From: Micromonospora sp. NBC_01699
Lineage (GTDB): Bacteria > Actinomycetota > Actinomycetes > Mycobacteriales > Micromonosporaceae
Length of the DNA stretch: 64,000 bases
Reading direction: 5' to 3'
NCBI RefSeq assembly: GCF_036250065.1
Contig: NZ_CP109199.1
Span: 6,138,001-6,202,000 of the forward strand
The first letter of the stretch is position 1; each line of letters begins with the position of its first letter. Below the pieces are notes generated by a model. The model ran no database searches. It saw only the letters and a list, made by a program, of their open reading frames with translations, and had not been told where the DNA came from. This document shows, piece by piece, positions 1 to 64,000 of this stretch. The position numbers and the translations under genes are program-made.

Positions 1-2
1 CG

Positions 3-395
3 AAGCCCGAGCAGAACTCCGACCGACCGGACGACTACGCCGACCACGCCAAGCCCGACTCCCCGTGGCCGGTGCACGTACGCGGGGCGGCGCTGGTGGT
101 CTACCGCAACAGCCTCTCCATCGCCCTGCTGCTGCTCTTCGCCGGCTCGTTCGTCGGGCACCTGCTCGGCGGCACCGCCGAGTACAACGAGCAGCAGGCG
201 TTGAGCAGCGGCGCGGCGCCGGTCGGGGCGTGGCAGTTCGCGCAGACCAGTGACTTCTGGTTCCAGTCGATGCAGAACTGGCAGAGCGAGTTCCTCGCCG
301 TCGGGGTGCTGGTCGTACTCAGCATCTTCCTGCGGCAGCACGGGTCACCGGAGTCGAAACCGGTGACCGCCCCGCACGCGACAACCGGCAACTAG
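3..395 (+). CDS. DUF6766 family membrane protein (C-terminal part; runs off the left edge)
   Basis: The reading frame is open from base 3 to the TAG at 393-395, so the start lies upstream of the window. The visible part holds one hydrophobic stretch (about window codons 36-50, rich in Leu), then a polar Gln/Trp segment containing QNWQSEFL, then a second hydrophobic stretch (VGVLVVLSIFL) and a polar tail with GSPESK. This order of helix, NWxSEF motif, helix and charged tail is what I know of DUF6766, a roughly 200-residue actinobacterial and proteobacterial membrane family of unknown function. About 130 residues are present here. Family identity is by recall of the motif; no function is claimed. 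Confidence 0.75.
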   Translation, partial: KPEQNSDRPDDYADHAKPDSPWPVHVRGAALVVYRNSLSIALLLLFAGSFVGHLLGGTAEYNEQQALSSGAAPVGAWQFAQTSDFWFQSMQNWQSEFLAVGVLVVLSIFLRQHGSPESKPVTAPHATTGN

Positions 396-412
396 CCGGC
401 CGCCGGGGTCAC

Positions 413-1102
413 TCAGCGCTGCCGTACGTCCTGCGCCGTCTGCTGGGCCTGCCCGCGCAGGTTCTGCCCGGTCGACTGGGCCTGGTCACGCAGATTCCCG
501 GCGTTCTGGCCGGCCTTCGACTTCACCGACTCGGCGGCCTGCTGCGCCGGCCCGCGCAGGTTGTCCTGGGCCTGCCGGGCCATGCCGGTAGCCTGCTGCC
601 TGAGGTCGCCGGAGTGCTCGGACGCCTTGTCGCGCAGTTGGCCGGCCATCCGGCGCTCCGGCTCGCTCGGCGGGATCAGCGCCGAGGCGAGGACGCCGAG
701 CCCGAAGGCGACCAGGCCGGCGGCGAGCGGGTGCCCCTGCGTCTGCTGCTGGGCGTTCTGTCCCATTCCGTGCATCCGGTCGCTGGCCGTGTGGCCCATA
801 TCCTGCATCCTGGCACTGGTCGCGTGGCTCATGTCCTGCGCCCGGCCACTCGCGTTGGAGGATGCCGCCGAGAGTCGGGACTCCGAGGTGTCGATGGCGT
901 GCATGGACGCGTCGCGCGCGTGCGAGGCCGTACCCATAACGTTCTCCTTCACCTTCTGCCAGGTGCCCCGGGCCCGGTCGACCTGCTGCCGGGCCTGATA
1001 GCGCGGGTTCACCTTGTCGCCGAGGGCGTTCACGTTGCGTCCCAGGTCGTCCTGGGTGTCCTCGATGTTGGCTCGGATCTGATCCGGATCCATGCTGCTC
1101 AC
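413..1102 (-). CDS. DUF3618 domain-containing protein
   Basis: 229 residues. I chose the GTG at 1102, not the upstream frame, because its GTGA overlaps the stop of the preceding gene by 4 nt and a GGGGG ribosome site lies 6 nt before it. Residues about 4-60 (MDPDQIRANIEDTQDDLGRN onward) are the DUF3618 domain. A long Ala/Gln/Ser/Met-rich amphipathic region follows, then one hydrophobic segment (GLVAFGLGVLASALIPP) and a Gln-rich helical tail with repeated QxAxDNLR-like blocks. It is the last gene of a three-gene operon with a holin-superfamily protein and an Ala/Gln-rich protein, a set seen in many actinobacteria and thought to belong to envelope stress. Exact function unknown. Confidence 0.85.
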   Translation of the reverse strand: MSSMDPDQIRANIEDTQDDLGRNVNALGDKVNPRYQARQQVDRARGTWQKVKENVMGTASHARDASMHAIDTSESRLSAASSNASGRAQDMSHATSARMQDMGHTASDRMHGMGQNAQQQTQGHPLAAGLVAFGLGVLASALIPPSEPERRMAGQLRDKASEHSGDLRQQATGMARQAQDNLRGPAQQAAESVKSKAGQNAGNLRDQAQSTGQNLRGQAQQTAQDVRQR

Positions 1103-1548
1103 TGGTGTCCCCCCGTTCGATGGTCTCCCTGGCTCTTGACCGCTTCCGGTATCCGCCGGACCGTCCCCTGGGTCTGCGGCAGGGCCTTGAGGCCGCGCAT
1201 CCGCTGCCGGGCGGTGCCGACCAGGACGGCCGCGATCACCGCCCAGACCGCCGCCACGATCAGCGCGGACCAGCCCTGGTCGATGAGGTTCGACAGACCC
1301 CACCACATCGCGTACGACAGGAACAGCAGCACCATGAACCCGCCGAGAGCGGCGCCGCCGAACATGCCCGCTACCTTGGCGGCGTTGCGTACCTCCGTGC
1401 GCGCCTCCGCCTTCGCCAGCTCGATCTCCTGGCGGACCAGCGTCGAGGTGTCCCGGGTGATCGCCCCGAGCAGGTCGCCGATCGACGCCTTCCCCGGATC
1501 ACGTTCCCGCTCCTGAGCGGCTCTCGGGCCGCCGGCCGCGCTGCTCAC
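1099..1548 (-). CDS. Phage holin superfamily (actinobacterial holin-3 type) membrane protein
   Basis: 149 residues, GTG start at 1548 overlapping the previous stop as GTGA. A cytoplasmic N-terminal amphipathic region (SIGDLLGAITRDTSTLVRQE, then LAKAEARTEV) precedes two hydrophobic helices (about residues 60-85 and 93-112). The motif LVRQEIELAKAE followed by two helices is the signature of the chromosomal Phage_holin_3_6 family. Despite the name these are not evidence of a prophage; no lysis or structural phage gene is near. It is the middle gene of the operon, coupled at both ends by 4-nt overlaps, which suggests fixed stoichiometry with its neighbours in the membrane. Confidence 0.85.
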   Translation of the reverse strand: MSSAAGGPRAAQERERDPGKASIGDLLGAITRDTSTLVRQEIELAKAEARTEVRNAAKVAGMFGGAALGGFMVLLFLSYAMWWGLSNLIDQGWSALIVAAVWAVIAAVLVGTARQRMRGLKALPQTQGTVRRIPEAVKSQGDHRTGGHQ

Positions 1549-2252
1549 AGCCGTGCTCCACCGGGTCGCGAGTCTGCGGCCGGTACGCCGGGGTCCGCCT
1601 CCTCGTCGACGTTCCCGCTGCCGCTGTCGATGTACGACGCGCCGGGCGCGGTCGACTCGGTCGGCCGGAACGGGGGCATGGCACCGGGCTGGCCCTGACC
1701 ATGTCCGTCACCGCGATGTCCATCACCGCGATGTCCGTCACCGTGCTCGGGCATGCCGCCGCCGCCCTGCATCGCCTTCATGCTGCGCCCCAGCCGACCG
1801 GCGAGCACTCCGGCAACCGCCGCACCGGCCAGGAACATGCCGGGATTGCGCCGGGCGTAGTCGCGTACCTCGTTCACCACCGTGCCCGGTTCCCGCTGGT
1901 CGAGCCACTGCGCGGCCTGGTGGGCCCGGTCGGCCGCATGCCGTACGAGATCGGTGGCGACGCCCGGCTGGTCGGTCCGCTCGGACATCGTCTGGAGTTC
2001 GTCGGCGAGCGCCCGCAGGCTCGCGGCGGCCCGGTGCTGCTGCTCACCGGCCTGCTGCCTGAGCTGGTTCGACGCCTGCCCCATCAGCTCGCGCGCCTGC
2101 CGGCTGGCCTCGTTGGCCACGTCCCGGCTCTGGTCCATGGCGCTGTGCGCCAATTGTCCGCTCGCCTGTGAAACCTGCTGGCCGGTCTGCGCGGCACCCT
2201 GCTTGGCCGCCTGCGCCTTCGACCCCCGACCGTCGCCCGCGTTCTGCGCCAT
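1545..2252 (-). CDS. Ala/Gln-rich helical protein with one membrane segment (first gene of stress operon)
   Basis: 235 residues; ATG at 2252 with a GGGGGTC ribosome site just upstream. Residues about 10-110 are a long amphipathic helical region rich in Ala, Gln and Arg, including an ASLRALADELQTM segment. A short hydrophobic stretch (MFLAGAAVAGVLAG) follows, then a Gly/His/Asp repeat (GDGHRGDGHRGDGH) and a polar acidic tail. The helix-then-anchor layout resembles proteins annotated as nutrient-deprivation-induced or YtxH-like, but I cannot assign a family with certainty. It heads a tightly coupled operon with holin-superfamily and DUF3618 proteins, so a shared role at the membrane is likely. 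Confidence 0.75.
   Translation of the reverse strand: MAQNAGDGRGSKAQAAKQGAAQTGQQVSQASGQLAHSAMDQSRDVANEASRQARELMGQASNQLRQQAGEQQHRAAASLRALADELQTMSERTDQPGVATDLVRHAADRAHQAAQWLDQREPGTVVNEVRDYARRNPGMFLAGAAVAGVLAGRLGRSMKAMQGGGGMPEHGDGHRGDGHRGDGHGQGQPGAMPPFRPTESTAPGASYIDSGSGNVDEEADPGVPAADSRPGGARL
1701..1745 (-). repeat. 15-nt tandem repeat coding the GDGHR units
   Basis: Three head-to-tail 15-nt units (1701-1715, 1716-1730, 1731-1745) differ at only one or two positions and encode GDGHR/GDGHR/GDGHG in the gene on the minus strand. The His-rich loop may bind metal; that is inference only. Confidence 0.7.
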
Positions 2253-2602
2253 GACCGACCCCCAACAGTGTGCCGTCACCGGCTCGACGGATCCGCCGAG
2301 TCGATGACGGCTACCCACCTGTGCCGTGGTTATGCCAGGTCCGTTGACGTCGTTCACAGCCCAGTCGTCTCGCCGCTGTCGGCGGCCCCGTCACGTGGCC
2401 GTTGTCGCCAGCTCGCCGCGTCGGGGTACGACGTCGCCGTAGAGCAGGGCGTAGAAGTCGGGGTGTTCGGGCCCGAAGGCGACCTGGCCATGGTCCGCCC
2501 GGTGTCCCGAATAGCAGGAAGGTACGGAGTCCGGGAAGGGGTCGGTCGATGGTCGGGTTGCTACCGAAGACGTGGTAGCCGACCAAACTGGAGGGTGAAG
2601 CC
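2253..2602. other. 350-bp intergenic region between divergent genes; hairpin at 2560-2579
   Basis: No convincing gene is present. It must hold the promoters of the leftward stress operon and the rightward PPOX gene. The one clear element is an inverted repeat, GCTACC at 2560-2565 and GGTAGC at 2574-2579 with an 8-nt loop, 24-43 nt before the PPOX start. This is a reasonable place for an operator, but I cannot tie it to a regulator. Confidence 0.45.
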
Positions 2603-2998
2603 GTGCCGGTGGAGTTCAACGAGGATGTACGAGAGCTGCTCGACGGGCGGAACTTCGCCACCGTGGCCACGCTGAACCCGGACGGTGGACCGCAGACCTC
2701 GGTGGTCTGGGTCGCCCGCGAGGGGGACACGGTGTTGTTCTCCACCACGGCCGGGCGGCAGAAGGCGCGCAATCTCACCCGTGACCCACGAATCAGCCTG
2801 ACGGTCTTCGACACGGCCAACCCGTACCGGACGGTCGAGATCCGCGGCACGGTCGAGCTGACCGAGGACCCGGACAAGGCGTTGCCGCGTACGGTCTCGC
2901 AGAAGTACCTCGGCGAAGACCCGCCGCCGGAGCCGGACGACGTACTCCGGGTGGTCGTCCGGATCACGCCGCTGAAGGTTGTCGTCTTCTCCGTCTGA
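2603..2998 (+). CDS. PPOX-class F420-dependent oxidoreductase (FDOR-B type)
   Basis: 131 residues; GTG start with GGAGG about 8 nt upstream. The fold is the split beta-barrel of the pyridoxamine-phosphate-oxidase-like flavin/deazaflavin reductases. The N-terminal region FATVATLNPDGGPQTSVVWV, the TTAGRQKARNLTRDPR segment that lines the cofactor site and the VEIRGTVEL strand are diagnostic of the TIGR03618 group, which uses F420 in actinobacteria. The protein is soluble and probably dimeric. Substrate cannot be told from sequence. It stands alone, divergent from the stress operon. F420 use fits the LLM oxidoreductase near 39 kb. Confidence 0.9.
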   Translation: MPVEFNEDVRELLDGRNFATVATLNPDGGPQTSVVWVAREGDTVLFSTTAGRQKARNLTRDPRISLTVFDTANPYRTVEIRGTVELTEDPDKALPRTVSQKYLGEDPPPEPDDVLRVVVRITPLKVVVFSV

Positions 2999-3085
2999 CG
3001 AGAACTGCCCCCGACCGTACGCCGTCAGGCCATCGGCCCAGCCCGCGCCTCATGCCTTCCAGAGACGCGAGTGTCGTTCACGACT

Positions 3086-4141
3086 TTAGTCGAACTCCTC
3101 TTCCTCCAACGGTATTTCGTCGTACGGACCGAGAAACCGTTCGCCGTTGAAGTGCACCAAGTGCGTTGGCGCATCCCGGATCCACACATCGGTCTCCCAG
3201 GCGATGTCGACGGCAGCAGTCCGGAAGGTCGGCTTATCCGGGAAGGCAGTCACGAACACCAACCCGGGACGGCACCCAGCGAACAGGTTCCGCAGCTCAT
3301 CAACCCGCTTCGCGTCCATCGGCCCAACCGACTGGTAGGCCTCCACGCACACCAACCAGTCTCGGTTGACGTCATGTAGGAGGACGTCGGGCATCTTGCC
3401 GTGCGGGTCGACCTTGATGCCGAGGTCCGCGAGGTACGCCTCTTCGTTCACGACCCACTTCGCACCCGTGTCGCCGAGGTACACGACCTTCGCACCGGGC
3501 GTGTAGTAGGCCGCGAAATCCTCTACTACGGCCGCGATCAAGGCGCTGTGCTTGCCAGCGCTGAGCATCACCTTAGACTCGTCCGGCAGCCGCACCGGCA
3601 CCCGATGCCTCTCCCGCTCGGCGGCCCACCTGGTCCGAAGCGACCCAAGCTCCTGCTCGAACCGGGCCCGAGCGGCAGGCCAATCCGGCGTGCCGAAAGT
3701 CCGAAGCGCAGCAAGCGCGATCTCTGTCGGCCGGTACGAATAGACGCCGCTGTTCACCGCTCGGTCCGGCGCGTCGCTGTTAGCCTCAAGGATTCCCGCA
3801 GCCGTGAGCTGGTGCACACTGTTCTTGCGGACGCTCTCCCGGCTGTTTGGGGCATATCGAACTGGATCCTTCCGCCCCTTCTTCACCCAGGGGTAGTGCG
3901 TTGCCATCCAGTTCATGCTCTCGGTGATACCGAGCGTCTGCTGCCGTGCTGCTATCCACGGCCCTTCGGCGTCCAAGCCAAGCATGCTCAGAAGTACAAG
4001 AGCTGTGCGGACGTTCTGCTGGGGCGTAGGTAGCCCCAGCTGCTTCAACGCGCTTTGCGCCTCTCGAACACGGGCATTCTGCTCATCTTCCACAGACAAA
4101 GGGGGTGCTCCAAGGTCATGGGTATAGGTCTGGCACCACAT
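3086..4141 (-). CDS. BsuBI/PstI family type II restriction endonuclease
   Basis: 351 residues. The N-terminal winged-helix-like domain (residues about 20-160, with LGITESMNWMATHYPW and APNSRESVRKNSVHQL) and the C-terminal nuclease domain (about 195-345) both match this family. The catalytic core shows LSAGKHSALI, YLGDTGAKWV, HGKMPDVLLHD and a downstream E-A (PD...E pattern), then FVTAFPDKPTFR and HFNGERFLGP. R.PstI and R.BsuBI cut CTGCAG, so that is the predicted site. The ATG at 4141 overlaps the methylase end by 26 nt, so the two are co-transcribed with the methylase first. Base composition is lower in GC than the flanks, a sign of transfer. Confidence 0.92.
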   Translation of the reverse strand: MWCQTYTHDLGAPPLSVEDEQNARVREAQSALKQLGLPTPQQNVRTALVLLSMLGLDAEGPWIAARQQTLGITESMNWMATHYPWVKKGRKDPVRYAPNSRESVRKNSVHQLTAAGILEANSDAPDRAVNSGVYSYRPTEIALAALRTFGTPDWPAARARFEQELGSLRTRWAAERERHRVPVRLPDESKVMLSAGKHSALIAAVVEDFAAYYTPGAKVVYLGDTGAKWVVNEEAYLADLGIKVDPHGKMPDVLLHDVNRDWLVCVEAYQSVGPMDAKRVDELRNLFAGCRPGLVFVTAFPDKPTFRTAAVDIAWETDVWIRDAPTHLVHFNGERFLGPYDEIPLEEEEFD

Positions 4142-5612
4142 CCTGCACTACTGCATCCACACAGCCAACGTTGACCGACTTCCCAACCTCCGATCCGATC
4201 TGGCGCAGCTGATCCAATGACGGATACCCGAGACTGCGCAGGTCGCCCGCATTGATCTGGGTGTGACCGCTGAACAGACGGACGAACTGGTCGACCGGCG
4301 TACTGTTCAGGAACGCCGTCAGACCGGCTGCGACCTCGGGATCCATTCCAGCGTTGTCGGCGTGGAAGACGTTCAGGTGGTTCTCGATCGCCACACGCGC
4401 ACCCGGGACGTCACTCGGCAGGAGTAGCGCCGCGCTGACGCGCCTCGGCTCCTCCTTTGCGCTAAACCGCTTCACCAGCACATATACCCCGGATGGGAGC
4501 AGTAGTGATGTCGTACCGGCGTTGTCGGCCAGTGCGTTCGGCTTGCGGCCCGTCGGCATCGGCCAGCTGATGCGCCCAGCGCTCAGGTGCCCCGGATACA
4601 ACAGCGGCACCGTGTCGGTGCCATGCTCGGCCCGCAGGTTCTCTCGGGTGCGGAAGTCCACGACGCGCCCGGTGCTGACCTTCAGCCCGAGATCGGCGAG
4701 CGACGCGGGTAGCTCAACCATCCGTTCGGCCAGCTTCAGCCCTGCGCCATCCGGTGTGATGTGGATGAATGATTGGGGGTCGCTCGGCCTAACCACCTGC
4801 CGGTATGGCACGTCGTGCGAGACCGGCTCGTCGGTGTACCCGTGGCTCGTCGAGATCCGCACAGTGCTCGGCTTGTCGCCAACGACCGCACGGAAGATCA
4901 CGTTCTCCTGGAGTACCTCGCTGTCGGCGAACACGATGTTGCGCTTGTCGAAGACGTGCAGATTACACAACGCGGCCTTGCCCAGTAGTTCCTGTCGGAA
5001 CTTGCGGAAGTACACCCCGTTCGCGAAGCTGCGCGGCGTGATGGCGATGAGCTGACCGCCGGGTGCGAGCAGCCGCAGCGCGAGCAGGACAAACGCCGCG
5101 TAGAGGTTCGTCGTCTGGACGCCTACGGGGTCCAGGATGGCGCGCTCGGGGCTGTCGGCGCGGATCCTGCGGTATGGCGGATTCAAGATCGCCAGATCGA
5201 ACTGCGGGTCGGCGTCCGTCCGCAGCTGTTCGGCTGCCCAGGCAAGGAAGTCGTCGGTGCGCTGGTCGGTGGTGACCGGGTGCGCGTCGGCGCAGTCGGC
5301 GAGCGTGGCAGTCAGGTCGGCGTTGACGTTGGCGTCGACTTCGAACGTCGTCAAGTGCAGCTTCACGTCGGGTGCTTCGCGGGCAGCGCGGGCGACCAGC
5401 GCTGCGGTGAGCGACCCGGTGCCAGCGCCCGCGTCGAGGGTGCGGATGCTCTCCCTTGCAGGGATATCGGCGAGGCTGACGATCAGATTAGCGGCCGGCG
5501 CCGGCGTGAAGAACTGCCCGAGCTTTGTGCGCGTCGCGTCAGTGAGCTGCGCGCCGCAGGTGAGCCGACGTTGCTCTGCGCGCGCGATGAGGTCGTCGGG
5601 CGTGGTTGTCAT
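4116..5612 (-). CDS. N6-adenine DNA methyltransferase, BsuBI/PstI-type (Eco57I-like)
   Basis: 498 residues, ATG at 5612; no good ribosome site is visible, so the message may be leaderless or start close by. It contains the SAM-binding motif DAGAGTGSLT (residues 60-69), motif X GQFFTP (32-37) and the catalytic NPPY (144-147) in the order seen in gamma-type adenine methylases, followed by a large target-recognition region. It would methylate adenine in the host CTGCAG sites and so protect against the neighbouring nuclease. Being first in the operon is the safe order for an RM pair, since protection precedes cutting. AT-richer codon use than the surrounding core genes suggests acquisition. Confidence 0.92.
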   Translation of the reverse strand: MTTTPDDLIARAEQRRLTCGAQLTDATRTKLGQFFTPAPAANLIVSLADIPARESIRTLDAGAGTGSLTAALVARAAREAPDVKLHLTTFEVDANVNADLTATLADCADAHPVTTDQRTDDFLAWAAEQLRTDADPQFDLAILNPPYRRIRADSPERAILDPVGVQTTNLYAAFVLLALRLLAPGGQLIAITPRSFANGVYFRKFRQELLGKAALCNLHVFDKRNIVFADSEVLQENVIFRAVVGDKPSTVRISTSHGYTDEPVSHDVPYRQVVRPSDPQSFIHITPDGAGLKLAERMVELPASLADLGLKVSTGRVVDFRTRENLRAEHGTDTVPLLYPGHLSAGRISWPMPTGRKPNALADNAGTTSLLLPSGVYVLVKRFSAKEEPRRVSAALLLPSDVPGARVAIENHLNVFHADNAGMDPEVAAGLTAFLNSTPVDQFVRLFSGHTQINAGDLRSLGYPSLDQLRQIGSEVGKSVNVGCVDAVVQDVVPDLYP

Positions 5613-5920
5613 GCGCTCAGTCTGCCAATTCGTACTGACAAGGAACGGTCCGGCCAGGAGTCGAGGTTACGCGTGTCTCAGGCCGGACACCGCGACCACG
5701 CCCAGAGGGCAACGAACGGCCAATGAGCTGCACTCGTCGACGCGCGCTAGCACTCGGCCGCACCCGTTGGTGAGCCGTACCCCGTAGGGTCGGAACCCGG
5801 GTCGTGTCTGGACCGTCGGCGGGCCGTCAGGCGCTGACCAATGTTAGCTACCGACGACCAGCAACGACGGACGAAACGCCAGGCCACCGCCCTGGCGAAT
5901 AGCCCGACCAGGTGGGCGAC
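5613..5920. other. Intergenic region between the methylase start and rnpB 3' end
   Basis: No gene with plausible codon use is seen here. It should contain the methylase promoter; TTGTCA-like and TACGAAT-like elements lie within 40 nt of the ATG but not at standard spacing, so no promoter is claimed. No repeat or obvious terminator was found. Confidence 0.4.
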
Positions 5921-6363
<443 letters not shown>

Positions 6364-6373
6364 TCGCCCGGCA

Positions 6374-6379
6374 AGTCTA
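6374..6379 (-). promoter_or_regulatory. Possible -10 element of rnpB
   Basis: TAGACT on the minus strand ends about 10 nt before the mapped 5' end of the RNA, a good match to the actinobacterial TAnnnT -10 box. No convincing -35 is present at 17 nt. Confidence 0.45.
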
Positions 6380-6451
6380 CTTGTCGACCGTGTCACAGAG
6401 CCGCCGGGAGTGAGGCGGTCCGTACCCGCACGATCGTTACGCTCGGCAGCG

Positions 6452-7198
6452 ATGGATTTCCTCGACGCGGGCCTGCTGCTCGCCGCTGGGCTCGCCGCGG
6501 GCACCATCAACGCGGTTGCCGGTGGCGGGTCGCTGATCACGTTCCCGGCGCTGATCGCGATCGGTATGCCGCCGATCCAGGCTAACGTGACCAACTCCGT
6601 GTCGGTTTGTCCGGGTTACCTGGCGGCGGTCGCCGGCAGCAGGGACGATCTGCCCGCGTACCGGCGGTTGGTGCCGTTGGTTCCGACCGCCGCGCTGGGC
6701 GCCGTCGCCGGGGGTGCGCTGCTGCTGAACACGCCCGAGGGCGCGTTCGAGGTGATCGTTCCGATTCTGGTGCTCGGCGCGACGGCCGTACTGGCGTTCC
6801 AGGATCGGCTGCGCCGGCTGGTCGGGCATCCGGCGGACCTCGGCCCGCGCCGCCGTACGCTCACGCTCCAGGGCATGGTCGCGCTCGGTTCGGTGTACGG
6901 GGGCTACTTCGGTGCCGCCCTCGGCGTGATGCTGGTGGCCGGCCTCGCCCTGGTGTTGGACGAGACCCTGGCCCGGGTCAGCGCCCTCAAGAACGTGATC
7001 TCGGCGGTTGTCGGGCTGGCCACGGTCGCCATCTTCTCCGCGTTCGGGCCGGTCGACTGGGCCGCGGTCGCGATCATCGCGCCGGCCACCCTGGTCGGCG
7101 GTTACTTCGGCGCCCGGCTCGCCCGCCGGTTACCGCCCGCCGTGCTCAAGGGCGTGATCGTGGCCTTCGGTACGGCCATCGGCCTGCTCCTGATCTGA
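6452..7198 (+). CDS. TauE/SafE (TSUP) family membrane permease
   Basis: 248 residues, ATG at 6452, chosen because upstream in-frame codons run into rnpB. About eight hydrophobic helices are arranged in two related halves. The N-terminal GTINAVAGGGSLITFPALI with the following ANVTNSV, and the mid-protein GSVYGGYFGAALGVML, are the paired TSUP signatures. The family exports sulfite, sulfonates or related organic anions. No sulfur-metabolism gene is adjacent, so the substrate is not assigned. Its 3' end overlaps the end of the convergent HxlR gene by 69 nt, so no separate terminator fits between them. Confidence 0.88.
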   Translation: MDFLDAGLLLAAGLAAGTINAVAGGGSLITFPALIAIGMPPIQANVTNSVSVCPGYLAAVAGSRDDLPAYRRLVPLVPTAALGAVAGGALLLNTPEGAFEVIVPILVLGATAVLAFQDRLRRLVGHPADLGPRRRTLTLQGMVALGSVYGGYFGAALGVMLVAGLALVLDETLARVSALKNVISAVVGLATVAIFSAFGPVDWAAVAIIAPATLVGGYFGARLARRLPPAVLKGVIVAFGTAIGLLLI

Positions 7199-7879
7199 CT
7201 CGGCAGTCGCTTGATCTGACCCGGCAGCCGCTTGACCTGACCCGGTGGCCGACCGTAGCAGCCGGCGCAGGGCCGACAGGTCCCCGTCGACCACGGCGGT
7301 CCCGTCCACGACGGAAGCATCCAGCCCGTTCGGGTCCGCAAGCAGGGCGTTGAGCGTACGGGGGTCGGTGCGGAGCGAGGCGTCCGGCCGGGCGGGTTCG
7401 CCGGGCTCGATCCGTACCTGGCCGGCGATCGTGCGGAGGGTCCACACGGGGCCGTCGAGTTCGAGACGGTAGGTGGTGGTGGGCGCCTCGGGGTCGAGGG
7501 TGGCGACGCAGCGCAGAAAGATCAGGACCGAGGTGGCGCTGAGTGTGGTCGGCTCGGGCGGGAGCGGGATCCGACCGCCCCAGTTGCCCAGCGCGAGCAC
7601 GATCGGTTCCAGCCCCCGCCCCCACTCGGTCAGCTCGTACACCTGGGAGCCGGCCGGTGGTGGCAGTTGCCGGCGGCGAATGACACCGCGGGCGGCGAGT
7701 TCGCGGAGCCGGTCGGTCACCAGGTTCGAGCTTGCTCCGGACAGGCTCCGGCGCAGGTCGGAGAAGCGCTGCGGCCCGAGCAGCAGTTCGCGTACGACGA
7801 GCAGGGCCCATCGTTCCCCGACCACGTCGAGGGCGCGGGCAATCGTGCAGGCGTCCGCGTAGCTGCGGTTCGTCGGCAC
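7130..7879 (-). CDS. HxlR-family winged-helix regulator with SCP2-like C-terminal domain
   Basis: 249 residues. GTG at 7879 was chosen because a GGGGG ribosome site precedes it and homologues start with the YADACTIARALD helix. Residues about 1-110 are the HxlR DNA-binding domain (VGERWALLVVRELLLGPQRF, LVTDRLRELAARGVI, YELTEWG). Residues about 130-220 resemble the sterol-carrier-protein-2-like ligand domain often attached to this subfamily. The last 25 or so residues are low complexity (SDQ repeats) and are encoded by three 21-nt repeats overlapping the convergent permease. It is divergent from a VOC protein with inverted repeats in the shared promoter, so it likely regulates that gene and itself. 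Confidence 0.88.
   Translation of the reverse strand: MPTNRSYADACTIARALDVVGERWALLVVRELLLGPQRFSDLRRSLSGASSNLVTDRLRELAARGVIRRRQLPPPAGSQVYELTEWGRGLEPIVLALGNWGGRIPLPPEPTTLSATSVLIFLRCVATLDPEAPTTTYRLELDGPVWTLRTIAGQVRIEPGEPARPDASLRTDPRTLNALLADPNGLDASVVDGTAVVDGDLSALRRLLRSATGSGQAAAGSDQATAESDQEQADGRTEGHDHALEHGGR
7191..7253. repeat. Three imperfect 21-nt tandem repeats at the convergent gene ends
   Basis: Units at 7191-7211, 7212-7232 and 7233-7253 share the core TGATCTGACCCGGCAGCCGC with a few changes. The first unit contains the stop codon of the permease; all three code for the C-terminal tail of the HxlR protein on the other strand. Confidence 0.7.
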
Positions 7880-7900
7880 GGCCACCCCCTCGGTTCGTGC

Positions 7901-7950
7901 TGCGAAACTACAACGCGATGGTTGTTTTTCGCAACCACCATCGTTACGGT
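7901..7950. promoter_or_regulatory. Divergent HxlR/VOC promoter with nested inverted repeats
   Basis: Two perfect inverted repeats occupy the 78-bp gap: TGCGAAA (7901-7907) with TTTCGCA (7927-7933), and CGATGGT (7916-7922) with ACCATCG (7937-7943). A -35-like TTGTTT (7922-7927) and -10-like TACGGT (7945-7950) lie 17 nt apart and end 7 nt before the VOC ATG, which predicts a leaderless transcript. The repeats cover the promoter, as expected for an operator of the adjacent HxlR regulator. Confidence 0.6.
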
Positions 7951-7957
7951 GACCGCC

Positions 7958-8332
7958 ATGGGACAGCCAGTCGTGCATTTCGAGATCATCGGCACCGACC
8001 CGGAGCGGCTTCGCGCCTACTACGGAGGCCTGTTCGGGTGGGAGTTCGACACCGGCGGGCCGGTCTCGCCGGCCGTCTCCGAGCCGGGTAACTACGGGTT
8101 CGTCGAGGCCAGCCCGACGGGGATTCCGGGCGGGGTCGGTGGCGGCAGCGGCTACGCCGGCCACGTCGTCTTCTACGTCGGCGTACCCGATGTGGAAGCC
8201 GCGCTCCAGCGCGCCGAAAGTCTCGGCGGCACCCGCACGATGGGTCCCGACCGGGTGCCCGGTGGGAGCCTCGTGGTCGGCCACTTCACCGACCCGGAGG
8301 GACACCTGATCGGCGTCGCCGGCCCGGCATAA
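7958..8332 (+). CDS. VOC (glyoxalase/bleomycin-resistance) superfamily protein
   Basis: 124 residues, ATG at 7958. It shows the two beta-alpha-beta-beta-beta modules of the vicinal-oxygen-chelate fold: VVHFEIIGTDPERLRAYYGG LFGWEF opens the first, HVVFYVGVPDVEAALQRAE opens the second, and FTDPEGHLIGVAGP closes it. This N- and C-terminal pattern is common to small actinobacterial VOC proteins of unknown substrate. The gene is divergent from an HxlR regulator and probably leaderless (the -10 sits 7 nt before the ATG). Likely an oxidative or electrophile-stress enzyme or binding protein; the reaction is not known. Confidence 0.88.
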   Translation: MGQPVVHFEIIGTDPERLRAYYGGLFGWEFDTGGPVSPAVSEPGNYGFVEASPTGIPGGVGGGSGYAGHVVFYVGVPDVEAALQRAESLGGTRTMGPDRVPGGSLVVGHFTDPEGHLIGVAGPA

Positions 8333-8360
8333 GCCGCCGGACCCCGACCGGACAGGCCCG

Positions 8361-10667
8361 TCAGCCGCCCGAGGTCCACGAGCGCAGCAGGCTCGCCGCG
8401 TCGACCGTACGCCGGTCCCGGTCACCGAAGATCTTTGTGCTGTCGGCGACGACCCGCTCCAGCATGGTCAGCCCCTCGGCGACCCGCCCGGTCTCGTGGT
8501 AGGCGATGGCGAGGTTCGCCCGCGCGGACAGGGTGTTCGGGTGCCGGTCGCCGAAGACCCGGTGACACTCGACGGCGACCCGTTCCACGATGGTGGTCGC
8601 CTCGGCCGTACGCCCGGCCTGCCGGTACGAGGCGGCGAGGTTCATCCGCGCGGTGACCGTGTCCGGGTGCCCGTCACCGAGCACCTGCTCGCTGTCGGCC
8701 AGCACCCGCTCGTGGATCACGATCGCCTCGGCGACCCGCCCGACCTCGCGGTAGCAGGTGGCGAGGTTGGCCAGCGCGCCGAGCGTACTCGGGTGCTGGT
8801 CACCGTGGACCCGCCGGAGGTCCCCGATCACCGACTCGATCATGGTGATCGCCTCGGCGACACGTCCGGTGTGGCGGTAGGACACGGCGAGGTTGGTCCG
8901 CGCGGTGAGGGCGTTCGGGTGTCCGGGGCCGAGTACCCGCGCGGTGTCCTCGACCATCCGTTCCTCGATGACGATCGCCTCGGCGAGACGTCCGGCCTGC
9001 CAGTAGGACAGGGCGAGGTCGGCCCGCGCGGTCAGCGTGTGCGGGTGCCGATCACCGAAGATCCGTTCCCGCTCGGCGACCACCCGCTCCTGGAGCACGA
9101 TCGCCTCGTCCGTACGTCCGGCCTGTCGGTGTGCGTCGGCGAGGTGGATCCGGGCGGTGAGCGTATTCGGGTGCCGGTCGCCGAGGAGCTGTCCGAGCAC
9201 GTCGGCCAGGTGTTGCCAGTAGCCGGCGGCGGCGTGGTGCAGGCCGGCGTCCAGCAGGCTTCCGCCGGCCCGGAGCAGCAGCAGGTGCGTGTTGGGCTGC
9301 CACAGGACGCCGACCCGGTGGTGGATGAGGATGTCCGTGTTGGACCGGAGCGCCGCCACCAGGTCGGCCTGCTGTGGGTGGGTGTCCGAGTCGGGCCAGG
9401 CGGTCAGCAGCGCGTCCGCGGCGGCCTGCATGGCGGCGTCCAACTCGGCCGGTGGGGTGGTTTCGCGGGCGGCCCGCGCGGTGAGCGCGTGGATGCGTAC
9501 CGCCCGGGGGCCGGCTTGCGGGTCGTGGCTGGTCAGCCCGTAGCGGTGCAGCAGTCGCATGGCCGCGCGTGCCTGGGCGACGGTCACCCCGCCCGAACCG
9601 AGCAGGTCATAGCGGTTCAGGTAGGCGCTGACGTCCGGGTCGGTCCACAGGGTGTCGGGGTGCCCGGCCGGGTCGAGCACGGCGGCCAGGCGGAGGGCGG
9701 GCAGCGCCAGGCCGACCGGTGCGCAGTCCTGGGCGGCGTCGAGCGCGACGAGCAGGGTGGCGGCGATCGAGCGGTTCCAGCCGCTGGGGTCGGTGTTCGC
9801 GGGCATCACCGCGTCGAGGTGCGACCGTCGGTCGCCGAACAGCCCGAGGTACGCCGCACAGCCCACCGACTCGTTGATCATGTACGCGGCCGCGTGGGAC
9901 AGCGCCAGCGGCAGGTGCCCCAGCGCCTCGGCGAGCGGGGCGGCTCCGGCGTCGAGCAGTTGCGGCGCCCCGGCGGTCCGGAACCGCTCGGTGAGGTACG
10001 CGTTCGACTCGGTCTCGTCGTAGACGTCCACCTCGATCACCGTACGGCCGCCGTCGGAGAGCACCGCCTCGCGGCGGCGGGTGGTGGCCAGCACCCGGCC
10101 GGCACCGGTGTGGCTCACCGGCCACCACCGGCCGATCCGCTCGGGCTCGGTGATGTCGTCGAGCACGACCAGCCAGGTTCGCTCGGTGGTGGCCAGCCAG
10201 TCCAGCAGCGCCCGCGCGTCCGCCTGCGGATCGGAGCCGTCGGCACCCGGCGCCTGGATCCGCGCGGCGGTCTGGGCGTACGCGGCCACCACCGAGTCGG
10301 TCCCGGTGGCATTGACCCAGACCACCAGTTCGACACCGGTACGCAGCGCCTCGGCGGCGTAGGAGGCGGCGAGCTGTGACTTGCCGACCCCACCGCCACC
10401 GGCCAGGACCTGGGTCAGCACGGTCGCGGACGTACCGGCGAGCCCGGCCTCGATCCTGGCCCGTAACCCCGCCCGTTCCTGGTACGCCGACGCCAGTGTG
10501 GGCACGGCTCCCACCCGTTGCGGCCAGGACACCGGCGGGCGGGGCCTCAGGTAGAAGGTGTTCTGCTGGTTGCCGAAGCCACCCTGGTTGACCTGCAACC
10601 CCTGCGCGGCGGCCGCGTCGACCAGGAACGACGCCGACGGTTCCGGCTCGGGCGCACCGGTGGGCAT
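8361..10667 (-). CDS. NB-ARC STAND NTPase with C-terminal tetratricopeptide repeats
   Basis: 768 residues from the ATG at 10667 (an in-frame start 54 nt upstream lies closer to the hairpin and has no better ribosome site). A short N-terminal tag with NQGGFGNQQNTFYL precedes the NB-ARC module: P-loop GGGGVGKS (about 90-97), Walker B WLVVLDDI (about 165-172), ATTRR sensor and GHLPLAL (about 250-256). Residues about 495-768 are six near-identical 42-residue TPRs of the form GDRHPxTLxARxNLAxxYxxxGRxxEAI. STAND proteins of this layout act as ligand-sensing switches in antiphage or cell-death systems and in signalling. No separate effector gene is adjacent. Confidence 0.88.
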   Translation of the reverse strand: MPTGAPEPEPSASFLVDAAAAQGLQVNQGGFGNQQNTFYLRPRPPVSWPQRVGAVPTLASAYQERAGLRARIEAGLAGTSATVLTQVLAGGGGVGKSQLAASYAAEALRTGVELVVWVNATGTDSVVAAYAQTAARIQAPGADGSDPQADARALLDWLATTERTWLVVLDDITEPERIGRWWPVSHTGAGRVLATTRRREAVLSDGGRTVIEVDVYDETESNAYLTERFRTAGAPQLLDAGAAPLAEALGHLPLALSHAAAYMINESVGCAAYLGLFGDRRSHLDAVMPANTDPSGWNRSIAATLLVALDAAQDCAPVGLALPALRLAAVLDPAGHPDTLWTDPDVSAYLNRYDLLGSGGVTVAQARAAMRLLHRYGLTSHDPQAGPRAVRIHALTARAARETTPPAELDAAMQAAADALLTAWPDSDTHPQQADLVAALRSNTDILIHHRVGVLWQPNTHLLLLRAGGSLLDAGLHHAAAGYWQHLADVLGQLLGDRHPNTLTARIHLADAHRQAGRTDEAIVLQERVVAERERIFGDRHPHTLTARADLALSYWQAGRLAEAIVIEERMVEDTARVLGPGHPNALTARTNLAVSYRHTGRVAEAITMIESVIGDLRRVHGDQHPSTLGALANLATCYREVGRVAEAIVIHERVLADSEQVLGDGHPDTVTARMNLAASYRQAGRTAEATTIVERVAVECHRVFGDRHPNTLSARANLAIAYHETGRVAEGLTMLERVVADSTKIFGDRDRRTVDAASLLRSWTSGG

Positions 10668-10759
10668 GCTGTGGCCACTTCCTCGCTCGCTCGACCGACC
10701 ATCGACGCCAAACCCTCCCACCCCTCCCCCACCCCTGCCAACCCCACCATCCCGTCGTC

Positions 10760-10814
10760 GATCATGAAGTTAGCGACGTTTTCCGGCCCGATCCGTGTCG
10801 CTAACTTCATGATC
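10760..10814. repeat. Perfect 18-bp inverted repeat (hairpin) overlapping the permease stop
   Basis: GATCATGAAGTTAGCGAC at 10760-10777 is followed, after a 19-nt loop, by its exact reverse complement at 10797-10814. No T-tract follows. The right arm, the loop and part of the left arm are coding for the last residues of the MctP-like permease, and the permease TAA (10770-10772) lies inside the left arm. It probably also acts as terminator between the permease and the NB-ARC gene. Confidence 0.85.
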
Positions 10815-12461
10815 AACGGAGGGTGGGGTGGGGGTGGGGCGTTGGGTGGGGAAGGGTTTGCGGGGGGTGTGTTCGTCGGCGAAGTAGTCGTCTCGGGTGG
10901 TGCCGTCGGGGCCCTCGGTGATGTGCAGAGCGCGCAGGGCTACGGTGAGCAGGGCGGCGACCAGGAGGTTGGCCGCTACGGCGACCAGTCCGACGTAGAT
11001 GGTCTTCGGGGTGTCGAGGCCGAACTTCTCCAGCGCGAAGTTGGAGCCGCCGAAGTGGGCACGGGTGCCGGCGGCGTTCGGGATCTGGTAGAGCATCCAC
11101 ATGCCCAGCCCCATGCCGGCGGCCCAGCCGGCGATCAGGGCACCCCGGTGGAACCAGCGGGTGTAGAGGCCGAGCGCCACCGCCGGCAGCGTCTGGAGGA
11201 TGATCACGCCGCCGATGAGTTGCAGGTCGATCGAGAACTGCGGATCGAGGAAGACGATGCAGGCGACCGCGCCGACCTTCACCACCAGGGAGGCGATCTT
11301 CGAGACGTTCGCCTCCTGGGCCGGGGAGGCGTCCCGCTTCAGGTACTCCTTGTAGATGTTGCGGGTGAACAGGTTCGCCGCGGCGATCGACATGATGGCG
11401 GCCGGGACCAGGGCGCCGATGCCGATCGCGGCGAACGCGATGCCGGCGAACCAGCTCGGGAACTGAGACTCGAACAGCAGCGGGACGACGGTGTTGTTGT
11501 CGACGCTGCCCTCGGTGGCGCCGGGCAGCGGCTTCACCCCGGCCGCGATGGCCATGTAGCCGAGCAGCGCGATCAGCCCGAGCAGCAGGCTGTAGGCGGG
11601 CAGCGCGGACATGTTCCGCTTGATCACGTCCCGGTTTCTGCTGGCCAGGATGCCGGTGATGCTGTGCGGGTAGAGGAACAGCGCGAGCGCGGAGCCGAGC
11701 GCGAGGGTGACGTACTGGATCTGGTTGTTGGGGTTGAGCAGCACGCCGTCACCCGGCGCGGCGCTCGCGTCGAACTTGGCGTCCGCGGCGTCGAAGATCT
11801 CCCCCCAACCCCCCAACCTGTACGGCAAATAGACGATCGCCACCAGGATCACTATGTAGATCAGGATGTCCTTGACGAAGGCGATCAGTGCCGGTGCGCG
11901 CAGTCCGGACTGGTAGGTGTAGGCGGCGAGGATGGCGAAGGCGACGATGATCGGCAGGTGCCGGGCGACGGTGCTCTCCCCGGTCACGCCCATCGTCTTG
12001 AGCACCGCCTCGATGCCGACGAGTTGCAGCGCGATGTAGGGCATGGTGGCGACGATGCCGGTGATCGCGATCAGCAGGGCGAGCAGTGGTGACCCGAACC
12101 GGGTGCGGACGAAGTCGGCCGGGGTGACGAAGCCGTGCCGGTGCGACACCGACCAGAGCCGGACCACCACCAGGAAGATCAACGGATAGACGATGATCGT
12201 GTACGGCACCGCGAAGAAACCGGCCGCACCCGCTCCGAACAGCAGTGCCGGTACGGCGACGAAGGTGTACGCGGTGTAGAGGTCCCCGCCGACCAGGAAC
12301 CAGGTGATCCAGCCGCCGAAGCTGCGCCCGCCCAGCCCCCACTCGTCCAGGTGGGCCATGTCCTTCGGTGCCCGCCACCGGGCGGCGACGAAGCCCATGC
12401 CGCTGACCAGTAGGAACAGCGCGCTGAAGATGATGATCTCAGTCAGATGGTCACGCCACAC
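10770..12461 (-). CDS. Sodium:solute symporter, MctP-like (monocarboxylate) permease
   Basis: 563 residues, GTG at 12461, 6 nt after the DUF3311 stop. About 13 hydrophobic helices make up residues 5-505. Family features include LGGRSFGGWITWFLVGGDLY near the N-terminus, the SGLRAPALIAFVKD segment and the sodium-site region SALALFLYPHSITGILASR. A soluble Pro-rich tail follows. In actinobacteria and rhizobia the pairing of a small DUF3311 protein with this symporter is typical of monocarboxylate/acetate uptake. The final 15 residues are encoded by an 18-bp inverted repeat that also supplies the stop codon, so the natural C-terminus may have been changed. Confidence 0.9.
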   Translation of the reverse strand: MWRDHLTEIIIFSALFLLVSGMGFVAARWRAPKDMAHLDEWGLGGRSFGGWITWFLVGGDLYTAYTFVAVPALLFGAGAAGFFAVPYTIIVYPLIFLVVVRLWSVSHRHGFVTPADFVRTRFGSPLLALLIAITGIVATMPYIALQLVGIEAVLKTMGVTGESTVARHLPIIVAFAILAAYTYQSGLRAPALIAFVKDILIYIVILVAIVYLPYRLGGWGEIFDAADAKFDASAAPGDGVLLNPNNQIQYVTLALGSALALFLYPHSITGILASRNRDVIKRNMSALPAYSLLLGLIALLGYMAIAAGVKPLPGATEGSVDNNTVVPLLFESQFPSWFAGIAFAAIGIGALVPAAIMSIAAANLFTRNIYKEYLKRDASPAQEANVSKIASLVVKVGAVACIVFLDPQFSIDLQLIGGVIILQTLPAVALGLYTRWFHRGALIAGWAAGMGLGMWMLYQIPNAAGTRAHFGGSNFALEKFGLDTPKTIYVGLVAVAANLLVAALLTVALRALHITEGPDGTTRDDYFADEHTPRKPFPTQRPTPTPPSVDHEVSDTDRAGKRR

Positions 12462-12467
12462 GTGCGC

Positions 12468-12749
12468 TCACCCCCGCCGCTTCGTGAGCTGGTAGACCAC
12501 CGTCGTGGTGGTGACGCCGAGCAGGATGAAGGCCAGTTGCAGCCAGTAGAAGACGGGGAAGCCGAACAGCCTGGGTGAGTCCTGGTTGAACAGTGGCGTG
12601 GCCAGCGGCACCACGATCGGCAGGAAGAGCAGCCAGTTCCACGGGCTGCGGTCGCCGGCCTTCGACTCCACCACCGGCACCGGGTCGGGGGCGCCGACCG
12701 GATCCGGTGGGTCCGCCGTACCGGGGTTGGCCGATTCTGGTTCGCTCAT
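12468..12749 (-). CDS. DUF3311 family small membrane protein (symporter partner)
   Basis: 93 residues, ATG at 12749. After a Pro/Asp-rich N-terminal tail of about 33 residues come two hydrophobic helices (NWLLFLPIVVPLATPLF, then FPVFYWLQLAFILLGVTTTTVVY) and a short basic end. This is the DUF3311 pattern, small two-helix proteins encoded directly before MctP/ActP-type symporters. It probably assembles with the permease, by analogy with YjcH and ActP, but its precise role is not established. The six-nucleotide gap to the permease indicates one transcript. Confidence 0.88.
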   Translation of the reverse strand: MSEPESANPGTADPPDPVGAPDPVPVVESKAGDRSPWNWLLFLPIVVPLATPLFNQDSPRLFGFPVFYWLQLAFILLGVTTTTVVYQLTKRRG

Positions 12750-12877
12750 CGCACACCTCCACCAGCGTCGTCATCCGTACGCGGGCGGAGGTTATCGAGG
12801 CTGTGACTGCCGTCACGTACCGATAGCGGCGGTGGTGCGCCGAACGGTGAGCATGCTGCGCCGAACGGCCGATACGG

Positions 12878-12915
12878 CGACTGCCCCGCCGACCGGGTGG
12901 TCGACGGGGCAGTCG
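12878..12915 (-). terminator. Intrinsic-type terminator after the chitinase
   Basis: CGACTGCCCCG (12878-12888) and its complement CGGGGCAGTCG (12905-12915) form an 11-bp stem, with a nested 5-bp stem CGACC/GGTCG inside. It lies about 40 nt past the chitinase stop. There is no U-tract, which is normal for actinobacterial hairpin terminators. The rest of 12750-12952 should hold the promoter of the DUF3311 operon. Confidence 0.75.
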
Positions 12916-12952
12916 GTGGAACAGGTGCAGGTGGCGACGCTTTCCCAGGGGC

Positions 12953-14281
12953 TCAGAAGGTCCAGAGTCCGAGGGAGAGGGCACGGGTCAGCGACGCGTT
13001 GTCGTCGTCACCGTCGAGCGACCAGATCATCGCCCCGCCAAGCCCCTCCTTGCGAATGTAGAGCGCCTTCTGGAGCAGCACCGCCGGGTCGTCGTACGTC
13101 CAGAGGGTGGTGCCGTCGAACAGCCAGGCGTGCCCGGCGCGCAGGTCGCGGTGCACGGTGTAGCCGTTGCCGGCCAGGTTCTTCAGCACCTTGTAGTCCT
13201 CGTACCCGGCCTCGAAGGTGGCCGGTGCCGCGCCGGTCGCGGGCCCGAAGAGCCCGTTGCCACCGCCGGTGATCCCGGTCCAACCACGACCGTAGTACGG
13301 CACACCCAGCACCAGCTTGCGGGCCGGCGCACCCCGGTCGAGCCAGGTGTCGATCGCGACCTCGACGGAGAAGTCCGGGTTGTCCGGCGCGCCCGCCGGC
13401 ACCCGCAGCGCGGACTGCTGGTTGGCGCGGGCGTCCCAGCCACCGTGGAAGTCGTAGCCCTGCACGGTCGCGAAGTCGAGGTACTTGAAGATCTTGTTGC
13501 CTTCGAAGCCGGCGTCGATGGTGGCCGGGGCGGCCGGCAGGAACGCGGTCAGCTCGTAGTGCTCGCGCTTCTGCTTGCCGTACGCGTCGAGCTGCTTGCG
13601 GAACTCGGCGAGCAGTTTGGTGAAGTTCTGCTTGTCGTCCGGGCGGATCACGTTGCCCGGCTCACCGGCCGAACCCGGCCACTCCCAGTCCAGGTCGATG
13701 CCGTCGAAGACGCCGGCCGCCGCGCCGGGGGCGGTGCCCGGCAGGTTGCCCCTGAGGTAGAGGTCGATGCAGGAGGAGACGAACTTCTTGCGCGCCGCGT
13801 CGGTCGCGGCGGCGTTCGAGAAGTACGTCGACCAGCTCCAGCCGCCGAGTGAGATCAGCACCCGCAGGTCGCGGTGCTTCGCCTTGAGCTTGGCGAGCTG
13901 GTTGAAGTTGCCGTTCAGCGCCTGGCCGGGCGCGTCGGCGACCCCGTCCACGCTTTCCTGCGCCGGCACCGGCCGCTGGTAGTCGGCCCAGGCGTCGCCC
14001 TCGCCCGGCCCGCCGTCCACATAGCACCGGCCGTCCTCGGAGACGTTGCCGAACGCGTAGTTGACGTGGGTGAGGCGGGCGGCGGCACCGGAGGTGTCGA
14101 GCCTCTTGACCGGGAAGGCCCGGCCGTAGATGCCCCACTGGGTGAAGTAGCCGACCTTGTAGTAGCCGTCCGAGCGCCGGTCGTTGCCGGTGGCGTTCGC
14201 GGCGGTCGGCGGAGCGGCGGTAAGCAGTAGGGACGCGGTGACAACAAGGACACCGAGTCGGCGGGCGATGCGGTTATTCAT
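12953..14281 (-). CDS. Secreted GH18 chitinase
   Basis: 442 residues. ATG at 14281 has AGGAG 5 nt upstream. Residues 1-30 form a Sec signal peptide (basic IARRLG, then VLVVTASLLLTAAPPTAANA). The catalytic TIM barrel follows directly with no separate chitin-binding module. It carries VGYFTQWGIYGR, the SLGGWSWS strand and the GH18 signature FDGIDLDWEW with Asp193, Asp196, Asp198 and the acid Glu200. It would cleave beta-1,4-GlcNAc links in chitin outside the cell. The layout resembles single-domain actinobacterial ChiC/ChiD-type enzymes. Upstream lies a 17-nt palindrome that could be an operator. Confidence 0.93.
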   Translation of the reverse strand: MNNRIARRLGVLVVTASLLLTAAPPTAANATGNDRRSDGYYKVGYFTQWGIYGRAFPVKRLDTSGAAARLTHVNYAFGNVSEDGRCYVDGGPGEGDAWADYQRPVPAQESVDGVADAPGQALNGNFNQLAKLKAKHRDLRVLISLGGWSWSTYFSNAAATDAARKKFVSSCIDLYLRGNLPGTAPGAAAGVFDGIDLDWEWPGSAGEPGNVIRPDDKQNFTKLLAEFRKQLDAYGKQKREHYELTAFLPAAPATIDAGFEGNKIFKYLDFATVQGYDFHGGWDARANQQSALRVPAGAPDNPDFSVEVAIDTWLDRGAPARKLVLGVPYYGRGWTGITGGGNGLFGPATGAAPATFEAGYEDYKVLKNLAGNGYTVHRDLRAGHAWLFDGTTLWTYDDPAVLLQKALYIRKEGLGGAMIWSLDGDDDNASLTRALSLGLWTF

Positions 14282-14319
14282 CCACACTCCTGAGGAGCCG
14301 TGATCTGTAAGGAAACCTT

Positions 14320-14336
14320 GCAGATCGATGATCTGC
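14320..14336. promoter_or_regulatory. Palindromic operator candidate between chitinase and hydrolase
   Basis: GCAGATC (14320-14326) and GATCTGC (14330-14336) flank a 3-nt centre, 39 nt before the chitinase start and 46 nt before the divergent hydrolase start. AAGGAAACCTT just beside it is also self-complementary. It suits a regulator of either gene; no match to a named operator is claimed. Confidence 0.5.
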
Positions 14337-14381
14337 TGATCACCTGCTGCGGTCAAGCCCTGACTCTGGCATGCTGGTCGC

Positions 14382-15254
14382 GTGCCGAGGTTCCCCTCGT
14401 ACGACGCGACCGAGTTGACCTTTCACGTGCACGGGGCCGGGCCACCGCTGGTCTGTCTACCGGGCGGCCCCGGACGCGCGTCGTCCTATCTGGACGATCT
14501 CGGCGGACTCTCCGCCCACCGGACTCTGATCATGTTGGACCACCGGGGCACCGGCGAGTCCGAGGTGCCGGCCGACCCGACCAGCTACCGGTGCGACCGG
14601 TTGGTCGACGACGTCGAGGCACTGCGACAGCACCTCCGGCTGGACCGGATGAGCCTGCTCGGCCACTCCACCGGTGGCGACCTGGCGCAGCTCTACGCCG
14701 CCCGGTTCCCGGACCGGCTGGACCGGCTACTGCTGATCACCCCGGCGCTGCGGGCCACCGGCACCGAACCGCTCGGGCTGGACGACGCGCTCGCCGCCCG
14801 CGCCGGCGAATGGTGGTACCAGGGCGCCCGCGCGGCCCGAGCCACCTGGCAGGAGGCGGCGGCCGGCGGGGCGAGCCTGGCCGACACCGCCGCGCTCCGG
14901 CTCGCCGCCGCCCCATTCAGCTACGGCCGCTGGGACGAACGGGCCCGCTCCCACCGCGAGGCCGACGCCTGGGAACGCGCCGACCCGGCAACCGACGGCT
15001 TCTACGCCGACTTCGAGCCGGACACCGGACTGGTCAGGGCGGCGCTCGCCGCCCTCGACGTACCGGTGCTGGTGCTCGCCGGCGCACTGGACCCGATGCC
15101 GGCGCCGGCCGCCGCGCGGGCGCTCGCCGACCTGTTCCCACACAGCGAACTCGTGGTGCAGGACCGAGTCGGCCACTACCCCTGGGTGGACGACGCGCAC
15201 ACCTTCGCCCAGCTCGTGCTCACCTTCCTCACCCGGACCACCGTCCGCCGTTGA
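14382..15254 (+). CDS. Alpha/beta hydrolase (proline-iminopeptidase-like)
   Basis: 290 residues, GTG at 14382. The canonical fold elements are present: LPGGPG oxyanion loop (26-31), DHRGTGES (53-60), nucleophile elbow GHSTGG with Ser96, acid Asp237 in GALDPM, and base His265 in GHYPW. The GGPG loop and overall length match the peptidase S33 group, which includes proline iminopeptidases and related esterases. No signal peptide is seen, so it is cytoplasmic. The gene is divergent from the chitinase and ends 9 nt before the convergent RNase H/CobC gene. Substrate is not assigned. Confidence 0.87.
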   Translation: MPRFPSYDATELTFHVHGAGPPLVCLPGGPGRASSYLDDLGGLSAHRTLIMLDHRGTGESEVPADPTSYRCDRLVDDVEALRQHLRLDRMSLLGHSTGGDLAQLYAARFPDRLDRLLLITPALRATGTEPLGLDDALAARAGEWWYQGARAARATWQEAAAGGASLADTAALRLAAAPFSYGRWDERARSHREADAWERADPATDGFYADFEPDTGLVRAALAALDVPVLVLAGALDPMPAPAAARALADLFPHSELVVQDRVGHYPWVDDAHTFAQLVLTFLTRTTVRR

Positions 15255-15263
15255 CCTGTCGGG

Positions 15264-16427
15264 TCAGGTGGTGGCCAGGTGCGCGGTGTCGTTGACGGTG
15301 CGTACGGCCACGCCGCCGTCGGGCCAGAAGTCGACGACGGACAGTCCGGCCGGCTCCAGGTAGAGGCGGTGCAGGAACGCGTCCCCGGCCGCGAGCGCGT
15401 CCCGGAGCAGGATCTTCAACGGCGACACGTGCGAGACCACCACCACCGTCTCCCCCGGGTACGCGGCCAGCAACGCGGCCACCATCCGGCGTACCCGGGT
15501 GGTCACCGCGCGGAACGACTCCCCGCCCGGCGGGGCGACGCTCGGCGAGGCCAGCCAGGCGTTCATCTCACCCGGCCAGCGCGCCTGCACCTCGGCGAAG
15601 GTGTGCCCCTCCCAGGCGCCGAAGTCGCACTCGATCAGGTCCGGCTCGATCGCCACCGGCTTGCCGCCGAGCTGACCCGCGATGGTCGCGGCGGTGGCCG
15701 TACAGCGGGAAAGCGGTGAGCTGACCACTGCCGCGACGGCGGGTGCCAGCCCGGCCACCCGGAACGCCGCCGCCCGCGCCTGGGCCAGGCCGCGTTCGGA
15801 GAGCGGCACGTCGCCCCGGCCCGAGTAGCGGCGTTGCGCGGTCCGCTCGGTCTCGCCGTGCCGGACCAGCAGCAGCCGGGTGGCGGTCGACGCCGGCCTC
15901 GGCTCCCACGAACTCCGGGCGGTCGAACCCTGCGCGGCGACCTCCCGCGCGCGGGCGCGGTCGGAGGCGTCCGGTCCGGCCGAGGCACCGGCCTCGACCA
16001 CCGCCGGCTTGCCCGCGGCCAGGTCCATCGCCGCGTTCGCCAGGGCGTCCGCGTGCCGGTTCTGCTCCCGGGGAATCCACTGGTACCGCACCGACTCGAA
16101 CTTGCGGACCAGCACCGCCGCCTGCGCCGCCAGCGGGCGCAGCCCGTGGTTCTTGATCTGCCAGCGGCCGGACATCTGCTCGATCACCAGCTTGGAGTCC
16201 ATCCGTACGTCGATCTCGGCGGCCCCGAGTTCGACGCCGGCCTCCAGACCGGCGATCAGGCCCCGGTACTCGGCGACGTTGTTGGTGGCCACCCCGATCG
16301 ACTCGGACCGCTCGGCCAGCACCTCGCCGGACTCGGCGTCCCGGACCACGGCACCGAAGCCGGCCGGGCCCGGGTTGCCCCGCGCCCCGCCGTCGGCCTC
16401 CATCACCACCCGCAGCCGGCGGCTCAC
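15264..16427 (-). CDS. Bifunctional RNase HI / CobC-type phosphatase
   Basis: 387 residues, GTG at 16427. Residues 1-135 are RNase HI: DGGARGNPGPAGFG holds the first active-site Asp, then NVAEYRGLIAGLEA (Glu), RMDSKLVIEQ (Asp) and NRHADALANAA (Asp). A linker of about 45 residues leads to a histidine-phosphatase domain (RLLLVRHGETERT, SSPLSRCTATA, and VVVVSHVSPLK with the second His), similar to alpha-ribazole phosphatase CobC. This fusion is the same architecture as Mycobacterium tuberculosis Rv2228c. It degrades RNA in RNA/DNA hybrids and probably dephosphorylates a cobalamin precursor. Last gene of the Nif3 operon. Confidence 0.93.
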   Translation of the reverse strand: MSRRLRVVMEADGGARGNPGPAGFGAVVRDAESGEVLAERSESIGVATNNVAEYRGLIAGLEAGVELGAAEIDVRMDSKLVIEQMSGRWQIKNHGLRPLAAQAAVLVRKFESVRYQWIPREQNRHADALANAAMDLAAGKPAVVEAGASAGPDASDRARAREVAAQGSTARSSWEPRPASTATRLLLVRHGETERTAQRRYSGRGDVPLSERGLAQARAAAFRVAGLAPAVAAVVSSPLSRCTATAATIAGQLGGKPVAIEPDLIECDFGAWEGHTFAEVQARWPGEMNAWLASPSVAPPGGESFRAVTTRVRRMVAALLAAYPGETVVVVSHVSPLKILLRDALAAGDAFLHRLYLEPAGLSVVDFWPDGGVAVRTVNDTAHLATT

Positions 16428-16485
16428 CGGAGCACCCGACCCACGGGTTCCGGCGGGCCGGCGACCGCGCGCCGGTCGGACACGG

Positions 16486-17226
16486 TCACAACCCCGACTC
16501 GGTGGTGCGGACCATGATCCGCCGGCACTCCTCGCAGCGCACCACCTCGTCCGCTGCCGACGCCCGGATCCGGGCCAGGTCCGCGCCGTAGAGCTCCAGC
16601 CGGCAGCCGCCGCACCGGCCCTGGGTGAACAGCGCCGCGCCGAGCCCGCCGGACGTCTCGCGGATCTTGTCGTAGAGGGCCACCAGGTCGGCCGGCAGGT
16701 CCGCCGAGAGCGGCTGCCGCGCGCCGAGCTTGAACTGCTCCTCCTTGGCGATGTCGGCCAGCGCCTGGGTACGCCGCTGCTCGGTCGCCTCGCGGGTCTC
16801 CCGGGTGCTGGCCAACCGCTGCTCGATCCCGTCGAGTACGCCCTGGGCGGTCTCCCGCTGCTCCATCAGCTCCAGCTCGCCGTCCTCCAGCTCGCTCTGC
16901 CGCCGGTTGAGCGAGTTGAGCTCGTGTTGCAGCGCCTCCAGCTCGCGGGCCGGGCCGGAGCCGACGGTCAACCTGGCCTGGTCCCGGTCCTTACGGGCCC
17001 GAACCTGGTCGATGTCCTTCTCCATCCGGTTGATGTCCCGGTCGAAGTCGTCGACCGCCACCTGGGCGCGTACCCGCTCGTCCTCCAGCGCGGAGAGCTG
17101 CCGGGCCAGCGCCTCCAGCTCCGCGATCTCCGGCAGGATGCGGCGCCGGTGGGCGAGCTGGGCGAGCGCGGTGTCGATCGCCTGCAAATCCAGCAGGCGG
17201 CGCTGCTCTTGCGGGTTGGCCTTCAC
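16486..17226 (-). CDS. Coiled-coil zinc-ribbon protein (C4-type, Rv2229c-like)
   Basis: 246 residues. GTG at 17226 overlaps the Nif3 stop by 4 nt and has AAGGAG at 8 nt. Residues about 5-180 are two long antiparallel coiled-coil helices rich in Glu, Arg, Leu and Gln. The C-terminal ribbon carries CGGC and CEEC zinc knuckles at about 200 and 230. The family (COG1579, CdsZ-like) is linked to RNA or translation quality control in other bacteria, with function still partly open. The gene order Nif3-like, zinc ribbon, RNase H/CobC is the conserved actinobacterial arrangement. Confidence 0.9.
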   Translation of the reverse strand: MKANPQEQRRLLDLQAIDTALAQLAHRRRILPEIAELEALARQLSALEDERVRAQVAVDDFDRDINRMEKDIDQVRARKDRDQARLTVGSGPARELEALQHELNSLNRRQSELEDGELELMEQRETAQGVLDGIEQRLASTRETREATEQRRTQALADIAKEEQFKLGARQPLSADLPADLVALYDKIRETSGGLGAALFTQGRCGGCRLELYGADLARIRASAADEVVRCEECRRIMVRTTESGL

Positions 17227-18161
17227 AGAAGGTGCTCCTTGTCCACGGGGGATGCGGCGTGCGCGGGAGGTACGGCGGCCACAGCCGGAGGTACGGGGGT
17301 GACGGTCGACGCGGGCGCGCCGGGGGACGGCGATCCGGCCCGGACCGTCCACGGGTCGGTGTCCAGGTCGGACACGTACGCGGTGACGGGCAGGTGTTCC
17401 CGCAGGTGGGTTGCGAGGTCGTCCAACCAGGGACGCTCGGTCGCCCAGTGGGCGGCGTCCAGCAGGACCGGGCCGCCCTCGGCGAGGTATTCGCTGGCGG
17501 GGTGGTGACGCAGGTCCGCGGTGAGGAAGGCGTCCACCCCGGCGGTACGGGCGTCGTCGAGGTACCCGTCGCCCGCGCCGCCACTGACCGCGACGGTGTG
17601 GATCACGCGGCCCGGGTCACCGGCGGCGCGTACGCCCCAGGTGGTGGGCGGCAGCGCGGCGGCCGCCCACCGGGTCAGGTCGGTCAGGGTCATCGGTCGG
17701 GGCAGCCGGCCGATCCGGCCGATGCCGCGTCCCGCTCCCGCCGCCGGTCCGGTGGCCGGGCGCAGCGGGCGCAGGTCGGTCAGGCCGAGCCGGGCGGCGA
17801 GCGCGTCGGAGACGCCGGGGTCGGCGACGTCGGCGTTGGTGTGCGCCACGTAGAGGGCGACGTCGTTTTTGATCAACTGGTGCACGATCCGACCCTTGTA
17901 CGTGGTCGCCGCCACCGACGACACCCCGCGCAGCAGCAGCGGGTGGTGGGCGACGATCAGGTCCGCCCCCCGGGCCAGCGCCTCGGCGACGGTCTCCGGC
18001 ACGCAGTCGACCACGCAGGCGACCCGGCGTACGGGCGCCTCGGGGTCGCCGAGCACCAACCCGACCCGATCCCACTGCTCGGCCCAGGCCGGCGGGTAAC
18101 GACGGTCCAGCGCGGCCACCACTTCGGCCACGCTCGGCGTCTCGGATCCAGTTGTCCCCAC
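17223..18161 (-). CDS. Nif3-like dinuclear metal-centre protein (GTP cyclohydrolase 1 type 2 family)
   Basis: 312 residues, taking the GTG at 18161; the ribosome site is weak, so the start could lie a little further in. Residues about 10-270 are the NIF3 domain: WDRVGLVLGDP, the metal-binding IVAHHPLLLRG (two His), YVAHTNADVADPGV, and near the end LTADLRHHPASEYL and DAAHWATER, which complete the dinuclear site. Family members form toroidal hexamers; the biochemical role is unsettled. A Pro/Ala-rich tail of about 40 residues is extra. It heads the operon with the zinc-ribbon and RNase H/CobC genes. Confidence 0.9.
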   Translation of the reverse strand: MGTTGSETPSVAEVVAALDRRYPPAWAEQWDRVGLVLGDPEAPVRRVACVVDCVPETVAEALARGADLIVAHHPLLLRGVSSVAATTYKGRIVHQLIKNDVALYVAHTNADVADPGVSDALAARLGLTDLRPLRPATGPAAGAGRGIGRIGRLPRPMTLTDLTRWAAAALPPTTWGVRAAGDPGRVIHTVAVSGGAGDGYLDDARTAGVDAFLTADLRHHPASEYLAEGGPVLLDAAHWATERPWLDDLATHLREHLPVTAYVSDLDTDPWTVRAGSPSPGAPASTVTPVPPAVAAVPPAHAASPVDKEHLL

Positions 18162-18266
18162 GGCGGCCCAGCTTACCGGCGTCGGCCCGCCGACCGTGTC
18201 GCCGGCTCGACCGGCCCGGCGGGTCCACCCGGTCGGGCCGGCGGACCGGGCCCGACCGATGCCGCA

Positions 18267-18297
18267 CCGGCCCGGCCGCGGGTGGCGGCCGGGCCGG
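18267..18297 (-). terminator. Strong hairpin terminator of the XRE-flavoprotein operon
   Basis: CCGGCCCGGCCGC (18267-18279) and its perfect complement (18285-18297) form a 13-bp all-G/C stem with a 5-nt loop, 10 nt past the flavoprotein stop. There is no U-tract. Confidence 0.8.
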
Positions 18298-18306
18298 GCA
18301 GCGGGC

Positions 18307-18876
18307 TCAGCCGGGGCGGCCGTTGACGGCGCATCCGGTCCGCAGGGCGTCCAGGCCCAGCTCCCAGGGGTACTGGTCGAGGTAACGCGTACCGCCACCG
18401 GGCGGGAACGGCGGCAGCACGTCGTCGCCGAACAGGACCGTCACGTCCCAGCCGCGCAGCCGGTCCAGGCTGGCCCGGAAGGCCGGGTGGGTGGCCATGG
18501 CCGCGTTCGTGAACGGCATCGCCACTATCGGCAACCCCAGCCCCTGCCCCTCGACCAGCAGCCCGAGGGCGAGGCTGTCGGTGATGCCGACCGCCCACTT
18601 GTTGATCGTGTTGACCGTCGCCGGGGCGACGATCATGGCGTCGGCCGGCGGCAGCAAATCCGGATCGGCCGGCTGTTTGTACGCCGACCGGACCGGATAG
18701 CCGGTCTGTGCCTCAATCGCCGGTACGTCGAGGAACTTGCGCCCGTCCGGCGTGCTGACCACGCAGACCACCCAGTCGTCCCGCTGGGCGAGCGTCACCA
18801 GCCGGCCGACGTGCCCGGCCAGCGGGGACCCACAGGTGATCACGTAGAGGACTCGTTCTCGCGGCAGGCCGGTCAT
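18307..18876 (-). CDS. Flavoprotein (HFCD/PPC-decarboxylase-like)
   Basis: 189 residues from ATG 18876 (the longer frame upstream overlaps the regulator). It has a Rossmann-like flavoprotein fold with VLYVITCGSPLA near the start, VVCVVSTPDGRKF, and the FMN-binding APATVNTINKWAVGITDSLA loop seen in homo-oligomeric flavin-containing Cys decarboxylases, followed by VAMPFTNAAMATHPAF. A catalytic Cys for decarboxylation is not evident, so its role may be as a flavin reductase or regulator partner. It begins 16 nt after the XRE regulator stop. This regulator/flavoprotein pair recurs in actinobacteria. Confidence 0.85.
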   Translation of the reverse strand: MTGLPRERVLYVITCGSPLAGHVGRLVTLAQRDDWVVCVVSTPDGRKFLDVPAIEAQTGYPVRSAYKQPADPDLLPPADAMIVAPATVNTINKWAVGITDSLALGLLVEGQGLGLPIVAMPFTNAAMATHPAFRASLDRLRGWDVTVLFGDDVLPPFPPGGGTRYLDQYPWELGLDALRTGCAVNGRPG

Positions 18877-18892
18877 CCGGCCACCGGCCCGT

Positions 18893-20122
18893 TCATATGC
18901 CGACACCCATGTGCCCAGCCAACTCCGCAATCGGCGCGGGCGGCGCACCACGTGTGCGACGCAGGATGTCGGACATCACCTCGTGGGCGATCGGCCGGCA
19001 GCGGATCTCCGAGGGGGCCAGCCGGTCGCCGTCGACCAGCATCTCGCCGGCGCTGTGCACGTCGCCGATCTGGGCGAAGCCCCGGGCGATGTCGAGCAGG
19101 TGGTGGGCCCGCCGTTCGGGCAGCAGGGCGGCGAAGCGCCGCTTGTCGATCCGCCGCTCGTGGGTCTCCACCGCCTCCCGGCCCTCGCCCAGCTCCACCG
19201 CCGCCGCCGCCCGGTGCAACTCCAGGTTGGTCGGGCCGAAGCTGGTCCAGTAGTGGTTCTGGTCGGAGCCGAGGGCGGTGGACGCCTCCTGGGCGCCCCG
19301 GATCAGGTCCCGCACGGTGGCGCTGTCGCCCAGCCGGGCGGCGGCCATCGCCGCCTGGAGCAGCAGCATCCCGTAGACCGAGAGCCGGTCCGGTGCGTCT
19401 CCGTTGGTGCCGCCGGGCGCGAGCCGGTTGGCGATGTTGATGTTGACCTCCAGCGCCGAGCGGGCCCGACCGAGGGCGAGCAGCGCGTTGCCGACCCGGT
19501 AGGTGGCGACCCCGGCCAGCAACGGGTCGTCGGCGCGTACGGAGACGGCCATCGAGCGGTCGGCGGCGAGCCAGGCCAGCTCGTGCTCGCCCACCTTGCG
19601 CAGGACCGAGGAGGCGATCTGGTAGACCTGCCCGAGCAGGCTCGCGGCGAGCTGCCCGTCGTCGCCGGTGTAGTACGCGTCCGCCGCCTGGGCGTCGCGC
19701 AGCAGCTTCGGCAGCGCCCGGGTCAGTACGCCGTAGCGCGCGTACTGGTAGGTCAGCCAGGCGTGGCTGACCGCCTTGCGGAACTCGCTCAGGACGGGCG
19801 GCACCACCTGTGCGTCGAAGTACTTGCTCATCGAGACGTACCGCTCCAGGGCGGCCCGGATCTCCTCGATCTCGACCTCGTCGATGCAGTTCATCGCATC
19901 GGTACGCCGTTGCGGGTCCTTGCCGAGCAGTAGCTGCACGTCGATGGTGAGCACGTCGGCGATCTCGTAGAGGACGGAGAACTTGTCCAGCCGTCTCACC
20001 CCGCGTTCGACCTTGTCGACCCAGCTCTTGGACTTGCCGAGTCGATCGGCGAAGACCTGCTGGGACAGCTTTCGTCGACCACGCCAATAGGCGACGCGGC
20101 GCCCGATGGGCAGCTCGTCCAC
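18893..20122 (-). CDS. XRE-family helix-turn-helix regulator with TPR-like helical domain
   Basis: 409 residues, GTG at 20122 with GAGGAAC 7 nt upstream. Residues about 5-65 are the Cro/CI-type HTH (RRVAYWRGRRKLSQQVFADR, GKSKSWVDKVERGVR). Residues about 90-390 are a helical solenoid rich in Ala and Leu, like the tetratricopeptide ligand-sensing domains of such regulators. The downstream flavoprotein is in the same transcript. A perfect 23-bp palindrome lies in the divergent promoter region toward the prim-pol gene and is the obvious candidate operator. The pair probably controls a neighbouring or distant pathway in response to a small ligand. Confidence 0.87.
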   Translation of the reverse strand: MDELPIGRRVAYWRGRRKLSQQVFADRLGKSKSWVDKVERGVRRLDKFSVLYEIADVLTIDVQLLLGKDPQRRTDAMNCIDEVEIEEIRAALERYVSMSKYFDAQVVPPVLSEFRKAVSHAWLTYQYARYGVLTRALPKLLRDAQAADAYYTGDDGQLAASLLGQVYQIASSVLRKVGEHELAWLAADRSMAVSVRADDPLLAGVATYRVGNALLALGRARSALEVNINIANRLAPGGTNGDAPDRLSVYGMLLLQAAMAAARLGDSATVRDLIRGAQEASTALGSDQNHYWTSFGPTNLELHRAAAAVELGEGREAVETHERRIDKRRFAALLPERRAHHLLDIARGFAQIGDVHSAGEMLVDGDRLAPSEIRCRPIAHEVMSDILRRTRGAPPAPIAELAGHMGVGI

Positions 20123-20255
20123 GTCCGTTCCTCCCCATATCTGCCATGCCGGCGGTCCGGGCCGGCGAGCCTGTCGGGTGTTGCGGGTGCTCGCTGTTCA
20201 GATGTGCGTTCTGGTGAGCAAGAGGGTGTTGTGGGTATTTCGGGCCGATTTGCGA

Positions 20256-20278
20256 CTGCCGCACAGTCTGTGCGGCAG
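20256..20278. promoter_or_regulatory. Perfect 23-bp palindrome, candidate operator of the XRE regulator
   Basis: CTGCCGCACAG (20256-20266), one central T, and CTGTGCGGCAG (20268-20278). It lies about midway in the 292-bp divergent region, some 135-155 nt from both start codons. Perfect symmetry over 11 bp is unlikely by chance and matches a dimeric HTH protein. Confidence 0.7.
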
Positions 20279-20414
20279 CCCGACCGTCGATGCTCGTACT
20301 TTTCGATGCAAGTTGCAGCTGGCTTTATGCCAGAAGCAACGAACACGCCCGGCACCGGTGACGGTGCCACCCCACCGATCTCACCGGGATCGGTCCCGAG
20401 AGGAGCTACCTGCC

Positions 20415-21101
20415 ATGTGGGGGACTACCCGACCACCCATCACCCGCCTGACGACGTTGGAACGGGTACGCCTGCGGCGCGTGGCCGTCCGGTACGCCAT
20501 GCACGGCTGGGAGGTCACCCCCGGTGCCTTCCTCAACCGGCAGCGCTTCGTCTGCGGCCGGGCCGGCTGCCCCACCACCGGCTGCCACCCCGCCCTGGAG
20601 GAGTGGGAGGGAGCCGCCAGCTCCGACCCGGCCCGGGTCGGCGCCTGGTGGCGGGTCCGGCCGCACGCCGTACTGCTCGCCACCGGGTACACCTTCGACG
20701 TGCTGGAGGTGCCGGCGTACCTGGGCCGACACGTGCTCGACGCCTCCCGGCCGCACCACGGCGTCACCGTTCCCGGCCTCGACCGGGTCCGCGGGCCGGT
20801 CGCGCTCACCCCCGGCGGGCGGTGGATGTTCCTGGTCCGCCCCGGCGACCCGCTCCGGCCGGAACTCGACCAGTGCCTCTACGTCGTCCGGCACGGCCCC
20901 GGCTCGTGGATCCCCGCCCCACCGACCCGGCTGCCCGAGGGAACCGTGCGCTGGGTGGTGCCACCGGAGGAGGCCCGCTGGCAGCTGCCCGAGTCGTACG
21001 CCGTACAGGAACTGCTGGTCGACGCCCTTCAGGCGCACACCCCGGCGATCCCGGTCGCCCTGCTGCCCGGCCGGCTGCCGGCTCCCCGGCGGGGCTACTG
21101 A
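20415..21101 (+). CDS. Bifunctional DNA primase/polymerase (prim-pol)-like protein, probably inactive
   Basis: 228 residues, ATG at 20415 with AGGAG about 9 nt upstream. It fits the prim-pol N-terminal domain of archaeo-eukaryotic primases: VRYAMHGWEVTPGAFL, a CGRAGCPTTGCHPALEEW zinc-like segment, WWRVRPHAVLLATG, and the following VLEVP. Active members carry a D-x-D pair at the strand after the LATG loop; here that strand reads FDVLEVP, so the metal ligands look incomplete. No helicase domain is attached. Stand-alone versions of this protein are common in actinobacteria with unknown role. It faces the XRE regulator across the palindrome and may be its target. Confidence 0.75.
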   Translation: MWGTTRPPITRLTTLERVRLRRVAVRYAMHGWEVTPGAFLNRQRFVCGRAGCPTTGCHPALEEWEGAASSDPARVGAWWRVRPHAVLLATGYTFDVLEVPAYLGRHVLDASRPHHGVTVPGLDRVRGPVALTPGGRWMFLVRPGDPLRPELDQCLYVVRHGPGSWIPAPPTRLPEGTVRWVVPPEEARWQLPESYAVQELLVDALQAHTPAIPVALLPGRLPAPRRGY

Positions 21102-21445
21102 ACCAGCGCGACGCGTCGCCCCGGCCTCCCGCAGCGGTCCCGGCGAGTCGGCGCGCGACAGACGACGACCGGCCGTGGCCGCGGTCGTTAACGCAGGTAG
21201 CACAGCCGAGGCCGGTACCGCAAGAGGCGAATCGGACCGGCGCGCACACGGGGGATGAGATGCGACCTGACAACCTGCCGCCGGCTCCCGGCGGCCCGGA
21301 CGGAACGGAACCGGACAGCGGCTCACCGCCGTGCCGGTGGGCGGGAACCCGACCGAAGGGGTCCCGCCCCGGCGGCTCCCGACCGACGGGCTCTCGACCG
21401 GCCGGCACCCATCGACCCGTACGCTGAACCGACCCGGCACGTACG
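21102..21445 (+). other. Convergent intergenic region with a weak small ORF (21260-21427)
   Basis: Between the prim-pol stop and the ApbE stop. An ATG at 21260 with GGGGGA 5 nt upstream opens a 55-codon frame rich in Pro, Gly, Arg and Ser with a GSRP repeat. Its third-position GC (about 74% by my count) is well below the local genes, so I do not call it a gene. No strong terminator hairpin was seen. Confidence 0.3.
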
Positions 21446-22216
21446 TCAGTCCGTGATCGGCAGGCGGTCGGACCGGGGCGTACGCCGGTCGTCGGTGACC
21501 ACCGCCCACTCGTGACCGGACAGCCGGCCGAGCCAGCCGATTCCGGCCTGCCCCATCGCCAGCGCCGCGGTGGCGTACGCGTCGGCGACACCGAGGTCGG
21601 TGCCGACCACCGTCACCGAACGCAGGCCCCGGGCCGGTGTGCCCCGGCGCGGGTCGAGCACGTGGTGTCCCCGCTCGTAGACGCCGGAGGTGGCCACCGC
21701 CAGGTCGGTGCCGTGCAACACCAGCGCCACCCGGTCCGGGTCCCACGGGTCCTGCACCCCGACCCGCCACGGTTCACCGGTGCCGGATCGGCCCCGGACC
21801 CGGACATCGCCACCGGCGTTCACGCAGTGGTTGGGCGCCCCGGCGGCCAGCAACCGGTCCGAGGCGACCTGCGCCGCCCAGCCCTTCACGTACCCGGACG
21901 GGTCGAACCGGCCGGTGGCGTACGCGTCGAAGAAACCGTCGGTGTCGCCCCACAGGTCGGCGCAGCGTTCCAGGGTGGCCCGCAGGTCGGCCGACGCCCC
22001 GGAGAGCAGCACCTCGCCCCGGTCGAACCGGCTCACCTCGCTGTCGGCCCTGAACGTGCTGAACCGCCGGTCGACCTCGCGCATCCAGTCGAAGACCATC
22101 TCGGCGAGCTGGTCGAGGCGGGCCCCGGGCAGGTCGTCGGCGAGGTCGAGGCTGATCGCCGTACCCATGACGAACTCGACCCGGCGGTGTCCCGGCCTGG
22201 TCCGCACGCTGGTCAC
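21446..22216 (-). CDS. apbE: FAD:protein FMN transferase (ApbE family)
   Basis: 256 residues, GTG at 22216 with GAGG at 5 nt. It moves FMN from FAD onto a Thr of target proteins, outside the membrane. Diagnostic segments in order: VMGTAISLD, FSTFRADSEVSRFD, DPSGYVKGWAAQ, NAGGDVRVRG, ATSGVYERGHHVLDP and ADAYATAALAMG, the last carrying the metal-binding Asp. No signal peptide is obvious at this start. It is the last gene of a five-gene operon and its evident substrate is the FMN-binding-domain protein just upstream, whose C-terminus holds an SGATAT attachment motif. Confidence 0.92.
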   Translation of the reverse strand: MTSVRTRPGHRRVEFVMGTAISLDLADDLPGARLDQLAEMVFDWMREVDRRFSTFRADSEVSRFDRGEVLLSGASADLRATLERCADLWGDTDGFFDAYATGRFDPSGYVKGWAAQVASDRLLAAGAPNHCVNAGGDVRVRGRSGTGEPWRVGVQDPWDPDRVALVLHGTDLAVATSGVYERGHHVLDPRRGTPARGLRSVTVVGTDLGVADAYATAALAMGQAGIGWLGRLSGHEWAVVTDDRRTPRSDRLPITD

Positions 22217-22223
22217 GCCGACC

Positions 22224-22838
22224 TCACATCCTGTCCAGCGCGGCCTGCAACGACCGCCGGTACGCCGAACTCGTCGCGGTGGCGCCGCTGATCGTGTCCG
22301 GCAGCCGGCCCTGGTTCGCCGCCGTGACCGCCTGCCCACCGGTCCCGCTGTACGCCCGGTCCACCTGGTCGCTCTTGCCGGAGGAGGTGGCTGTCTCGCC
22401 CGGCAACTCCAGCGCGGTGACGTTGGTGATCCGGTCGCCGGAGACGGTGATCTGCACCTGGACCAGGCCGAAGTCGGCCGCGGTCGCCACCGAACCGTCG
22501 ATCTTGCGCGGCCCGCTCGGCGGCGGGGGTGCCTTGGTGGTGGTCGCTCCCCCACCGGTCGGCGCCTTCGACGTCGGCCTGCCGCTCGGCGTCTTCGACC
22601 GGCCGGGCGACCCGCTCGGCGCACCCGGCGCGGCACCGGACACCGTCGGCACCGGCCCGCCACCGGCCGGATCCGGGGTCGGCTCCGGCGGGGCGCCGGC
22701 ACTCGGGTCGGTCGACGCACCCGCCGGCCCAACCGGTACGTCCTGGGCGGTCGCGGTCGTCGCCGGCCCGCCCTTGAGCACCACCAGCAGGGTGGTGCTC
22801 GCGGCGAGGCCGGTGATGCCGAGGATGGCGCGACGCAA
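22224..22838 (-). CDS. Secreted/anchored FMN-binding domain protein (covalent FMN carrier)
   Basis: 204 residues. The start is a TTG at 22838, with GGAAGG about 8 nt before it. A hydrophobic N-terminus (AILGITGLAASTTLLVVL) serves as signal or anchor. Residues about 30-110 are a Pro/Gly/Ser/Thr-rich linker. Residues about 115-204 are the FMN_bind domain ending in SGATATS, where Thr189 is the expected site of covalent FMN attachment by ApbE. The gene sits 15 nt after a ferric-reductase-like membrane flavocytochrome and 7 nt before apbE, so it should shuttle electrons on the outer face of the membrane. Confidence 0.9.
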   Translation of the reverse strand: MRRAILGITGLAASTTLLVVLKGGPATTATAQDVPVGPAGASTDPSAGAPPEPTPDPAGGGPVPTVSGAAPGAPSGSPGRSKTPSGRPTSKAPTGGGATTTKAPPPPSGPRKIDGSVATAADFGLVQVQITVSGDRITNVTALELPGETATSSGKSDQVDRAYSGTGGQAVTAANQGRLPDTISGATATSSAYRRSLQAALDRM

Positions 22839-22853
22839 CGGGAGAACCTTCCG

Positions 22854-24407
22854 TCAGAGTTCGAACGTGGCCAGGTGGATCTGCCGGCGCGGCACCCCGG
22901 CGCGGCGCAGTGCCTTCACCGATTCGCGGACCAGACCCGGCGGACCGCACAGGTAGACGTCCCGGTCGGTCAGGTCCGGCACCAGTCGCCGCAGGCCACG
23001 GGCGGTGAGGATCTGCTGCGGGCCGGGATCGGCGCGGGAGCCGAGCACATACCACATCTCGGTCTCGCGGGCCTCGGCCAGCCAGTCCAGCTCGCGCCGG
23101 AGCAGCAGGTCGTCCGGGGTGCTGGCCCGGTAGATCAGCGCCGCACCGGGCGGCAACTCCTCCAGCAGGGCCCGGATCGGCGAGATCCCGCTCCCGCCGG
23201 CGATCAGCAACGCGCGTTCGGCGACCCGGTGCGCGGCGGTGAACGTACCGGACGGGCCGGACGCCCAGACCCGGGTGCCGGGAGACAGCCGGCGCAGTTC
23301 GGCGGTGTGCCCGCCGACGACCTTCACGGTCAACCGCAGCCAGCGGCCGTTGCGGGCGGCGGAGAGCGAGAACGGGTGCGACTGCCACCAGCGGCCGGCG
23401 GACAGGAACCGCCAGCGGAAGAACTGGCCGGCGAGCACCTGGAGTTTGTCCAGGTTCCGCCCGGTCAGGTAGATCGAGATGGTGTCCCGGCTCTCCGCCA
23501 CCACGTCGGCGACCCGGAGCCGGTAGCGCAGGTTCAGCCACAGCGGGCTGACCACCCGACCCCAGAGCACGGCCGCGACCACCAGGGCGTACATGGCGAT
23601 CCACCCGGTCCGCACCGGACCGGGCCGGAACAACTGCTGGCCGTACGTGAACTGGTGGCCGAAGCCGAGCAGCAGCACCGCGTAGCTGCTCAGGTGCAGG
23701 TAGTACCAGAACTCGTACGGCAGCGCGTTGCGGACGAACCGGACGCCGGTGAAGCCGAGCAGCACGATGATCGCGGCGGCGGCGAACGCGCCGACCATGT
23801 CCTCGTAGTCGCGCAGCAGCGTGGTCGCCTCGGCCAGCACCGTCTTGCCCTCGATCGCGGCGTAGCCGGCGAGGATCAGCCCGACGTGCGCCAGCACCGC
23901 GACGAACAGGGTGCCGCCGACGTCCCGGTGCCACCGGCTGAGCTGCTCGGCGCCGATCCACCGCTCCAGCGGGCGCAGCCGGCTCATCAGCAGCACCTGG
24001 ACCAGCAGCAGGTAACCGGCGATCAGGCCGCTGATCCGGCCGGCGGCGGTCAGGGTGGCGAACTCGCTGTTCACCGAGCCGGGCGCGGTGTCCAGCCACC
24101 ACGGCACCACGGCGGCCAGCAGGCCCACCCAGAGCAGGACCACCACCAGCCACCGACCGGCCGGCCCGCGCCGCCCCGGCACCTCCGCCGGTACGCCCGC
24201 GGCCCGCTCGGCCCGCGCCGGCCGGGACCGCCGGTTGTCGGGCCGGGGCGGCTCGTCGAGGTGCGGCAGGTCGTCGTAGCGGGACTGCTCGTCGTAGCGA
24301 GGCGGGTCGTCGTAGCGGGACTGGTCGGCGTAGGTGTACGGCTGCTGGCCACCGTCCGGGGAGTAGTCCCCGGAACGGTGGCCAGTCGAGGTCGACCAGG
24401 TTGTCAC
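22854..24407 (-). CDS. Ferric-reductase-like transmembrane oxidoreductase (FAD/NAD-binding)
   Basis: 517 residues, GTG at 24407 overlapping the DUF1501 stop by 4 nt. A cytoplasmic Asp/Tyr-rich N-terminal tail (to about 85) is followed by about six hydrophobic helices with the heme-ligand-type histidines (RWHRDVGGTLFVAVLAH and WYYLHLSSYAVLL). Residues about 300-517 form a ferredoxin-NADP reductase module: FRWRFL and SHPFSLSAA for FAD, LIAGGSGISPIRALLEEL for NAD(P), and YLCGPPGLVRESV near the end. It should carry electrons from NAD(P)H across the membrane to the FMN-binding protein encoded next. Confidence 0.9.
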   Translation of the reverse strand: MTTWSTSTGHRSGDYSPDGGQQPYTYADQSRYDDPPRYDEQSRYDDLPHLDEPPRPDNRRSRPARAERAAGVPAEVPGRRGPAGRWLVVVLLWVGLLAAVVPWWLDTAPGSVNSEFATLTAAGRISGLIAGYLLLVQVLLMSRLRPLERWIGAEQLSRWHRDVGGTLFVAVLAHVGLILAGYAAIEGKTVLAEATTLLRDYEDMVGAFAAAAIIVLLGFTGVRFVRNALPYEFWYYLHLSSYAVLLLGFGHQFTYGQQLFRPGPVRTGWIAMYALVVAAVLWGRVVSPLWLNLRYRLRVADVVAESRDTISIYLTGRNLDKLQVLAGQFFRWRFLSAGRWWQSHPFSLSAARNGRWLRLTVKVVGGHTAELRRLSPGTRVWASGPSGTFTAAHRVAERALLIAGGSGISPIRALLEELPPGAALIYRASTPDDLLLRRELDWLAEARETEMWYVLGSRADPGPQQILTARGLRRLVPDLTDRDVYLCGPPGLVRESVKALRRAGVPRRQIHLATFEL

Positions 24408-25783
24408 GCGTACAGCTTCACCGGGGTGAACGTCTGACGGGGGAACATCTTCTTCACCTCGGCGTCGGTCAGGTTGAAGCGGCCCTGGGCCACCGACCCG
24501 TACACGTTGAACATGTTGTTGAACTCGGGCACGTCACCGCTGTCGAGCTTGTCCAGCCCGTTCCAGGTGCCGAGCAGCGAACCGGCCAGCTTCTTGCCGG
24601 ACAGGATGGTGACCACGCCACCGTGGCCGTGGTCGGTGCCGCCGCTGTTCGAGGCGACCCGGCGACCGAACTCGCTGCTGACAATGATGGTGACGTCGGC
24701 GGCCAGCGGGCCGAGGTCGGTGAAGAACGCCGCCATCCCCTTGGCCAGCTCGTTCAGCCGGTTGTGCAGCTGACCGCCGGCGGCCGTGCCCTGGTTCTCG
24801 TGGGTGTCGTAGCCGCCCATCCCGATGGTCGCCACGCGTACGTTGGCGCCGCCCTTGATCAGCTGGGCCAGCGTACGGAACGAGTTGCCGATGCCGGTGT
24901 ACTCGGCCCCCTCGGCCGGGGCGTACGGCTTCGCCGCCAACTGCTGCGCGGTCTTCAGCGCGCCCAGCCCGGCGATCACCGACTCCTCCACCGGGTGGTT
25001 GATCCCGGTGAACAGGCCCTGGATGGCCTTGGCGGTGGCGTCCTTGAACCGGTTGTCGCCGTTGAAGCCGAGCGAGCCGACGTTGTTCAGCGACAGCGCG
25101 CCGTTGTTGCCGACCAGCGAGCGGGGCAGCGTGCTGCCGACGCCGACGCTGCGGAACGCGGTGCCCGGCCCGAGCGCGTCGACCAGGCTGTCCAGCCAGC
25201 CCCGGCCACCGGTCTCGTTCGGCAGGCCGCCCAGGTTGCAGGCGTCCGCGGCCTGGAAGTGGCTGCGCGACACCCGAGGATCGGAGGCGGCCGGTACGAA
25301 GCCGAGCTGGCCGGCGGTGAGGAACTTCTGCAACGGGGCGAACGCGCTGGTCAGCTTGAAGCCGCGGGCGAGCGCCAGCGAGTCGTTGCCGAGCAGCAGG
25401 TCGGGGCGGGCCTTGCTGAGCACCGGGTCGTTGTCCGGTGCGATCAGGCTCAGCCCGTCCAGCCCGCCGTAGAGGAAGACGTGGATCAGCGTGCCGCCGG
25501 GGGTGGCGGCGAACGACGCCTGGGTCGAGACGAACTGGGTGGTGGCCAGCGCGGTCACCGTGGCGGCGGCACCGGCGACGAACGTACGGCGGGTCACTCC
25601 CCGCCCGTCCTGCTGGGCCTCCTCCAGTTCGGACAGGTTGAGGAACTGCTCGCGTACGGCGGCGTTCTCGGCCGTCACCGCGGCGTGCTCGGCGCGCAGC
25701 ACGGCCTCGGTCCGGTTCGGGGCGAGACTCCGCAGGTCGGGGCAGTCGGGGTGCAGGGGGTACGAGTGCACAGTCTTCTCCAC
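24404..25783 (-). CDS. DUF1501 family Tat-exported protein
   Basis: 459 residues, GTG at 25783. A 60-residue N-terminal region precedes a Tat signal (VTRRTFVAGAAATVTALA, Arg65-Arg66). The body is the DUF1501 domain, related to the alkaline phosphatase/sulfatase fold: FLYGGLDGLSLIAP, GGYDTHENQ, SEFGRRVASNSGGTDHGHGG with the metal-ligand-like His cluster, and FNNMFNVYGS. DUF1501 proteins are nearly always paired with DUF1800 proteins, as here 7 nt away. Function is unknown; export through Tat suggests a folded, possibly metal- or cofactor-loaded enzyme. Confidence 0.9.
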   Translation of the reverse strand: MEKTVHSYPLHPDCPDLRSLAPNRTEAVLRAEHAAVTAENAAVREQFLNLSELEEAQQDGRGVTRRTFVAGAAATVTALATTQFVSTQASFAATPGGTLIHVFLYGGLDGLSLIAPDNDPVLSKARPDLLLGNDSLALARGFKLTSAFAPLQKFLTAGQLGFVPAASDPRVSRSHFQAADACNLGGLPNETGGRGWLDSLVDALGPGTAFRSVGVGSTLPRSLVGNNGALSLNNVGSLGFNGDNRFKDATAKAIQGLFTGINHPVEESVIAGLGALKTAQQLAAKPYAPAEGAEYTGIGNSFRTLAQLIKGGANVRVATIGMGGYDTHENQGTAAGGQLHNRLNELAKGMAAFFTDLGPLAADVTIIVSSEFGRRVASNSGGTDHGHGGVVTILSGKKLAGSLLGTWNGLDKLDSGDVPEFNNMFNVYGSVAQGRFNLTDAEVKKMFPRQTFTPVKLYA

Positions 25784-25790
25784 TGTTAGC

Positions 25791-27998
25791 TCACCGGAGG
25801 TGGTGCTGGGGGGAGGCGAGAAGCGCCCGCGCGATGGCGGCGATCGCGCCGTTGAACGTGGCGTCGACCTTCGTCTCGGCGGTCACCCCGGCGATGCCGA
25901 GAATGAGGGCCTTCTCCTTGGCCGTCAGCTTCTGGTGCACCAGCCGCAGCGACAGAGCGTCGAGGTACGCGCCCGCGGTGGCCGGCGGGGCCGCCACCAG
26001 CTTTTCCGGCTTGACGTAGGAGAAGACCTTGCGGTTGCCGTTGATCACGTCGTGGGCTTCGTTCCAGCCGTTGACCATGGTCCCGGCGGAGGTCCAGGCG
26101 ACGTAGACGTCCGGGTAGCCGTTCGGGGTGGAGAGGCCGGCCGGGAACTGGCCCAGTTCCTCCATCTTGTTCTTGAGCTGGCTCAGCCCGTCCGCGAACG
26201 GGGAACGCCGCAGGTCGGCCCGCTTCTGGTACTCCGGCGACGGGTCCGGGGACATGCCGAGCACCCGGTACGTGGAGACCAGGTACTCCATCGGGCGGCG
26301 TACCTTCTGGCCGACCGCGCCCCAGAACTCGGTGGAGCTGAACAGCGTCATCAGGGTCGGCTTGATCGCGCCCTTGTTCGCCGTGTACGTCTTGGCCAGC
26401 CGCTCGACCAGCGACTTCGGCGGGGTGTCCGAGACGAACCGGGTGGCCAGGCTCTGCGCGATGTAGTTGGCGGTCGACTTGTGCAGGGCGAGGTGCCGCA
26501 GGTACGCCTTGATCACCGCCTCGCCACCCTCGGCCGAGCTGTTGTCGCTCTTGAAGCCGAGGATGCTGACCTTGCCGACGTAGTGCCGGTTGGCCCGGTA
26601 GACGTACTCGTCCTTGTCGACGCCGAGGCCGGTCTGGAGCATCGCGGCCTGCCGGACGTCCATCTCGGTGTAGCCGCCGTCGACGCCGACCGAGTACAGC
26701 TCCAGGTTCTCCCGGGCCAGGTTCTCGTTGATCGCGTCCTTGTGCGACTCGTGCTGGTTCAGGTAGACGATCAGCGCGGGGTGGGTGTTCGCGGCCACCA
26801 GCATGTCGGCGTAGTTGCCCAGCGCGTGCTTGCGGATCACGTCCCGGTCGAACGTCGACCGGGTGATGTCGCCGCCGTCGAAGAACGCGGCGACGTGCAG
26901 GAAGTCGTTCCAGAAGTCGACCATGACCTCGAACAGCTGCCGGTCGGACCAGATCTGTCGGGCGACCGACGCCCAGACGAACTCGTTGTCGGAGTTGTCG
27001 ACGTCCTTGACCGTCTCGCGGCGTTCCCGGAGCTGCTTGATGGACAGGTTCAGGGTGGGCAGCTCGGAGAGCTTCAGCTCGGCCTTGGTCGGCGCGATCT
27101 TCTCCGGAGCGAGCTGCCAGCGCAGCCACTCGTCGATGCCCATGGTCTTGATCTCGGCGAGCACCTTGGGGGTGGCGCCGAAGGTGGCCCGGGTGGCGAG
27201 GTGCCGGATCGGGTCCTTGGCCAGCACCGTCTTGACGGTCACCTCGGTCGCGGCCGCCGCGGCGGCCGGGCCGGCGAGCGTACGGCCGCTGGCGGGCGCG
27301 TTCTTCTTCAGCTCGGCGCCGGCCCGGGAGCCCATGTAGCTCTCGTTCTGCTCGGTGTAGGTACGCACCGTGCTCGGCTGCTGTCCACTGGGGCGGTCGG
27401 CGGTGCCGTCGGTGATCGCGGCCGCGGTGGCGTTGCCGTTGCCGTTGCCGAACGGGGTGTTGCCGAGGATCTTGTCCCCGAGGTCGGTGCCGCGCGCGGC
27501 GAACGCGATGGCACCGGCGCCGGCCACCGCCGCGGCCGCTCCGCTCAGCGTGACCAGGGCCCGCCGCCGGCCGACGTTGCGCCTGCCTGGCTCACCGTCG
27601 TCGTCCAGCTCGGGCAGCTGCGATCCGGCGTACGGGTCGCCCTGCGGCTGGAGTCCCTCCGGGCCGACCCACTGCGGGCCACGGGGGCCGCCCGCGCGGT
27701 GCTGCTCGGTCCACTGGTCGACGTACTGGTCGGGCTGCTGCCCGCGCCGCGGGTGGCCCGGCTGCGGCTGGCCGGGGTACTGCTGGTGACCCGCCGACTG
27801 CGGGTGGCGCGCGTCCGGGTACGCGTCGGAACCGGGAGCCGGGCGGCCGTACGGGGACTGGCCGGGCGCGGGCCGGTATCCGTCGGCACCGGGCTGGGGT
27901 CGACCGTCCCAAGGGCTGTCGTCACGCGATCGGCGTGGTGGCACATTCTGGTCAGCCATGTACCAATCCGTCTGCTGAGGCGCGTCGGACCCGGCCAC
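25791..27998 (-). CDS. DUF1800 family protein with long Pro/Gln-rich N-terminus and membrane segment
   Basis: 735 residues from GTG 27998; ATG at 27959 (13 codons in) is equally possible, since neither has a clear ribosome site. Residues 1-135 are disordered and rich in Pro, Gly, Gln, Tyr and Asp. Residues about 140-170 are an RRRALVTLSG twin-arginine-like motif and hydrophobic segment. Residues about 235-730 are DUF1800: HLATRATFGATPKVLAEIKT, MVDFWNDFLHVAAFF, LARENLELYSVGVDGGYTE, and FVSDTPPKSLVERLA. First gene of the operon with DUF1501, ferric-reductase, FMN-binding and ApbE genes. Catalytic role unknown. Confidence 0.88.
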   Translation of the reverse strand: MAGSDAPQQTDWYMADQNVPPRRSRDDSPWDGRPQPGADGYRPAPGQSPYGRPAPGSDAYPDARHPQSAGHQQYPGQPQPGHPRRGQQPDQYVDQWTEQHRAGGPRGPQWVGPEGLQPQGDPYAGSQLPELDDDGEPGRRNVGRRRALVTLSGAAAAVAGAGAIAFAARGTDLGDKILGNTPFGNGNGNATAAAITDGTADRPSGQQPSTVRTYTEQNESYMGSRAGAELKKNAPASGRTLAGPAAAAAATEVTVKTVLAKDPIRHLATRATFGATPKVLAEIKTMGIDEWLRWQLAPEKIAPTKAELKLSELPTLNLSIKQLRERRETVKDVDNSDNEFVWASVARQIWSDRQLFEVMVDFWNDFLHVAAFFDGGDITRSTFDRDVIRKHALGNYADMLVAANTHPALIVYLNQHESHKDAINENLARENLELYSVGVDGGYTEMDVRQAAMLQTGLGVDKDEYVYRANRHYVGKVSILGFKSDNSSAEGGEAVIKAYLRHLALHKSTANYIAQSLATRFVSDTPPKSLVERLAKTYTANKGAIKPTLMTLFSSTEFWGAVGQKVRRPMEYLVSTYRVLGMSPDPSPEYQKRADLRRSPFADGLSQLKNKMEELGQFPAGLSTPNGYPDVYVAWTSAGTMVNGWNEAHDVINGNRKVFSYVKPEKLVAAPPATAGAYLDALSLRLVHQKLTAKEKALILGIAGVTAETKVDATFNGAIAAIARALLASPQHHLR

Positions 27999-28408
27999 AT
28001 GAAACGGCGGGGGCGATGGTCCGGCGGCGCTTACTGAAGGGGGGTTGCTACGGCAAGGTAGCCAAGCCGCCGATCCGCTTCAAGGTCGGCGAAACCGCCC
28101 GCCAGCAGCCACTTAAGGCGTCACTCAGGGGAATCACCGGTGCGGGGTTTCGCCCGGTCCGGGTCCCGACGGTCACCAGCAGCGCCAATGCCCGCCCACC
28201 GGCGGTTGAGCCCGGCTCCGTAACCTCCGGGTAGCACCGGGAGGGGATCAAAGGTAAAGACAAACTTAAGGTGGGAATAAGTAAAACCTGTGCCGATCCG
28301 AGAGTTGTACCGGCAGCGATCCGCGGCGATCGGCAGCGGGAGTGCAAGCGGCCCGGGATCGGGTATCCCCGCGCCGGACAGTTGACGCGTGAGGGGAAGG
28401 CTGCCGCC
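27999..28408. other. 410-bp divergent promoter region with an AT-rich patch
   Basis: No gene is supported. It must carry the promoters of the DUF1800 operon (left) and DUF3040 gene (right). The stretch at about 28247-28290 is markedly AT-richer and contains CTTAAGG, a heptamer that also occurs near 28110. No clear hairpin or paired -35/-10 was found. Confidence 0.4.
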
Positions 28409-28666
28409 ATGCTCAGCAAAGAGGATCAGCGTCGGTTCGACGAGATCACCCGCCAGCTGAGAATCAGCGACCCGGACTTCGTCGCCCGGCTCAGTGATCG
28501 TGTTCAGCACCGCCGGGGCAGGCTTCTGCTCCTGTTGACCGTCGTACTCTGGAGCGCCGTACCGGCCGTGGTGGTCATCGGCGGCTGGCTGGCGGCGGTG
28601 ATAGCGCCGGTCGTGCTCGCCGCCGCCAGTGTGCTGGCCTGGCGGGTTCGCCGGTTGCACCATTGA
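28409..28666 (+). CDS. DUF3040 family small membrane protein
   Basis: 85 residues, ATG at 28409 with AGGGGAAGG about 8 nt upstream. The N-terminal helix MLSKEDQRRFDEITRQLRIS with DPDFVARL is the standard DUF3040 opening. Two hydrophobic segments follow (LLLLLTVVLWSAVPAVVVIGG and AAVIAPVVLAAASVLAW), then a short basic end. The family is actinobacteria-specific, inner-membrane, and of unknown function; several members are linked to cell envelope or division. It stands alone here, convergent with the SWIM gene. Confidence 0.87.
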   Translation: MLSKEDQRRFDEITRQLRISDPDFVARLSDRVQHRRGRLLLLLTVVLWSAVPAVVVIGGWLAAVIAPVVLAAASVLAWRVRRLHH

Positions 28667-28715
28667 CCCGGTCGACCGCACCGGTCGTCACCACTGCGGC
28701 TGACCGCACCGGTGA

Positions 28716-29663
28716 TCAGCGTTGCGGTCGGCCGAACCGGTCGTACGCCCGCCGGAGCCGTTCGACCAGGCCGGGGCCGCCGATCGGGGCACCGGGTGCG
28801 CCGAGCTGGCGCAGCAGCAGGTCGGGTTCGGTGGCCAGGATCGGCACCGGGTCCGGCAGCGGCACCGGTTGCTGCCAGTAGCGGTCGACCACGGCGGCCA
28901 GCGGCACGTCGGGCAGGTCGGCCAGGGCCAGCCCGGCACCGGCCACCGGCACCGCACCGGCCGGTGACCCGAGACCGGGCAGCGGCTCGGCCGGCGCAGC
29001 GACCGGGTACGCCTCCGGCGCCTCGTCGGCCGTCCGGTCGGCGGTGCCCGGCAGTCCGGCGCGCAGTTCCCGCAGCCGGTCGAGCAGTTCCTCACGGGTC
29101 CTGCCGCGCCAGTGCAGCAGTTGGAACGGGTCCGCGTCGAACGCCTCGGCGAGCAGGTAGAACGTGGCCGCGAGGTGCTTGCACGGCACGGCGAAATCCG
29201 GACAGTTGCAGCGCATCGCCAGGTCGCCGATGGCGGCCGGGAAGAGCGGGGCGTCCGCCTCGGCGAACACCCGTTCCAGCTCCGGCGGCAGATCCCCGGC
29301 CAGCAGTTGGGCGCTGAACAGCGCCTGACCGGCGAGCACCGTCTCGATCCGGCCCCAGACCGCCCCGGCGTACGGGTGCAGACCGACCGTCACCCGGTAC
29401 GGCTTCGGCCGGGAGCCCTGCACCGCCGCCGTCACCAGCCCCGGCGTCACCTCCAGCGACAGCACCTGACCCGCGCGGGCGTACGCCCGGCCACGGGTGA
29501 GCCGGGTCCCGAGCGCGAACGACTCCAGTACGTCGACGAACTGGCGGGACCACCAGGACGCGCCGATCGACCCCCGGGCCGTACGCGCGCGCAGCCCGCC
29601 GTCGACCTTGCGGGGGCGCCCGTAGTCGGCGAACCGTCCGGATCCGCCGCCCTGCTCGCTCAC
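28716..29663 (-). CDS. SWIM zinc-finger protein partnered with SNF2 helicase
   Basis: 315 residues. GTG at 29663 was chosen because its GTGA overlaps the SNF2 stop by 4 nt; the longer upstream frame is a shadow. The SWIM finger is MRCNCPDFAVPCKHLAATF (C-x-C ... C-x-H) at about residue 155-175, preceded by a conserved FADYGRPRKVDGGL and WWSRQFVDVLESF region. C-terminal residues are Pro/Ala-rich with a final helical segment. SWIM proteins next to SNF2 ATPases are a widespread bacterial pair thought to act on DNA or nucleoprotein. It is the second gene of that operon. Confidence 0.9.
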   Translation of the reverse strand: MSEQGGGSGRFADYGRPRKVDGGLRARTARGSIGASWWSRQFVDVLESFALGTRLTRGRAYARAGQVLSLEVTPGLVTAAVQGSRPKPYRVTVGLHPYAGAVWGRIETVLAGQALFSAQLLAGDLPPELERVFAEADAPLFPAAIGDLAMRCNCPDFAVPCKHLAATFYLLAEAFDADPFQLLHWRGRTREELLDRLRELRAGLPGTADRTADEAPEAYPVAAPAEPLPGLGSPAGAVPVAGAGLALADLPDVPLAAVVDRYWQQPVPLPDPVPILATEPDLLLRQLGAPGAPIGGPGLVERLRRAYDRFGRPQR

Positions 29664-32600
29664 TCGGCCACCGCCCCGGCCTCCAGCGCGAACAGTCCGC
29701 GCAGTTCCGAGGTGGACAGCTCGGTCACCCACTGCTCGCCGGTGCCGACGATCTTCGCGGCCAGCCCGCGCTTCTCGTTGATCATCGCGGCGATCTTCTC
29801 CTCGACGGTGCCGGCGCAGACGAACTTGCGTACCTGCACCGCGCGGCGCTGGCCGATCCGGAACGCCCGGTCGGTGGCCTGGTCCTCGACCGCCGGGTTC
29901 CACCAGCGGTCCACGTGCACCACGTGGTTGGCGGCGGTCAGGGTCAGCCCGGTGCCACCGGCCTTGATCGACAGGATGAACAGCGATGGGCCGCCGTCGG
30001 ACTGGAACCGGGTCACCAGCGCGTCCCGCTCGGCCTTGGCGACGCCGCCGTGCAGGTAGAGCACCTCACGGCCGAGCCGGGCCGAGAGCTGCGCCCGGAG
30101 CATGTTGCCGAACTCGGCGTACTGGGTGAACAGCAGTGCCTTCTCCCCCGCCGCCAGCACCTCGTCCACGATCTCCTCCAGCCGGGCGAGCTTGCCCGAC
30201 CGGCCGGTCAGCGCCGAGCCGTCGCGCAGCAGTTGCGCCGGATGGTTGCAGACCTGTTTGAGCTTGGTCATGGTGGCCAGCACCAGGCCGTGCCGCTCGA
30301 TGCCCGTACTGGACTCGATCTTGGCCATCATGTCGTCGACCACGGCCTGGTAGAGCGAGCCCTGTTCGGCGGTGAGGTTGCAGAGCACCTCCATCTCCAG
30401 CTTCTCCGGCAGGTCGGAGATGATCGACCTGTCGGTCTTGGTGCGGCGGAGCACGAACGGGCCGGTGATCCGGCGCAACCGCTGCGCCGCGTCGTCGTCG
30501 CCGTGCCGCTCGATCGGCACCGCGTACCGCTTGCGGAACGCCGAGGCGGTGCCGAGCAGGCCCGGATTGGCGAACTCCATGATCGACCACAGGTCGGCGA
30601 GGCGGTTCTCCACCGGCGTACCGGTGACCGCTATCCGGTGCCGGGCGGGCAGCGCGCGGACCGCGGCGGCCTGCCGGGTCGCCGCGTTCTTGATCGCCTG
30701 CGCCTCGTCCACCACCAGCCGGTGCCAGTCGACCTCGGCCAGCTCCACCGCGTCCCGCGCCGCCACCGAATAGGTGGTGAGAACCAGGTCCGCGTCCCGC
30801 ACGGCCGTCGCGAACGTCCCGCCGCGCGCCCGCTCGGCGCCGTGATGCACGTGTACGCGCAGCTCCGGCGCGAACTTCGCCGCCTCCCGCTGCCAGTTGC
30901 CGACCAGCGACATCGGACAGACCAGCAGCGTCGGCCCGTCGTCGGGCTCGTCCCCGGCGAGCAACGCCAGCAACTGCACCGTCTTGCCCAGCCCCATGTC
31001 GTCGGCGAGCACCCCGCCCAGGCCGAGCGACTGGAGGAACGCCAACCAGGCCAACCCCCGCTTCTGGTACGGCCGCAGCGTGCCCCGGAACCCGGCCGGC
31101 TCGTCGCGCGGGGTCAGCTGCCGCTCGGCCTGCCCGGCGAGCAGGTCACCGAGCGGCCCGTCGGCGCCGACCGCCAGCACCGGCAGCGCGTTCGGCTCGT
31201 CGGCGCTCTCCAGGCCCAGCCGCAGCAGGTCGACGACGGTCAGCTCGCCGCCGTCCCGGAGCAGCTTCAGTCCGGCGGCCAGCCGGCGGGCGTCCAGCTC
31301 GACCCACTGCCCGCGCAGCCGGACCAGCGGGGTCTTGAGCTTGGCCAGGTCCCGCAGTTCCCGTGCGGACAGCGCCTGGTCGCCGAGGGCCAGCTCCCAT
31401 TTGTAGTCGACCAGCGCGTCCAGGCCGAGCGAGCTGCGCGACGCCACGGTGCCCGGTGCGGTCCGACTCTTCGCCTGCAACCTGGCCCCGAGCCGGGCAC
31501 TCGGCCGCGACCACCAGGACGGCAGCAGCACCCCGAAGCCGGCGGCGTGCAGCACCGGCGCCCCGTCGCGCAGGAACCGGTGCGCCCCCTCGGTGTCCAA
31601 CTCCAACCCGTCCGGCGCGGCCGTACGCAGCGCGTCGGTCAGCTCCGGCCAGAGCCGGCTGGCCCGGCCCAACTCCGCCAGCAGCGTCTCCTGCGGCGCG
31701 TCGAGATGCCGGGCGAGCGCCCGCAGGCCGCCCCGGGCCTGCCAGATCCGGTCCGCGCCGACGACCAGGCTCGGCTCCTCGGCCGACTGGAGCGCGAACT
31801 CGACCCGCCAGCCGCCGCCTGCGTCCACCTCGATCCCGACCCCGTCGGCCGGCTCGGCATCGAACTCCTCCGGCGGCGGCGGGGGCTCGACCAGCCGGAA
31901 GCAGGCGCGTACCGGGCTGCCGGCGGCGTCGCGCTGCCAGTCGGCGAGCCCGTCGACGAGGTCGCCGAGCGCGTCCGGGGCGATCGTGAACCCGCGCTGC
32001 CGCCCGGTCAGCGCCCGCAACCAGGCCCGTACGCCCACCGAGACGCCGGTGGCCCGGGAGTCGATCAGGCGCACCCCCTCCAGCGCGGTCCGGACGGCGG
32101 CGTCGGTGAGCGCGTCCAGGGCGTCGGCGACCAGCGCGGCGACGGAGAGGGCCGGTTCGGCCGCCCGAGCCGCCGGCGGCAGCGCCATCGCCAGGGCCCG
32201 TACCCGGCCCGCGTCGGCACCGGTGAGCAGCGGGCGCCAGACGGCGGTGGCCGTACCCCCGCTTTCCCGTCGTCCGGTGACCACGCCGGGCAGGGTGCGC
32301 CCCCGGTCGACCAGGTCGGCGGCGAAGCCGGCCAGTTCCTCGACCAGCCGCAGGGTGCCGCCCCGGACCACCGTCGGGTCGTCGGCGAGGGCGAGCAGCA
32401 CCGGCAGGGCGTGGTCGGCGTCGTACTCCAGGGTCGGCACCCGCCAACCGGCCAGGGTGAGGTTCCCGCGAACCGGCTCGGCGCCGTCCGCCCGGACCAG
32501 TTCCGGCGAGTCGAGCGGGACGCCGGCACGGGTCGGCAGGGTGAGCAGCGCGGTGCTGGTCGCGGCCTTCGCCGCCACCTCGTCCAGCACCTCGGCCAGC

Positions 32601-32743
32601 GCGGCGTGACCGGCGGCGAACGGATGCGGGCGTTCCCGTGGGGCCCGCCCCGGCCGCCGCGCCACCGGCGCGACCAGGGTCGAGTCCTCTCCCCAGAGCG
32701 CCAGCCGCCCACCGCGCAGCCACAGCCCGTGGATCACCCGCAC
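29660..32743 (-). CDS. SNF2-family DEAD/DEAH-box ATPase (Swi2/Snf2 helicase-like)
   Basis: 1027 residues, GTG at 32743 with GAAGGGG upstream. The N-terminal 450 residues are the bacterial SNF2-associated region. From about 550 comes the ATPase: RPYQKRGLAWLAFLQ (Q-like), DDMGLGKT at 581-588 (motif I), LVCPMSLVGNW (Ia), VDEAQAIKN at 678-686 (II), VTGTPVENRLADLWS (III), then the second RecA fold with FTQYAEFGNML, LHGGV, SIKAGGTGLTLTAANHV (V) and DRAFRIGQ (VI). It would translocate on double-stranded DNA or remodel protein-DNA complexes. The downstream SWIM protein is translationally coupled. Confidence 0.95.
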   Translation of the reverse strand: MRVIHGLWLRGGRLALWGEDSTLVAPVARRPGRAPRERPHPFAAGHAALAEVLDEVAAKAATSTALLTLPTRAGVPLDSPELVRADGAEPVRGNLTLAGWRVPTLEYDADHALPVLLALADDPTVVRGGTLRLVEELAGFAADLVDRGRTLPGVVTGRRESGGTATAVWRPLLTGADAGRVRALAMALPPAARAAEPALSVAALVADALDALTDAAVRTALEGVRLIDSRATGVSVGVRAWLRALTGRQRGFTIAPDALGDLVDGLADWQRDAAGSPVRACFRLVEPPPPPEEFDAEPADGVGIEVDAGGGWRVEFALQSAEEPSLVVGADRIWQARGGLRALARHLDAPQETLLAELGRASRLWPELTDALRTAAPDGLELDTEGAHRFLRDGAPVLHAAGFGVLLPSWWSRPSARLGARLQAKSRTAPGTVASRSSLGLDALVDYKWELALGDQALSARELRDLAKLKTPLVRLRGQWVELDARRLAAGLKLLRDGGELTVVDLLRLGLESADEPNALPVLAVGADGPLGDLLAGQAERQLTPRDEPAGFRGTLRPYQKRGLAWLAFLQSLGLGGVLADDMGLGKTVQLLALLAGDEPDDGPTLLVCPMSLVGNWQREAAKFAPELRVHVHHGAERARGGTFATAVRDADLVLTTYSVAARDAVELAEVDWHRLVVDEAQAIKNAATRQAAAVRALPARHRIAVTGTPVENRLADLWSIMEFANPGLLGTASAFRKRYAVPIERHGDDDAAQRLRRITGPFVLRRTKTDRSIISDLPEKLEMEVLCNLTAEQGSLYQAVVDDMMAKIESSTGIERHGLVLATMTKLKQVCNHPAQLLRDGSALTGRSGKLARLEEIVDEVLAAGEKALLFTQYAEFGNMLRAQLSARLGREVLYLHGGVAKAERDALVTRFQSDGGPSLFILSIKAGGTGLTLTAANHVVHVDRWWNPAVEDQATDRAFRIGQRRAVQVRKFVCAGTVEEKIAAMINEKRGLAAKIVGTGEQWVTELSTSELRGLFALEAGAVAE

Positions 32744-32774
32744 GCAAGGACCCCTTCTCGTCGTCGCCGATAGT

Positions 32775-32789
32775 GGAAGGGTCCCTTCC
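32775..32789. promoter_or_regulatory. Palindrome upstream of the SNF2 gene
   Basis: GGAAGGG (32775-32781), T, CCCTTCC (32783-32789): a perfect 15-bp palindrome about 32-46 nt before the SNF2 start. A related AAGGGG and GGTCC stretch overlaps the ribosome site. It may be an operator or a short intergenic repeat. Confidence 0.5.
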
Positions 32790-32928
32790 TAACACCCCAG
32801 GCTAGTCAGCCGGTGGACCCACCCCGACGGACGGCCGGTCCGGTGTAATTCGCCTCTCCGCCCCGCACGCCGGGCGTCGTCGGAAATTGACGGGCGGCTC
32901 GCCCGGTCGGTCCGTACCGTGCGAGGAC

Positions 32929-33873
32929 ATGACCGTCACCATTCGCGAGTTCCGGCCGGACGCCCCGACCGCCGCCGCCGATGCCGAGGCCGCCGGGGCG
33001 GTGCTGCGCGCCGTGCTGCCGTACCTCGTGGTGACGCCACGGGTGCTGCGCTGGCAGGTGGAGCACGCCCCCGCCGCCCAGCACCACCGGCTGCTGCTGG
33101 CCGAGGCGGATGGGCACCTGCTCGGCTGCGCCCGGACCGGGATCTACTACGACAGCAGCGAGCCAGGCCAGGCGTACCTGAACATCTACGTACACCCGGA
33201 CCGGCGCGGTCGGGGCGCCGGCCGCGCCCTGCTGGCGGCCGGTGAGGCGTACGTGACCGGCCTCGACGCCCGCGCCATCCTCTGCTGGTCGCTGGATGAC
33301 GAGCGGTCGATCGGATTCGCCGAACGTAACGGCTACCGGCGCGGCCGGTCGGGCCACTTCCAGCGGCTAGAGCTCGGGAACGGCTGGCTGCCGGCGATGC
33401 CGTCCCGCCCGCCCGGCGCCGAGGTACGCACCGGCGCCAGCCTCGGCGACGACCTGCTGCGGAACCTCTGGGCGGCCGACAACGAGGCGACGGCCGACGA
33501 GCCGGACGACATGGACGCCGCGCCGATCAGCTACGAGCTGTGGCATAGCCAGTTCTGGAGCCACCCGGAACACGACCCGGAGCTCACCTCGGTGGTGACC
33601 GTGGACGGCGTCGTGGCCTCGTTCAGCCTCGCGGTGACCGACGGGCAGACCCGCTACATGTCCGGGATGGCCGGCACCCGGCGGGCGTACCGGGGGCGGG
33701 GGTTGGCGAAGCTGGCGAAGTCCGCCTCGCTGCACCGGGCGGCGGCGGCCGGCTACACCGAGGCGTTCACCAACAACGACAGCGGCAACGAACCGATGCT
33801 CGCGATCAACAGGTGGTTCGGCTACCGGCAGTGCGCGACCGAGGTGCGCTGGATCCGTGACCTGACCGGCTGA
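32929..33873 (+). CDS. GNAT acetyltransferase with two N-acetyltransferase domains
   Basis: 314 residues, ATG at 32929 preceded by GAGG. The first GNAT domain (about 1-145) has LNIYVHPDRRGRGAGRALLAAG, the acetyl-CoA pyrophosphate loop, and FAERNGYRRG. The second (about 165-314) has MSGMAGTRRAYRGRGLAKLAK, a second loop of the same type, and TNNDSGNEPMLAINRWFGYR. Tandem GNAT proteins of this length are common in Streptomyces and Micromonospora, some acting on aminoglycosides or small amines. The substrate cannot be told. It is monocistronic, divergent from the SNF2 operon. Confidence 0.9.
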   Translation: MTVTIREFRPDAPTAAADAEAAGAVLRAVLPYLVVTPRVLRWQVEHAPAAQHHRLLLAEADGHLLGCARTGIYYDSSEPGQAYLNIYVHPDRRGRGAGRALLAAGEAYVTGLDARAILCWSLDDERSIGFAERNGYRRGRSGHFQRLELGNGWLPAMPSRPPGAEVRTGASLGDDLLRNLWAADNEATADEPDDMDAAPISYELWHSQFWSHPEHDPELTSVVTVDGVVASFSLAVTDGQTRYMSGMAGTRRAYRGRGLAKLAKSASLHRAAAAGYTEAFTNNDSGNEPMLAINRWFGYRQCATEVRWIRDLTG

Positions 33874-33964
33874 GTCCGGCGTCTTTCCCCCGGGTCGGGC
33901 GGGGTGCGGGTGCCGGACGGGCCGATCCGCTGCGGTCGCTCCCGACCGGCGGTTAGATGGTGGC

Positions 33965-34171
33965 ATGGGAGCGACGGCGCAGGTGCCTCTGGTCGGCGGG
34001 GTGGCCGACGGTGGGGTGGTCACCGTCGAACTGGACGCGCACGGCCGCCCACCGCTGGTTCACCCGCATCTCGGCGAGGGCGGTCTGGCCCACGCGCAGA
34101 TGTACGAGCTGGAGTCGGTGCGCGACGACGGCCCACCCTGGGTTTACCGCTGGCGCGGCCCCGCAACCTGA
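33965..34171 (+). CDS. Small conserved hypothetical protein (68 aa)
   Basis: 68 residues, ATG at 33965, with a GGTGG-like ribosome site. Codon third positions are strongly G/C, as in neighbouring genes. The sequence contains VTVELDAHGRPPLVHPHLGE and ends VRDDGPPWVYRWRGPAT, a beta-rich pattern I cannot link to a named family. No signal or membrane segment. It follows the GNAT gene by 91 nt. Confidence 0.6.
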   Translation: MGATAQVPLVGGVADGGVVTVELDAHGRPPLVHPHLGEGGLAHAQMYELESVRDDGPPWVYRWRGPAT

Positions 34172-34190
34172 ACCCGCTCCCGCCCGTCGG

Positions 34191-34280
34191 TCTCGCCCCG
34201 TCAGTCGGCCTCGCCCCGTCAGTCGGCCTCGCCCCGTCAGTTGGCCCCGCCCCGTCAGTCGGTCTCGCCTCGCCGGTCGA
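34191..34280. repeat. 18-nt tandem repeat between convergent genes
   Basis: Four units (34191-34208, 34209-34226, 34227-34244, 34245-34262) of the form CCTCGCCCCGTCAGTCGG with one or two changes each, then a degraded fifth. It sits just downstream of the 68-aa gene and directly before the pyruvyltransferase stop, in non-coding DNA. Confidence 0.85.
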
Positions 34281-34292
34281 GCGGAGGACGGT

Positions 34293-35417
34293 TCAGAGAC
34301 GGTTGAGCAGCGGGGTGACGAGCCGGCTGGTGATCCGGGCCTGTTCGCGTACCTCGTCGACCCGGCGGGCGGTGTCCTCGGCCCGCGCCTCCCGCTCGTC
34401 CCAGAGCTGGTCGACCTCGGCCAGCAGCGGCCCCTCCACCTCGCGGGCCAACCCGCTCAGCGCCGGTACGCCGATCCGCTGGGCGAAGTCGAACACCTTG
34501 CCCGCGTACGGCAACGGCAGGAACGGCACCCCGGACATGGCGGCGAAAATCAGGAAGTGCAGCCGCATCCCGACGGCCATGTCGAAATGCGCCATCAGGC
34601 CGAGCAGTTGCCGGGGCGTGTAGTCGCCGTTGAGGATCCGGCCCCGGTCCGGGGCGGTCATGTGCGACAGCACCCCGTGCGAGTGCTTGATGTCGTCCCG
34701 CTCCATCGGCACGAACAGCACGTTCGCCTCCAGCCGCCGGACCAGGAAGTCGCCGATCTGGGCCAGCAGCCGGTGGTAGCCGTCCACGTCCAGCCGGGAC
34801 GCGGCCCGCCCCGGCTCGCGTACGCTCATGCCGACCAGCCGCCGCCCGGGGCGTACGCCCTCCCGGCGCAGCCAGTCGACCGGGAACTCCTCCGGTTCGA
34901 GCAGGAAGGCCGGGTCGGCGGTGACCGTGATCGGCTTGGTCACCCCGATGTCCTCCAGCACCAACTGCGACTCGTCGTCGCGTACGGTCACCTCGGCCGC
35001 CGCGTCGAGGCTCTGCTGCACCATCGAGCAGTCGACCGCGTCGGTCAACGGGCCGGCACCCACCGCGTACGTGAAAACCGGCAGTCCCCGCTCCTGGGCG
35101 GCCAGGACCAACCGTAGGTAACGGCGGGCCTCGCTGTCGTACAGGATCCCGCCACCGCCGAGGATCAGCAGGTCGAGGCGGGCGACCGTGCTCGCCGAGT
35201 CGGCCCGGCGGATCCCGTCCCAGGCCGCCGCCTCGACGCCGGGATGGGCGCGCCGGGTGTGCTCGGGGTTGCGGGAGAAGACGATGATCCTCGCCTCCGG
35301 ACGGGCCCCGCGCAGGTCGGCCAGGATGCCGGTCAGAATCGCCTCGTCGCCGAGGTTGCGGCCGCCGTACGATCCGATCACGCCGATGGTCGGTCCGTCA
35401 CCTTGCGGCATCTCCAC
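34293..35417 (-). CDS. Polysaccharide pyruvyl transferase family protein (CsaB-like)
   Basis: 374 residues from GTG 35417 (an ATG two codons in is an alternative). It matches the PS_pyruv_trans fold: GSYGGRNLGDEAILTGIL with the GxxNxGDE motif at the N-terminus, LLILGGGGILYDSEARRYL, GLPVFTYAVGAGPLTDA, VRDDESQLVLEDIG, VTADPAFLLEP, and in the C-terminal half MAVGMRLHFLIFAAMSGVP followed by YAGKVFDFAQRIG. The family adds pyruvate ketals to cell-wall polysaccharides using PEP. No glycan genes are next to it. Cytoplasmic; substrate unknown. Confidence 0.9.
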   Translation of the reverse strand: MEMPQGDGPTIGVIGSYGGRNLGDEAILTGILADLRGARPEARIIVFSRNPEHTRRAHPGVEAAAWDGIRRADSASTVARLDLLILGGGGILYDSEARRYLRLVLAAQERGLPVFTYAVGAGPLTDAVDCSMVQQSLDAAAEVTVRDDESQLVLEDIGVTKPITVTADPAFLLEPEEFPVDWLRREGVRPGRRLVGMSVREPGRAASRLDVDGYHRLLAQIGDFLVRRLEANVLFVPMERDDIKHSHGVLSHMTAPDRGRILNGDYTPRQLLGLMAHFDMAVGMRLHFLIFAAMSGVPFLPLPYAGKVFDFAQRIGVPALSGLAREVEGPLLAEVDQLWDEREARAEDTARRVDEVREQARITSRLVTPLLNRL

Positions 35418-35500
35418 CCACCCCTCGTGCCGGACTTCGGCCTACCCGTTCCGGCCGAACCCATGCCTTTCGGGTGCGGTCCCGCCCCGTCCGGATCGGG

Positions 35501-37144
35501 TCAGACGGTGACCAGGTCGAACTGCTCCCAGCCGCCGATGGCGACCCGGTTGGCGACCAGTGCCCCGGCTCCGGCGTTCTCGGCGCAGACGTAGCTGTTG
35601 TTGACCCGGGCGAGCAGGCTGACCGTGCCGTTCGGGTTCTGCACCAGGGTGAACGCCTCCCACGGCCCCGCCGCCGTCCGGTTCGCCACCAGCGGACCGT
35701 TTCCCGCGTCCTCGGCGCTGACCAGCATGCCGTTGGCCCGACAGCGCAGGGCGATGGCACCGCCACCGAGGTCCACCCGCTCGAACTGTTCGGTCGCGCC
35801 GGTGCTGGACGCGTTCGCGGTCAGGACCGAGGTGCCGCCGACGCCGGCCGAGACGAAGAGGTTGTTGGCGCGCGACCGCAGGGCGATCCCGGTGCCGACG
35901 ACCGGGCCGCCGAGCACCGGCTGGGTGGGGCGGGTGGCGGTCAGCGCCAACTGCTTCTTGAGCATCCGGCCACCGTCGGCGGTGAGCCGCAGGTAGTAGT
36001 CGGAGGAGCACACGGTCCCGTCCTCGTCCAGCGAGGGCATGGTGATCCCGGCCGGCACCATCGAGGCGTTCTCGGCGTTCTTGGCGATGTGGTTGCCCTC
36101 GCCGTACTCGTCGAACATGGAGATGTAGATGCCCTGGGCGCCGACCCGGACCATGTTGTAGAACTGCCGCCACATGAAGTCGCCGTGCGCCCGCTGGCCC
36201 TCGACCAGGTCGCCGGGGAGTACGCACGGCTGGTAGTCGATCCCGTTCGCGTCGCAGTCGGCCTGGTCGGCCCGGTTCACGTTCTCGTAGAACCGGTCCG
36301 AGTCGGCGGTGTTGCCGATCCGGCCGACCATCCACGGCGAGAGCATGTGGAAGGCGCGGTAGACGTCGCCGAAGCCGGGGCGGGAGTCCTCGTTGCCGGA
36401 ACGCCAGTGGGTCGGCACCCCGCCGATGACGTAGCAGCCCTGGGCCTTGAACCAGTTGACCACGTCGAGGCAGGCCGCCGGGCCGAACGGGCGGCCCGAG
36501 TCGTTGAAGCCGAAGCCCCAGACGCAGACGACGGGCTTGCCGTTCTGCCGGGCGTACGCCGACGATCCGGTGTGGACGGACATCTTGCCGGTCCAGTCGG
36601 CCTTGATCTCCGACTGCATGTTCGTCCAGTTCGTGACGTCGTACATGATGTAGAACTTGCGCCCGGTGCGCTCCGCCGCGCTGCGGACCCTGGCCGCCAT
36701 GGCGTCGCGGGTCGGCCCCTCGGAGCTGTTCGGGTTGAAGCGTTGCAGGGCGGCGGTGTCGCAGCCGTACTGTTGCATCCACTTGAAGTGGGTGTCGACG
36801 GTCTGCTGGTCGTACGAGGAGAACAGGGTCGCCGGCTGTCCGTTGCCGAAGTTCGGGTACGCGGTCCGGTACACGTTGGTGTACTCGCGCATGTCCGGCC
36901 AGCCCTTGATCACGTTGTTGCTCGGCGACGGCGCCTGCGACCAGTTCTCGCTCCAGTGCCACCAGCCGTTGATCGGTGCCCCGTCCCCGGCGCACGCGAA
37001 CCAGCCCTGGTAACCAACAGTGATCTTGCCGACAACATCACCGGGACCACTGGCCGCCGACGCCGGTCCGGCCAGGTACGCCGATGCCCCGAGGCCGGTT
37101 CCGGCCAGCGCGGAGGCAAGGACCGACCGTCGTGAGATACCCAT
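35501..37144 (-). CDS. Secreted glycoside hydrolase (GH99/GH71-like) with C-terminal beta-trefoil
   Basis: 547 residues, ATG at 37144 with GAGGGAG 5-6 nt upstream. Tat-type signal MGISRRSVLASALAGTGLGA with an Ala-x-Ala site near residue 30. The catalytic region (about 35-390) includes KITVGYQGWFACAGDGAPIN, FKWMQQYGCDTAALQRF, YIMYDVTNW and QGIYISMFDEYGEGNHIAKN, as in the GH71/GH99-like endo-glycosidase group. Residues about 405-547 are three fascin/beta-trefoil blades (ALRSRANNLFVSA, ALRCRANGMLVSAE, SLLARVNNSYVCAE), likely carbohydrate-binding. Exported; cleaves an unidentified polysaccharide. Confidence 0.82.
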   Translation of the reverse strand: MGISRRSVLASALAGTGLGASAYLAGPASAASGPGDVVGKITVGYQGWFACAGDGAPINGWWHWSENWSQAPSPSNNVIKGWPDMREYTNVYRTAYPNFGNGQPATLFSSYDQQTVDTHFKWMQQYGCDTAALQRFNPNSSEGPTRDAMAARVRSAAERTGRKFYIMYDVTNWTNMQSEIKADWTGKMSVHTGSSAYARQNGKPVVCVWGFGFNDSGRPFGPAACLDVVNWFKAQGCYVIGGVPTHWRSGNEDSRPGFGDVYRAFHMLSPWMVGRIGNTADSDRFYENVNRADQADCDANGIDYQPCVLPGDLVEGQRAHGDFMWRQFYNMVRVGAQGIYISMFDEYGEGNHIAKNAENASMVPAGITMPSLDEDGTVCSSDYYLRLTADGGRMLKKQLALTATRPTQPVLGGPVVGTGIALRSRANNLFVSAGVGGTSVLTANASSTGATEQFERVDLGGGAIALRCRANGMLVSAEDAGNGPLVANRTAAGPWEAFTLVQNPNGTVSLLARVNNSYVCAENAGAGALVANRVAIGGWEQFDLVTV

Positions 37145-37282
37145 GGAACTCCCTCGGATCATCCGCTGTGACCCGCCAGCGGATGCGGATCGACCGCGAC
37201 AAACGCGATAAGCCATCGCAGGGGAAACCTAATAACGGCTGCTGGGTGCATCAACACCAAAAAGCCGCAGTTAAGGCAAATT

Positions 37283-37295
37283 TGAAGTTACTTCA
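37283..37295. promoter_or_regulatory. Short palindrome in the glycoside hydrolase promoter region
   Basis: TGAAGT (37283-37288), T, ACTTCA (37290-37295) within an AT-rich stretch about 140 nt before the hydrolase start. A possible operator; regulator unknown. Confidence 0.4.
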
Positions 37296-37350
37296 CTCTT
37301 CGCGCTCCCCTGACATCGGAACCATGACGACTCGATGCGGTCGTCGGCGT

Positions 37351-37376
37351 GCATATACCGTCGCCGGGTATATGCT
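37351..37376. promoter_or_regulatory. PadR operator overlapping a leaderless promoter
   Basis: GCATATACC (37351-37359) and GGTATATGC (37367-37375) form a perfect 9-bp inverted repeat with a 7-nt centre. Its right arm contains TATGCT (37371-37376), a -10 box ending 6 nt before the PadR ATG, so the transcript should be leaderless and blocked when PadR binds. AT-rich inverted repeats of this shape are typical PadR operators. Confidence 0.72.
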
Positions 37377-37382
37377 GCTGGC

Positions 37383-37730
37383 ATGAGTAGCCCACCACTC
37401 ACGGAACCGACGTTCCTGATCCTCACCGCCCTGGCCGAGACACCCCAGCACGGCTACGGCGTCATCGGGGAGGTCCTACACATCTCCGACGGCCGGGTGA
37501 AACTGCGCGCCGGGACCCTCTACGCCGTACTCGACCGGCTCCGTACCGAGGGCCTGATCGAGGTCGACCGAGAGGAGGTGGTGCAATCCCGACTGCGCCG
37601 CTACTACCGCCTCACCGCCCTCGGCGCGCAACGGCTCGCCGAGGAAGCCGCCCGCCTGCGGCACAACGCGAACACGGCCGGCAGCCGGCTGCGCCGTCGT
37701 GACCTGCTCGCCGAGGGAGGCATCGGATGA
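37383..37730 (+). CDS. PadR-family transcriptional regulator
   Basis: 115 residues, ATG at 37383, probably leaderless. It is the winged-helix PadR domain: FLILTALAETPQHGYGVIGEV, the recognition helix LRAGTLYAVLDRLRTEGLIEV and the wing SRLRRYYRLTALGAQRL. The C-terminal helix is short, as in PadR subfamily 2 regulators. The stop overlaps the next start as ATGA, so it is coupled to a membrane protein. This two-gene pattern (PadR then polytopic membrane protein) is common; the regulator usually represses its own operon in response to a hydrophobic compound. Confidence 0.92.
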   Translation: MSSPPLTEPTFLILTALAETPQHGYGVIGEVLHISDGRVKLRAGTLYAVLDRLRTEGLIEVDREEVVQSRLRRYYRLTALGAQRLAEEAARLRHNANTAGSRLRRRDLLAEGGIG

Positions 37731-38836
37731 CCGGCCGGGACCTGGAGAGCCGCTACCGCCGACTGCTCACCGTCTACCCCTGGGAACACCGCCGCCGCTA
37801 CGAGGAGGAGATGCTTGGCGTACTGCTGGAGGACGCCCGGCCCGACCAGCGGCACCCGGACATCGGTGACATGACCAACCTGGTCCTCGCCGGACTCCGG
37901 ACCCGGCTCGGCTGGACCGCGCGCGGGCTCGCCGACCGAGCCTGGCACGACGCGGCGGCGGTCACCGGTCTGCTGGCCGCGCTCACCCTGCTCGCCCTGA
38001 ACGGCCACGCCCTGGTGTCGAAGATGGAACTGGACCGGGGACCGATGGCGTACCCGTTCGGCTCCGGCGACGGGGTCGAAGCGCTCGACTGGCTGCCGAT
38101 CGGCGTCTGGGCGGCGGTCTGCGTGGCCGTGCTGGCCGGACTCCCCCGGCCGGCGGTCGCGCTTGGCTGGGCGGCGCTGGTCGTCGAAATCGCCCTGTTC
38201 CCGGCGCAGTACAGCACCGACCCGGTTCCCGTGGTCAGCGGCCTGTGGCAGCTCGTACTGGGGCTGGTCGCCGCCATCGCGCTCACCGTACCGGCGCCGC
38301 GACGCCGAGCACTCGCGGTGCTCGGCACCCGCCGGCTGCTGACGATCATCTTCGCCCTGGCCGCCATCGTGGCGGTCTTCCTGGTGAACCGGCTCGCCAG
38401 CAGCCAGCTAGCCACTGACGGTTCGCCCTACCACGTGTTCCCGCTGCACGACAACAAGATCGCCCGGCGCGAACTCGAACTGGTCGGCGGCTCCACCGGT
38501 CAGGTCCTGTTCTACCTCGCGTTACTCCTGGCCGCCGGGCTAACCGTACTGATCGCGGTGGCCACCGTCGACGGACCCGTACGGCGCCGCATCGCTGTCC
38601 TGTCCGCGCCGGTCGTCACACTGGTGATGCTGGTCAACCAGACCCTGGACGGGTGGGCGGTGTCCAACATGAACATGGGCCACCCGATCTACCTGGTGCC
38701 GGCCCAGTGGGCGGCACTCGCCACCGTCCCGCTGCTGACGTTCGCGATAGCACTCCTCCTACTCCGCCGACGCGAACAGACCCTGCGAATGGTCGCCCTA
38801 GGCCGCACCGCCGACCGCAAATCCCCCACCCCCTAA
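37727..38836 (+). CDS. PadR-coupled polytopic membrane protein
   Basis: 369 residues, ATG at 37727 overlapping the PadR stop by 4 nt. An N-terminal cytoplasmic helix LESRYRRLLTVYPWEHRRRY EEEMLG, typical of proteins encoded after PadR regulators, is followed by about eight hydrophobic segments. These include LLAALTLLALNGHAL, VWAAVCVAVLAGLP and several Leu/Ala-rich helices, with an extracytoplasmic loop around residues 220-250. The protein ends in a basic tail. Role unknown; by context it is the effector (exporter, sensor or permease-like subunit) of the PadR switch. Confidence 0.85.
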   Translation: MTGRDLESRYRRLLTVYPWEHRRRYEEEMLGVLLEDARPDQRHPDIGDMTNLVLAGLRTRLGWTARGLADRAWHDAAAVTGLLAALTLLALNGHALVSKMELDRGPMAYPFGSGDGVEALDWLPIGVWAAVCVAVLAGLPRPAVALGWAALVVEIALFPAQYSTDPVPVVSGLWQLVLGLVAAIALTVPAPRRRALAVLGTRRLLTIIFALAAIVAVFLVNRLASSQLATDGSPYHVFPLHDNKIARRELELVGGSTGQVLFYLALLLAAGLTVLIAVATVDGPVRRRIAVLSAPVVTLVMLVNQTLDGWAVSNMNMGHPIYLVPAQWAALATVPLLTFAIALLLLRRREQTLRMVALGRTADRKSPTP

Positions 38837-38859
38837 ACCCCCGCGCGCTCAGGGGCGCG

Positions 38860-38921
38860 CACTAATACCGAGAATGAGTGCCAATCCGACGCGCGATTAC
38901 CACTCATTCTCTGTATTAGTG
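38860..38921. terminator. 21-bp near-perfect inverted repeat, bidirectional terminator
   Basis: Arms at 38860-38880 and 38901-38921 match at 20 of 21 positions, with a 20-nt loop. The core of the left arm is CACTAATACCGAGAATGAG. It lies 24 nt past the membrane-protein stop and 19 nt from the stop of the convergent LLM gene, so it can serve both. It is AT-richer than the surroundings. Confidence 0.8.
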
Positions 38922-38939
38922 GGGATCTTGGGGTGGAGG

Positions 38940-39899
38940 TTAGGTGAGGGTGGGGAGGATTTGGGTGGCGAAGGTGTCTAGGAAGTCTTGTTGGTGCTGG
39001 CCTACGTGGTGTAGGTAGATTTCGTCGAAACCCAGGTCGGCGTACTCGTGTAGCCACTGGGTGTGGCGGGCGGGGTCGTTTGAGATCAGCACGTGCTCGC
39101 GCATGTCGTCGGGGCGGACGTACGCGGTGGCTCGGGCGAACTCGGCCGGCATGGCCAGATCCCAGGCCACGTCACTGCCGAGGATCCCGGTACGCCACTG
39201 CTCGTGCGCTATCCGCAGTGCCTTCTCCTCGTCCCGGTCCCAGCACAGGTGCACCTGCAACTTGATCGGCTTGCCCGCGCCGCCACCCTCGCGGTACGCC
39301 TCGATGACCGGCCGGAGCTGGTCCACCGGCCGGTTGACGGTGATCAGGCCGTCGGCCCAGGAGCCGACCCAGCGGGCGGTCTCCGGGCTGACCGCCGCAC
39401 CGAAGATCGGCGGCGGTGACGCCGGGCGGGTCCAGAGTTTCGCCCGGTCGACGGTGACCAGACCCCGGTGGCTGACCATCTCCCCGGCGAACAGCGCCCG
39501 CATCACCTGCACCGATTCGAGCAGCCGGGCGTTGCGCTCGTCCTTGGCCGGCCAGCGTTCCCCGGTGATGTGCTCGTTGACCAGTTCGCCGCTGCCGACC
39601 GCCATCCAGAAGCGGTCCGGGAACATCTCGGCCAGGGTGGCGGCGGCCTGGGCGACGATCGCCGGGTGGTAGCGCTGTCCCGGCGCGTTGACCACGCCGA
39701 ACGGCAGGTCGGTGGTGGCCAGCGCGGCACCGAGCCAGGACCACGCGAACCCGGACTCGCCCTGCTCGGGACCGAACGGGGCGAAGTGGTCCGAGCACAT
39801 CGCCCGGCTGAATCCGGCCTGCTCGGCGGCCTGGACCTGGCGCAGCAGCTCGCTCGGCGGCAACTGCTCGTGCGATGCGTGGAACCCGTACGTGGTCAC
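38940..39899 (-). CDS. F420-type LLM-class flavin oxidoreductase
   Basis: 319 residues. GTG at 39899 was chosen because GGGAGG lies 5 nt upstream and homologues begin at VTTYGFHASHEQ. It has the luciferase-like barrel with AAEQAGFSRAMCSDHFAPFG, WSWLGAALATT, FGVVNAPGQRYHPAIVAQAAATL, WMAVGSGELVNEH and HHVGQHQQDFLDTF, as in the TIGR03557/TIGR03885 groups that use F420. The reaction is likely hydride transfer to or from a small carbonyl or alcohol, substrate unknown. Monocistronic, with the long hairpin as terminator. Confidence 0.88.
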   Translation of the reverse strand: MTTYGFHASHEQLPPSELLRQVQAAEQAGFSRAMCSDHFAPFGPEQGESGFAWSWLGAALATTDLPFGVVNAPGQRYHPAIVAQAAATLAEMFPDRFWMAVGSGELVNEHITGERWPAKDERNARLLESVQVMRALFAGEMVSHRGLVTVDRAKLWTRPASPPPIFGAAVSPETARWVGSWADGLITVNRPVDQLRPVIEAYREGGGAGKPIKLQVHLCWDRDEEKALRIAHEQWRTGILGSDVAWDLAMPAEFARATAYVRPDDMREHVLISNDPARHTQWLHEYADLGFDEIYLHHVGQHQQDFLDTFATQILPTLT

Positions 39900-40047
39900 C
39901 AGGACCTCCCGGCCGTCGTCGTCGACTGTCACCGAACAGATGCCCACCGAGCCGAGGTCCCGAAACCAGTGGCGGTTCCGGGTTCGATCCGTGGAGGTTC
40001 GGTGAACGGGAAGGATGGCGGGTGAACCGGGTCGTAGGGTCGCGGCG

Positions 40048-40512
40048 ATGAACACAGACATCGGGCCGCGGGCGGTGCGGGCTGCCCTGGTCGGCCTGAC
40101 CGTCGCCGTCCTGCTCCACCTGTCCCTGGCGTACGCACAGCGGCGCATGGCGACGGCGGCGGCCGATCCGGAGATCGAGGGGTTGGCGGTGCTCGCCGGG
40201 GTGGTCGTGACGACCGTCCTGGTGTGGGTCCCGTCCGCCCTGGTCGTCGGCTGGCTGGTGGGCTGGGCGGCCCGGCTGGAGCACCCGATAGTGGTGTCGT
40301 TCGTGGGTATGGTCGGCACCGGGCTCCTCACCTGCCTGGTCGGCCGGTTGGCGGTCCGGCCGGGATGGCTGCTCCCGAGCGTCCTGATCGTCGCGACCTA
40401 CGCCGTCACCCCGCTGCTGGTCGATCTGCTGTGGACGAAGCCCGACCCGAAACCGGCCCCGCCCCCGGCCGGCCGCCTCGACGACGGGTTCGAGGACGGC
40501 ACCGCCGGCTGA
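40048..40512 (+). CDS. Membrane protein of unknown function (154 aa)
   Basis: 154 residues, ATG at 40048. Four hydrophobic helices (about 12-32, 47-72, 80-103 and 108-130) and a short Pro-rich, acidic tail ending GFEDGTAG. Codon use is normal for the genome. No family recognised. It is convergent with the caspase-ATPase gene, whose stop lies 10 nt away. Confidence 0.7.
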   Translation: MNTDIGPRAVRAALVGLTVAVLLHLSLAYAQRRMATAAADPEIEGLAVLAGVVVTTVLVWVPSALVVGWLVGWAARLEHPIVVSFVGMVGTGLLTCLVGRLAVRPGWLLPSVLIVATYAVTPLLVDLLWTKPDPKPAPPPAGRLDDGFEDGTAG

Positions 40513-40522
40513 TCACGCCGGA

Positions 40523-43500
40523 TCAGGGCTCGGCGAGCACGGTCTGGATCACCTGTACGCCGTCGCGGTGGCGGACGAGTGTGCCCCGGCCCGGTGGCAG
40601 CACGGTCGGCCGGACCGAGCCGAACACCGCCCCCTCCTCCCGATTGCCCGACATCAGCAGCCCCGGGCTCTCCAACTCGCGCAGCCGTTGCAGGACGGGT
40701 TCGTACTGGGCTCGGGCGACCCCGCTGACCCGGCGGGCCAGGATCAGGTGCAGGCCGATGTCGCGGGCCTGCGGCAACAGGTCGAGCAGGGCCGCCAGCG
40801 GGTTGCCACCGCCGGTCGCCACCAGGTCGTAGTCGTCGACCAGCAGGTACAGGTCCGGTCCCTGCCACCAGCTCCGGTCCCGGAGTTGGGCCGGGGTGAT
40901 GTCGGTTGCCGGCAGCCGCTCCTGCATCACCTTCCGGACCTGGTCCAGCACCTCGCTGAACGCCTGGTTGGACGAGGCGTAGTTGATCAGGTGCTCGCCC
41001 TCGACCGCCCGGAGCAGGCTGCGCCGGTAGTCGGCGATGACGATCCGCGCCTCGGCCGGGGTGTACCGCGCCGCGATGGTGCGGGCGATGTGCCGCAGCA
41101 GGTTGCTCTTGCCGCACTCGGCGTCGCCGAAGACGAGCAGGTGCGGGTCGACCGAGGGTTCGAGGTACACCGGGGCGAGGGCGGATTCGTTCACCCCGAT
41201 CGGCAGCCCCGGCCGGACCGGGTCGACCACCCGGGCCAGGTCCGCGACGGTGAGCGTACGCGGAAGCAGCCGTACCTTCGGCGCGGGTTGCCCCGGCCAA
41301 CCGTCCCGGATCCGGCGGGCGAGGGCGACGGTCGCCTCGGCCAGTCCACCGTCCCCGGAGCGGCCGTCGATCCGGGGTGCGGCGGCGACGAAGTGCAGCT
41401 TTTCGGCGCTCAGCCCGCGTCCGGGGCCGCCGGCCGACACGCTCCGCGCGGCCCGGCGGTCGATCTCCGAATCGGACGGGTCGGTCAGCCGCAGTTCCAG
41501 CCGGATGCCGAGCAGGTCGCGCAGCGCCGGCCGGAGCTCGGTCCACCGGACCGCGGTGAGCACGACGTGCACCCCGACGCCCGGCCCCCGGGCGGCGAGC
41601 AGGGCGATCGCCTGTTCCAGTTCCTCGTAGTCCTGGCGCAGGGCGCTCCAGCCGTCCGCGACGAGGAACAGGTCACCGAACGGGTCGTCCGGGAACTCGC
41701 CGGCCACCCGCCGCCGCCGGTACGCGCCGATCGAGTCAATGCCCAACCGGGCGAAACGGGCCTCACGCTCGTCGATCACCGCCTCCACCTCGGCGACGGT
41801 ACGGCGTACGGACTCGGGTTCGCGGCGGGTGGCGAGCCCGGACAGGTGGGGCAGCTCGGCCAGGTTGGCCAGCGAGCCGCCACCGAAGTCGAGGCAGAAG
41901 AACTGCACCTCACGGGGGGTGTGGGTGAGGGCGAGCCCGGCAATGATCGAGGCGACCAGGGTGCTCTTGCCGCTGCGCGGCGCGCCCACCACGGCGACGT
42001 TGCCGGCCGGGCGGGTGAGGTCGAGCAGCAGCCGGTCCTGCCGGTGCTCGCGGGGCAGGTCGACCATGCCCACCGGCACGGTCAGCGGTTCGCGTTCGAG
42101 CGCGCCCAGGCCGAGTCGCGCGTCGGTGACGAGTTCCATGAGCGAGTCGAGGCCGGGCGGGTCACCGAGCGGCGGCAGCCAGATCCGGTGGGCGGGCGGC
42201 CGGGCGTCGCGCAGCCGCCGGATCACCACGTCGAGGACGGTGGGGCCGAGCGGTTCGTCGTCCCCGGTCGGCGCCGTCCTGACCTGGTACGGGCCGGAGA
42301 CGTACCCCGCCCGGAAGCGGGTGAGCACGGTGTTGGCCTTGAGGTAGCCGTGACCGGGCGCGTTCGGCAGCTCGTACGCGTCGGCCACGCCGAGCACCGC
42401 CCGGCTCTCCGCCGAGGAGAAGGTACGCATTCCGATCCGGTACGACAGGTGGTTCTCCAGCCCGCGCAGCCGTCCCTCCTCGATCCGTTGGCTGGCCAGC
42501 AGCAGGTGCACCCCGAGCGCGCGGCCCATCCGTCCGATCCGGATGAACACCTCGACGAACTCCGGCCGGGCGCTGAGCAGTTCGGAGAACTCGTCGCAGA
42601 CAACCAGCACGGACGGCATCGGGGCGAGGGTGGGATTGGTCTGCCGGGTCCGGTCGTACTCCCACCGGCTGCCCAGGTGGCCGGCCGCACGGAGCATCTG
42701 CTGCCGGCGCTGTAGCTCACTTTCCAGCACGTCGGTCATCCGGTCGACCAGGGACAGGTCCTCGGCGAGGTGGGTGATCTGCGCGATGGTGTGCGGCAGC
42801 TCGCCCAGCGGGCCGAAGGTGGCCCCGCCCTTGTAGTCGATCAGGACGAAGTTCAGCTCCTCCGTCGTGTGCCGCATCGCCAGCGCCGCGACCAACGTAC
42901 GGAGCAGTTCGCTCTTGCCGGAGCCGGTGGCCCCGACGACCAGGCCGTGCGGCCCGTCGCCTTCCTGGGCGGCCTCCTTGATGTCGAGCAGCACCGGCTC
43001 GCCCTCGTCGTCGAGCCCGATCGGCACCCGCAGGTAGTCCGGCCCGACCGGGGTGCTGTCGCCGGTGAAGTCGGCCAGCACCGAGTAGTCCGGTATCCCG
43101 AGCACGGTCAGCACCTCGTCGGGTGGCGGGACCGGGTCGACCGGACCGTTGTTCGGCGGCACGAGCTCCCGCGGGCGGGCGCCTATCCCGCTCGGCATGG
43201 TCGGGCCGTCGACCACCACGAGGCCCGCCCATGCCTCGGCGATCGTCGACACCAGCGCCGCCGCGCCGTCCGGTGCTCCGTCGACGGGCTCGGCCTCGCC
43301 GTCGACCTCGCGCAGGCTCAGGTCGGGCAGGGCGATGCGGAAGGTCTGCCGACCGTGGACGGCCCAGCCGGGGACGTTGGCCGGCAGCCGGCCGGCGTGG
43401 TCGGGATTGACCAGTGACTCGTGCGGTTGGGTCAGCCGGGTCTCGATCCGCGACTGGGGCAGTTCGAGCAGTTCCTCGGGAATGGTCCGCCAGCTCCGGT

Positions 43501-44899
43501 CGAGCACGGCGACGTGGATCCCGTACCCCAGGCCCTTGTTGGCCAGTTCGGTGACCCTCGGCGTGAAGTCGTCGATCAGGGTGGCGAAGTCCTGCCAGCG
43601 ATCGACCACCAGGAAGACATCCGGGTACGGGCCGGAGTCGAGCGTGGCCCGCTTGGCGCGCAGGCTGGTGGGCGATTCCAGCTCGTGTTCGCGGAACAGC
43701 TGCTTGCGTCGCAGTACGTCGAGTTCGAGCCGGCCGAGCAGTTTGTCGACCTCGTCGACCTCGTCGTCGCCGACCACCGCCCGTACGTGTGGCAGCCGGC
43801 GCATCGGGCCGAGCCAGTTGCCGCCGGATTCGAGGCAGTAGAACGCCACCTCGCGGTCGGTGTGGGTGAGCGCGAGCCCGCCGATGATGCTGCGCAGCAG
43901 GGTGGTCTTGCCGGTGCCGGCGCGACCGACGAGCAGCAGGTGCCCCTCGGTGGAGGCGAGGTCGAGCCAGACCGGTTCACCGGCGGGTTGGTCGATCCGC
44001 TGAGCCTGTCCGATCGGCACCTTGAGCAGCCCGCGTCGGCGCCACTCGGTGGCGCACAGGGGTAGGTCGTCGCTGGGTTCGAGCGGGCCGAGCAGGTCGC
44101 CGAGGCGGACCTCCCGCTGGTCGCGGTGGCGGCGCTGCCGGTGGTGGCCGTCCCGGGACAGGGCGATGTGGATTTCGTCGCTGGCCCGGCCGAACTGGCA
44201 GGGTGACTGGTTCGGCGCCCGCTTCGGCAGTTCCAGCCGGACGTACCGCCAGAGGTCTTCCGGGGTGATCCGGCCGTTGCCGGTGATGTCGGCGGCCCCG
44301 GTGCTCAGGCCCTGGATGATCGTCTCGGTGAACGCGGACCGCAGCCGGGGGCTGATCTCGGTCGCCGGCCGACCGTCGTCGGCCCGTTCGACGGAGTTGG
44401 TGGCGGTGATGACATAGCGCCCGTTGCCGTTGCTCAGTCCCCCGTCGACGGGCTGCTCGTCGGTCGACTTGAGGCCCTCGGCGTCGAAGGCGCCGCTGTA
44501 GCAGCAGTCGAGCAGGATGACCGAGCCGGCCGTGTGGGAGTCGGCGAGCAGGTCGTGGATGAAGACGGAGGAGATGGCCGTCGACGACAGGGCGTCGAGC
44601 TCGGTGTTGGCGACCGCCAGGTAGAGCCGGCCCTGTCGGCCGCTGCGGATGCCGTGACCGGAGAAGTAGAGCAGGAACAGGTCTTCCGGCCCGACCGTAC
44701 GCAGCATGGTCTCGATCGCCCGCTCGACCGCGCTCTTGGACTCGTTCTCCAGCAGTACGGTGTGGTCGAACGCGCCGACGTCGGCGTCCGCCAGCAGACT
44801 GCGCAGGTCACGGGCCTCTTCGCGGGGCGAGTAGAGGTCCGCCAGCGACTCGTCGGTGTACCGGTCGTTGGCGATCAGCAGGGCGAGGCGCTGTCCCAT
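40523..44899 (-). CDS. Caspase-like protease fused to four FtsK/EccC-type ATPase modules
   Basis: 1458 residues in one uninterrupted frame, ATG at 44899, 6 nt after the EACC1 stop. Residues 1-250 are a caspase (peptidase C14) domain: YFSGHG with His82 and LLDCCYSG with Cys133 preceded by Asp131, followed by YVITATNSVERADDG. Four P-loops follow: GRAGTGKT (325-332), GATGSGKS (656-663), GAPRSGKS (972-979) and GDAECGKS (1258-1265). Only the second module has a standard Walker B (VVCDE, Glu770) plus LIDYKGGATFGPL, as in the active ATPase 1 of type VII EccC. The EccC membrane segments and stalk are absent. Predicted to be a soluble NTP-driven protease effector of a conflict system. Confidence 0.9.
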   Translation of the reverse strand: MGQRLALLIANDRYTDESLADLYSPREEARDLRSLLADADVGAFDHTVLLENESKSAVERAIETMLRTVGPEDLFLLYFSGHGIRSGRQGRLYLAVANTELDALSSTAISSVFIHDLLADSHTAGSVILLDCCYSGAFDAEGLKSTDEQPVDGGLSNGNGRYVITATNSVERADDGRPATEISPRLRSAFTETIIQGLSTGAADITGNGRITPEDLWRYVRLELPKRAPNQSPCQFGRASDEIHIALSRDGHHRQRRHRDQREVRLGDLLGPLEPSDDLPLCATEWRRRGLLKVPIGQAQRIDQPAGEPVWLDLASTEGHLLLVGRAGTGKTTLLRSIIGGLALTHTDREVAFYCLESGGNWLGPMRRLPHVRAVVGDDEVDEVDKLLGRLELDVLRRKQLFREHELESPTSLRAKRATLDSGPYPDVFLVVDRWQDFATLIDDFTPRVTELANKGLGYGIHVAVLDRSWRTIPEELLELPQSRIETRLTQPHESLVNPDHAGRLPANVPGWAVHGRQTFRIALPDLSLREVDGEAEPVDGAPDGAAALVSTIAEAWAGLVVVDGPTMPSGIGARPRELVPPNNGPVDPVPPPDEVLTVLGIPDYSVLADFTGDSTPVGPDYLRVPIGLDDEGEPVLLDIKEAAQEGDGPHGLVVGATGSGKSELLRTLVAALAMRHTTEELNFVLIDYKGGATFGPLGELPHTIAQITHLAEDLSLVDRMTDVLESELQRRQQMLRAAGHLGSRWEYDRTRQTNPTLAPMPSVLVVCDEFSELLSARPEFVEVFIRIGRMGRALGVHLLLASQRIEEGRLRGLENHLSYRIGMRTFSSAESRAVLGVADAYELPNAPGHGYLKANTVLTRFRAGYVSGPYQVRTAPTGDDEPLGPTVLDVVIRRLRDARPPAHRIWLPPLGDPPGLDSLMELVTDARLGLGALEREPLTVPVGMVDLPREHRQDRLLLDLTRPAGNVAVVGAPRSGKSTLVASIIAGLALTHTPREVQFFCLDFGGGSLANLAELPHLSGLATRREPESVRRTVAEVEAVIDEREARFARLGIDSIGAYRRRRVAGEFPDDPFGDLFLVADGWSALRQDYEELEQAIALLAARGPGVGVHVVLTAVRWTELRPALRDLLGIRLELRLTDPSDSEIDRRAARSVSAGGPGRGLSAEKLHFVAAAPRIDGRSGDGGLAEATVALARRIRDGWPGQPAPKVRLLPRTLTVADLARVVDPVRPGLPIGVNESALAPVYLEPSVDPHLLVFGDAECGKSNLLRHIARTIAARYTPAEARIVIADYRRSLLRAVEGEHLINYASSNQAFSEVLDQVRKVMQERLPATDITPAQLRDRSWWQGPDLYLLVDDYDLVATGGGNPLAALLDLLPQARDIGLHLILARRVSGVARAQYEPVLQRLRELESPGLLMSGNREEGAVFGSVRPTVLPPGRGTLVRHRDGVQVIQTVLAEP

Positions 44900-44905
44900 G
44901 GCGGA

Positions 44906-45334
44906 TCAGCGGCCGTCGCCCTCGACCGCGCGCGGTGCCGCCCCGGCACCCGCACCTGCACCTGCACCCGCACGGAGGATCTGTTCCAGCAGGGCGGCCA
45001 CGGCGGGGTCGTCGAGCCGGGTCGAGCCGGTGATCTCGATTTCGATCTCGCCGCTGCGCAGCCGGACCGACCGCGCGTTGACCCGGCCGATGTACGCGAC
45101 GGCGACCTGGGCGAGGGCCCCGATGGTGGCGGCCGAGAAGACGCCGCTGACCACGAGCATGCCGAGTTCCCACACCTGGGGTGACTTGCCGGAGCCCACG
45201 GCGGTCGAGCGGGCGGGCTCGACCCGCAACCCGCGGACGGTACGGAGGTCCTCGGCGAGCCCGTGCGCGAGGGCGTCGAGGCGTTCGGCCGCGATGGGTG
45301 TGTGCGGTTCGATCGCGACGGCGACCTCGGACAT
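44906..45334 (-). CDS. EACC1 (effector-associated constant component 1) family protein
   Basis: 142 residues, ATG at 45334 with GGGAGG 5 nt upstream. Order of parts: N-terminal ferredoxin-like half with EVAVAIEPHTP and LAEDLRTVRGLRVEPAR, a hydrophobic helix at about 56-83 (LGMLVVSGVFSAATIGALAQVAVAY would span it), then RSVRLRSGEIEIEITGS and a C-terminal Ala/Gly repeat. This is the pattern I know for EACC1, a small membrane-linked component encoded beside variable effectors in actinobacterial NTP-dependent conflict systems. Its partner here is the caspase-ATPase protein, encoded 6 nt downstream. It likely tethers or senses for that effector. Confidence 0.82.
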   Translation of the reverse strand: MSEVAVAIEPHTPIAAERLDALAHGLAEDLRTVRGLRVEPARSTAVGSGKSPQVWELGMLVVSGVFSAATIGALAQVAVAYIGRVNARSVRLRSGEIEIEITGSTRLDDPAVAALLEQILRAGAGAGAGAGAAPRAVEGDGR

Positions 45335-45433
45335 CGAAACCTCCCACGGTTCGTACGCGTCTACATTCAACACCAGTCGGGCTCGTCCGTTCGGGTGACG
45401 TATGCCGGTTCGGCCGGTGCCCCCGGCGACGAC

Positions 45434-45479
45434 GCCGATCAAACTTTTGCAGCCGCGAGCAAAAGTTACGGCGATCGGC
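45434..45479. promoter_or_regulatory. Long inverted repeat in the EACC1 / glycan-gene divergent region
   Basis: AACTTTTGC (45442-45450) and GCAAAAGTT (45459-45467) are perfect 9-bp arms with an 8-nt loop. Outside them GCCGATC (45434-45440) pairs with GATCGGC (45473-45479). It lies 100-145 nt upstream of EACC1 and 172-217 nt upstream of the secreted protein gene, so it may regulate either. The rest of 45335-45650 shows no gene. Confidence 0.6.
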
Positions 45480-45650
45480 TCGAAAGACGTAGAGATTTCG
45501 ACAGTGGTCGATTACTGTGACGCCAACATCAGCGTGACGTATCGGCGAAGTACATCGTCGGCGTGGGTGGCCTCCGAGTCGGTGTCTCCGGGCCATCCGT
45601 CGACAGCGTCGCGTGAGGACCGTCCCGTCCCACCACGCCCAGGAGACACC

Positions 45651-48600
45651 ATGGACAGACGATGGCTTCGCCATGCCCTCGCAGTCGCCTCCCTCACCCT
45701 GCTCCTGCCCGCCACCCTGCCGTCCCCCGCGACGGCGAGCCCGAGCCGCGCCGCCGGCCCGGTCTCCGCGCTCGCCGTACCGCCGCAGGAACCCGGCGTC
45801 ACACTGCGCGTCTTCGACGTACAGGTGCCGCTGGAGGAGATCTGCGTACTCAAGCCGGGGCAGACCCCGAACGTCGACAGGCTGATGCCGACGATCAACT
45901 GGACCACCACCGCGGACTTCGGCGGGATCGCCGACAACTTCGTCACCCAGGTGATCGGCAATATCAACATCACCCAGCCGGGGGCGTACAACTTCCGCCT
46001 CTACAGCGACGACGGGTCACGGCTGACCATCGACAACACGGTGGTCATCGACCACGACGGCCTGCACGGCGCCAACCCGCCGGTGGACGGCACGGTCACC
46101 CTCACCGCGGGCTACCACTCGCTGCGCATCGACCACTTCGAACGCGGCGCCGACCAGCAGATCACCCTGCACTGGCAGCCGCCGGGCGCCTCGTCGTACG
46201 TGTTGGTGCCCAACTCGGCGCTCAGCACCGACTCGGGCGTCGTACGGGTGACCGCCCCCGGCCAGAAGCAGTGTGAGGCGAGCACCGACACCCCGGGCGA
46301 CGGGCTGCCGCTGACCGGTGTGCACCCGAGCTACAACCTGACCAACCTGCGCCCGAACGGCTTCCAGCCGCAGGTGACCGGGATGGACTTCTTCCCCGAC
46401 GGCCGGCTGGCGATCACCACCTGGGGCGGCACCGACAACCTGCTCGGCGAGGTCTGGATCCTGGGCAACACGACCGGCAACACCGGCCCCGGCCAGGTGA
46501 CCACCCAGCGGGTGGCGAGCGGGCTGCGCGAGCCGCAGGGCATCAAGATCGTGGACGGCAAGATCTACGTGTCGGAGAAGCACCGGCTGACCGAGCTGAA
46601 CGACACCAACGGCGACGGGGTGACCGACAACTACCGTACGGTCGCCACCTGGCCGTTCGGCGGCAACTTCCACGAGTTCGGCTTCGGTCTGCTCTACCAG
46701 GACGGGTTCTTCTACCTCAACCTCTCCGTCTCGATCAACCTGGGCGGCAACACCACCGACCCGCAGCCGGCCCCGAACCGGGGCACCACCATCAAGGTGA
46801 ACCGGACCACCGGCGCGGTGTCGTACGTCGCGGGCGGTCTGCGTACGCCGCACGGCATCGGCTGGGGTCCGGAGGGCGGCATCTTCGTCACCGACAACCA
46901 GGGCGGCTGGCTCCCGTCGTCGAAGCTGTTGCACGTCAAGCAGGACCGGTTCTTCAACCACTACATGAACCCGGCCGGCCCGTTCGACAACCGGCCGGCG
47001 ACCGCACCGGTGCTGTGGATGCCGCAGAACGAGATCGCCAACTCGCCGAGCACCCCGGTCTACCTGAACAACGGCACCTTCGCCGGCCAGATGCTGATCT
47101 CCGACGTCACGTACGGCGGGATTCAGCGGGCGTACCTGGAGAAGGTCAACGGTGAGTACCAGGGCGCCCTGTTCCGGCTGACCCAGGGTCTGGAGGCCGG
47201 TGTGACCGAGCTGACCCAGGGGCCGGACGGCGCGATCTACGCCGGCGGCCTGGGTGCGGGCGGCAACTGGGGCCAGGAGGGCAAGCTCAGCTACGGCTTG
47301 CAGAAGCTGACGCCGAACGCGACGAGCACGTTCGACATGCTGGCGATGCGGGCGACGGCCACCGGCTTCGAGGTGGAGTACACCCAGCCCCTGTCGGCGG
47401 CGACCGCGGCGGCGCTGGCCACCTCGTACAAGGTGCAGCAGTGGCGCTACGTCCCGACCGCCGCGTACGGCGGCCCGAAGGTCGACCTCCAGACGCTGTC
47501 GGTCGCGTCGGCGAACCTGTCGGCGGACGGCAAGAAGGTGACCCTGGTCATCAATGGTCTCCAGCCCGGTCGGGTGGTCTACCTCCGATCGCCCCAGCCG
47601 TTCACCTCGAACACCGGCCAGTCGCTGTGGAGCACCGAGGCGTGGTACACCCTGAATAACATCCCCGGCACCACCGCCCAGACGAACCTGGCGCTGGGTA
47701 GGCCGGCCACCGCCGACTCCTCGTGCAAGGCCGACGAGGGTCCGGCGAAGGCGGTCAACGGCAGCGTCACCGGCGGTGTGCTGGACAAGTGGTGCTCGAC
47801 CGGCACCGGCAAGTGGCTCCAGGTCGACCTGGGCCAGACCCAGTCGGTGAACCGCCTGGTGGTGCAGCACGCCGGGGCCGGTGGCGAACAGACCACCTGG
47901 AACACCCGCGACTTCACGCTCGCGACCAGCACGAACGGCACCACGTGGTCGACCGTCGCCACGGTCACCGGCAACACCGCCTCGACCACCACCCACAACA
48001 TCACCCCGGTCCAGGCCCGATACGTCCGGGTCAACATCACCGCGGGCGAGCAGGCCGGCAACACCGCCCGGATCTACGAATTCGAGGCGTACGGCGCCGC
48101 CGCACCGCCGCCGGCCACGAACCTGGCCCTGGGCAGGCCGGTGACCGCCGACTCCTCGTGCAACGCCGACGAGGGCCCGACGAAGGCGGTCAACGGCAGC
48201 GTCACCGGCGGCGGCACCGACAAGTGGTGCTCGCTGGGCGCGTCGAAGTGGCTCCAGGTCGACCTGGGCCAGAGCCAGACGGTGAGCCGCCTCGTGGTCG
48301 CGCACGCCGGCGCCGGGGCTGAAAACACCGCCTGGAACACCCGCGACTTCACGCTCGCGACCAGCACGAACGGCACCACCTGGACAACCGCCGCCACGGT
48401 CACCGGCAACACCGCCTCGACCACCACCCACAACATCACCCCGGTCCAGGCCCGATACGTCCGGCTGAACATCACCGCGCCGACCAGCACCACCGACAAC
48501 GCGGCCCGGATCTACGAATTCGAGGCGTACGGCACCGCCGCACCGCCGCCGACCCGGATCAACCTGTTCGACGGCACGAACCTGTCGAACTGGGAACACA

Positions 48601-49136
48601 CCAACGGCGCGGCGGCGACATGGCCGGTGGCGAACGGTTCGGCCGAGGTGCTCGGCGGGGACCTGCGGACCAAGCAGAGCTTCGGCGACTTCAAGCTGCA
48701 CGCCGAGTTCTGGATCCCGAACCTGCCGCCGGAGGTGACCGGTCAGGCGCGCGGCAACAGCGGCATCTACCTCCAGGACCGGTACGAGTTGCAGGTGCTG
48801 GACTCGTTCGGCGACACCACCCCGGCCGACAACGAGTGCGGCGGTTTCTACCAGAAGCGGGCCCCGGACAGTAACCGGGCGACCGCGCCGGAGACCTGGC
48901 AGACGTACGAGATCACGTTCCGGGCGGCCCGCTGGAACGGTGCCACCAAGACCGAGAACGCCCGGGTGACCGTGGTCTGGAACGGCGTCACCGTGCACAA
49001 CAACGTCGAGATCAACGGGTCGACCGGTGGCGGTGCCGCCGAGAGCCCGGCGATCGGCCCGATCAAACTCCAGGACCACGGCGACGCAGGCGCCAACGTC
49101 CGTTACCGCAACATCTGGATCGAGCCTCAGAGCTGA
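45651..49136 (+). CDS. Large secreted carbohydrate-active protein: PA14, beta-propeller, two F5/8C, DUF1080
   Basis: 1161 residues, ATG at 45651 with AGGAG 5 nt upstream. Sec signal in the first 32 residues (RHALAVASLTLLLPATL). Then a PA14 domain (about 50-200; YNFRLYSDDGSRLTIDN), a glucose/sorbosone-dehydrogenase-like beta-propeller (about 220-590; MDFFPDGRLAITTWGG), two discoidin F5/8-type C / CBM32 domains (about 680-820 and 825-965) and a C-terminal DUF1080/3-keto-disaccharide-hydrolase-like lectin domain (about 970-1161; LFDGTNLSNWEH, GNSGIYLQDRYELQVLDSFG). A modular extracellular protein for binding and probably cleaving or oxidising a polysaccharide. Confidence 0.88.
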   Translation: MDRRWLRHALAVASLTLLLPATLPSPATASPSRAAGPVSALAVPPQEPGVTLRVFDVQVPLEEICVLKPGQTPNVDRLMPTINWTTTADFGGIADNFVTQVIGNINITQPGAYNFRLYSDDGSRLTIDNTVVIDHDGLHGANPPVDGTVTLTAGYHSLRIDHFERGADQQITLHWQPPGASSYVLVPNSALSTDSGVVRVTAPGQKQCEASTDTPGDGLPLTGVHPSYNLTNLRPNGFQPQVTGMDFFPDGRLAITTWGGTDNLLGEVWILGNTTGNTGPGQVTTQRVASGLREPQGIKIVDGKIYVSEKHRLTELNDTNGDGVTDNYRTVATWPFGGNFHEFGFGLLYQDGFFYLNLSVSINLGGNTTDPQPAPNRGTTIKVNRTTGAVSYVAGGLRTPHGIGWGPEGGIFVTDNQGGWLPSSKLLHVKQDRFFNHYMNPAGPFDNRPATAPVLWMPQNEIANSPSTPVYLNNGTFAGQMLISDVTYGGIQRAYLEKVNGEYQGALFRLTQGLEAGVTELTQGPDGAIYAGGLGAGGNWGQEGKLSYGLQKLTPNATSTFDMLAMRATATGFEVEYTQPLSAATAAALATSYKVQQWRYVPTAAYGGPKVDLQTLSVASANLSADGKKVTLVINGLQPGRVVYLRSPQPFTSNTGQSLWSTEAWYTLNNIPGTTAQTNLALGRPATADSSCKADEGPAKAVNGSVTGGVLDKWCSTGTGKWLQVDLGQTQSVNRLVVQHAGAGGEQTTWNTRDFTLATSTNGTTWSTVATVTGNTASTTTHNITPVQARYVRVNITAGEQAGNTARIYEFEAYGAAAPPPATNLALGRPVTADSSCNADEGPTKAVNGSVTGGGTDKWCSLGASKWLQVDLGQSQTVSRLVVAHAGAGAENTAWNTRDFTLATSTNGTTWTTAATVTGNTASTTTHNITPVQARYVRLNITAPTSTTDNAARIYEFEAYGTAAPPPTRINLFDGTNLSNWEHTNGAAATWPVANGSAEVLGGDLRTKQSFGDFKLHAEFWIPNLPPEVTGQARGNSGIYLQDRYELQVLDSFGDTTPADNECGGFYQKRAPDSNRATAPETWQTYEITFRAARWNGATKTENARVTVVWNGVTVHNNVEINGSTGGGAAESPAIGPIKLQDHGDAGANVRYRNIWIEPQS
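47682..48557 (+). repeat. Tandem 435-nt duplication encoding the two F5/8C domains
   Basis: Copies at about 47682-48116 and 48117-48557. They are nearly identical over long stretches, including about 70 nt without a difference ending at 48029 and 48465. They diverge in short blocks. The identity at DNA level suggests a recent duplication or gene conversion. Confidence 0.85.
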
Positions 49137-49146
49137 GGCCGGAACA

Positions 49147-49178
49147 GCGGCGCGGGGCCAACGTCGTCCCCGCGCCGC
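49147..49178 (+). terminator. Terminator of the large secreted protein gene
   Basis: GCGGCGCGGGG (49147-49157) and its perfect complement (49168-49178), 10-nt loop, 10 nt after the stop codon. No U-tract. Confidence 0.78.
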
Positions 49179-49197
49179 CACCCCCTCCCACTCCCTT

Positions 49198-49258
49198 GAT
49201 CATTGGGCTCTCAGGCACGTGGCACGCTGACGGCAGCGTGCCTCAGTGCCTAACGATC
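49198..49258. repeat. Long imperfect inverted repeat with nested hairpin
   Basis: Outer arms begin and end in GATC (49198-49201 and 49255-49258) and pair imperfectly over about 22 nt. A nested perfect stem GCACGCTG (49222-49229) / CAGCGTGC (49234-49241) has a 4-nt loop. It resembles the other GATC-bordered intergenic repeats of this window. Confidence 0.65.
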
Positions 49259-49348
49259 ATGGGTGCCGCTCCGGCCGTGCCCGGTCGCGGCGGCATCAGT
49301 CGCGGCGGCTTCGGGGGCGAGGGGATAGAGTGGGCGCGCGTCGTTGGT

Positions 49349-49406
49349 CGTCGGCTGTCCGGGGCGTACGACTCACACCGTTGACAGTGTGCACGGGCAG
49401 CCGACG
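49349..49406 (+). promoter_or_regulatory. Structured leader candidate upstream of the DUF1036 gene
   Basis: Nested stems: CGTCGGCTG (49349-49357) with CAGCCGACG (49398-49406) outside, CACAC (49374-49378) with GTGTG (49387-49391) inside, 165-222 nt before the GTG. It could be an RNA element or operator. I recognise no riboswitch class. Confidence 0.4.
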
Positions 49407-49570
49407 ATCACGTGCGAGGCGGCTGACGACTTCGCCGCACGGCACCGGCGTCCGGGATCTGCTCGGACAGCCCGACACACATTGACGATTGTCAGGTTCG
49501 GACCTTCCGATGGGTTCCGTGGCGGGTTCGACCACCGACCGGGGCTCGTCGGCCAACCGGAAGGACAATC

Positions 49571-50218
49571 GTGAGCCGATCCGACGACGCACCGATCAAC
49601 CGACGAACAGTTCTCCGTACGGGCGCCCTGCTCGGCCTGGGTGCCGGCGCCCTGCTCGGCACGGGTGCCGCCGAGGCGGGAACCCCGTCGACCGGCGGCA
49701 TCCCGCGCACCGACCCGACCGGGGCGTACGGCGACGCGCCGTCCCGCGAGGTCGCCCTCCGGTCGGGTCAACCCGCCACCGCCTCCGGGCTGTACGTGGA
49801 CCAGTCCCCCGGCCTCACCCCGGCGAGCACGGCCTTCGACCCGAAGGCGCGTCCGGAGCAGGGCGTCAACGTGACCCGGCGACTGTCGTTCCGCAACAAC
49901 TACGGTCCCCGGATCCAGTTCGTCATCGCCTACTACAGCCCGGTCACCTGTTCCGCCTGGGGACAGTGGGGAACCCGAGGTTGGTGGATCCTCGACGCCG
50001 GGCAGTCCGCCCTGGTCCTCATCACCGATGTCCGTACGGCGTACTTCTTCGCCGAGGCGGCGGACGGCGCCTTCTGGGCCGGCTCGGACCCGACCATGTT
50101 CGCGCCCGGTTTCGCCTTCGACTCGTGCATCTGGAGCCAGCGCATCGGCGACCGTCACCTGGGCCTGCGCGGCGTGGACATCAGCGCGGAGAACTACACG
50201 GTGAACCTGGTCCCCTGA
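49571..50218 (+). CDS. Tat-exported DUF1036-like protein
   Basis: 215 residues, GTG at 49571 with AAGGA 5 nt upstream. Tat signal NRRTVLRTGALLGLGAGALL with cleavage near an Ala-Glu-Ala. The mature part (about 95-190) matches the DUF1036 pattern: RLSFRNNYGPRIQFVIAYYS, WGTRGWWILDAGQSALVLI, VRTAYFFAEAADGAFW, then a C-terminal CIWSQRIGDRHLGLRG. DUF1036 proteins are exported beta-rich proteins of unknown function. The gene follows the glycan-active protein but after a terminator, so it is probably its own unit. Confidence 0.75.
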   Translation: MSRSDDAPINRRTVLRTGALLGLGAGALLGTGAAEAGTPSTGGIPRTDPTGAYGDAPSREVALRSGQPATASGLYVDQSPGLTPASTAFDPKARPEQGVNVTRRLSFRNNYGPRIQFVIAYYSPVTCSAWGQWGTRGWWILDAGQSALVLITDVRTAYFFAEAADGAFWAGSDPTMFAPGFAFDSCIWSQRIGDRHLGLRGVDISAENYTVNLVP

Positions 50219-50247
50219 GGCGACCGCCGCGACGGACCCTCGGATCC

Positions 50248-50283
50248 CCTGCTGCACGTACGCGGCCAGCGGCGTGCAGCAGG
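50248..50283. terminator. Bidirectional hairpin terminator
   Basis: CCTGCTGCACG (50248-50258) and CGTGCAGCAGG (50273-50283) form a perfect 11-bp stem with a 14-nt loop, 30 nt past the DUF1036 stop and 36 nt past the stop of the convergent small gene. Confidence 0.75.
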
Positions 50284-50318
50284 TCGCGGACCGGCCCGGA
50301 GGGTCGCCTCCCGGTCGG

Positions 50319-50516
50319 TCAGCCGGCGGTGCGCTCGGCCATCAGGCCGCTGGCACGCACCCGGGTCGCCCAGGTGAGTTGGGGGCAGCCGTCGGGTGTG
50401 CACTGCCGGCAGGTGCCGGGTTGCCAGGGGTTGCTGCCGGGCTGGTGTTGCTGCCAGGTCAGGTCGGCGGAGGTACGGATAACGCCAGCGTTGATCGGCT
50501 CCAGGTTGCGGCTCAT
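50319..50516 (-). CDS. Small Cys-rich conserved hypothetical protein
   Basis: 65 residues, ATG at 50516; the nearest AGGAG is some 15 nt away, so the initiation signal is weak. Third codon positions are almost all G/C, which supports a real gene. The centre reads PGTCRQCTPDGCPQLTWATR, with three Cys that could bind metal. Short actinobacterial proteins with a C-x-x-C-x-x-x-x-C and CPQLxWA segment are common and of unknown function. Monocistronic, sharing the terminator at 50248-50283. Confidence 0.6.
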   Translation of the reverse strand: MSRNLEPINAGVIRTSADLTWQQHQPGSNPWQPGTCRQCTPDGCPQLTWATRVRASGLMAERTAG

Positions 50517-51453
50517 GGCCCTGACACTCCACTCCTTTTAGTGACGATCGCGCTACCGTCGATCAAATCTGGTGCGGACGGTCCTGGGAACCGTCCGGGT
50601 GGACCAACGTGAGTGTCCTTCGGGTATCAGATCGACCACCATCGCGCCCAGCGGCATCGCGAGATCGATTCCGTCGGTCCGATAGGCGGGTACGCCACGG
50701 CGGGGCCACCACCGCCGGCACACCGGGACCAGCCCCGGCCGCCCCCGACGCCACACCACCCGACCCAGCCACAGCCGTCGACCCGATCCGCCCCGACCCG
50801 GTCCGACCCGACCCGACCCGACCCACATTCAACTCCACCACTGCTCGACGGTAGCCCATAACATCGAAGCACATCTTATTAAGTTAGTCACCAGGGCAGC
50901 CGTGATCCCGCATGAACCAACACCTCGTCGTACTTCGATTTGGTTACCATCGTAAGTATTTCGCCGTTCACATTCGTTCCGCTCGCTACGGTAACCTTGG
51001 CGACGACACGTGAGCGGGACGGATCGACCAGGTCTACCTGCTCAGCGCCACACGGGCAGGATCACTGCAAATTGCACCGGGCGACCCGTGCTCGTATCCG
51101 CCGACGTTCGGGATCACGCGTTCGGCGATGAATTCGCCGGAGCGGAAAATACCCGTACGAAATCACCGAGATCACGGAATATTCCGCGCGCAATGAGATC
51201 CCGGTCGGGATATTCTGCACGCAACTCGGGAGTCAAGTCCGCGTCACCGCCGGCGACCCCGCTCCCCCGCCGACCGACCCGTCCGGTGTACGGAATCCGC
51301 CACAACCGATTTCGCGCCACGATCCCGGACACTTCCCCGCTTCTCACCGTCCGTCACCGCCACGCGACTGTCAGCCGTCGGCACTGCCGTTGTCGGGGTC
51401 CGCCGCCGGCCTCATTGTTGGACTGGAGGCGGGTGGCCCGGAGGAGGCCCGAC
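50517..51453. other. 937-bp region without a supported gene
   Basis: It contains a hairpin CGGACGGT (50575-50582) / ACCGTCCG (50590-50597), a GACCC pentamer run at about 50775-50823 with at least four perfect units, and an AT-richer tract at about 50860-51000. Small open frames on both strands (for instance 33 codons from ATG 50912) lack ribosome sites or normal codon use. The right end must hold the promoter of the gene at 51454. Confidence 0.45.
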
Positions 51454-52251
51454 ATGGCACGCGTACGCATCGGCAGGCCCTCGGCCCGCACCGTGACGAT
51501 CATGACCGCGCCGCTGCTGGTCTTCGTCCTCGGCACCGCCTACCTGGTCGGGCTGACCGCGGGTCTGTCCACCACCACCGATCCGCCGCCCGCCGCGTCC
51601 TCGGCGACGCCGAGCGAACAGTCCACCCCGGACGGGCAGCCCACAGCGCCGACGGACGCCACCCCGTCCACGGCCAAGACCACCACCCGACAGGTGGTAC
51701 CGAGCAGGACGACGAAGCGCCCTCCCCCGCCCCGGCCGCCGATCGAATCGATCAACGTCGGCGGGGTCCAACTCGACGGCGGGAATCGGGACCAGCACTG
51801 CAAAACCTTCACCCACAACAGCCAGTTCTCCATCCCCGTCCGGGTCACCGATATCAGGATCGTCAACGGACCACCGTTCATGACCGTCGACCACAACCGG
51901 TGCCGCGGACTGGAATACGCCCCGTGCCTCAACGCCACACTTCCACCGGGCGGGACGAGGTGCGTCATCGCGGCGGGTGTGAAGCCCGGCGGCCCGACGC
52001 TCACAGACGGCTTCGGCGCGTCACACACCGGCAAGGTGGAACTGACGTTGCGGGCGACCTGCACGTCGAAGGCGGGAACGCCGTGCAGCCTGATCACGCG
52101 ACACACGCCGACCCCGGCCAACCCGGTCGAGGTGACCTGGGAGGACCGGGACGTGAACAACCACGGAGACAGGTTGATAACGATCACGGTGGTCGAGGAC
52201 GCACCCGCGACGCCGGACACCGGATCGCCCCCGTCGTCCGAGGGCCCGTGA
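51454..52251 (+). CDS. Membrane-anchored extracytoplasmic protein of unknown function
   Basis: 265 residues, ATG at 51454 with GAGGAGG 6 nt upstream. One N-terminal hydrophobic helix (about 17-38, IMTAPLLVFVLGTAYLVGL) then a Pro/Ser/Thr-rich stalk to about residue 90. The outer domain (about 95-255) has four or more Cys (QHCKTF, HNRCRG, APCLNA, TRCVIA, ATCTSK, TPCSLI), suggesting disulfides, and a beta-sandwich feel (TLPPGGTRCVIAAGV). No family recognised. The stop overlaps the next start by 4 nt, so the two proteins are made together. Confidence 0.72.
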   Translation: MARVRIGRPSARTVTIMTAPLLVFVLGTAYLVGLTAGLSTTTDPPPAASSATPSEQSTPDGQPTAPTDATPSTAKTTTRQVVPSRTTKRPPPPRPPIESINVGGVQLDGGNRDQHCKTFTHNSQFSIPVRVTDIRIVNGPPFMTVDHNRCRGLEYAPCLNATLPPGGTRCVIAAGVKPGGPTLTDGFGASHTGKVELTLRATCTSKAGTPCSLITRHTPTPANPVEVTWEDRDVNNHGDRLITITVVEDAPATPDTGSPPSSEGP

Positions 52252-53324
52252 CCTCCCCCGACCGGGCCGCCGACCCGGTGCCGCCCGACGACGCCACCCC
52301 GCAGGCGTATGCCGCCCCGCAGGCCCATACCGCCCCGCAGGCGCACGCCGCCCCACAGGCCCACGTCGCCCCGCAGGCGCACGCCGGCCTGGAGCGGGTC
52401 GGCGGGATCACCGAACGCGTCGTGCTGGTCGCCAACTTCGTCGCGCCGGTCACCGTGCTCACGTCACTGCTGCTCTACTTCGGGTACGCCGGCACCCGCG
52501 CCAGGATGCAGTATTTCGGCGTCTACCTCGACCTGGCCAACCTCTCCAACCTGGACCTGGCGCTCTACGGGCTGGAGGTGCTCTTCTTCCCCGCCGCGAT
52601 GATCTTCATGGCCCTCTTCCTCGGGGCCGCCGCGCACGGCGTGATCACCTGGCTGCTGAGTGCCCCGGAGCGGGACACCCTCAGCCTGTCGATCGCCGCC
52701 CTGATGGCAACGGTCGGCGTGCTGGGCGTCGGCCGGGCGCTGGTCGGGCTGCTCTCGGCGAACGTGTCCCGCGCCGAGTTTCCCGGCACCACCCCGCTCA
52801 CCATGGCGTTCGGCCCGGCCCTGGTCGCGTACGGGGCGTGGATCGGTTGGCGGGTGTCGCGCCGGCAGCCGGCCGGACGGCCGAGCCGGATCCTGCGCCT
52901 GCTCGACTGGTTCGGCGGCGTACCCGCGAGGCAGATCCGCCGGGTCGCGTTGACCGGTGTCGGCGGGTTGCTGGTCGCCGGGCTGTTCTGGGCGGCGAAC
53001 AACTTCGCCTGGGCGTACGGCGCCGGCCGGGCGTACGACGATGCCCTCAATCTGCCCGACCGCCCGCAGGTGTGGGTCGACACCCGGGAGCGCCTGATCG
53101 ACCCGCCGCCGGGGGTGACCGAGACCCTGTTGCCCGGTGCCCCCGCATCCCCGGCGGCCGTCGACATTCCGGACCGACCCGCCTTCCAGTACCGCTACGG
53201 CGGCCTCCGGCTGCTGCTCGAAGCGGACGGCCGGCTCTACCTGGTGCCGGGCGAGTGGACCGAACAGGGCCGCACGATAGTGCTCCCACACGACACCGAC
53301 GTACGCCTCCAGCTCGTACCGTGA
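52248..53324 (+). CDS. Polytopic membrane protein of unknown function with PQAH repeats
   Basis: 358 residues, GTG at 52248 overlapping the previous stop as GTGA. Residues about 13-45 are five copies of a six-residue APQAH unit. Then come about five hydrophobic helices: VAPVTVLTSLLLYFGYAG, LYGLEVLFFPAAMIFMALFLG, SIAALMATVGVLGVGRALVGL, LTMAFGPALVAYGAWIGW and VALTGVGGLLVAGLFWAAN. The C-terminal 90 residues are soluble and Pro-rich with a small beta domain. No family known to me. With the anchored Cys-rich protein upstream it forms an unknown two-protein membrane complex. Confidence 0.72.
   Translation: MTSPDRAADPVPPDDATPQAYAAPQAHTAPQAHAAPQAHVAPQAHAGLERVGGITERVVLVANFVAPVTVLTSLLLYFGYAGTRARMQYFGVYLDLANLSNLDLALYGLEVLFFPAAMIFMALFLGAAAHGVITWLLSAPERDTLSLSIAALMATVGVLGVGRALVGLLSANVSRAEFPGTTPLTMAFGPALVAYGAWIGWRVSRRQPAGRPSRILRLLDWFGGVPARQIRRVALTGVGGLLVAGLFWAANNFAWAYGAGRAYDDALNLPDRPQVWVDTRERLIDPPPGVTETLLPGAPASPAAVDIPDRPAFQYRYGGLRLLLEADGRLYLVPGEWTEQGRTIVLPHDTDVRLQLVP
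52294..52385 (+). repeat. 18-nt tandem repeat encoding APQAHx
   Basis: Five 18-nt units coding for TPQAYA, APQAHT, APQAHA, APQAHV and APQAHA. Third positions differ among units while the protein stays the same, so the repeat is kept at protein level. Confidence 0.75.
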
Positions 53325-53339
53325 CGCCCGCCGCCCGAA

Positions 53340-53356
53340 CGGCCACGTGTTGGCCG
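53340..53356 (+). terminator. Possible weak terminator after the PQAH membrane protein
   Basis: CGGCCA (53340-53345) and TGGCCG (53351-53356) with a 5-nt loop, 15 nt past the stop. Only 6 bp. The rest of the gap to 53558 holds no gene; AT content rises toward the next cassette. Confidence 0.4.
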
Positions 53357-53558
53357 ACTCGTCCTGACCTTGTGCTCGCCGCGTCAGCCCACCTTGAACC
53401 ATCAATACCCAAGGCAGAGGAACGCTTACCGCCACATGCGGCGGTGCCGCAAGACCGGATTACTCGGACGACGACGAATCGACCCGCCGGGCACTCCTTC
53501 GAGAGAGCACCATCGTGGTTTACTTCACATAAGTTCGAGATTCATGGAAAGGATCATC

Positions 53559-54011
53559 GTGTCTTACGAGGCAACCCTCGAAAAACTCGGTTACGAGATC
53601 GAACCAGCCGATCTTGATAATGGAAAGTTCCTGCAAGCGGTCCGAGCCGGCGACCTGATCTTTACCTCCGGACAGATTTCCGCCTGGGGTGGCAGCGAGA
53701 TCAAAGGTAAGGTGGGAGCGGACGTATCCGTCGAGGAAGCGTACGAGGCGGCCCGATACTGCGCGTTGAACAACCTCCGCGCGATCAAGGCGTTGACAGG
53801 TTCGCTAAACCAGGTCCACCGGATCGTCAAGGTGCTCGGCATGGTCAACACGGCGCCCGGCTTCGACAATACCCCGGCCGTCATCAATGGCTGCACCGAC
53901 CTGCTCCGGGAGGCGTTCGGCGACGCCGGACAACACAGCAGGAGTGCGGTGGGGATGGTGGTGCCGTTCAACTGGGCGGTCGAGATCGAGATGGTCGTAC
54001 AGGTCCGGTGA
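53559..54011 (+). CDS. RidA/YjgF-family protein (first copy)
   Basis: 150 residues. GTG at 53559 was chosen for its AAAGGA 5 nt upstream; an ATG five codons earlier lacks a site. RidA fold: FLQAVRAGDLIFTSGQISAWGG, VEEAYEAARYCALNNLRAIK, VHRIVKVLGMVNTAPGFDNTP and AGQHSRSAVGMVVPFNWAVE. This is the larger subgroup with the GDAGxHSRSAVG motif. The Arg that E. coli RidA uses for imine hydrolysis (VARLP region) is not at that place. First gene of a lower-GC cassette; a paralogue follows, and the two may form hetero-trimers. Confidence 0.88.
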   Translation: MSYEATLEKLGYEIEPADLDNGKFLQAVRAGDLIFTSGQISAWGGSEIKGKVGADVSVEEAYEAARYCALNNLRAIKALTGSLNQVHRIVKVLGMVNTAPGFDNTPAVINGCTDLLREAFGDAGQHSRSAVGMVVPFNWAVEIEMVVQVR

Positions 54012-54028
54012 GCTCGCGTGAGGTCCCG

Positions 54029-54412
54029 ATGAGGAAGCAGACTTTTTTCACGACAGAGGCGCCGCCGCCGGCGGCCTCCTACTCCCAGGCAGTCCGCAAG
54101 GGCAACATGTTGGCAATCGCGGGTCAAGTGGGCACCGTCCCGGCTACCGGCGCACTCGCCGGTCCGGACATCGCTACCCAGGCACGGCAGACACTACGCA
54201 ATCTCCAGGCGGTGCTGACCAGTGCGAACGCGTCATTCGATGACATTATCATGGTGCGCGTCTATCTGACCTCGGCAGAGCTCTTCGGTCCATTCAACGA
54301 GATCTACGCGGAATTCGTACCCGAGTCGCCACCCAGTCGCACCACCGTGTTCGTCGGACTCGGTCCGGGAATGTTGATCGAAATCGACGCGCTTGCGGTG
54401 CTGGACGACTGA
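54029..54412 (+). CDS. RidA/YjgF-family protein (second copy)
   Basis: 127 residues from ATG 54029 (GAGG 7 nt upstream), which gives the usual RidA opening KQTFFTTEAPPPAASYSQAV. An in-frame GTG at 54008, overlapping the preceding stop, is the alternative. It has RKGNMLAIAGQVG, TRQTLRNLQAVL-type helix and DDIIMVRVYLTSAELF, and ends GPGMLIEIDALAVLDD. The canonical catalytic Arg before the last strand is replaced (VGLGPG). The typical enamine/imine deaminase role is therefore uncertain; it may bind a pathway intermediate. Confidence 0.88.
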   Translation: MRKQTFFTTEAPPPAASYSQAVRKGNMLAIAGQVGTVPATGALAGPDIATQARQTLRNLQAVLTSANASFDDIIMVRVYLTSAELFGPFNEIYAEFVPESPPSRTTVFVGLGPGMLIEIDALAVLDD

Positions 54413-54503
54413 GCAGGGCCGAGATCGATCGGCGGTGGGGGCACGGCAGGCTCTATATCCAACTCACGTTTGATATACGCCCGACGGCAACCATTGGAGC
54501 GTT

Positions 54504-54965
54504 ATGAGCTTGACGCGACGAGAAAAAGTGAGCAGTCCTCCGCCGGCGATCGAGGAACAGATCGACACGATGATCGCAGCGCTGCGCCGCCGAGCGAAGC
54601 GCACGTACGCGGTCGCTCTGGCCCTGCGGACCATCATCGCGGCCTGTTCGTTCTTTGCAATTCTTCCGGACAGTGCGCTGTTCCAGATTCCGAACTATGC
54701 GCAGGCGTACGGTATCTCCACCACGGTCGCCGGCGGCATCGGTGCGGTGGCGTTCATCCTCGCGTCGAGCCTGCGCCTCGTTGACACGATCAATTCCTGC
54801 AACGAGAGTATCGCTTACCTCCAGGAACGCTCTATATATCTCCTCACCTGCGACGGTCTCTCCAGGCAGATCGCGGAGAAGGAGATCCGCAGGGAGATGG
54901 TCGCCCGCGAGGCAAGTCTCCAGAAAGACGTCTTCGCTGGCCTCGACAGGTCGTTGGATCGATAG
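54504..54965 (+). CDS. Small two-TM helical membrane protein (SLATT-like layout)
   Basis: 153 residues, ATG at 54504 with GGAGC 4 nt upstream. A cytoplasmic N-terminal helix (EEQIDTMIAALRRRAKRTY) leads to two hydrophobic helices (about 35-54 and 71-91) and a long C-terminal amphipathic helix (SIAYLQERSIYLLTCDGLSR, then QIAEKEIRREMVARE). Two helices close together with helical arms on the same side is the layout of SLATT/DUF4231 proteins, 2-TM modules used as membrane effectors in conflict systems. Sequence evidence for that family is only suggestive. It is 11 nt before the next gene, so co-transcribed. Confidence 0.65.
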   Translation: MSLTRREKVSSPPPAIEEQIDTMIAALRRRAKRTYAVALALRTIIAACSFFAILPDSALFQIPNYAQAYGISTTVAGGIGAVAFILASSLRLVDTINSCNESIAYLQERSIYLLTCDGLSRQIAEKEIRREMVAREASLQKDVFAGLDRSLDR

Positions 54966-54975
54966 GAAACCGACG

Positions 54976-56019
54976 GTGCTTGCTTGTGTCGGAGTTCTCG
55001 GTAGCCCACTGAATACGCCCGTGGTCGACGAGATACGGGCAATCACCAGCGCGTCTACGCTGCCCGTCTTCGACGGTAGCCTGCTGTTCTTCAGCATTCC
55101 GCGCTACGAACTGGGCTTCGATGCGATCTGCGACGTGATAAGGCGCCATCCCACACATCGCTACATATTCACGCTGGGCGACTTCAACGAGGGTGAACGA
55201 CCGGCGTTCTACGATCTCTACACCAGGTTCGCCATCGGTTCCCAGGGCGCACCCGGCGAGATTCTCATGTGCGCGCAGACATACGCCCGGTCGGTGGGCA
55301 GCTTTCGACTATTTCCGATCATGGACTATCATCCACTGGTCACCGGCGTCATGATCGGCTCCGGTATGTTGGAGACGAAATTCGGGCGGATGGAGAACTC
55401 GACTCTCTGGTATTCGTCGCGAAACGTCACCTACGTTGACCCACACCAACGCTTCCACGGGATGACGAGCCGCTCCGAGTTGAACTTCTGGTACTCGGCG
55501 GCCGGCTTCATCTACCTGGCGCACCAGGCGGCCCTCATCCGTGGGTTCAATGCCCGGTCCCGCCGCATCGTGGTGTATTCGAGGCTCGATCTCGGCACCG
55601 CGCTCTTTCTGAAGCTAATCTTCACCTTCGAGGCCATCGGAGTACATCTCGTCTTTGTCTACGAGGAGGACCTGGCCAAATTCTCGGATGCGAACCTGGC
55701 CGCGCCGGTGGAGATTTTTTCGCGCTCAGGTGACTACTCGTTGCTTATGATCGATGGCGTCTCATACTATAGCGACAAAGCTGAAGTGGCGCTACGGATC
55801 AGTGAAGCCCAAGCCGACCTTGTCCAGACTCGGGGGGTCTACCAGTCGGTCGAGCAGTTCATGACGGCCTTCGATAGATACGTGGTGAACTCCGATCGAC
55901 AGGAATGGCGGCGCCGAGCCGGGACGGCGCGCGACCTGTTCCAGAAGTTCAGCGGCCGCCCGATCTCCGAGCAGCAGGTGATCCTGGAAACGTACGTCGA
56001 GCGCTGGAGGAGCCTATGA
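54976..56019 (+). CDS. Protein of unknown function (347 aa) in the lower-GC cassette
   Basis: 347 residues, GTG at 54976 with AGGAA 7 nt upstream. I recognise no family. The N-terminus VLACVGVLGSPLNTPVVDEI resembles a Rossmann-type strand-loop-helix. Aromatic-rich segments follow (ICDVIRRHPTHRYIFTLGDF, MDYHPLVTGVMIGSGM, NFWYSAAGFIYLAHQAALI), then RIVVYSRLDLGTALFLKLIF and VHLVFVYEEDLAKFSD, an alternating strand/helix pattern. No signal or clear membrane segments. The stop overlaps the next start by 4 nt (ATGA). Likely a cytoplasmic enzyme or binding protein specific to this cassette. Confidence 0.75.
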   Translation: MLACVGVLGSPLNTPVVDEIRAITSASTLPVFDGSLLFFSIPRYELGFDAICDVIRRHPTHRYIFTLGDFNEGERPAFYDLYTRFAIGSQGAPGEILMCAQTYARSVGSFRLFPIMDYHPLVTGVMIGSGMLETKFGRMENSTLWYSSRNVTYVDPHQRFHGMTSRSELNFWYSAAGFIYLAHQAALIRGFNARSRRIVVYSRLDLGTALFLKLIFTFEAIGVHLVFVYEEDLAKFSDANLAAPVEIFSRSGDYSLLMIDGVSYYSDKAEVALRISEAQADLVQTRGVYQSVEQFMTAFDRYVVNSDRQEWRRRAGTARDLFQKFSGRPISEQQVILETYVERWRSL

Positions 56020-56978
56020 AAGACGTCGTGATCGCAGGCTGGTCCAATCTCCGTCCAGATCAGTTGCAACAGGTCGCGCGGCGGTGCCGGCTGACCCTCA
56101 CACCCGACTCCGCGCTCGAAGCCATGCGCAATGCCGAGATCCTGGTGCTCGGACAGGCCATCCCGGTGACGACGAGTCTCCTGCGTGACCTGCCCGACCT
56201 GCGCATGGTCATCGCCGGATCGTCGACCGTCGAGCATATCGACATCGCCGCCTGCGCCGAGGCGGACGTCAACGTCAGATGGTTCCCCGGCTACTGCGCC
56301 AAGGCAGTGGCCGAACACACCCTCACCTGCATTCTGATGGGGCTGACCCAGGTCCTCCCGGCGGTGGACAACGTCCGCCGAGGTTCCTGGGACAGTTTCG
56401 GCTTCCCCGCCCGTGAGTTCTCCGGTCGAATGGTCGCGGTGATCGGCTTCGGTGCGACCGGTCGTATCGTGCATGACCTGTGTGCGGTGCTCGGGTTTGT
56501 CACCCGCGCGATCACGGCGGAGACCGGCGAGCAGGAGCGCGCCGAGACACTGTCCGCCGCAGACGTGATCACATTGCACGCCGACATCAACAGCACGAGT
56601 CGCAGGTTGCTCGGCCGGCGAGAGATGGACATGTTGCGCGACGACGTGGTCATCGTGAACACGGCAGAGGGCTCGCTGCTCGACGAGTTCGCCCTGGTCG
56701 ACTTCCTCACCGGGAACCCTCGGGCGAGCGCGCTGCTCGATGTGTGCGAGGTCGAGCCGCTCGTCCCCGACCACCCGTTCCGTGGCCTGTCGAACCTTGT
56801 TGTCACCCCGCACGTCGCCTGGAACTCCGAGGAGTCCGACGCCTACCTCGCGGATCAGGTCTATGTGGCGCTGATGAACGCCATCGACAACGGGTGGACC
56901 ACGCCGGACGGACAGACCGGAGTTCGACTGCTCACGGAGCTGTCCACCGACGCCCGTCGGCACGACGGGAAATGCTAG
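56016..56978 (+). CDS. D-2-hydroxyacid-dehydrogenase-like protein lacking the catalytic Arg
   Basis: 320 residues, ATG at 56016 with GGAGGAG 4 nt upstream. It has the two-domain D-isomer dehydrogenase fold with NAD motif GFGATG (144-149), catalytic-type Glu247 (CEVEP) and His266 (TPHVAW). The expected NTARG motif reads NTAEG, so the substrate-binding/catalytic Arg is Glu218. In phosphoglycerate and other family dehydrogenases that Arg holds the carboxylate, so the substrate or the reaction must differ, or the enzyme is inactive. It overlaps the genes on both sides and belongs to the same operon. Confidence 0.88.
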   Translation: MKDVVIAGWSNLRPDQLQQVARRCRLTLTPDSALEAMRNAEILVLGQAIPVTTSLLRDLPDLRMVIAGSSTVEHIDIAACAEADVNVRWFPGYCAKAVAEHTLTCILMGLTQVLPAVDNVRRGSWDSFGFPAREFSGRMVAVIGFGATGRIVHDLCAVLGFVTRAITAETGEQERAETLSAADVITLHADINSTSRRLLGRREMDMLRDDVVIVNTAEGSLLDEFALVDFLTGNPRASALLDVCEVEPLVPDHPFRGLSNLVVTPHVAWNSEESDAYLADQVYVALMNAIDNGWTTPDGQTGVRLLTELSTDARRHDGKC

Positions 56979-57703
56979 TGGCAGTGTTTTACGACCCGGA
57001 CGAGTCCGAGTTCTACGGCAGGTGCGCGGAGCGATTTCTCGATCGGGACGTCAGATCCGGTCATGTCGTGGAGCTGGGGGCGGGCAATGCCGAGGCTATC
57101 TGCACCGCGCTGGAGCGTAGTCGGTTCGACGGTCTGGTCCATGGCTACGAGATCAGCGAGGATTCCGTGACGGTCGGTCGTAGCAATATCGCCGTCCGGG
57201 GGCTCGAACATCGGTACCGTGTCCGCCACGGCGACTTCTTCGCGTTCACGGAGGAGCAGCTCGCGGTGCCCTTCATGATGACCAATCCGCCTTATCTGAC
57301 GTGTCCGGTCGGCGATCCGGCCTTCCCCCATCTCGCCGCCGGTCCCACCGGCACCGCGGTCAGCGACCGTGTCCTGTCGGCACACTTCACGGGGATACTC
57401 ATGATGGTGTCGTCGTACGCGAATCCATTACACACTCTGGCGCTGGCACGGCGGCACGGCTACATCATGGTCGACTGGAGGGTGCAGCGCCTGACGATGG
57501 GCCGCTACTCGGCCGCGCCCACCGTCCAGCAGGGCATCCGACTACTTGCCGAACAGGGGCGCGCGTTCGTTTCCGGCGATCGTTACCTGCTGGCCGGCGT
57601 CGTCTGGCACCGCTCCAGCAATCACGTCGCAGACCGATCCCACGAGTTGGCGACGGCCCTGCGGGCGTTCGACGCGCAACGGTCGGCCAGACTGCCGTCC
57701 TGA
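56972..57703 (+). CDS. SAM-dependent methyltransferase with NPPY motif
   Basis: 243 residues from ATG 56972, overlapping the dehydrogenase stop; GTG 56978 is an alternative. Class I fold: motif I HVVELGAGNAEAICTALE (31-48), acidic GYEIS and NPPY at 105-108. NPPY marks N-methylation of an amide or amino group, as in HemK/PrmC and N6-adenine methylases. No DNA target-recognition domain is present and no release-factor gene is near. In this context it may modify a small molecule or a protein partner. Last rightward gene of the operon; it meets PhyH tail to tail. Confidence 0.85.
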   Translation: MLVAVFYDPDESEFYGRCAERFLDRDVRSGHVVELGAGNAEAICTALERSRFDGLVHGYEISEDSVTVGRSNIAVRGLEHRYRVRHGDFFAFTEEQLAVPFMMTNPPYLTCPVGDPAFPHLAAGPTGTAVSDRVLSAHFTGILMMVSSYANPLHTLALARRHGYIMVDWRVQRLTMGRYSAAPTVQQGIRLLAEQGRAFVSGDRYLLAGVVWHRSSNHVADRSHELATALRAFDAQRSARLPS

Positions 57704-57708
57704 CGGGT

Positions 57709-58521
57709 TCAGGTGTGGTCGTCAGGATGGATCCAGTAGCTCGTCAAGATCAGCCTGTGCCGGTCGCGAAGCGGCGTCGCCCGGTGCAGCCCGCGCCCGT
57801 CGAAGACGATCGCCGTACCGGCCTTCCCGACGCAGAGGAGATCCTCGAATCCGTAGTCCGCCTTCAACTGTCGAACCTCGTGCGGCCAGAACGAACCGAG
57901 GAAGTACAGGTCGGTGTCACGCCCGGCGTATCCATTTTCCGCGGTCCGGTACCAGCGAAATATCCGGTACTCCGCCCAGCGGCGCCAGAAGCCACGATGA
58001 CTTCCCCGGAGATAGATCATCGGCGCGTTTTCCTCGGTGACGTCGTCGACGAACAGGAACACCTTGGTACGGTGCTTCCAGGTGTCCATATGGTAATTCG
58101 TCTCGAAAGTCGGGAAGTCTCCTCTCTCTTTCTTCAGGCCGATGGTGCGACGGAGCGGGTACGCCTGTTTCGAGAGTTGTCCCCTGACGACGTCCTTGAC
58201 CAGCTGATTCTCGAAGAACGGCGCGAATGCCGGTATCCGGTCCGCGTCAAGGTACATCAACGACCGGTCGCCCTCCGGGGAGAGCGTCATCGCCTCAATT
58301 GGCGGCATTGCCTGACGGATCTGTTCCAGATTCTCTTCGGAGAGTAGGCCCTCAAGTACGACGATGCCGTCCCGCTGGAGCGTCCGTACCGCCTCGGCGG
58401 CCCGCCCGGTTGGTGTCTCTCGACGCAGACGACGATAGTACCGTCGGCGCTTCCACAGGAAGGGGAACACCGACAGAAGCCCGAACAGATGATCGAAAGC
58501 ATAGTTGCTCGGCGATGTCAT
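57709..58521 (-). CDS. Phytanoyl-CoA dioxygenase (PhyH) family Fe(II)/2-oxoglutarate oxygenase
   Basis: 270 residues, ATG at 58521 with GAAGG 6 nt upstream. It shows the iron triad: HMD with His144 and Asp146, distal His246 in GLHRATP, and Arg252/Arg256 for 2-oxoglutarate. The segments FETNYHMDTWKHRTKVFLF, NAPMIYLRGSHRGF and GKAGTAIVFDGRGLHR are typical. It would hydroxylate or desaturate a substrate with loss of CO2. The first 35 residues are basic and aromatic (FLWKRRRYYRRLRR), perhaps for membrane contact. It is on the opposite strand to the cassette but inside it. Confidence 0.9.
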   Translation of the reverse strand: MTSPSNYAFDHLFGLLSVFPFLWKRRRYYRRLRRETPTGRAAEAVRTLQRDGIVVLEGLLSEENLEQIRQAMPPIEAMTLSPEGDRSLMYLDADRIPAFAPFFENQLVKDVVRGQLSKQAYPLRRTIGLKKERGDFPTFETNYHMDTWKHRTKVFLFVDDVTEENAPMIYLRGSHRGFWRRWAEYRIFRWYRTAENGYAGRDTDLYFLGSFWPHEVRQLKADYGFEDLLCVGKAGTAIVFDGRGLHRATPLRDRHRLILTSYWIHPDDHT

Positions 58522-58606
58522 GATCGCCTTCCGTCATCGCAGAGATCGTAATCTGTGAATATTATTGCGTGGTGTGCGATGAATCGCAACAAGGGGTGAG
58601 CAATTG

Positions 58607-59689
58607 ATGGCAGTGCCGGTCACGTTCGGGGTCGAGGAGGAGTTTTTCCTCGTTGATCCCCACACTTTCGAGGTCGTGCCGCGGGCGGCGGAGGTCCGCG
58701 CGGCAGTGCCGCCCAGACTGCGGCAGTACATCCACTTTGAACTGTTATCTTCGCAAATCGAGATTGCCACGTCGGCATGCTCCCGCGCGGTGGAGCTGAG
58801 AGACGCATTGTCCGAACTGCGTACGGCGCTGACGGCCGCGGCAGCCTCCGTCGGTTGCCGGGTGTTGGCCGCGGGGACCGCCCCGCTTCCCTGTGCGCAG
58901 CTACCACCGCTGGCGGGCGACGGTCGCTACGCGCACATCGCCGACCGATTCGGGGCGCTGACCCAGATCCAGGGCGTCTGCGCCTGTCACGTGCACGTGG
59001 GGGTCGAAAATCCCGACCGGGCGGTGGCGGTCGGCAACCTCCTGCGCACGCAACTGCCGCTGTTGCTGGCGATCAGCGGTAACTCACCATTCGCCGATGG
59101 CCGGGACACCGGCTACGCGAGCTGGCGATCGGTCCTGGTCGACCGCTGGCCGACCGGAGGTGCCCCACCGTGGCTGGGCTCGGCTGCCGAATTCGACGCC
59201 CTGACGAGTGCGATCACCGCCACCGGGGCGATGCTCGACCCGGGAATGCTCTACTGGTACGTCCGCCCGTCGCCGAGTCATCCGACGGTGGAGACCCGAA
59301 TCAGTGACGTGTGCCTGACGGTCGACGACACGATGCTGCTGGCGCTGCTCGTACGGGCATCGGTGCTGAGCGGTATGCGGGCTCCGTTGACACACGACCA
59401 CGTACTGCGGGGGGCGATCTGGCGCGCGGCGCGCGGCGGGTTCGACGAGCCGATGTTCGACATCCGGCACGAGACCGAGGTTTCGCCCGGCGAGGCGCTG
59501 CTCGCGCTCGTCGACGCGTTGACGCCCACGCTCGACAGGCTCGGTGATCTGGCCGAGGTCCATCGGCTGGTGGCGCTGGTGCGGAAGCACGGTGCCGGTG
59601 CCAGCAGGCAGCGACGCGAGTACGCCAGTGCTGCGAGCCTGCGTGCGGTGTCCGCGTATGTCGCCGAGCAGACAACGGCTGGCATCTGA
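58607..59689 (+). CDS. Carboxylate-amine ligase, YbdK / GCS2 family
   Basis: 360 residues, ATG at 58607 with GGGGTGAG upstream. It belongs to the glutamate-cysteine-ligase 2 group: FGVEEEFFLVD at the N-terminus (metal/ATP Glu), ELLSSQIEIATSAC, GVCACHVHVGVENPDRAVAV (the HVHVG motif) and VETRISDVCLTVDDTMLLAL. It joins a carboxylate, usually gamma-glutamyl, to an amine with ATP. YbdK-type enzymes are often of unknown substrate; within this cassette it could form the amide bond of a small metabolite. It is divergent from PhyH and ends 20 nt before tRNA-Val. Confidence 0.9.
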   Translation: MAVPVTFGVEEEFFLVDPHTFEVVPRAAEVRAAVPPRLRQYIHFELLSSQIEIATSACSRAVELRDALSELRTALTAAAASVGCRVLAAGTAPLPCAQLPPLAGDGRYAHIADRFGALTQIQGVCACHVHVGVENPDRAVAVGNLLRTQLPLLLAISGNSPFADGRDTGYASWRSVLVDRWPTGGAPPWLGSAAEFDALTSAITATGAMLDPGMLYWYVRPSPSHPTVETRISDVCLTVDDTMLLALLVRASVLSGMRAPLTHDHVLRGAIWRAARGGFDEPMFDIRHETEVSPGEALLALVDALTPTLDRLGDLAEVHRLVALVRKHGAGASRQRREYASAASLRAVSAYVAEQTTAGI

Positions 59690-59709
59690 CCGTCCGGGAC
59701 GGCCGGTGT

Positions 59710-59784
59710 TGGTGGGCGCGGCAGGTTTCGAACCTGCGACCCCTCGCTTGTAAGGCGAGTGCTCTCCCACTGAGCTACGCGCCC
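59710..59784 (-). tRNA. tRNA-Val (anticodon TAC)
   Basis: The cloverleaf closes: acceptor GGGCGCG/CGCGCCC, D arm GCTC...GAGC, anticodon stem CTCGC/GCGAG with loop CTTACAA giving TAC, and T arm GCAGG-TTCGAAA-CCTGC. CCA is encoded at 59710-59712. No integrase gene and no second copy of its 3' end were found in the window. Confidence 0.96.
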
Positions 59785-59875
59785 GGAACGCACCTACCTG
59801 CGGCGTCCGGCGGCGGCAAGCTTACCCTGCCGCCTCGTTCCGGGTCATCCTGAGTCGGTGAGATCCCGGGGCAGA

Positions 59876-59922
59876 GATCTTGGAAGCTCCCCACACCCCC
59901 ACGGAGGGGAACTTCCAAGATC
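59876..59922 (-). terminator. 17-bp inverted repeat, terminator of the peroxiredoxin operon
   Basis: GATCTTGGAAGCTCCCC (59876-59892) pairs with 59906-59922 with one G-U/C-A type mismatch; 13-nt loop. It lies 16 nt past the peroxiredoxin stop. Like other repeats in the window it is bordered by GATC. Confidence 0.78.
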
Positions 59923-59937
59923 ACGCTGAGAGCCTGG

Positions 59938-60402
59938 TCAGGCGGTGGCCGAGGTTAGCGCCTTGCGCCAGCCTGCCTGGTCACGGGCTTCGCCGGGTTC
60001 GTTCATCTCGGCGAAGCGGACCACGCCCGCCCTGTCGATCACGAAGGTGCCCCGGTTGGCGTACCCCTTGACGTCGTTGAAGACGTCGTACGCTCGGGCC
60101 ACCTCGCCGTGTGGCCAGAAGTCGGCCAGGAGCGGGAACTCGTAGCCCTGCTCGATGGACCAGACCTTGTGGCTGTAGACCGAGTCGACGCTGACGGTCA
60201 ACAACTGGACGTTGTCGTTGACGTACTCGTCGAGGTTGTCGCGTGCCTCGGACAGCTCGCCCTGGCAGGTGCCGGTGAAGGCCAGCGGGTAGAAGACCAG
60301 CAGCACGGTACGCCGTCCCCGGAAGTCCGAGAGGCGTACCTCCTGGTTGTTCTGGTCCTTCAGCACGAAGTCGGGCGCCTCGACGCCTTCCTCGATCGGC
60401 AT
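59938..60402 (-). CDS. ahpE: AhpE-type one-cysteine peroxiredoxin
   Basis: 154 residues, ATG at 60402 with AGGAG upstream. It is an alkyl hydroperoxide/peroxide reductase close to M. tuberculosis AhpE: PDFVLKDQNNQEVRLSDF, LLVFYPLAFTGTCQGEL with the peroxidatic Cys in TGTC, FPLLADFWPHGEVARAYDVF, NRGTFVIDRAGVVRFAEM and a C-terminal RDQAGWRKAL. No resolving Cys is seen at the expected place. Cytoplasmic. It follows DUF3052 by 82 nt, the same gene pair as in mycobacteria. Confidence 0.95.
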   Translation of the reverse strand: MPIEEGVEAPDFVLKDQNNQEVRLSDFRGRRTVLLVFYPLAFTGTCQGELSEARDNLDEYVNDNVQLLTVSVDSVYSHKVWSIEQGYEFPLLADFWPHGEVARAYDVFNDVKGYANRGTFVIDRAGVVRFAEMNEPGEARDQAGWRKALTSATA

Positions 60403-60484
60403 GTGTCGGCTCCTGTCACGGTGGCACATGGTGTAACCGAGCGCCGGCCCGCCGACCGGCACTCCGTAACTCCGCGGGCGGGTT

Positions 60485-60922
60485 CTACTTCTTCACTTTG
60501 GCTCCCCGGCGCAGGACCAGCCGGGCCCCGCTCCAGTCCTTGCCGGCGTTGATCGTGGAGGTCTGCTGGAGGCCGGCGGTAGGTGCCGACTCACTGACCT
60601 CACTGGGCTCGACGTGGCCGTCACGTCCGGCCTTGGGCGTCAACAGCCACACCACGCCGTTGTCGGCCAGTGGGCCGAGGGCATCCACGAGAAGCTCGAA
60701 AAGGTCGCCGTCGCCGTCCCGGTACCAGACCAGTACGGCGTCCACCACCTCGTCGGTGTCCTCGTCGACCAGCTCCCCGCAGCGGTCGGTCAGGGCGTCA
60801 CGGAGTTCCTGGTCGACATCCTCGTCGTAACCCATCTCCATGACGACCATGCCCGGCTCGATGCCGAACCGGTCCGCCAGGCTCCGTACTCCGTCGGCGG
60901 CCTGACCAGCGGTCGCGCTCAC
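60485..60922 (-). CDS. DUF3052 family protein
   Basis: 145 residues. GTG at 60922 was chosen because GAGGAGG precedes it by about 9 nt and homologues begin MSATA; an ATG 18 nt upstream is the alternative. The body ADRFGIEPGMVVMEMGYDED, VDQELRDALTDRCGELVDED and TDEVVDAVLVWYRDGDGDLF is characteristic of DUF3052, an acidic actinobacterial protein of unknown function. The mid-part VDALGPLADNGVVWLLTPKAG resembles a strand-loop region. It is next to the AhpE-like gene, a conserved arrangement. Confidence 0.9.
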   Translation of the reverse strand: MSATAGQAADGVRSLADRFGIEPGMVVMEMGYDEDVDQELRDALTDRCGELVDEDTDEVVDAVLVWYRDGDGDLFELLVDALGPLADNGVVWLLTPKAGRDGHVEPSEVSESAPTAGLQQTSTINAGKDWSGARLVLRRGAKVKK

Positions 60923-61033
60923 TGTCGCGTGCCTCCTCATCTCAGCTACACCCCGGCACCAGTCGGTGCCGATAGGGCAAAGTCCACACAGTTGTGCCGC
61001 CCGGCGCAAGTGGCGCACCGAGTGGATGCGAAT

Positions 61034-63454
61034 TTACCGTGCCAGCAGCGTACGGGCACCCTGGGTAATGGCATCTTCGGACACCAGCACCTCGCGCGCA
61101 GCCGGACCTAATGGTACAAACGAGTCAATCGACGCAACGCGCCGCACAACACCCACATATCCAGCATCCACCAGGCCGGCGACCACCCCCTCGCCGACCC
61201 CGCCGGACCGGCGTGTCTCGTCCACGACCAGCACCCGACCAGTGGCGGAAGCCTCCCGGAAGATGTCCGCGACCGGCAACGGGGCCAACCAGCGCAGGTC
61301 CACCACCCGCGTCCCGATGCCCTCCTGTGCCAGCCGGGAGGCGGCACGCAGAGACATACGCACACCGTTACCGAATGTGATGATCGTGATGTCCTCGGCC
61401 GAGCCCACGCCGTAGACCCTGGCCCGACCGATCGGCACGTGCCCGCCGGCCCAACCACCCGGTCCCAGGTAGGGCGCCAGCCACTCGTCGTCGCCCTCGG
61501 CGTACAGGTCCCTGGTGTGGTAGAGGGCGATCGGCTCCAGGAACACGCACACTGTCCCGTCCACCGCCGCACTGGCCAGGCACGAGCGCAGCATCGGCGC
61601 GGCGTCGTCGGGCCGCGACGGCACCGCGAGCACAAGACCGGGAACATCCCGGAGTACGGCAACCGAGTTGTCGTTGTGGAAGTGCCCGCCGAACCCCTCC
61701 TGGTACGCCAGCCCCGCCACGCGTACCACCATCGGGTTGCGGTAGGCCCCCTTCGAGAAGAACTGCATGGTGGCGGCCTCGCCGCGCAACTGGTCCTCGG
61801 CGTTGTGCAGGTACGCCAGGTACTGGATCTCCGGCACCGGCAGCATCCCGCCCAGCCCGGCACCCAGCCCCAACCCGAGCACACTCGTCTCGTCGAGCAA
61901 CGTGTCGAAGACCCTGGAGGCGCCGAAGCGGTCCCGCAGGCCCTTCGTCACCCCGTACACCCCGCCCTTGGCCGCGACGTCCTCGCCGAAGACGGTCATC
62001 GCCGGGTAGTCGAGCATCCCGTCCGCCAACGCGGCGTTGATGGTCTGGGCCAGGGTGAGCGGTCCCGCCTGCTCCGGCAGCTTGTCACCGAAGGCGGCCG
62101 ATCGTGCCCCGGCCCCCGGCCCCGCCGCCCAGGCCCCCGCCTCCGCGACCGTACGGGACACCCTTACCGGACGCCGTGGGGCGAGCGGGGCGACGATGTC
62201 GGCGGCGGAGGACAGCTTGGCCTCGCCGAGCACCTCCTCGGCGACCTTGCGCACCTGCCAGCCGACCGCGTCGTACCGCGCGATCACCTGCTCCGGCGTG
62301 GCCAGCCCGGCCTCCACGATCAGCCTCGCGGTGCCGATCAGCGGGTCCCGCCCCAGGTCCCGCTGCACCTCACCCACCGGCCGGTACGCCACCTCGGCGT
62401 CCGCCCCGGCGTGTCCCATCAGCCGCACCGTGGACAGGTGCAGGATGGCGGGGCGCCGGTGCCGACGTACCCATGTTGCTGCCTCGCTCGCCACGTCGTA
62501 CGTCTGGGTGAGGTCGCAGCCATCGGCGGAGAAGTAGCGGATGCCGGGCTTCGCGGACAGCGCGGCGGCCACCCAGCCGTCCGGTGACCGGACGCTGATC
62601 CCGAGCCCGTTGTCCTCGCACACAAAAAGGACCGGAATGCGCAGGCCGGTGTGGTCGCACCAGCCGGCTGTGTTGAACGCGGCGGTGGCGCTGGCATGGT
62701 TCACCGAGGCGTCGCCGAACGAGCAGACCACTATCGCGTCCGCCGGCCAGTTCGCCCGCGACTCCGCGGCAACGGAACGGGCGTCGGTGAGCCGGGACGA
62801 GTTGCCGGCCCGGTGCCGGGCGGCGGGGCCGGCGGCGGTCCGGCGCTGACGTTCGATGGCGAAGCCGACACCGACCGCCCGGGGCAGGTGCGAGGCGATA
62901 GTGGAGGTGGTCGGGATGATGTCGAGCGCGGCGTTGCCGAAGACCTTGTGCCGGCCGCCGGCGATCGGCTCCTGCACCGAGGCGACGATCCCGCGCAACA
63001 CGTCCCGAGCCGCGTTCGCGATCGGGTCACCACCGCCGGCAACCCCCTCCGGCCTGCTGAGAGCGTCCTCGGGGCGCTCGTTCCCAGCGTCGCTACCCGA
63101 GGGTACGGCGACCGCCTGAGCCGTCCTCGCCGCGTAGAAGGCGCCGGAGCGATAGTGCAGCAGGGCCGGGTCGGTGGCGCGTACGGCAGCCGCCACGGCG
63201 GCGTTGCCCTCGTGCCCGGCGGAACCGATCGTGTAGAAACCCTCACCGAAGCTGCGCAGCCAGCGCGCGGCGAGGTCGAGGTGCCGACTGGTGAGCTGGG
63301 CGTCGAACAGCTCCAGGGCACGGGCGCCGGTGAGCGTGGCGCCATCGCGGACCGGCCCGTCGGCCGAGCGCACCGGGGTCGGTACGACCAGACCGCCGAC
63401 CGCCTCCCGGAACCGATCGTCGAGATCTTGAGGGGTGGTCACGTCGGACAGCAT
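61034..63454 (-). CDS. Fused alpha-beta E1 component of a 2-oxoacid dehydrogenase
   Basis: 806 residues from ATG 63454; GTG 63472 is a possible earlier start. Residues about 30-410 are the E1-alpha part: TIGSAGHEGNAAVAAAVRAT, LHYRSGAFY and the thiamine-diphosphate motif GDASVNHASATAAF ... CEDNGLGIS. A linker of about 60 residues leads to the E1-beta part (about 470-806): TLAQTINAALADGMLDYPAM, GEDVAAKGGVYGVTKGL, EGFGGHFHNDNSVAVLRDVP and VVDLRWLAPLPVADIF. It decarboxylates a 2-oxoacid (branched-chain type by this fusion) onto lipoate. No E2 or E3 gene is adjacent. Divergence from the MarR gene is absent: both are leftward. Confidence 0.9.
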   Translation of the reverse strand: MLSDVTTPQDLDDRFREAVGGLVVPTPVRSADGPVRDGATLTGARALELFDAQLTSRHLDLAARWLRSFGEGFYTIGSAGHEGNAAVAAAVRATDPALLHYRSGAFYAARTAQAVAVPSGSDAGNERPEDALSRPEGVAGGGDPIANAARDVLRGIVASVQEPIAGGRHKVFGNAALDIIPTTSTIASHLPRAVGVGFAIERQRRTAAGPAARHRAGNSSRLTDARSVAAESRANWPADAIVVCSFGDASVNHASATAAFNTAGWCDHTGLRIPVLFVCEDNGLGISVRSPDGWVAAALSAKPGIRYFSADGCDLTQTYDVASEAATWVRRHRRPAILHLSTVRLMGHAGADAEVAYRPVGEVQRDLGRDPLIGTARLIVEAGLATPEQVIARYDAVGWQVRKVAEEVLGEAKLSSAADIVAPLAPRRPVRVSRTVAEAGAWAAGPGAGARSAAFGDKLPEQAGPLTLAQTINAALADGMLDYPAMTVFGEDVAAKGGVYGVTKGLRDRFGASRVFDTLLDETSVLGLGLGAGLGGMLPVPEIQYLAYLHNAEDQLRGEAATMQFFSKGAYRNPMVVRVAGLAYQEGFGGHFHNDNSVAVLRDVPGLVLAVPSRPDDAAPMLRSCLASAAVDGTVCVFLEPIALYHTRDLYAEGDDEWLAPYLGPGGWAGGHVPIGRARVYGVGSAEDITIITFGNGVRMSLRAASRLAQEGIGTRVVDLRWLAPLPVADIFREASATGRVLVVDETRRSGGVGEGVVAGLVDAGYVGVVRRVASIDSFVPLGPAAREVLVSEDAITQGARTLLAR

Positions 63455-63518
63455 TACCGACTTCTGCCACACCTGACCACTCAGACACGATCCTGGCGCT
63501 GCCGATGTGGCCCGTCGA

Positions 63519-63983
63519 TCAGCCCAGCGGCGGCTCGGCCGGGCAGCCGCCGTCGGAAACCTTCCACATCAGGGTGCGCAGGGTGGCCAACTCGTCGACG
63601 CTGAGTCCGGCCAGCAGTCGGGAGTCCGACATGACCTGACCGACCCGCTCCCGTACCCGTCGACCCTCGTCGGTGACCACAAGGGTGCGCAGCCGGCGGT
63701 CGGCCGGGTCGACCTGGCGGCGTACCAGGCCGAGACGTTCCAGCTTGTCCACCAGCATGGTGATGTTCGACGGGTCGCAGTCGAGCCGTTCGGCCAGGTC
63801 ACGGGCGGGCAACGGCCGATCCGGATCGAGCTCGTGCAGCGCGTTCGCCACCGCCGGCGTCAGCCCCAGCTCGGCCAGATCCACATCCATGAAGTGCCGC
63901 ATCGCCCCCGCCACATGCATGATCCGACGCACCACCTCCCCCGCCACCCCACCCTCGCCCGCCACCCCACCCTCGCCGCCCAA
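63519..63983 (-). CDS. MarR-family transcriptional regulator (start uncertain, near window edge)
   Basis: 154 residues from a TTG at 63983; the frame stays open to the window end, and GTG at 63935 (after a GGGGGAGG stretch) is another start. Winged-helix features: AELGLTPAVANALHELDPDR, DLAERLDCDPSNITMLVDKL (recognition helix), ERLGLVRRQVDPADRRLRTL and VVTDEGRRVRERVG. The extreme N-terminus is a Gly/Val/Glu repeat encoded by 18-nt units, which is unusual for MarR and may be non-coding. It could regulate the E1 fusion gene 47 nt downstream. Confidence 0.8.
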   Translation of the reverse strand: MGGEGGVAGEGGVAGEVVRRIMHVAGAMRHFMDVDLAELGLTPAVANALHELDPDRPLPARDLAERLDCDPSNITMLVDKLERLGLVRRQVDPADRRLRTLVVTDEGRRVRERVGQVMSDSRLLAGLSVDELATLRTLMWKVSDGGCPAEPPLG

Positions 63984-64000
63984 CCCACCCTCGCCGCCCA
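63937..64000. repeat. 18-nt tandem repeat at the window edge
   Basis: At least three units of the type CCACCCCACCCTCGCCCG run into the right edge, in frame with and overlapping the N-terminus of the MarR gene. The full extent is outside the window. Confidence 0.7.

Follow-up and report, generated by a model that had tools for sequence, protein, structure and literature searches.

The gene pair on the minus strand of the window (the whole 64-kb stretch of DNA that was analysed) encodes a small EACC1-type protein and a caspase fused to four FtsK/EccC-type modules, an architecture that suggests a self-destruct switch wired to a secretion motor. Judged by its sequence the fusion is not an EccC, as its N-terminal half consists of the caspase and an additional module, D0, and the linker between modules D1 and D2 (linker 2) is shortened. 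The constant caspase-D0 core appears to have repeatedly exchanged its motor array with secretion EccCs. We read the pair as a two-gene EACC1-caspase conflict system in which the variable C-terminus would copy the motor of the type VII secretion system (T7SS) as four soluble modules, acting as a nucleotide-binding sensor scaffold that gates the caspase, and we give this reading about an even chance of being right.

Architecture of the fusion protein and its EACC1-type partner

Profile searches place a caspase and four FtsK/EccC-type modules in a 1458-aa minus-strand ORF (44899..40523), and a 142-aa minus-strand ORF (45334..44906) lies 6 nt 5' of it. A preliminary description of this DNA had reported an EACC1-like frame and a caspase-FtsK/EccC frame at this spacing; both ORFs were confirmed, and the His82 and Cys133 it had named are invariant in all 19 complete fusion loci. 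The features are as follows.

44906..45334, minus strand: EACC1-type partner of 142 aa, its predicted structure a small ferredoxin-like alpha/beta domain; directly 5' of the fusion in 19/19 fusion loci
44156..44899, minus strand: caspase domain, residues 1-248; profile hit over cut-off and modelled fold
44654..44656, minus strand: predicted catalytic His82 (SGHG), invariant in 19/19
44501..44503, minus strand: predicted catalytic Cys133 (LDCCYSG), invariant in 19/19; Asp131 is likewise invariant
44105..44155, minus strand: caspase-D0 linker, residues 249-265; modelled as disordered at 251-261 and Arg-rich in the window lineage
43220..44104, minus strand: D0 module, residues 266-560; D2-like FtsK/EccC ATPase with intact Walker A, without the Walker-B Glu
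42302..43054, minus strand: D1 module, residues 616-866; the sole module with a Walker-B DE
42182..42301, minus strand: shortened D1-D2 linker (linker 2), residues 867-906; its length was measured from 866 to 907
41315..42181, minus strand: D2 module, residues 907-1195; TIGR03925, with intact Walker A, without the Walker-B Glu
40532..41227, minus strand: D3 module, residues 1225-1456; homologue of the ATPase domain that binds the WXG100 signal

The 1458-aa protein matches NF047832 ("caspase, EACC1-associated type") over residues 6-226 with 155.9 bits (cut-off 140) and exceeds the curated cut-offs of both the EccCb family (1055 bits, cut-off 346.6) and the EccCa family (556.9 bits, cut-off 509.2). 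In the profile check proposed with the preliminary description, the Peptidase_C14 and FtsK_SpoIIIE cut-offs were also passed, the 142-aa protein scored below the EACC1 threshold, and structure prediction gave a caspase fold for the N-terminal domain. A fusion with three ATPases was considered and rejected, as four modules are present. D3 scores 306.7 bits against the EccC of T. curvata in phmmer. The invariant Asp131 near the catalytic Cys presumably fits cleavage after basic residues, by analogy with orthocaspases. The linker at residues 249-265, which is Arg-rich in 11 of the 19 fusions, is a candidate self-processing site. Orthocaspases cleave after basic residues, as stated in a passage of PMC6426788.

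Residues 1-560, the caspase and D0, stand in place of the N-terminal transmembrane (TM) helices and the DUF domain of EccC. The maximum 19-residue hydropathy is 1.23-1.76 in the 19 fusions, whereas the N-termini of EccCs mostly reach 1.7-2.7, and the two ranges overlap in part. Taken as the distance between the conserved ends of its two flanking modules, linker 2 spans 30-45 residues in 19/19 fusions compared with 70-110 residues in 68/68 EccC rows, which represent 65 genes as three are present twice (L030/L166, L033/L167, and L028/L169), whereas linker 3 is almost equal in both (44-51 residues in the fusions and 43-48 in EccC). Passages of four papers tie linker 2 to D1 autoinhibition and its release by substrates, or to substrate gating (PMC6954902, PMC8131196, PMC11370616, and PMC9765416). 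The short linker 2 and the missing membrane half of EccC together indicate that the array is freed from its usual anchor and latch.

The four P-loop lysines are invariant in the 19 fusions, as are both predicted catalytic residues of the caspase. Conservation of D1 bears on whether the array could be an active motor, namely an unfoldase or translocator that works as a hexamer and, in a ClpXP-like manner, delivers proteins to the caspase or pulls on it. Such a motor would agree with the D1 Walker A found in 19/19 fusions, with the D1 Walker-B Glu kept in 15/19, with a conserved S(Y/F)R..(L/M)(R/K) segment in D1, and with the hexameric nature of the EccC and FtsK motors, as described in part of PMC11154593. 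The catalytic Glu is, however, replaced by Gly in the remaining 4 of 19 (L106, L124, L125, and L127), a loss seen in 0/68 EccC rows, and the fusion has no clear membrane anchor. A caspase also lacks a closed chamber, and an active motor of this kind is in our view very unlikely. Among the roles that the preliminary description had offered for the array, sensor is the favoured one, and unfoldase or translocator is less supported because D1 alone keeps the Walker-B Glu, which some lineages have lost, and because of the missing anchor.

The 142-aa protein scores 20.7 bits against Pfam EACC1, below the cut-off of 23.6, and its gene is absent from the PF19953 matches listed in the whole-genome search. 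Pfam EACC1 matches 12 of the 19 homologous partner proteins at E<=0.1, the best of them at 1.2e-7. When a profile was built from the 19 partners, it detected EACC1-type genes immediately 5' of the caspase in 6/15 loci without an EccC array, the second caspase of the window genome among them. These two results make membership of the EACC1 family secure despite the subthreshold score. The gene lies immediately 5' and on the same strand in every fusion locus, at a distance of -8 to +17 nt in the 18 that were called automatically; in L111 it was missed by the gene caller, was read from the frame, and overlaps the start of the fusion.

The window genome's other EACC1-caspase (L010:1336-3291, in the G000:C1:1055324 region) is fused to a Cpn60/GroEL domain (PF00118, 1.8e-28) that is at best 40% identical to the resident GroEL-type genes. 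The Cpn60-caspase frames of congeners are longer (830 and 865 aa), so part of the chaperonin seems to be missing from this copy. The Cpn60 of the second pair is a further copy of host machinery.

Kaur et al. 2020 (PMC7159879) predicted by comparative genomics that EACC1-caspase pairs are conflict systems, and in their model the C-terminal part is an effector that is released by self-cleavage of the caspase once EACC1 senses a membrane signal. The identical gene order and architecture are consistent with this model, as is the disordered and often Arg-rich linker at residues 249-265. A single conserved TM helix was predicted for their EACC1, in contrast to the EACC1-type protein of the window, which is modelled as a probably soluble ferredoxin-like domain with no lone membrane helix in the model. 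Release of an effector is further disfavoured by an array that has neither obvious toxic activity nor a clear anchor, and whose sequence tracks secretion EccCs, which is a better fit for a recognition surface than for a weapon. We consider it unlikely that the model applies to this fusion.

Genomic setting and distribution

The queries, run at E<=1e-3, were nine proteins from a single ESX locus, and seven of these exceed the Pfam cut-off for EccB, EccD, EccE, WXG100, or subtilase. They gave no match in the 64-kb window, nor in 17 of the 18 other fusion loci, and as a positive control the same queries recovered EccD in 6/6, EccB in 5/6, EccE in 4/6, and WXG100 in 4/6 EccC loci. This bears out the earlier statement that no WXG100, EccB, EccD, or EccE gene is nearby and that the pair is not a secretion locus. 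As 17 of the other 18 loci are without ESX matches and the controls are positive, homologues are not found consistently inside T7SS loci. The assignment as a secretion locus was rejected on these negative searches and on the absence of EccC hallmarks. In the exception, L110 of genome G084, genes for a mycosin and for a WXG-type protein lie near the fusion, and an EccC D3 fragment is found about 20 kb from the fusion gene. Over L110 (the sequence of which contains 114 N) and L172 of the same genome, the T7SS pieces near the fusion comprise the mycosin, the WXG-type protein, EccE, and this D3-only fragment. Besides the EACC1-type gene, no family of called neighbours occurs in more than 4/19 loci, and those found in four are at varying positions or confined to one genus. 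The divergent neighbour in the window (45402-49136, plus strand) encodes a 1244-aa protein with PA14, F5/8 type C, and 3-keto-disaccharide hydrolase domains, and among the 19 fusion loci only L101 has a homologue of it.

Homologues were sought with residues 1-383 (the caspase and the start of D0), and a match had to reach at least position 374. In the family sample, 13/200 genomes have such full-reach matches; 25/200 match at E<=1e-40, and the other 12 matches end by position 259. The order sample has full-reach matches in 17/397 genomes, with 18 matching at E<=1e-45, one of them caspase-only, and the phylum sample has two in 396, both inside the order, together with a third match that is caspase-only. 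In total 22 different genomes carry the fusion. In three of them the frame runs into a contig end (L107, L128, and L129, left out), and the 19 complete loci come from seven genera, three families, and one order; L042 and L123 are the same locus, as are L043 and L106, and each was counted once. None of the 22 matching plasmid records covers 80% of caspase-D0; the 10 plasmid matches listed all lie mainly in the D0 part, with 8 annotated as EccC and 2 without annotation. Neither do any of the 4 matching phage records reach 80% of caspase-D0, and all 4, unannotated, match the D0 part only. Two phage records, MT836764.1 and MT835886.1, are unannotated "Bacteriophage sp." contigs from human faeces with an EccC-like module 29-33% identical to D0. 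Two large frames of 1564 and 1514 aa in another genome (G001:C1:643956-646304 and G001:C1:1088966-1091026) have 34-38% identity to the array.

Sequence exchange between the motor array and secretion EccCs

The D0 modules of the 19 fusions form one clade (SH-aLRT 99). By contrast, no single clade unites the fusions in D1, D2, or D3, where they nest with EccCs, with 7, 10, and 10 changes on the respective trees, of which at least 5, 6, and 7 are forced by well-supported branches. In single-domain AU tests one clade is rejected for D1 (p=1.4e-74) and D3 (p=7.3e-9). The near EccCs are often from the same genus or genome, as for L131 with L148 of its own genome and for L130, whose best match in D1 and D3, not in D2, is its own genome's L143. 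L109-L111 group with L139 of G068, L108 is placed beside a group that contains its own L141, and Micromonospora fusions are placed near Micromonospora EccC. Long branches (L108, L126, L127, L130, and L131) make single placements unsure, and the contrast between D0 and D1-D3 is not resting on them alone. From the EccC sets, 9/46 partial duplicates and 4/72 identical tails were left out, five rows out of 40 (L138, L140, L154, L155, and L165) were omitted as their best piece was too short for the filter, and 22 EccC rows were not taken into the domain trees.

DNA windows show mosaic tracts. The clearest cases are in G140, where the fusion and EccC share an identical run of 193 nt, and in G186 and G812, which have D1 tracts at 95-99%. 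In a shuffle test tracts were found with the EccC of the own genome in 3/6 genomes, and 7/42 different-genome pairs also reached <=10 of 2000 shuffles. Exchange between fusion and EccC is thus demonstrated. For conversion strictly inside one genome the demonstration is only partial, because tracts occur with the EccC of other genomes too. The different-genome tracts would also suit a passive history, in which the array, as a paralogue of EccC, trades sequence with it solely because the genes are alike and has no functional tie to secretion. A D3 signal pocket whose overall conservation is close to that expected from D3 identity would suit it as well. Against it, linker 2 is short in every fusion though the flanking domains are not one clade, and all four P-loops are intact; we regard such a history as highly improbable. 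Within D3 the signal pocket equals that of the nearest EccC in 7/19 fusions, and the window protein agrees at 5/10 positions.

The array and the caspase also differ in conservation between congeners, where D1, D2, and D3 are all less conserved than the caspase in 6/9 pairs. In the pair L126/L127 the caspase is 88% identical, compared with 56% for D1, 45% for D2, and 60% for D3, and their three EccC orthologue pairs are 93-100% identical; the array of this pair is fast-changing. The window and L101 share 85% identity in the caspase, 76% in D1, 79% in D2, and 88% in D3, with EccC orthologues at 98-100%. The other three of the nine pairs show no clear excess of change in the array over the caspase, the exceptions being D3 of window/L101, D1 of L109/L110 (equal), and D2 of L109/L111 (higher). 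The arrays of other lineages are 43-61% identical to that of the window, which makes a single ligand common to all of them unlikely.

A matching resident EccC type was judged present in 15/19 genomes, a count in which G158 and G134 are outside the trees and G433/G873 are weakly placed; no matching type was found in G000, G002, and G178, and G084 has a D3 fragment only. The fusion could also be an accessory of the T7SS that enters hetero-oligomers together with the resident EccC, so as to cleave the secretion system or to police it, as the arrays nest with EccCs that are often from the same genus or genome. Such a role would be hard to reconcile with the genomes lacking a full match, with the position of 18/19 fusion genes away from ESX genes, and with the replacement of the DUF domain by D0, and it seems quite unlikely.

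Proposed mechanism and relation to known systems

In the sensor scaffold that we favour, the array would bind nucleotide and, upon meeting its trigger, assemble as FtsK/EccC motors do. Most likely D3 would bind a ligand of T7SS type, or the trigger would be some agent engaging the resident motor. Assembly could bring the caspase domains together and activate them by proximity, perhaps with self-cleavage within the 249-265 linker, and the freed or clustered caspase would then cleave cell proteins, leading to growth stop or death. EACC1 may serve as a constant regulator or anchor. Hydrolysis by D1 may tune or reset the switch, and could not be essential in every lineage. Any role in phage defence or cell death is putative. 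The requirement of EsxB for EssC oligomerisation is disputed in part of Zoltner et al. (PMC4925161), which counts against the assembly model. Within the genus of the window itself the proposal of such a ligand is weak, considering the partial agreement of the D3 pocket and the lack of a matching EccC type in G000 and G002. For the variable part of this system, both the structure and the parent, which is the T7SS motor, are known. The known parent, the sequence exchange with it, and the clean signature of short linker 2 and D0 together lead to a specific, testable trigger, namely ESX-type ligands or an attack on the secretion motor. If this holds, bacterial caspases would be tied to the surveillance of type VII secretion.

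A broader, tentative reading, which we think possible but rather unlikely, is that EACC1-caspases are bacterial integrated-decoy receptors. Their C-termini would serve as bait by copying parts of the host, here the type VII secretion motor and, in the other pair of this genome, a chaperonin. Recombination with EccC genes would keep the bait up to date, and binding, blocking, or hijacking of the real motor would also trip the caspase. This would reverse the published view of the C-termini as effectors. A decoy should have its host counterpart in the same genome, and that is present in many lineages, with no matching type found in G000, G002, and G178.

Compared with the EccC of T7SS/ESX systems (TIGR03924/TIGR03925), the fusion is alike in the order and sequence of D1-D2-D3, in the Walker patterns, and in the relation of its D3 to the signal-binding domain, with identities to Micromonospora EccC of 74% (D3), 68% (D1), and 63% (D2). 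It is unlike EccC in that it has no TM/DUF half, has an extra D0, has lost most of linker 2, lies outside an ESX locus, and lacks the D1 Glu in 4/19. With "System 4" of Kaur, Burroughs, Iyer, and Aravind 2020 (PMC7159879) it shares the 5' EACC1 gene, the 3' gene for an N-terminal caspase with a variable C-terminus, and the actinobacterial host, and differs in that its C-terminus is a four-module EccC array. The main text of that paper names many C-terminal domains, with 0 occurrences of EccC, ESX, or type VII, and names FtsK domains for another system, as inactive. The preliminary description had rightly placed the pair in this published type, as indicated by the constant 5' EACC1 gene, the N-terminal caspase, and a C-terminus that varies (Cpn60 in the second pair). 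NF047832, which the fusion matches at residues 6-226, covers the caspase domain alone.

Among the matches listed from the openly licensed PMC literature, no paper deals with a caspase-EccC fusion. The EACC1-caspase two-gene type is already known; as far as the literature search reaches, what is new is an array of four modules, the lost linker 2, a D0 that is one clade next to D1-D3 that have been exchanged, and the hypothesis of a decoy. Three points also go beyond the preliminary description: the extra D0 module, the linker-2 loss, and an exchange between D1-D3 and secretion EccCs that has recurred. The integrated-decoy immune receptors of plants have a death-switch core that bears a copy of a host protein. 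They share the idea of this layout with the fusion and are different proteins, and a decoy function is hypothetical here; if it is true, the fusion would be a bacterial parallel to decoy-based immunity.
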